Origin: Parvularia atlantis
Taxonomy: Eukaryota; Opisthokonta; Rotosphaerida
DNA length: 21,545 bases
NCBI GenBank assembly: GCA_943704415.1
Contig: CALSCO010002139.1
Location: forward strand, 1 to 21,545
Reading direction: 5' to 3'
Shown: in pieces, positions 1 to 21,545 of the stretch
Layout of the letters: every line of letters starts with the position of its first letter
Numbering within the stretch: position 1 is the first letter of the stretch
The notes under the pieces: generated by a model
The model's database searches: none
The model's input: only the letters and a program-made list of their open reading frames with translations
What the model was told of the DNA's origin: nothing
Program-made: the position numbers and the translations under genes

Positions 1-325
1 GACCGTGCGCACACACGACACCTTGCCGAGGCGGTGCCACCGTTGTAGTGTCGTATTGGACGCTTGCGGATCTCCTTGCCTGATACTAGGAACACGTGTG
101 TGGTCGTTGATGCAGACATGTTTGCAGATCAGAATAGCATAATGGTTCATGATGGTTGGAAAGACACAAGGCGCGCACTGTTATACGCACCTGTAAAGCC
201 GAATTGCAAACATTATTTTGTGCAAAAGCAAACAAAGCGGAGTCGCTCACTGGAGCAGAGAAGAGAGAAAATGAAGAGAAGTGGGTACTTTGCTTCATAA
301 AGCGCGAAAAGGTCTCAACGGTCAC
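1..325. other. Intergenic or untranslated stretch, no gene recognised
   Basis: This stretch is visibly less GC-rich than the rest of the window. It lies downstream of the minus-strand gene that ends at 326. Open frames of 78-79 codons exist on both strands, but they overlap each other, look like no known family and show no coding-like composition. It may hold the 3' UTR of the minus-strand gene. On the minus strand a pyrimidine-rich run ending in CAG (about 250-282) resembles a splice acceptor, but no convincing exon follows it. I saw no tRNA or snRNA signature. Confidence 0.5.
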
Positions 326-1081
326 TCACAACTGAGACAGCACAGGCACAGCGGCTCCACCTTCTTCGCCCATCGCGACCGTCTGCAGCATCTGCTGCTG
401 CGGCATCTGCTGCGACACCATCGGCACGCGCTCGAGCCCGTCCGGCCGCGCGCCGTGCAGCATCGCGAGGAAGGCCAGCTGCGGCAGGGCCGCGTCGAAG
501 CGCACACGCCGCGCGATGTCGCTCGCCGTCAGCTGCACCGACAAGCCTGACGGCACGCCCGACGAGCCCGCGGGCGGCTTCTTGTGCTGGCGCGATACGC
601 GGTGCGCCGCCGCGTTGACCAGGAACAGCGGCAGGTTCTCGAGCGGCCGGTTGAGGAAGAGGTAGCCGTCGACATAGTCTGCGCCGCCCGTCGCCGCGGC
701 CGCGGGCGCCACCGTGAACACCGACACGAGCACGCTCGACTCGCCCACGCGGTCGAAGCTGGCCAGGTAGGCCGCTTGCATCTGGAACGGCAGAGCGAGC
801 GGCACCGGTACGGACTCGTCCAGCTTGGCCGCGAGCGGATAGACGTGCACGGGCATCGGCGTGGGGGCGCGCAGAGCGATAGCCGCGGCCGCAGACGCGT
901 CGAGCTTGCCCGAGCCAGCCGCGCGGCCAGCGTCGCCGTAGCTGTAGCACGCGCCGGCGGTGGGCATCATCAGTGGCGCGGCGTGCACGACCACGATGGT
1001 CTTGACGTTGGTCTGGTTGTCGAGGAAGACGCGGTACAGCGCCGTGCCGCCCTCGCGGCGCTTGCTGGCCGAGGCACCCAT
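326..1081 (-). CDS. Unrecognised intronless protein with an N-myristoylation-like start
   Basis: I do not recognise this 251-residue protein. The frame is uninterrupted and has the strong third-position GC of the neighbouring genes. I chose the internal ATG at 1081 because it gives MGASASKRREGG, which fits the N-myristoylation consensus (Gly2, Ser6) followed by basic residues. An in-frame ATG at 1117 would add 12 residues. The body alternates hydrophobic segments (around VKTIVVVHAAPLMM and SSVLVSVFTVAP) with Ala/Pro-rich linkers. The C-terminal end is rich in Gln and Met. There is no signal peptide and no clear transmembrane helix. It is divergent from VMA4 with 246 bp between the start codons. 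The TGA stop sits inside a GTGAGT sequence, so a further 3' intron is conceivable but not supported. The function is unknown, though a membrane-associated cytosolic protein is possible. Confidence 0.6.
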   Translation of the reverse strand: MGASASKRREGGTALYRVFLDNQTNVKTIVVVHAAPLMMPTAGACYSYGDAGRAAGSGKLDASAAAAIALRAPTPMPVHVYPLAAKLDESVPVPLALPFQMQAAYLASFDRVGESSVLVSVFTVAPAAAATGGADYVDGYLFLNRPLENLPLFLVNAAAHRVSRQHKKPPAGSSGVPSGLSVQLTASDIARRVRFDAALPQLAFLAMLHGARPDGLERVPMVSQQMPQQQMLQTVAMGEEGGAAVPVLSQL

Positions 1082-1327
1082 GTCCGCGGTGTGCACTGTC
1101 CGAAGTGGAGTGTTCAAGGGATGTCAGTGTTCAGTTCACGCGTTTCCAGACGCATCGCGAAGGCTCTGGAAAGAGGCCTCGTGCCGGCTCAACCTCTCTC
1201 CGCTCGCACACGCACAGCGGCCCTTTGCGTGCTTGGGCGTCCGGCGCGAAACGGTGCGCTGACGCGGGCGCCACGCACGGCCGCGCACAGGCCCGCCGCG
1301 AGCCCGATCAGCGCCGCCGGATCAACC
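1082..1327. promoter_or_regulatory. Shared divergent promoter region of the unknown gene and VMA4
   Basis: These 246 bp separate two start codons that face away from each other, so they must hold both promoters and 5' UTRs. No TATA-like box or repeated operator was recognised. The region is GC-rich like the coding sequence. This is the longest divergent spacer in the window. Confidence 0.4.
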
Positions 1328-2434
1328 ATGGCCACGTCGCTGAACGACGACCAGGTGCGCGCGCGGCACGGCACGGCACGCTGCAGGCGGCCGCGCTCAA
1401 GCCTCCCGCACGCGCGCGCGCGCCGCACCAGGTCCGCTTGGAGATGAACAAGATGGTCAGCTTCATCCGCCAGGAAGCGCAGGAAAAGTCGCAGGAGATT
1501 CGCGCCAAGGTGCGCCCGCACGTCTTTGCGCCGTCCGTCGCGGGCTGATCCCCCCACCCCGCGCGCAAATAGGCCGAGGAGGAGGCGAGCATCGAGCGCG
1601 CCAACCTCGTGCAGCAGGAAAAGATGAAGATCGCCGCGCTGTACGAGCGCAAGGGCAAGCAGCTCGCGACGCAGAAGAAGATGTGCGCGCGGCGTGTCGC
1701 GTCGCGTCGCGTCGCGGGACGAGCACTCACGCCGTGCGACAGCGCCTTCTCCAACAAGCTCAACGCGGCGCGCCTCAAGGTGCTGCAGATGCGCGACTCG
1801 ATGGTGGAGCAGGTGCGCCGCCAGCCGTGTGTGCGCGGCAGACCTGACGCGGCCCTCGCTGGTGCAGGTGTTTGCCGAGGCCAAGAAGAACCTCGGCTCG
1901 ATTACGCAGAACCAGGAGGCGTACCGCAAGCTGCTTGAGGGCCTCATTGTGCAGGTGCGCCCGTCCGCCACGCACGGAGGCCGTGGCCGACGCAGGACCG
2001 CGCACACAGGGCCTGTTCCAGCTGATGGAGAAGGAGGTCGTGATCACCTGCCGCCGCCAGGACGTCGCGCTGGTCAAGAGCGCGCTCGCTCCGGCCGCCA
2101 AGCGGTACGAGGCCGACATGCACCAGGCCGTGCAGCTGGGCGTGAACGAGGCGTCGTTCCTCAAGGACGACTGGTGCGTGCGCTGCTGGCCGTTCGTGCG
2201 CGCGCTAACGCGCCCCGTGCAGCGCCGGTGGCATCGAGCTGTCCGTGCCCGATGGCCGCATCCGGTGCACCAACACGCTCGACTCGCGCCTCGAGCTACT
2301 GCAGCAGGAGGTGCGCCGCCGCCGCGCGTGCTTGCGCGCGTTCGCGGTGCTCACGCCGCGTCCGGCCGCAGATGCTTCCCGACATCCGGACGATGCTCTT
2401 TGGCAAGAACCTCAACCGGGCATTCTACAACTGA
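1328..2434 (+). CDS. VMA4: V-type proton ATPase subunit E
   Basis: Subunit E pairs with subunit G to form the peripheral stalks that hold the catalytic V1 head of the vacuolar proton pump. Eight exons rebuild a 228-residue protein, close to the family's usual length of about 226: 1328-1354, 1432-1509, 1573-1682, 1743-1812, 1868-1954, 2010-2173, 2223-2310 and 2372-2434. All introns are 49-77 nt, open with GTGCG and end in AG. The N-terminal half is a charged helix (KMVSFIRQEAQEKSQEIRAK). The C-terminal domain carries LVQQEKMKI, GLFQLMEKEVVITCR, GGIELS, NTLDSRLELLQQEMLP and LFGKNLNR, matching the family in order. Phases agree at every junction. The 27-nt first coding exon is a minor oddity. It converges on MTQ2 with 65 bp between the stop codons. 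Confidence 0.96.
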
Positions 2435-2499
2435 GGAATGGCCCACGCCGAGGGCGCTGAGCGGGGCTGTGGCCGTGTGTGAGCGTGACATCGTGACCA

Positions 2500-3342
2500 T
2501 CACCCGACGGCGCCCTTGGTGAAGCACACGACACACAGCCGCTCCATCCCGCACCGCCGCCGCAGCACGACCCGGCCCGCCAGCTCGTGCTGCGCCTGCA
2601 TCAGCGCCAGGATCTCGTCGGGCCGGTTGACCTCGAGCAGGAGCAGGTAGAACCGCCCGCGGTCCCGCAGCAGGTCCGGCACGAGCGGCAGCACGCGGTC
2701 GATCACCGCCCGCCCACCCTCGCCCCCGGCCCACGCCGCCTGGAGGCTCGCGCTGCCTAGCTCATGGTCCGGCGTCTCGACGTAGGGCGGGTTGAACAGG
2801 AGCACGTCGACCTGGCCGCGCAGGCGCCCACGCAGCGCGCCGAGCAGCGACGTGACGACGGCATCGCCGCAGGGCTGTCCGTTGGCAGCGAGCGTCGCGC
2901 ACGTTGCGCGGGCCGCGGCGGCGTTCACGTCCGTGGCGAGCGCGACTGCAGATCGCGTGTCGGCGTGCGTTCGCGGGCAGGTGCGGAAAACGCACAAGCA
3001 CGATGCGGCCGCAGCAGCTGCAGCAGGAACGTCGACACGATGCCCGAGCCGCATCTGCCCGGCTGTGAGCACGGCGAGCATCGCGAGCACGGCGAGTATC
3101 GCGAGCAAGCGCGCACGCACCCGATCTCGACGCACAACGCGGGCGCGAGCGCGCGCAGGTCGGCCGCGTCGGCCTCGAGCGCATCCAGCAGCAGGAACGA
3201 GTCCTCTGCACGCCAAGCAGCACGCACGCGTCGGCGCACACGGCCGCGCCGCGCCCGGCCGCGCACCAGCAGGCTCGTACACGCTCGCGAAGGCCGCGTC
3301 ACTACTAGTACGCAGGTGGCCGACGAGCGGCGTGGCTGTCAT
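2500..3342 (-). CDS. MTQ2: eRF1 glutamine N5-methyltransferase catalytic subunit (HemK2/N6AMT1)
   Basis: This Rossmann-fold methyltransferase uses SAM to methylate the glutamine of the GGQ motif in release factor eRF1. In other eukaryotes it works with the zinc protein Trm112, which is not in this window. Four exons (3342-3267, 3205-3121, 3054-2996, 2945-2500) give 221 residues; the human protein has 214. Visible features in order are VYEPAEDSFLLLDALEA, the SAM-binding loop EIGCGSGIVSTF, ATDVN, the catalytic LLFNPPYVETP (NPPY), and AAWAGGEGGRAVIDR. The start is fixed by MTATPLVGHLR, which aligns with the short N-terminus of the family. Introns of 50-66 nt use GTGCG donors. For the third intron I took the donor at 2995; GTGCTT ten bases upstream is an alternative. 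It starts 11 bp from the C1D start codon on the opposite strand. Confidence 0.95.
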   Translation of the reverse strand: MTATPLVGHLRTSSDAAFASVYEPAGARPGAARPCAPTRACCLACRGLVPAAGCARGRRGRPARARARVVRRDRVRARLLAILAVLAMLAVLTAGQMRLGHRVDVPAAAAAAASCLCVFRTCPRTHADTRSAVALATDVNAAAARATCATLAANGQPCGDAVVTSLLGALRGRLRGQVDVLLFNPPYVETPDHELGSASLQAAWAGGEGGRAVIDRVLPLVPDLLRDRGRFYLLLLEVNRPDEILALMQAQHELAGRVVLRRRCGMERLCVVCFTKGAVG

Positions 3343-3353
3343 CCCGATTTGCC
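3343..3353. promoter_or_regulatory. 11-bp gap between divergent MTQ2 and C1D start codons
   Basis: Only 11 bp separate the two ATGs. Both starts are supported by family alignment. The promoters and 5' UTRs must therefore lie inside, or antisense to, the first exon of the partner gene, unless the mRNAs are nearly leaderless. Confidence 0.7.
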
Positions 3354-4179
3354 ATGGCCGCGACGGCCGACGTGCCGGAGGAGCTCGCCGAGCCCGTGGC
3401 CGAGCTGCAGCAGCGCCTGGACGACGTCCGCGCCGAGCTCGCGCCGCTGCTGGCGGCCGACAACCAGCGGCTGCTCGAGACGCTCGGCCCGCTCGAGCGC
3501 GCCAAGATGGAGGTCGCCGTGGCCAGCGCCGTCGTGTCGCTGCTGCAGAGTGCGTTGCGCAGCGGGCACACACGAATGCAGGCGCTGACGGTGCCGCTCC
3601 CCGCAGTCTTCCTGCGCGCACAGGGCGTGAGCTTGGCCGACCACCCGCTGCGGAACGAGACGGTGCGGCCGCGGCGCCCTGACTTGCGCGCGCCCTTTGA
3701 CAGGTCGCGCCAGGAGCGCATCCGGCTGTACGTGAGCAAGCTGCGGCAGCACGAGCCCGCCGACAGCGAGGACGGCAAGTCGAAGGCTAAGAACGCCAAG
3801 CTCGCGAAGCGCATGGTGCAGAACGCGCTCTTTGACGTCGAGCAGGCGCAGGCGCGCAAGCGGCCAGGTGCGCCCCCGCTGCGGCGCTGCTGCTGCTGCC
3901 GTATCAGCTGATCTTGCGGCATCGTTGCAGCCGCCGAGGACGCGGCCGCCGCGCCGGGCGACGATGCGGCCGAGGACGCGGGCGAGCCGAAGCCCAAGAA
4001 GCTGAAGAAGAAAAAGAAGGCCGCGCCGGCCGACTATGCCGCGGGCGATGCTGCGGGCGGTGTGCTCCGGCGATCGCTCTGCGCTCACGCGGCGTGCTGA
4101 TCGGCGCCGCATAGATGACGACGCCGCCGCGCCGCCGCGCAAGAAGAAGAGCAAGAAGGAGAAGAAGGCCGAGAGTTAG
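3354..4179 (+). CDS. C1D: C1D/Lrp1 (Rrp47)-like nuclear exosome cofactor
   Basis: C1D proteins bind the exosome nuclease Rrp6 and nucleic acid, and help process rRNA and snoRNA in the nucleus. Five exons (3354-3549, 3607-3662, 3714-3867, 3931-4059, 4115-4179) encode 199 residues. A Sas10/Utp3/C1D helical domain fills about residues 10-110, with LLETLGPLERAKMEVA, FLRAQGVSLADHPLRNE, ERIRLYVSKLRQ and AKRMVQNALFD in family order. The second intron is placed at 3663-3713 because it yields NETERIRLYV, which fits the family better than reading through. The C-terminus is an Ala/Asp-rich spacer with two lysine blocks, typical of the basic tail that binds nucleic acid and carries nuclear localisation. 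The TAG stop is at 4177. It is the tandem upstream neighbour of the RasGEF. Confidence 0.92.
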
Positions 4180-4573
4180 GAAAGGCCACACAGTGAGGAT
4201 TATGAGAATTGTAAGACCGCCTCGCTCACGCACTTACATGGGACGGTGCGGGCTCGCTGTGGACCGTGGCCTCCCACGCCCAGCCGTCTTTCAAGTTTCA
4301 AAGTGCGGCACCCTCGCCTCGCCGGCAAATCATCGTGAGTTTGTGCGCCCGGCGCACAACCACGACCAACTGAAGTTGATGGAAACACGTTTCATTCCCC
4401 CACCGCATGCGTGACTCGTGCACGTACGCGCGCTGGCGAGCCCGGCGGCTTGTACGCACTTGAGTCGTGTGTTGTTGTAGGCCTAATTCGCGTTCCTATA
4501 GTACTTAGTACTATTACGTAGACAAGAGAGCGATCTAGAACGTCTCACTCCATTTTCGTCCGACCGCTGGCGC
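4180..4573. other. 394-bp intergenic region between C1D and the RasGEF
   Basis: I see no gene here. The region is less GC-rich than its surroundings, especially near 4470-4550. It is the only tandem gene junction in the window, so it should hold the C1D 3' end and the RasGEF promoter. It contains an AT-rich inverted repeat at 4498-4514 and the self-complementary octamer TAGGCCTA around 4478-4486. Confidence 0.55.
4498..4514. promoter_or_regulatory. 17-bp AT-rich perfect inverted repeat upstream of the RasGEF
   Basis: ATAGTACT-T-AGTACTAT has two perfect 8-bp arms around one base. Such an AT-rich palindrome stands out in this GC-rich DNA. It lies about 60 bp before the RasGEF ATG, which would suit a dimeric regulator site or core promoter element. 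That function is inferred only. Confidence 0.3.
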
Positions 4574-7500
4574 ATGTCCTCCACGAGCTCAAACGGCACG
4601 GCCAACCCGCTGGCCGCGGCGCTCGAGGACGCCAAGGGCCAGCTGGTCGTGCGCCTCAAGCACCTGAGCCAGCTCACGACGGCCGAGAACTTTGGCGCCT
4701 GCGTCGCGGCCGCCGATGCGATGTGAGTCCGCGCGCGCGCCGCGCCGTTTTGCACACGTGAACGCGGCTGAACGGGCCACCCGCGCACCAGCGACGCCGC
4801 CAACGAGGTGTTCGTGGGCGCGGCGCGGCGCATCGTCAAGGGCGCGGACCCGGACACGGTGACGACGGTCAAGGGCGCGCTCAACGCGATGGTCTCGCAG
4901 GCGGGGCAGCTCAAGCAGACGTGCAGGGTGCGAGCGCCCGTCTGCCCGTCGTGCCAAGTCACACGCGTGACACGTGCGCCACGCAGCACGCTGCCATCAA
5001 CAACACCTTCGCCGAGTCGGTCGAGAACGTCAAGCTCGTCACGGTCAACCTGGCCAAGAGCCTGCAGCTGGTGATGCAGACCCTCAGCCCGCTCCTGGTC
5101 TCGTCCCCCGTCGGCTCGCCCACCACGACGCCCCAGCGCGTCCTCTCGCCCAGCCTGCCGTCCAGCTCGTCGTTCGATAGCCTGCGCGTGCGCGCGTCCA
5201 CGCCGGGCCTGGCCGTGCCGATCGTGCGTGACGCGAGCGGCGGTCGTCGGTGTCTGACTTATGCGCGCAGGTCAAGCGTACGTCGCTGCTCACGGCGCCC
5301 GAAATGAAGGCGCTCCTGCCGGTGCGTGCGGGCGCGGGTCGTGTCTGCTCGTGTCGTGCGGGGAGTCCTGACGCGCGCGTCAACAGGTCCAGTTCCAGTT
5401 TGACCAGTTCAACATGTACCTGAGCGACATCATCAACGGCGCCGACCAGCTCACGACGTACGTCAACCACCACCAGACCGAGATGTTCAAGATCACGACG
5501 GACGCCATCCTCGACAAGGTGCGCGCGCGTGTGCGGCACGGCCGTCGCGCGCCGCTGACAGAAAGTGCAACACAGGTCAACGAGTTCCTGACCGAGCTGG
5601 ACGACATCGACAACACGCCGCTCGACAGCCACTTCAAGAGCATGTTTGACCAGTCTGTGCGCAAGATCCGCAACCAGCGCGAGCGGCTCGCGCAGGCGGC
5701 CAAGCTGGCCACCGCCGTGGACCCGCTCGAAGGCACTGACAGCGACATGCTGTGCGTAGCGCCGCGAACGTGTGCCTGCGCTCGCATCCAGCTCACCTAA
5801 TCGCGCAGGTTCGAGGCCGTCAAGGTGGCCGGCGCGATGAAGGAGTTTATCGTCATGGTCGAACACCGCATGACGCTCGTCGTCCGGTTCAAGACGGCGC
5901 AGATGCAGGCCATGGTTGCGGCCGAGGCGAGTGCGCAGTCCTCGCCCACGTCCGCCACGCCCACCAGCACCGCGCCGCCGGCGCTGCCCTCGAACCATGC
6001 GCTCCCGCCGGTCGGCCCCGTCACACCGCCCTCGCCCAGCAACGAGGAGGCTGTGCGTGCGCGTCGCGGCGCGCTCGCGTCTCCTCCTCTCACGCACACA
6101 CGCACAGCATCACGTCATCGCGTCGAGTGCGACCGCGGTCGACCAGTCGCCGGAGGCCAACGAGCAGGACGCGCACGGTGCGGCGCGCGGCGGCGTGCGC
6201 ACATGCCCCGAGCTGACGCGCCCGCGCCTCGCAGACAGCAATGCGTACATGTCGAAGCGCAAGAGCGTGTTCCGGTGCGTGCCGCGCGCCGCTGCTGGCC
6301 GGACGTCGCGCGCTGACCAGCGCCGGGGCTGTGGCAGGAGCACGCTGTCCAAGGCGTCGGGCTTCCTCGGCGCCGCGACCAAGGCACGCGCGTCCATCCT
6401 GCCGTCGCTCTCGACCGCTGCGCCGCCGCCGGTCACGAAGGACCGCTCGTCCACGTTCTCGGACCCGGGTCTCGGGTCGCGCACGTCCTTCACGCCCGAG
6501 CCCGAAATGCCGCCCGCGCCGATCAGGTGCGTGCGCGGCCACGGCTGGCGCGCTCAGTCGGTCCCGCGCGAAGCCAACGGCGAGTGGCGCAGCCGGCAGC
6601 AGTCGTCCAGCTTCAACGAGTCGGACATCGAGAAGCAGCGCGCGCTCGAGAACGAGATCAACGAGCTCGAGACCAAGTACATCGTGCCGCCCAACGTTGT
6701 GTTCAAGGACGCCAACAGCAAGCTCGTCAAGTCGGGCAGGCACGTCCGCGGCGCTGTCGGCGCTGTCGGTGTGGGTGTATGTCTGACGCCGCCCGCGCGC
6801 ACAGCCTCGAGGGCCTGGTTGCGCTGCTGACGTCGCACCGGTACACGGACGTGTCGTTCATGACGTCGTTCCTCATGACCTACCGCTCGTTCACGGTCGC
6901 GGCTGAGCTGCTGGACGAGCTCTTCAGGCGGTTCGACATCCGCGTGCCCGACCCGCTCGGTGCGCGGCGCGCACGCCTGGGCCGCGCGCGCCGCTGACGC
7001 GCGCTCAGTGGATGAGGACAAGCGCGTTGTTTTTCAGAAGCACATCGTCAAGCCGGTGCAGACGCGTGTGCTCAACGTGCTCAAGCACTGGGTGCGGCCG
7101 CGCGCCGGTCCAGCCTGTGCGGGCGCTGACGCGAGCGCGGCCGCGCAGATCGACCGCCACTACTACGACTTCCGGGACACGATGCTGCTCGAGCGGCTGG
7201 AGAAGTTCATCAACGGCGACGCCAACAAGTGCTCGCCGCAGTTTGCCGATCTGCTCAGGAAACGACTGGCCGAGAAGCACTCGTCGCACCTGAAGGACGA
7301 GCGGGTGCGCCTGCCCGACCGACAAACGCGCACGAGGGCTGACGGGGCCGCGCAGCTTCGGCGCGAGCGCGACCTGTCGCAAGCGCCCGCAACGCTGCGC
7401 GTCTCCATCACGCCGCGCATGGAGATCTACGCCGTGGACGACCTGGAGGTCGCGCGGCAGCTGACGCGTGCGTTTGCCCTTGCCTGCGCGCACGTGCGTG

Positions 7501-8445
7501 TGCCCTGACCGGCCGCTGCGCAGTGATGACGTTCGACATGTATAGCGCCATTCAGCCCAAGGACCTGCTCGACCAGATCTCGGAGAGCGCGGCCGACCCG
7601 CAGAAGCAGCGCAACAGCGTCAACACGATGGCGCACTCGTTCAACACGCTGTCGGACTGGGTCGTGACCGAGATCGTCCGCGGTGCGTCCGCCTCTCGAC
7701 CGCCGCGATCGCCGCGCTGACGGCGTGCGCGCAGGCGAGACGGCCAAGGAGCGTGCGGGGCGCGTGGTGTACTGGATCAGCGTGAGCGAGCGGCTGCGCA
7801 TGCTGCAGAACTATGACTCAATGATGGCCATCAACGCGGCCATGAACAAGTCGTCGGTCCGGCGCCTGGCCAAGACGTGGGAGAAGGTGCCGCAGCACGT
7901 CGTGCGTCAGTTTGAGGAGGCAACGGTGGCGTGTGCGCCTGCTCAGCCAGCTCGGCCTTGCACGCTCAACACGGGCGCGCCCCGCGGCAGAACTTGCTCG
8001 ACAGCAAGGAGAACTACAGGGTGCTGCGGACGACGCTCAAGTCGCTCAATCCGCCATGCATCCCGTACCTGGGCATGTACAAGACCGACCTGCTGTTCAT
8101 CGAGGTGCGCGGGCTGGCCCAACCGGGGGCGCGCGCGCGCGCGCGACACGTACAGTGCTCACTCGCGCCGGCCGGCAGAGCGGCAACAAGAACAACGTCG
8201 ACGGCCTGATCAACTTTGACAAGCGGAGAAAGCTCGCGACGGTGATCAGCGACGTGCAGCAGTACCAGCAGGTGCGCAAGCGACTGTGCGCCCACGACGT
8301 CGCGCTGACGACGATCCCCTAGACGCACTACGCACTCCACGAGTACCCCGAGCTGCAGCGCTTCCTCATGGAGCAGCGCAAGAGCCTTCTGAACGAGGAC
8401 CAGGTGTACGACCTGTCGCTCAAGATGGAGCCGCGCTCGTCCTGA
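4574..8445 (+). CDS. Ras guanine nucleotide exchange factor (REM + CDC25-type RasGEF) with helical N-terminus
   Basis: The protein should load GTP onto a Ras-family GTPase. Twenty exons join in phase into about 918 residues. A RasGEF_N/REM module begins near residue 520 (VKSGSLEGLVALLTSHRY, FLMTYRSFTVAAELLDELF). The catalytic CDC25 domain occupies about residues 675-905, with DDLEVARQLT, MMAINAAMNKSSVRRLAKTW, PCIPYLGMYKTDLLFIE and LINFDKRRKLATVISDVQQY, all core family motifs. The first 330 or so residues are predicted long helices, faintly like vinculin/talin-type bundles but not identifiable. A Ser/Pro/Thr-rich linker (about 335-500) follows and is a likely phosphorylation target. I see no SH3, PH, DEP or cyclic-nucleotide domain. 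The intron at 6740-6804 is GC-AG. The ATG at 4574 is the first that opens the spliced frame. The gene ends 79 bp before the convergent GNAT stop. Confidence 0.92.
6740..6804 (+). other. GC-AG intron in the RasGEF gene (donor GCACGT)
   Basis: The exon ends ...GGCAG and the intron opens GCACGTCC, with a CTGAC branch site and a CACAG acceptor. Splicing here gives VKSGSLEGLVALLT, the expected start of a REM domain. The only nearby GT donor would drop two conserved residues. Confidence 0.75.
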
Positions 8446-8524
8446 CGTCCGGCCCGTCCCTGTCCCCCTTCACCGCTCGCTCTGTGCTGCCGATGTACAC
8501 ATGCCCGAGAAGTGCGCGAAAACA

Positions 8525-9297
8525 TCACTGCGGCGTGAGCACCATGCCCCAGATCGGCACGGTCGCGTCGTTGGTCAGGTGCGTCTCGCTCACGACGCGA
8601 AACCCGATGCGCTCGTACAGCCGCACGTTCTTGGCCGTGTTGGTCATGAGGTAGACCGGCAGGGCGCGCTGCGCCAGCGACTGACGGACCATCTCGGCCA
8701 CGAGGCGCGAGCCGAGGCCCTGGCCCTGGCACTGCGGCGCCACGTCAGCGTCACGCGCGGCCGACTGCCACAGATGCACCTCAGGATCGACCGAGACCTC
8801 GCGGATGTACCACCAGCCGTCGCGCATGCCCTTCGTGTCGCGCGCGGTCACGGCGCCGGTGTCATCGCCGAGCACCTTGAGGCGGTAGAGCTGCGGCAGG
8901 GTCATGTGCAACGGCGCGAGGGCGAGGCCCGCGTGGATATGCGCCAGGAGCGACTCGGATGTGCATCCGCGGGGCCCGATCAGCGCCGCACTGCCGCAGC
9001 CGACGATGCAGCCCGTGTCGGGCGCGCGCAGGACGTGGTACTGCGCGCCGTCGTAGTGCGTCGCGAGCCACACGAGCCGCTGGAAGACCCACGTCAGCGG
9101 CGCGGTTCGCGTGGCCGCGTCCTCGAACACGTGCGCCCACACCAGGTACGGATGGAACGCCCTGCGGCGCACGCACGCGCCATGAGATGCACCGCGCACG
9201 CACACGGGGCGCCACACCGTGTCGTCAGCGCCACGACCTCGTCGAACCGCGCGTCGCCAAACGCGACCTCGCCGAGTCGCTCGTGCTCCGCTGCCAT
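8525..9297 (-). CDS. GNAT-family N-acetyltransferase
   Basis: This is a GCN5-related acetyltransferase that should move an acetyl group from acetyl-CoA to an amine; the substrate is unknown. Three exons (9297-9218, 9161-8780, 8731-8525) give 222 residues. The first intron joins ALTT to RAFHPYLVWAHVFED in phase. The second, 48 nt with a GTGCAT donor and CTGAC branch, is a multiple of three and has no stop. Removing it joins VSVDPE to CQGQGLGSRLVAEMV, rebuilding GNAT motif A with its acetyl-CoA pyrophosphate loop (Q-x-x-G-x-G). LMTNTAKNVRLYERIGF is motif B. The length and layout resemble small fungal and protist GNATs of broad specificity. It is divergent from MMADHC with 12 bp between the ATGs and convergent with the RasGEF. 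Confidence 0.88.
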
Positions 9298-9309
9298 CTG
9301 TCGATTGTC
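9298..9309. promoter_or_regulatory. 12-bp gap between divergent GNAT and MMADHC start codons
   Basis: Twelve bases separate the two ATGs, much like the 11-bp MTQ2/C1D gap. Each 5' UTR must overlap the other gene's first exon or be almost absent. The MMADHC start is the less certain of the two, because the family N-terminus is variable. Confidence 0.55.
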
Positions 9310-9938
9310 ATGCTACTCAAGCCGACGTTGCTCCCGGCGCCACCCGAGCTCGAGGCGTCGGCGCACCGCGCGCCCGACACGCTCCAGCGCGAGCTGCGGC
9401 GCGTGTTTCCGAGCCCTGCTGTCGACCTCGATCGCCTGCTCGTCGTGCCGACGTTCCAGCCCGCGCGATGCGACCTCGTGGGCCTCGGGCCCGCGCAGGA
9501 CGAGGAAAAGGACCGGCTGCTGGAGGAGGCACGCCCGTGCGCACGGCGCTGGGCCGATCGCCCCCCAGTTGAACGTGCACGCGCGCAGTTCATGCGCTGG
9601 GCCGAGCAGGTGCACGCGCGCCTGCACGCGCAGGGCCACTGGTGCGACTACACCGACCCGACGTCGGGCTACCCGGTGCGTTCGCGGGCGCAGGCCGTCG
9701 GCACGGCAGGCTGAGCCGGCGGCAGATGCACAGCGAGCGCGGGGCGTCGCCGTACCCGGATGTGCAGGGCACGCTGCACCTGCTCAAGTACGAGCACGTC
9801 AACACGGGCATGTGCAGCCTCGTGTCGCACCCGCGCTGGCGCACGCGGTGCTACCCGGCCACGCTCTTCACGACCGCGCCGCTCGAGGCACTTTGCGCGG
9901 CGATGGGCGTGCCTGCGCCCGGTGTCGATCACGGGTGA
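9310..9938 (+). CDS. MMADHC: MMADHC-like cobalamin (vitamin B12) trafficking protein
   Basis: MMADHC accepts cobalamin processed by MMACHC and directs it to cytosolic methionine synthase or mitochondrial methylmalonyl-CoA mutase. Three exons (9310-9528, 9589-9675, 9726-9938) give 172 residues. They align with the C-terminal conserved domain of the human protein: TLQRELRRVFP, RLLEEFMRWAEQVHARLHAQ, GHWCDYTDPTSGYP, LHLLKYEHVNTGMCSLV and ATLFTTAPLEALCAAMG. The first intron is GC-AG; removing it restores RLLEEFMRW without a gap. Human MMADHC has 296 residues, and the missing part is its N-terminal mitochondrial and linker region. This copy, as read, has no targeting sequence, which suggests a cytosolic role. 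Upstream exons beyond the GNAT gene seem unlikely given the 12-bp gap. The stop codon is part of a tandem repeat. Confidence 0.85.
9529..9588 (+). other. GC-AG intron in MMADHC (donor GCACGC)
   Basis: GAGGAG is followed by GCACGCCC and the acceptor is GCGCGCAG. The 60-nt intron is a multiple of three with no in-frame stop, so read-through would insert 20 residues. Removal makes the protein collinear with human MMADHC. No GT donor in the segment keeps phase. Confidence 0.65.
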
Positions 9939-9991
9939 CGATCACGGGTGACGATCACGGGTGACGATCACGGGTGACGAGCACGGGTGAC
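9927..9991. repeat. Five tandem copies of a 13-bp unit across the MMADHC stop codon
   Basis: The unit GATCACGGGTGAC occurs four times exactly, at 9927, 9940, 9953 and 9966. A fifth copy at 9979 has one mismatch (GAGCAC). The first copy encodes the last residues (DHG) and supplies the TGA. The rest lie in the 124-bp space before the convergent SNU23 stop. A 13-bp period is not a multiple of three, so copy-number change would alter the 3' UTR but keep the first stop. Confidence 0.95.
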
Positions 9992-10062
9992 GGGGGGTGT
10001 CAAGCACATAGCAGCACTGTGGTAAGCGTACAGCACGCACGAAGGCGCGACGCGCAGCCAGA

Positions 10063-10966
10063 TCACTTCTTGGTTGTGCCAAACCCAGAGAAGCCCATCA
10101 TCGCCGTCATCTCCGGGTCCACGCCCTCGGCGGCCGCGCCCTTGCTCGCCGGCCCCTCGTCGCCTGAGCTGTCCGCGGCCTTGCGCTTCTTCTCCTTGTC
10201 GTCCTCCTTCTTCTGGCGCTTGCGCTCGGCCTCCTCGCGCTCAGCCTTCTCGACCTTTGCGCGGAAGTCTTCACGCGCGCATTAGGGCCGGTCCGCGTGC
10301 CGCCTGTGAACCACGATCCCGCACCGTACGCGTCCGAGTCGAGCCCGAGCTTCTTGCGCTTGAGCGCCTCAAGCTTCTCCTTGACCTGGTCCACGGTCGA
10401 GCGCTCGACCTTCATGTTCATGCCGAGGCGTTGCTGGTCTGTGCGCGCCGCTGTGAGCACGCCGAGCGCGCGCAGCAGGTGCAGCAGCGCGCGATGCACG
10501 CACGCCGCTTGCCGTTGATGTGGTCGAGGTAGTTGATCGAGTCGCGCACGATCACATTGCACACGTCGCAGTAGTACCCGGCCTGCTGCGACAGCGGCGC
10601 GTTCGCCGACACAACGACGGTCTTGCCCAGCTTGGCGTCCAGCACGACCTTGTAGTCGCGCTGCTGCAGCAGCGTGCGCTCCTCGGCCGGCACTATCCCC
10701 TCTGCGCGCGCGCGCGCCCTCAGCGGCACGGCAAACAGCGCACGCGCTGCACCGCACCCTTCTTCCGGTCCTTGTCGGCCGACGCCGTCCGCTCGGCCGC
10801 GCGCCGCGCATACTCGTCCTTGTCCCACTTGCGCCGGAAGTCGGTGTCGGTCTGCGCGTGCGCGTGCGGGCCGTCAGCGGGCGGCCCCCCCCCCCCTCCC
10901 CGGCAGGGCTTCGCGAAGGTGCCGCACCGCGCCCTTCGCGCCGTAGAAGGATGACGGCTCGCCCAT
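10063..10966 (-). CDS. SNU23: Snu23/ZMAT2-like U4/U6.U5 tri-snRNP zinc finger protein
   Basis: Snu23 is a spliceosomal protein that joins the tri-snRNP and sits near the 5' splice site helix in the pre-catalytic B complex. Five exons (10966-10928, 10851-10758, 10692-10504, 10438-10325, 10268-10063) give 213 residues; human ZMAT2 has 199. Motifs in order are DTDFRRKWDKDEYARRA, ERTLLQQRDYKVVLDAKLGK, the matrin-type C2H2 finger GYYCDVCNVIVRDSINYLDH followed by INGKRH, LGMNMKVERSTVDQVKEKLE, and the C-terminal MTAMMGFSGFGTTKK. The third intron acceptor at 10439 was chosen because it restores the last zinc-binding histidine. The first intron contains a 12-base homopolymer. The gene is divergent from XRN1, with 60 bp between start codons. 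Confidence 0.95.
10885..10896. repeat. 12-base C homopolymer inside the first SNU23 intron
   Basis: There are twelve consecutive C on the plus strand, so a G-run in the SNU23 transcript, between the donor at 10927 and the acceptor at 10852. The length in the assembly may be imprecise. Confidence 0.9.
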
Positions 10967-11026
10967 GATGTGCGCGCGAAATCGGCGTCTGCATGAAAGT
11001 TGTGCACCAATCGCTATCCGTGTGAC
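10967..11026. promoter_or_regulatory. 60-bp divergent promoter space of SNU23 and XRN1
   Basis: This spacer separates the two start codons and is visibly more AT-rich than the coding sequence. It contains no recognised element, but must serve both genes together with flanking coding DNA. Confidence 0.45.
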
Positions 11027-14000
11027 ATGGGGTGCGCGGGATGTGTGACACGGCGCCTGCACACGCCAACCTCGCGCCCCTGTGGCGCCTCACCAGCGTG
11101 CCCAAGCTGTTCCGATGGCTGATGGAGCGGTACCCGCTCGCGAGCCAGCCGCTGCCGACCGAGGGCGCGTTCACAGGTGCGTGTGCGTGCGCGCCTGTGC
11201 GCAAACGGGCTGACACGCCGCGCCCGCAGTCGATAACATGTACCTCGACATGAACAACATCGTCCACCCGTGCTTCCACCCGGACGACGACAACGGCGTC
11301 GTGCGGCCCGAGCCGGCCATCTTTATGAGCATCTTCAACACTGTCGACCGTCTGCTCGACCTCGTCACGCCCGCCAAGGTGCTCTACCTCGCCGTCGACG
11401 GCGTCGCGCCCAAGGCCAAGGTCAACCAGCAGCGTGCGCGCCGCTTCCAGTCGGCGGCCGGGCGCGACGCCTCGGGCAACCCGCACAACCTGCCCGGTGC
11501 GTGCAGCAACCCCGCGCGCCTCAAGCTCACCCGCCGCCGCTGCGCCCGCCAGACTCCAACTGCATCACGCCGGGCACCGAGTTCATGACGCGTCTCGCCA
11601 CGCATCTGCGCTACTATGTCGGCCGGCAGGTGCGCCGCGCGCGTCCGCCACGCTGCTCGCGAGGCTCACGCACGCGCGTGTGTGCCGCAGGTGAGCGAGA
11701 GCCCGCGCTGGCGCAACCTGCGTGTGATCGTGTCCGGGCCGGACGTGCCCGGCGAGGGCGAGCACAAGATCATGGCGTACATCCGCTGGTTGCGCACGCA
11801 GCCCGGCTACGACGCCAACACGCGCCACTGCCTCTACGGCGCCGACGCCGACCTGATGCTGCTCGGGCTCATGAGCTACGAGCCGCACCTCGTCGTCCTG
11901 CGCGAGGTCTTCCGGCGCGGGCCCAAGCGGCACGACGCCGGCGACCGCAAGGGCTACGCTGTAGTGCACCTGAACGTGCTGCGTGACTACTTTGCGGTCG
12001 AGTTTGCGCCGACCATCGATGCGGTACAGCAGGACCTCGGCGCGCCTGCGTTGGCCTTCCCGGTCCACCGGCTCGTCGACGACCTCGCGGCGCTCAGCTG
12101 CCTCGTCGGCAACGACTTCTTGCCCAACTTCCCCTCGCTCTACATCCCGCACAACTCGATCGACGCCATCTGGCGCGCGTACGGCGCCGCCCTGTACGCC
12201 GCCCCAGGCCGGTTCATCCTCCAGCCGGACGGCTCCATCGACTGCGCGCAGCTGCACGCCGTCCTCGTCACGCTCGCGGCGCAGGAGGAAAGCTTCTTCC
12301 GCGGCGACACGGAGCGGGCGCCAGGCGAGGACGGCTCGCTAGGCGACGCGTTTGGCCGCCGCCGCCCGCGCGCACAGCAGGGCACCAGCCGGCACGGCAA
12401 CCGCGACAAGCGCGTATGTGCGGCAGTGCACGCGCCTTGCTGCTGCTCGCTGCTCACGCCGGCGTCGCAACAACAACAGCAGTTTGCGGAGGCCAAGCTG
12501 CTCCAGCAGCAGCAGGCCGAGCAGCACGCCAAGACGCAGCTCACGCGCTCGCAGTCAATCCTGTGGACGCTGCTGCGCAACTTTGCCTACTCTGCCAGCA
12601 CGGCGCTGCGCCTCCCCGCCGCGACGAGCCCCGCTGACCGGCAGTGGGTGCGCGAGCTCGCGGAGCAGCTCAACCTGGCCGTGAGCGAGGTGCGCGGTCC
12701 CACTCGCGCGCGCACGTGATACACTCTTACTGCCGGTGCGCCAGGTACCCACGGCCATCCGCGGCGAGACGTGCTTACTGCTCGCCAAGGACGACGTGGA
12801 CGACGACTTTGCCTTTGGCGCGCTCGGCGTGTACGAGGTCTTTGAGCAGTTTGAGCCGGTGCGTCGTTCGCCGGTGAGCGCGACATTTCGGTACCTGAGC
12901 ATGGGCGTGCGACAGATCGCTGAGATCAAGGACGACTGGGCGCTGCAGTACTATCTGAGCAAATTTGGTGCGCACGAGGTCGCGAGCGACGAGGAGCGCG
13001 CGCGCGTCGGCTGCGAGTGGCTCAAGGGCACGCTGCCGGCCTTTGCGCGCATACCGGCACGTCGTCTGACACCGGCGCCCCCCCCCTTAAGGCTTCCATT
13101 GGGTGCTGCGCTACTACCGTCAGCGCGTGCCGTCGTGGACGTGGAGCTACACGCACCACTATGCGCCGCTGCTGCGCGACGCCGCCCGCGCGTGCCTGCT
13201 CCTGCAGCAGCCGCAAGGCCAGGGCTTTCTTGCTTTTGACAGTGCGTACGCGGCTCTGTGTCCTAGTCGCGCCAGACCTGAGCACGCTTGCACGCGCAGA
13301 CGACAGCGGGGGGCCCCTGCTCCCGTTCGAGCAGCTGCTGTCGGTGCTTCCGTCGCAGAGCAGCGCGTGCGCGCATTCGCTGCGCAGCAGACGCAGGCAG
13401 CTGAGCGTGCACACACGGTAGACTCATCCCCGAGCCGCTGCGCCCGCTCATGCTCGACGCCGGCTCGCCCGTGATCGATTACTACCCGCGCCACTTTGGC
13501 ACCGACCTGAACGGCAAGATCAACTCGTACGAGGCCGTGGTGCGTGTCGCAAACGCAGTTCCGCCGCTGCGCCCGTACCCACGCGCGCCGTCACCAGGTG
13601 CTCATCCCCTTTGCCGACACGGCCGTGCTGCGCAAGGCCATGGCGCCGCTCATGGACAAGATCGACCCGGCCGACGCCGCGCGCAACACACGCGGCCGCA
13701 CGTACTACGTCACGCACAACCCGCACGGGCACGTGCCGGCGCCGGACGACGTCGTGGAGGACCTCGAACGCGTGCCCTTCCTGGCGATCGATGTAACGGT
13801 GTGCCGATCGCTGCTGCTGCGTTCTGCGTTTCTCTCGTGCGTGACCGGTGCGGGCGTAGATGGTCGACCAGGACTACGAGGCCGACCGGCCTGTTTACGG
13901 CCCCCTGCCGGCTGCCAAGGTGTGCGCGGCGCGGGCGCTGTGTGCGTCACTGACGCGCTTGTGCCGCCAGACCGGGCAGCAGGGCCCGGAGCAGATGGGC

Positions 14001-17000
14001 GCGCTGTCGTCCGTGCTGCGCCTGAGGGGCAAGCCAATGCACGTCGGCGTGACCCTCTTTGGCCGCCCGTCGAGCAACGTCAGGTGGGAAGAACGTGATG
14101 GTCGTGGCGCATGCTTGTCGCACTAAGTCAGCCGCCTCGCGCAGCGTCGCGCTGACCGTCCCGCCCTCGCCTTTCGACAGCGCCCAGGACGCCCAGGCCG
14201 GGCGCAAGGCCGTGCAGTTCTACTACGAGCGGTGTGCGCCATGCGTGCCGTCACGGCTAGACGCCAACGCAGTGCGCGGGCGCGTACAGCATGAAAGGCT
14301 ACGCGCGCGGGTTCTGGCCGTGCCTCGAGCACGTACGTATCGTCGCTCTTTCGGACGCGCACGGTGCGTCTCGCTGCGATCACGGGGATGCGGCAGACTT
14401 ACGATGGGCCGCAGGCATCTACTTCACGTCGCCGCGCATGCTGACCGACGGCGTGCGTGTGGTCACATCGTTCATGCAGCTGTCGCCCAACAGCGGCGAC
14501 GAGTGCGAGGCGCGTGGTCGCAACGGCCGCGCTCGCGCTCGTCATCGCGCTGCTGACCTTGCGCCGCCAGATGTTTGTGTGCTTCCGCGAGCACACGCGC
14601 CAGAGCGTGGACGAGTGGCGCGCGAGCATGACGCACCTACAGAAGCACGCGACGAAGCGCGACGGCCTTTTTCTGCCGCAGGTGGTGTGCGCGCGTACGC
14701 CGCGGCTGGACGACGCTGACGCTCGGCGCGCGTGTGCAGGACATGTCCGTGCTCGCCCACGTGCAGCGTCTGGCTACCGTGCCCGGCGTCGCGCCCGCGC
14801 TGCCGCCCGTCCCAGCGCCGGCAGAGAACCTTGACGACGGCGACCTCGACGGCGGGCTGGGCCGCCTGCCGTTGCTGCGCGACAACCTGGACGAGGAAGA
14901 GCGCAGGGGCGAGGAGACCGAGGTCGAAGAGGACAACACCGTGCTGGGGTGCGCGCGCGACAAGACCGGTCGGCTGCGTGCAGGCTGAGCACCCGCTGCT
15001 CGCGTGCCAGCGTGCCCATGAAGCTCACGATGCCTGCAAGCGAGAGCTGCATCGAGGTCGTACTGGGCAACACCTTCGCGCAGCCCCTCGCTCTGCTGTT
15101 CCCGCCCACATGGTCAGCCGCCGCGGCCGGCAGCTCACGGCGTCTCACGCGTGCACGCGCAGGTCCGAGCGTGCCCTCACCGCGGCCGAGTACGCGACGC
15201 TGCGACGCGCGTCGCTCAGCCAGGCACGTCCCAGCAGTGGTTGTGTAGCGCGACCCTGACCTCGTGGCGCGCGCAGAACGCCCCCAAGCCGCGCTTCAAC
15301 AAGCTCGCCGCTGTGGACGCGCGCTCTCGCTGGTCGACGCGCTGGCTCGTGCGTGGCTGTGCTGCGCCCGTTGCTCTGCTGACGAGCGCGCGATATGAGG
15401 GCGCGCGCGTGCTCAGCGCGGCCGCGGAGCTGGACGAGTACACGGAGCAGTCGGTCGCGGCCTACGCGGTCGTGTTTTCGCAGGGCCTGTGGCTCGAGTA
15501 CCACGTGCGTGCATTCACCGCCGCATACGCGCGCGCTCACGATGTGCACAGGTCGGTGAGGACCGCATTCGTCCGGGCACGCAGCTCGCAAACGCCGGGG
15601 CGACTGTCGTGACGACTGCCGAGCTCGACAGGGCCACGGGACAGGACACGATTATGCCGGCGCGCACCAAGCCGACCCTTGTGTCGCCCACGCCCGCAGC
15701 TCCCGCCGCTGTGCCGGTACCTCAGCCGACGCAGCCGACGCAGCCGCTGCCTGCATCCGCTGCGATCGAATGCAAGGCACGCAGGTGACAAGGGCCGCCC
15801 GTACTGCTGACGACAAGCGCACACACAGGAGCTGCCGCCGACGTCCGTCGTGCGCCCGTGGACCTTCAGCGAGTACACTGGCCTGCTGGTCAACTCGGCC
15901 AGCGAAGCGAGGCTGCTGCGCCTGAACGCGCAAAGTGCGCTGCTCGCACCGCGACGCCTTGCGCAGGCTCACCCCGCGCGCAGACGCGTACGACTGCCCC
16001 TTACTGTGCCAGCAGGGGCCGTTCCTGAGCAAGGTCCGGCTGCTGCGCCACCTCAACAAGGTGCACAACGCCGCGTGCGCCATGTTGCCGCTGATTGCGC
16101 TGTGCAGGTGCACGCGAACGACGTCTACCCGCCCCCGGACGCCACGCCACCGCTGCCAATGCCACAGCAGCAGCAACAAGCTTCACCCTCGCCGCAGTCG
16201 CCGACGCGCATGGGCGGACGGCCGCCGGCGCGCATCTCTGGCTCAGGCAGCACGACGGCACCCAGCGGACCGGGTGCCAGCAGCACGTCGGCGTCGGCGC
16301 GCGCGGGCATGCCAGAGGAGTTTGTGTTCCCCAAGAGCTACGCACAGCAGCACGCGCGCGCCATCCTCCTGCGCCACCGCCGCCCGCCAAACGAAAGCTT
16401 CGCGATCTGCCCGTTCGACACAATGCACATGGTGCTTTCGCGGTCTGCTGCCACCAGCGCGCACTTCTCACGCTGCGACGTCGCCCCAGGTGCCGTTCAA
16501 GTCCATGACGAGGCACCTCAGCAACGCGCACTTTAACGAGTCCAAAATCTGGTGTGCGTTGTGCAGTCGTTGTGTGCACACGACGTGACGCGCGTGCGCG
16601 ACGACGCAGGAAGTTCGACCCGGACCGCAAGATCCTCGTGCACAGCGACGCGACGCAGCAGGACATTGCGCAGGCCGTGAATGCGGTCGGCGGGCTGCAG
16701 TGGGAAAAGTCGGACTACTTTGGTGGACGCGCGCGCCGTGTGAGGCCGTGGCGCGGCTGACGCTTGCGGTGGCGCAGAGGAGGCGATCGAGCGCCGGTAC
16801 TACAAGACGGCGGCGAAGGAGGCCATGGTGCAGCCGCGTCCGCAGCAGTGTGAGTCGCTGGTGTCGGGTGGCGACGGAAGCACGCTGACCGGTGCTGCGC
16901 AGACCTGCCGCCCGAGCCGCAAGTGGCCCCGGCCGCCGCCGAGGTGCGTGCTCGCATCTGCTAGCCGCACGGCACGCTCACACGCAAGCGCGGGCACAGG

Positions 17001-18204
17001 AGACGCTCGAGCTGTGGGCGAGCTACAGCACGCGCACCGACGAGGATCAGCCGCTCTTTGGCAAGAGCGCGTCGGCTACAGGCAGCCGCGGCAGTGCGTA
17101 CAAGAACGACGCCGACGATGAGGACATCTGGGACGCGCCGACGACGGTGCGATGCGCGGCCTTTGCGGATGCATGCCACGCGCTGAAGGCTGCTGTGGCG
17201 CAGCGGCCGACCTTCGCCAGCGTGCACATGCCGGCGGCGCCGGTGTTCATCAACCAGCCCGCGGCACCGCCACCGCAGACGGCCTACGCCGCGTTCGACA
17301 CCGCGGTGCCATCGGCGTATGCGTCTCCAGGCCGACCAGCAGTCGGCGCGGGAACGGCAGGAGCGCCGGCCGGTCGCGGTCGTGGTCGCGGTGGGGCGGG
17401 GCGCGGCAGCAGCGTGATGATGATGGAGCCGCCCGTTGCGGTGCGTGCTGTCTGCAGTTTGTGGTGGCTGCTGACTAGCGCGACAGTATGCCGCGCCTGC
17501 CCCGTACGCTGAGCCCGCGTTGTACTACGCGCCCGCACCGGTGTACCAGCCGCGCGCGCCCGCCACACCGACGCAGTACTGGCACGCGCGCAGCCCTGAG
17601 GCGCTGTGCCGCGCCCTGCTGACCAGGCGCACAGGTACAGCGGCGGCAGCCCCAGCGCTGGCTGGAGCCAGCCCACGGCGCCCGTCACGCCAAGCTACGC
17701 GCCCGTGCCGACGCCGCCGCAGCACTACCAGCCGCCGTACCAGCTCCAGGCGTACCCCGCGCCCGCGCCCGTCTGGCCGGCGTCGCCGCAGCCGCAGCAC
17801 GTCATGCCGCAGTTCTGGCCGAGCTACCCGGTGCGGCCCCCGCCCGGCCGTCGCTGAGCCGCATCGGCCTAACCCGCGGTCGCACAGGCGCAGCCGACGA
17901 CGCATCAGACGGTGGCGCAGTGGCTCATGCAGATCGGGTGGGTGCGCGCGACATGAGCGTTGTGCGGCGCGCTTATCCGGTGCGCAGCATGCCGCAGTAC
18001 GTTCAGGCGTTCATCTCGCAGGGCTTTGACGACATGCGCCTGCTGGCCGACATGTCCGACACCGAGGTCGAGCGCCTGTTTGGCGGTGCGTGCGTGTGCG
18101 GGGTGGTGCTGCGAGGCCCATGACACGGCCGCGGCGCAGTCATCGGCATCCCCGAGGGCCACCGCATGCAGCTCCGACGCTGCTTCAGCGACCTGCGGCA
18201 CTAG
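11027..18204 (+). CDS. XRN1: XRN1-type 5'-3' exoribonuclease with zinc-finger and SAM-containing tail
   Basis: XRN1 degrades decapped 5'-monophosphate RNA in the cytoplasm. About 39 exons join without a stop into about 1,676 residues; human XRN1 has 1,706. The first coding exon is only ATGGG, spliced to CGTGCCCAAG to rebuild the [15 protein letters not shown] start. Catalytic signatures are [53 protein letters not shown] and [36 protein letters not shown] and [15 protein letters not shown] follow. D1-like motifs ([29 protein letters not shown]) continue to about 15500. The short N-terminal loop and the absence of a CCHC knuckle favour XRN1 over XRN2. The tail is Pro/Gln-rich with two finger-like motifs and a SAM domain. 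Junctions around 14084-14180 and 14453-14570 are uncertain. A separate downstream gene cannot be excluded, but I found no convincing stop-start boundary. Confidence 0.8.
13028..13091 (+). other. GC-AG intron in XRN1 (donor GCACGC)
   Basis: AAGG is followed by GCACGCTG, a GTCTGAC branch site, a C-rich tract and a TTAAG acceptor. Splicing joins CEWLKG to [10 protein letters not shown], the conserved XRN helix. No GT donor nearby preserves the phase. Confidence 0.8.
15224..15276 (+). other. GC-AG intron in XRN1 (donor GCACGT)
   Basis: CAG is followed by GCACGTCC, with CCCTGAC 18 nt before the GCGCAG acceptor. It joins LRRASLSQ to [11 protein letters not shown] in phase 0; read-through meets an in-frame stop. 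Confidence 0.65.
15777..15828 (+). other. GC-AG intron in XRN1 (donor GCACGC)
   Basis: TGCAAG is followed by GCACGCAGG, with CTGCTGAC and an ACACAG acceptor. A GTGACA eight bases inside the intron gives the wrong phase. The GC donor joins AIECK to [11 protein letters not shown]. Confidence 0.6.
15984..16551 (+). other. Two zinc-finger-like motifs in the XRN1 tail
   Basis: The first motif (residues about 1152-1180) is [14 protein letters not shown] followed by LLRHLNKVH, with C-x3-C and H-x4-H spacing. The 47-nt intron at 16061-16107 is placed so that the last His is kept. The second (about 1281-1305) is [18 protein letters not shown] then SNAHF. It resembles the CHHC finger of GTSF1 and U11-48K in the CPFxxxH-x9-H core, but the final ligand would be His rather than Cys. 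A Pro/Gln/Ser/Gly-rich linker of about 100 residues separates them. CHHC fingers are known RNA binders, so an RNA-binding role here is inferred. Confidence 0.5.
17582..17634 (+). other. GC-AG intron in XRN1 tail (donor GCACGC)
   Basis: The exon ends TACTG and the intron opens GCACGCGC, with CTGCTGAC and CACAG. Phase 2 plus one base rebuilds TGG (Trp), linking TPTQYW to [10 protein letters not shown]. Confidence 0.65.
17888..18204 (+). other. C-terminal SAM domain of the XRN1 gene
   Basis: Three exons (17888-17937, 17988-18085, 18140-18204) encode a sterile alpha motif ending at the stop codon. [18 protein letters not shown] is followed by [19 protein letters not shown] and [18 protein letters not shown]. 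This matches the W-x4-G-x4-Y and LGI-x2-G-x-R family pattern. SAM domains form oligomers, and in Smaug bind RNA hairpins. Which applies here is unknown. Confidence 0.85.
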
Positions 18205-18237
18205 GCCTTTGTTTGTGTTGTTGTTGTTCTTGTGCGC
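18205..18237. terminator. 33-bp TG-rich gap between convergent stop codons
   Basis: Only 33 bp lie between the XRN1 TAG and the KEN gene TGA. On the plus strand it is a run of TTTGTTTGTGTTGTTGTTG type, like the T/GT-rich downstream element of polyadenylation sites. No AATAAA is present. The 3' UTR of each gene must run into the other's coding sequence. Confidence 0.4.
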
Positions 18238-21200
18238 TCATGCCAGGGCGCGGTACACCTCGATCAGCAGGTTGGGGAAGCGCGCCGGGTCGAGGAAGTA
18301 GTCTAGCACGGCGCGCTGCCGGCGCTCGTCCGTGAGCGACTCGGCGTCGGTGCTCGTCGCCTCCAGCACAGCCCGCACAAACTCGGCCGGTCGGTCCTTG
18401 AAGTGTTGGCTGGTGTTGCGGACCGCGCGCAGCAGGTCCTGCACCGAGCCGGAGCGGTACGTGCGGTGCCGCGCGAGCTCGGCCGCGACGACGGCGTGCA
18501 GCCGCTCGGTCCAAGGCGACGAAAACACGCGCTGCGCCACCGCGAGCTCGAGGGCACTGCCGCGCTCGCCGGGCAGGTCGCTCGCACGCTCGAGGAACGC
18601 GAGGCGCCGCGCCGCCGGCCAAAATAGCGGGTGGTCAAGTGCCTTGGCGGGCGTGGCGCGCGCCGTTGCGTCGACGTGCACCAGGCGGCTCACCAAGTCC
18701 GCGGCCTCGGCCGACGCGGCCGACACGGTGTGCGGCCAGAGCTGCGTCAGGCGCGCGCGCCCGCGGAGGATGTTGATCTGCGTCTCGGCTGTGGTCGCAC
18801 CGTCGAACGGGTGGCGTCCACGCGTGAGCACGTAGAACGCGATGCAGCCCGCGGCGAACGCGTCCGCCGCCTTGGCCGTGACGATGTCGGGCGAGAGCGT
18901 GCGCGGCAGGAGCACCTCGGGGCCAAGGAAGACGCTGCCATGTCGCCCGCCGACATGGCCAAAGGTGAGCGCGATCGAGGCGAAGTCGGCCTTGCGCGCC
19001 AGGCCCAGGTTGGCGATCTTGAGCGTTACCGAACGCGCGCCGATAAGCACGTTGTCCGGCTGGAGGTCGCTGTGGGCAATGCCGTGCTCGTGCAGGAACG
19101 TGAGACCGTCGAGCAGCTCGCGCACGAGCCGCACGTGGTCCATCAGCGCGTCTGCGCCGTCCGCGGTTGCCCGGCCGCTCCAGGCGGGTTGCTGCGCCAC
19201 CCAGTCCGTGAGCGAGTGCGAGCACATCTCCTCGGCCAAGTACAGGAACTGCGCGTCGACCTCGGACCCAAAATAGCGCACAATGTTTGGGTGGGCCCAG
19301 TCCTCGGACGCAGCGATGAGCAGGGCCACCTCACGCTCGGCCAGCGCACCCATGTCGCGCGGCACGCGCTTGATCGCCGCCGCGCGCTGCTCGTATTTGC
19401 CCGCAAACACGAGCGCGCCAAACGTGCCGTGGCCCAGCAGCAGGCCCGGGAACAGCTCGATTTTGCCAAGGCGCACTGGTGCGCTCTCGCCGTCCTCGCC
19501 GTCGCCACTCAGGATCGCCTCGGCCGCGGCGACGCTGACGTGGTCAATCGAGTCGCTGCTGCCGTCGCGCGAGCAGGCGTCGCTGGTCTCGGCCGGCGCG
19601 AGGCTGTTGCTGCTGAGGTCGCTGCTCGAGCCGGCGGGCAACGAGAGCGGCGGCGCCGATGCGCTCGCGTGTGACTGGCGCTTGGCCTGGTAGCGCTCGC
19701 GCTTGTGCCGCCGGCGCAGCAGCTGCTGCACGTTGCGCCGCGCGACCGGTGCAAGGCGCTGCAGCAGGTCGAGCACGTCCACGTGCGCGCGAGCGGCCGC
19801 CCAGGCTGCGGGCGTTCGTCCGTCCACATCGGCCGCGTCGACGATCGAGCCGGCCTCGACGAGCATGCGCACGACCTCGAGGTGGCCTGCACGCGCCCAA
19901 GGTCTGAGCATCGCACGGGTGCGCAGCAGGACGGGCCGGGCGCGCCTTCCGCCGCGGCAAAGTGCAGCGCGCTGGCCTTGAAGCGGTCCGTGGCGACGAC
20001 GGCCGAGCGCGCCTCCGGTGCAGCCAGCAGGACCTCGACAACGGCGCGGTGGCCCTTGTGCGCGGCGATGTGCAGCGGGAGGAGGCCGTTGTCGTCGACG
20101 AAGAGGGACGGGTCGCAGCGGGCGTCGACGAGGCGGGTGTCGGTGAGGATGCGCACGACCTCGGCGTGGCCCATACTCGCGGCGATGTGCACCGCGCACG
20201 CGCCCTGCTGGTTGCGCTGCTCCGCGTCCGAGCACGCCTCGAGCAGGGCCGTCACGACGTCGCTGCGCCCGCTCAGCGCGGCCAGGTGCAGCGGGCGGTT
20301 GCCCTGCAGGTTGGCGCTCGTCACGTCGGCCTCCTTCGACAGCAGATACTGCACCACGTCGACGTGGCCCGCTAGACATGCGCGGTGCAGCGGCGTCTGC
20401 GGTCGCCGGTGAGTGTGTGTGTGTGTGTGTGTGCCAGTGCCACAAGGAGAGGGGGGCCAGCAGCGCGCACATCCTCGTTGCGGTCGTCACGCGCGTCAAC
20501 ACCCGGGCCCTTGCTCGTCACCGCCGTCATGAGCGCGCGGCACAGCTCGACCGAGCCGCGCTCTGGCGAGTTGCACGTCAACACAAGATGCTGCAGCGAG
20601 CAGCGAGCGCACACCGGCAGCGAGGTGCAGCACCGTCTGGCCGTTGAGCCGCTTGCGCACTACACGCGGCGTCTCAGCGCGCGACCACACGGGCCAGCAG
20701 GCGCACCGTCGACGCGCTGTGCGAGCAGCTGCGTCACGCACGCGACGCTGCCGCTCATCACGGCCAGGTGCAGCGCGGTCGCGCCGCCGGGCGCCTCGGC
20801 GTCGATGCGGCCGCCCTGCTGCGCCGCGAGCAGCTCCGCCAGGATCGCGTCGAGCCCGAGCTCGCACGCGAGGTGCACGGGCGTGACGGTCCGGGCCGGC
20901 GCGGCGCGCGGCGTGCCGAGGCGCTTGAGCGTCGTGACGAGCACGCGCACGGCGCCGGCGTTGGCGGCTTGCACTGCGTCCGTCGCCATCAGCCGTCCGT
21001 GCGGTGGGCGATCGGCGCGCACCTGCGCTGTGCAGCGGCGTGCGGCCGTCGTCGTCGACCTGCGCGGCCGCGGCGGGGCATCGCGCGAGGCACGCCGCCA
21101 GGAAGCGCAGATCCGGCAGGGCCGCCGCGGCCATCGCGGCCTGCCCCGCCGCGCGCACGGCGTCGCTGCTGCCCGCGCGCCCCGCCGTGGCCCGCTCGAG

Positions 21201-21248
21201 CTCGTACGCGAAGCGAGCGAGGTCCGCGTCGGCAATCGCGCTGAGCAT
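18238..21248 (-). CDS. Ankyrin repeat / pseudokinase-like / KEN endoribonuclease (RNase L-like domain order)
   Basis: Six exons (21248-21023, 20973-20707, 20659-20615, 20562-20471, 20396-19946, 19886-18238) give 909 residues. About ten ankyrin repeats cover residues 65-405 (for example GNRPLHLAALSGRSDVV). A basic, Ser-rich linker follows. The kinase-like domain (about 505-780) keeps GHGTFG, the lysine in AAAIKRV and NIVRYFGSE, but has HSDLQPDN for HRDLKxxN and NLG for DFG. The KEN domain (about 783-909) has SVQDLLRAVRNTSQHF, with the Arg and His catalytic positions shared by IRE1 and RNase L, and ends RFPNLLIEVYRAL. There is no signal peptide or transmembrane helix, unlike IRE1, so it should be cytosolic. 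Vertebrate RNase L has this order and binds 2-5A through its ankyrin repeats; the ligand here is unknown. One intron appears to be GC-AG. Confidence 0.92.
19887..19945 (-). other. GC-AG intron in the KEN gene (donor GCGCGC)
   Basis: On the minus strand GGAAG is followed by GCGCGCCC, with acceptor GCGTGCAG. The phase-1 join gives FAAAEGHLEVVRML, a continuous ankyrin repeat. The two GT sites inside give the wrong phase. Its donor is the usual GTGCGC with T to C at position 2, unlike the other six GC donors. Confidence 0.65.
20413..20433. repeat. GT/CA dinucleotide microsatellite in a KEN gene intron
   Basis: About ten GT units lie within the 74-nt intron 20470-20397. On the transcribed strand the run is CA-rich and lies between the donor GTGCGC and the acceptor CCGCAG, so length changes would alter the branch-to-acceptor layout. 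Confidence 0.9.
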
Positions 21249-21324
21249 CGATCGACACCACGTATGTACGACAATTTACTTGTTGACTTGCAGACTGTTG
21301 TGCCCGGGCCGGCAGTACGTAGGC
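21249..21324. promoter_or_regulatory. 76-bp divergent promoter space of the KEN gene and the GTPase
   Basis: This short, partly AT-rich spacer (TACGACAATTTACTTG around 21269-21284) lies between two start codons that face away from each other. It is the probable shared core promoter; no named element was recognised. Confidence 0.4.
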
Positions 21325-21545
21325 ATGCTGCGGCGCAGCCCCAGCACCGGCGGCGCGGGGGGCGGCGGCGCGAGCGGCGGCGCTGGCGGCACAGGCAGCG
21401 CAGGGCTCAGCAGCGGGGGGCTCGGGCCAGGCGGTGGCGCGGACGAGGCGCGGCGCGCGCACCATCTCAAGCTCGTGCTCGTCGGTGCGTATTTGCGGGC
21501 CGCATTCGCACGCGCGCAACGCCGTTTTGCGGGGGTGGGGTGGGG
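21325..21545 (+). CDS. Probable small GTPase, first exon only (cut by window edge)
   Basis: Exon 1 (21325-21484) encodes 53 residues: a low-complexity Gly/Ala/Ser-rich leader, then ADEARRAHHLKLVLVG at the exon end. A GTGCGT donor at 21485 opens an intron that runs off the window. LKLVLVG is the usual first beta strand leading into the GxxxxGK P-loop of Ras-superfamily GTPases (Ras, Ran, Rab and Rho share it), so the next exon should begin with the P-loop. The leader of about 45 residues is unusual for typical Ras or Rab proteins. The subfamily cannot be assigned. A non-GTPase reading remains possible because only one strand of the fold is visible. Confidence 0.5.
   Translation, partial: MLRRSPSTGGAGGGGASGGAGGTGSAGLSSGGLGPGGGADEARRAHHLKLVLVGAYLRAAFARAQRRFAGVGW

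Follow-up and report, generated by a model that had tools for sequence, protein, structure and literature searches.

A predicted soluble ankyrin-pseudokinase-KEN protein with the domain order of RNase L, encoded, like a normal IRE1, in the genome of Parvularia atlantis

The window analysed here, a stretch of 21,545 nucleotides that forms a complete contig, with GC of 0.64-0.73, carries on its minus strand (21248-18238) a gene for a protein of 909 residues, in which ten ankyrin repeats are followed first by a kinase-like and then by a KEN RNase domain. This ANK-pseudokinase-KEN protein is referred to here as AKK. With a probability of about 0.6, we consider AKK to be a soluble pseudokinase-RNase of the IRE family that is equipped with an ankyrin sensor, resembles RNase L by convergence and is activated by something other than 2-5A. 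The earlier note on this DNA recognised the RNase L-like architecture, and overlooked both the pseudokinase look of the kinase-like domain and the normal IRE1 of the same genome.

RNase L is usually regarded as a vertebrate antiviral invention linked to 2-5A and interferon. The presence of AKK beside a normal IRE1, if our reading is true, would mean that evolution can turn IRE1 into a soluble sensor-nuclease repeatedly, and that death of the kinase accompanies this step. AKK would be a natural comparison for deciding which properties of RNase L ligand-gated RNA decay requires. If the ankyrin repeats are indeed a sensor, AKK would also point toward a cytosolic signal in protists.

Domains and putative mode of action

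In the Pfam search that the earlier note had proposed, the spliced protein matched Ank_2 (E 3.9e-62, in five stretches), Pkinase (4.3e-31) and the KEN family Ribonuc_2-5A (PF06479; 2.1e-15), all above the curated cut-off. The unspliced open frames by themselves gave the same three domains (Ank_2 1.9e-33, Pkinase 3.2e-31, KEN 1.5e-15), therefore the domain calls are independent of the splicing by hand. The ankyrin repeats, preceded by an N-terminal cap, cover residues 65-407 (positions 19747-21056, minus strand, as for all features given below), with boundaries set by hand. A linker of residues 408-500 (19468-19746) leads to the kinase-like domain, residues 501-783 (18619-19467), and to KEN, residues 784-909 (18241-18618). 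This is the domain order of RNase L and not of ER-resident IRE1, as the earlier note had stated. The proposed soluble product was likewise supported by hydropathy, on which alone the lack of a membrane or signal segment was judged: no membrane-like segment was found in AKK, the highest 19-residue Kyte-Doolittle mean being 1.58, compared to 2.41 in the membrane segment of the IRE1 of the same genome.

The kinase-like domain possesses the ATP-site lysine of strand beta-3 (Lys533). In the alignment with IRE1 proteins, AKK reads HSDLQPDN (19051-19074) where these read HRD(L/V)KPxN (HRDVKPQN in the IRE1 of the same genome), ANLG replaces DFG (19003-19014), and no SSFRT-like activation-loop motif was found. 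As in RNase L, both motifs are thus degenerate, and the domain is predicted to be a pseudokinase. A published account presents RNase L as an ATP-binding pseudokinase whose nuclease activity is helped by the bound ATP (PMC4718504). NCBIfam gave eight bacterial kinase families for the kinase-KEN part of AKK, all far under the cut-off, and AlphaFold2, run on this part alone as a single sequence, reached a mean pLDDT of 35.7.

The tyrosine of KEN domains has a role in catalysis. AKK retains it (Tyr837), together with the catalytic residues Arg850, Asn851 and His855, which belong to the motif RNTSQH (18403-18420), opposite RNKKHH of human IRE1. The retention of these residues predicts an active nuclease. 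In the KEN family, the histidine and the arginine are required, and the polar residue following the arginine contributes (PMC3710099). The activity of AKK may be reduced, as its KEN match is weaker than that of the IRE1 of the same genome (57 versus 144 bits, Pfam) and its KEN C-terminus is shorter.

Binding of 2-5A by human RNase L involves two residues of repeat 2, W60 and K89, as well as positions in repeats 4 and 9, and mutants of the 2-5A site include F126, E131, R155, R309 and H311; in mouse RNase L, R309A was without effect, and E131A, H311A and R155A had a partial effect only (PMC5927464). Three of these positions were mapped onto AKK: W60 and F126 correspond to the residue directly before the TPLH motif of a repeat, and E131 to the residue four after the first position of this motif. 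At these three positions, none of the ten AKK repeats has an aromatic residue in the W60/F126 slot (0/10) and none has Glu in the E131 slot (0/10). The genome gave no match to OAS1_C (PF10421) in an exon-by-exon search that had no positive control and that divergent genes can escape, no match to Mab-21 (PF03281), also searched without positive control, and none to SMODS (PF18144), for which controls were detected in 3 of 14 cases. OAS has been placed at the beginning of animals, and RNase L was not found in four sponges and eight other lower metazoans in the survey by the same authors (PMC6307210). AKK is unlikely to be driven by 2-5A, judging from the non-conserved contact slots, the absence of OAS-type matches in these weak searches, and the placement of the origin of OAS at animals.

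In the mode of action that we propose, the ankyrin repeats would take the place of those parts of IRE1 that lie in the ER lumen and membrane. The ankyrin stack would bind a cytosolic cue, which may be a partner protein or a small ligand, and would probably not be 2-5A bound in the manner of RNase L. The cue would lead to the back-to-back pairing of two pseudokinase-KEN units that have a nucleotide sitting in the retained Lys533 pocket, and the paired KEN domains would cut RNA. Given the degenerate catalytic loop and DFG, control by ligand and dimerisation is expected rather than by trans-autophosphorylation. The proposed mode would be that of RNase L. A further step, which we offer tentatively and with the odds against it, is that a protist independently made a ligand-gated RNA-decay sensor from its IRE1, with the ankyrin repeats as receptor, the dead kinase as dimerisation scaffold and a live KEN. 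A non-2-5A messenger or infection would then be the cue, and AKK would be a cytosolic stress or antiviral switch outside animals.

The main functional rival to a sensor is a scaffold. AKK could be a paralogue of IRE1 that is soluble and performs housekeeping RNA decay, its ankyrin repeats serving only for localisation or for binding a constant partner, with no signal or ligand being sensed. Ankyrin repeats usually bind proteins, which counts for this role, as does the similarity of the AKK kinase-KEN part to IRE1. The genome also has many further ankyrin-like places: 38 were detected at E <= 0.001, five of them being pieces of AKK, and the best-scoring others are 38-45% identical. As such places are common, the ankyrin repeats of AKK were plausibly recruited locally. 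Sensing and scaffolding both fit the sequence of AKK. However, the degenerate kinase motifs suggest an altered mode of control, and we consider a purely scaffolding role unlikely.

Kinship of the kinase-KEN part

The kinase-KEN part of AKK is 37.9, 36.5 and 34.2% identical to the IRE1 of the same genome, of human and of yeast, respectively, and 23.8% identical to RNase L of both human and pig. Among themselves, the three IRE1 proteins are 45-47% identical. RNase L and IRE1 share 23-26%, and the value between AKK and RNase L is no higher. BLASTP gave the same picture, with E values of 2e-66 (human), 2e-64 (yeast) and 2e-57 (same genome) for IRE1, compared to 4e-17 (pig) and 3e-14 (human) for RNase L. 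A search of PDB with AKK returned IRE1 as all of the 16 best chains, and RNase L was absent from the best 60 of 273 matches. The KEN domain alone, in a query with its first two letters transposed, matched human IRE1 at 3.4e-9, and RNase L was absent among its 18 matches with an E value of 1 or less. A large part of the activation segment, together with what comes after it, is missing in RNase L; this region is present in AKK. The ankyrin regions of AKK and RNase L align at E 1e-10. Ankyrin repeats in general tend to align with one another.

PF06479 was detected at three places in the 16.25-Mb assembly, namely in AKK and in two exons that belong to a single gene of another contig (C36). When spliced, this gene encodes a normal IRE1, with a membrane segment, HRDVKPQN, DFG, an SSFRT activation loop, the KEN motif RNKKHH and a KEN match of 2.7e-42. 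RtcB, which in animals acts as the ligase when splicing depends on IRE1, is also present in the genome. The non-vertebrate setting described in the earlier note holds up. A mitochondrial contig of 13 kb (C530) carries a bacterial-type SSU rRNA and the genes ccmC, rps3, rps13, nad3, nad6 and cox1, named by eye from their translations. Such a gene content is what would be expected of a protist rather than of an animal or a fungus, provided that the contig does not belong to a companion organism.

In the best IQ-TREE tree of the kinase-KEN part (six sequences, 380 columns, unrooted), AKK adjoins RNase L outside the three IRE1 proteins, with an aLRT of 83 and a UFBoot of 66. The AU test on this set rejects one of eight topologies. 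The branch of RNase L measures 1.93 substitutions per site. With six unrooted sequences, the same split stands for AKK as sister of RNase L and for AKK as sister of the IRE1 proteins. AKK was thus placed firmly neither within IRE1, the outcome that the earlier note regarded as adverse to its reading, nor anywhere else. We do not take the split as a sign of kinship with RNase L, because the RNase L branch is very long and the split equally describes a position of AKK outside the three sampled IRE1 proteins.

The earlier note offered two origins for the architecture, either great age or the repeated joining of KEN kinases with ankyrin sensors. Under the former, the ANK-kinase-KEN design would predate animals, would have been lost in most lineages, and would persist as vertebrate RNase L and AKK. 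The identical domain order agrees with such an ancestry. Both proteins also lack the Arg of HRD, the catalytic-loop Lys, replaced by Gln, and a normal DFG; the Gln in their common HxDLQPxN could be a shared derived trait, and the best unrooted tree, weakly, has the two side by side. However, long-branch attraction would yield the same tree, given the length of the RNase L branch. The identity of AKK to RNase L, moreover, is no better than that of RNase L to IRE1, AKK retains the kinase region deleted in RNase L, and the 2-5A contact positions compared are not conserved in it. The reported absence of RNase L from sponges and other lower metazoans, with OAS arising at the start of animals, also speaks against descent from a common ANK-kinase-KEN protein, which we judge distinctly improbable. 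Of the two proposals, repeated joining is favoured by the IRE1-type kinase-KEN part, the retained region and the non-conserved 2-5A slots, and the older architecture is less supported. Assembly of the ANK-kinase-KEN design on two occasions is most likely, as far as these sequences indicate.

In viral contigs, a kinase-KEN alignment query gave 13 confirmed loci out of 100 pattern matches, all within query residues 15-237 of 417, which is the kinase part, and a KEN alignment query gave none out of 17. In genome contigs, 38 of 62 matches to the kinase-KEN query were confirmed, all in contigs titled as bacterial MAGs and at query residues 1-299, essentially the kinase part. Phages gave one weak match (24.9% identity, E 2e-6). 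These viral, bacterial and phage matches say nothing about protists.

Integrity of the gene

The gene of AKK (18238-21248) consists of six exons, and splicing reproduced the coordinates, the strand, the ten repeats and the 909 residues of the earlier note. Exon 1 (21023-21248) encodes the N-terminus, the ankyrin cap and the start of repeat 1. Exon 2 (20707-20973) covers repeats 1-3, exon 3 (20615-20659) the end of repeat 3 and the start of repeat 4, exon 4 (20471-20562) the remainder of repeat 4 and the first residues of repeat 5, and exon 5 (19946-20396) repeats 5-9, repeat 9 being partial. Exon 6 (18238-19886) contains, in a single open frame, the remainder of repeat 9, repeat 10, the linker, the kinase-like domain, KEN and the stop codon. 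The introns measure 49, 47, 52, 74 and 59 nt, four of them being GT-AG and one GC-AG; they were placed by hand from sequence alone, as were those of the IRE1 gene. A stretch of 63 nt within KEN (18316-18378), in frame and with intron-like ends, is a possible sixth intron, and the KEN score is 63.6 bits with this stretch translated and 64.5 bits without it. The edge of the contig lies 297 bases upstream of the ATG. An extra 5' exon beyond this edge is conceivable, despite an in-frame stop upstream of the ATG.

The hand-placed introns and the divergent, short KEN leave some room for an artefact or a decaying gene, whether through two adjacent genes, misassembly or a pseudogene. Nonetheless, the frame is continuous over the junction between the ankyrin and kinase-KEN parts. 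No Met was found between residue 368, in repeat 9, and residue 539. As the latter is already past Lys533, the kinase of a separately started kinase-KEN protein would be incomplete. Fusion of the two parts by an error in the gene model is unlikely, given that repeat 10 and the kinase-KEN part share exon and frame, and that this Met-free stretch lies between repeat 9 and the beta-3 Lys. The third-position GC is 0.82-1.00 in 23/23 blocks of the coding sequence, which has no internal stops; in the linker, itself devoid of Met, it is 0.92 in the coding frame compared to 0.70 and 0.59 in the other two frames, which have one stop each. The introns are of the same length class as the nine introns of 49-61 nt in the spliced part of the IRE1 gene, whose donors are all GTGCG (9/9), as are three of the five donors of AKK. 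Together with the retained KEN catalytic residues, these features make an artefact or decaying gene very unlikely. Horizontal acquisition of a vertebrate RNase L, for which only the domain order speaks, is extremely improbable against a sequence nearer to IRE1 than to RNase L, short introns as in the IRE1 gene and a high third-position GC.

Comparison with known systems

Soluble IRE-family proteins are already known. In Dictyostelium, seven kinases of the IRE family carry an RNase domain, and IreA alone among them is apparently membrane-bound (PMC1420674). By their description, the six soluble ones resemble AKK in combining kinase and RNase without an apparent membrane segment, and the word ankyrin is absent from the main text of this paper (PMC1420674). 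Table 1 of a work on the KEN/HEPN RNase superfamily lists KEN fused to a kinase "along with ankyrin repeats, CCCH in some", and the portion of it considered here names no non-vertebrate species, protists included, for the ankyrin form (PMC3710099). Beyond this table entry, no account of a non-vertebrate protein uniting ankyrin repeats with KEN was found among the titles, beginnings of abstracts and passages covered in the open literature.

Similar to the IRE1 proteins of human, yeast and the same genome, AKK possesses the KEN catalytic residues and an IRE1-length loop before the catalytic KEN motif, and its kinase-KEN part is 34-38% identical to theirs. In contrast to IRE1, AKK carries ankyrin repeats in place of the lumenal domain, no membrane segment was found in it by hydropathy, its HRD and DFG are degenerate, the Ser/Thr motif of the activation loop is not conserved, and the KEN tail is shorter.

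RNase L (PDB 4oau, human; 4o1o, pig) differs from AKK in its kinase-KEN sequence (about 24% identity), in the loss of the activation-segment region that AKK has, and in the loop preceding the catalytic KEN motif, which in AKK is as long as in IRE1. The aromatic residue of W60/F126 and the Glu of E131 are absent from every AKK repeat, and RNase L has OAS as its partner, whereas OAS was not detected, by a weak test, in the genome encoding AKK. Nevertheless, both proteins have the order ankyrin repeats, kinase-like domain and KEN without a membrane segment. The Arg, Asn and His of KEN occur in AKK, in the pig record and in native human RNase L, the human record having Asn at the position of the His. 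Both also have a degenerate kinase that keeps the ATP-site Lys, with HQDLQPQN and DFD in RNase L and HSDLQPDN and ANLG in AKK.

Gene with ankyrin, kinase-like and KEN domains and its contig

The longest intron of the KEN gene is intron 4, which spans 74 nt on the minus strand (window 20397-20470) and contains a CA dinucleotide run. The gene convergent to the KEN gene carries a SAM-like match on the plus strand (window 17989-18204), with a SAM_1 value of 7.2e-05 that is barely above the cut-off. Judged by eye, the stop codons of both genes lie about 33 bases apart.

The same contig harbours a gene for an XRN-type 5'-3' exoribonuclease on the plus strand (window 11616-12719; XRN_N 4.5e-29, XRN_M 7.3e-12), whose placement there is probably unrelated to the KEN gene. 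A RasGEF domain gene was also present (window 6960-8219, plus strand; RasGEF 4.1e-17), with a RasGEF_N match below the cut-off. The frames for a GNAT acetyltransferase (window 8525-9217, minus strand; domain match) and MMADHC (window 8959-9714, plus strand; 1.9e-08) overlap as mechanical open frames only, and their domain matches do not overlap. Other plus-strand matches correspond to a V-ATPase subunit E fragment (window 1872-2522; 8.4e-08) and, weakly, to Sas10/Utp3 (window 3354-3911; 2.3e-04, below its cut-off).

The normal IRE1 of the genome

The genome encodes its normal IRE1 on the minus strand of contig C36 (1062-3520), and part of this gene was spliced for the analysis. The spliced part possesses a membrane segment, intact HRD and DFG motifs, and a KEN domain. 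Its nine introns measure 49-61 nt, all with a GTGCG donor. At the start of C36, an open frame resembling ribosomal protein S3 was noticed by eye.

Mitochondrial contig

Contig C530 is a mitochondrial contig of the same assembly, with a bacterial-type SSU rRNA and tRNAs. By eye it is AT-rich, in contrast to the GC-rich window, and its genes were named, likewise by eye, as ccmC, cox1, nad3, nad6, rps3, and rps13. In Malawimonas, ccmC is reported in the mtDNA (PMC10749196).
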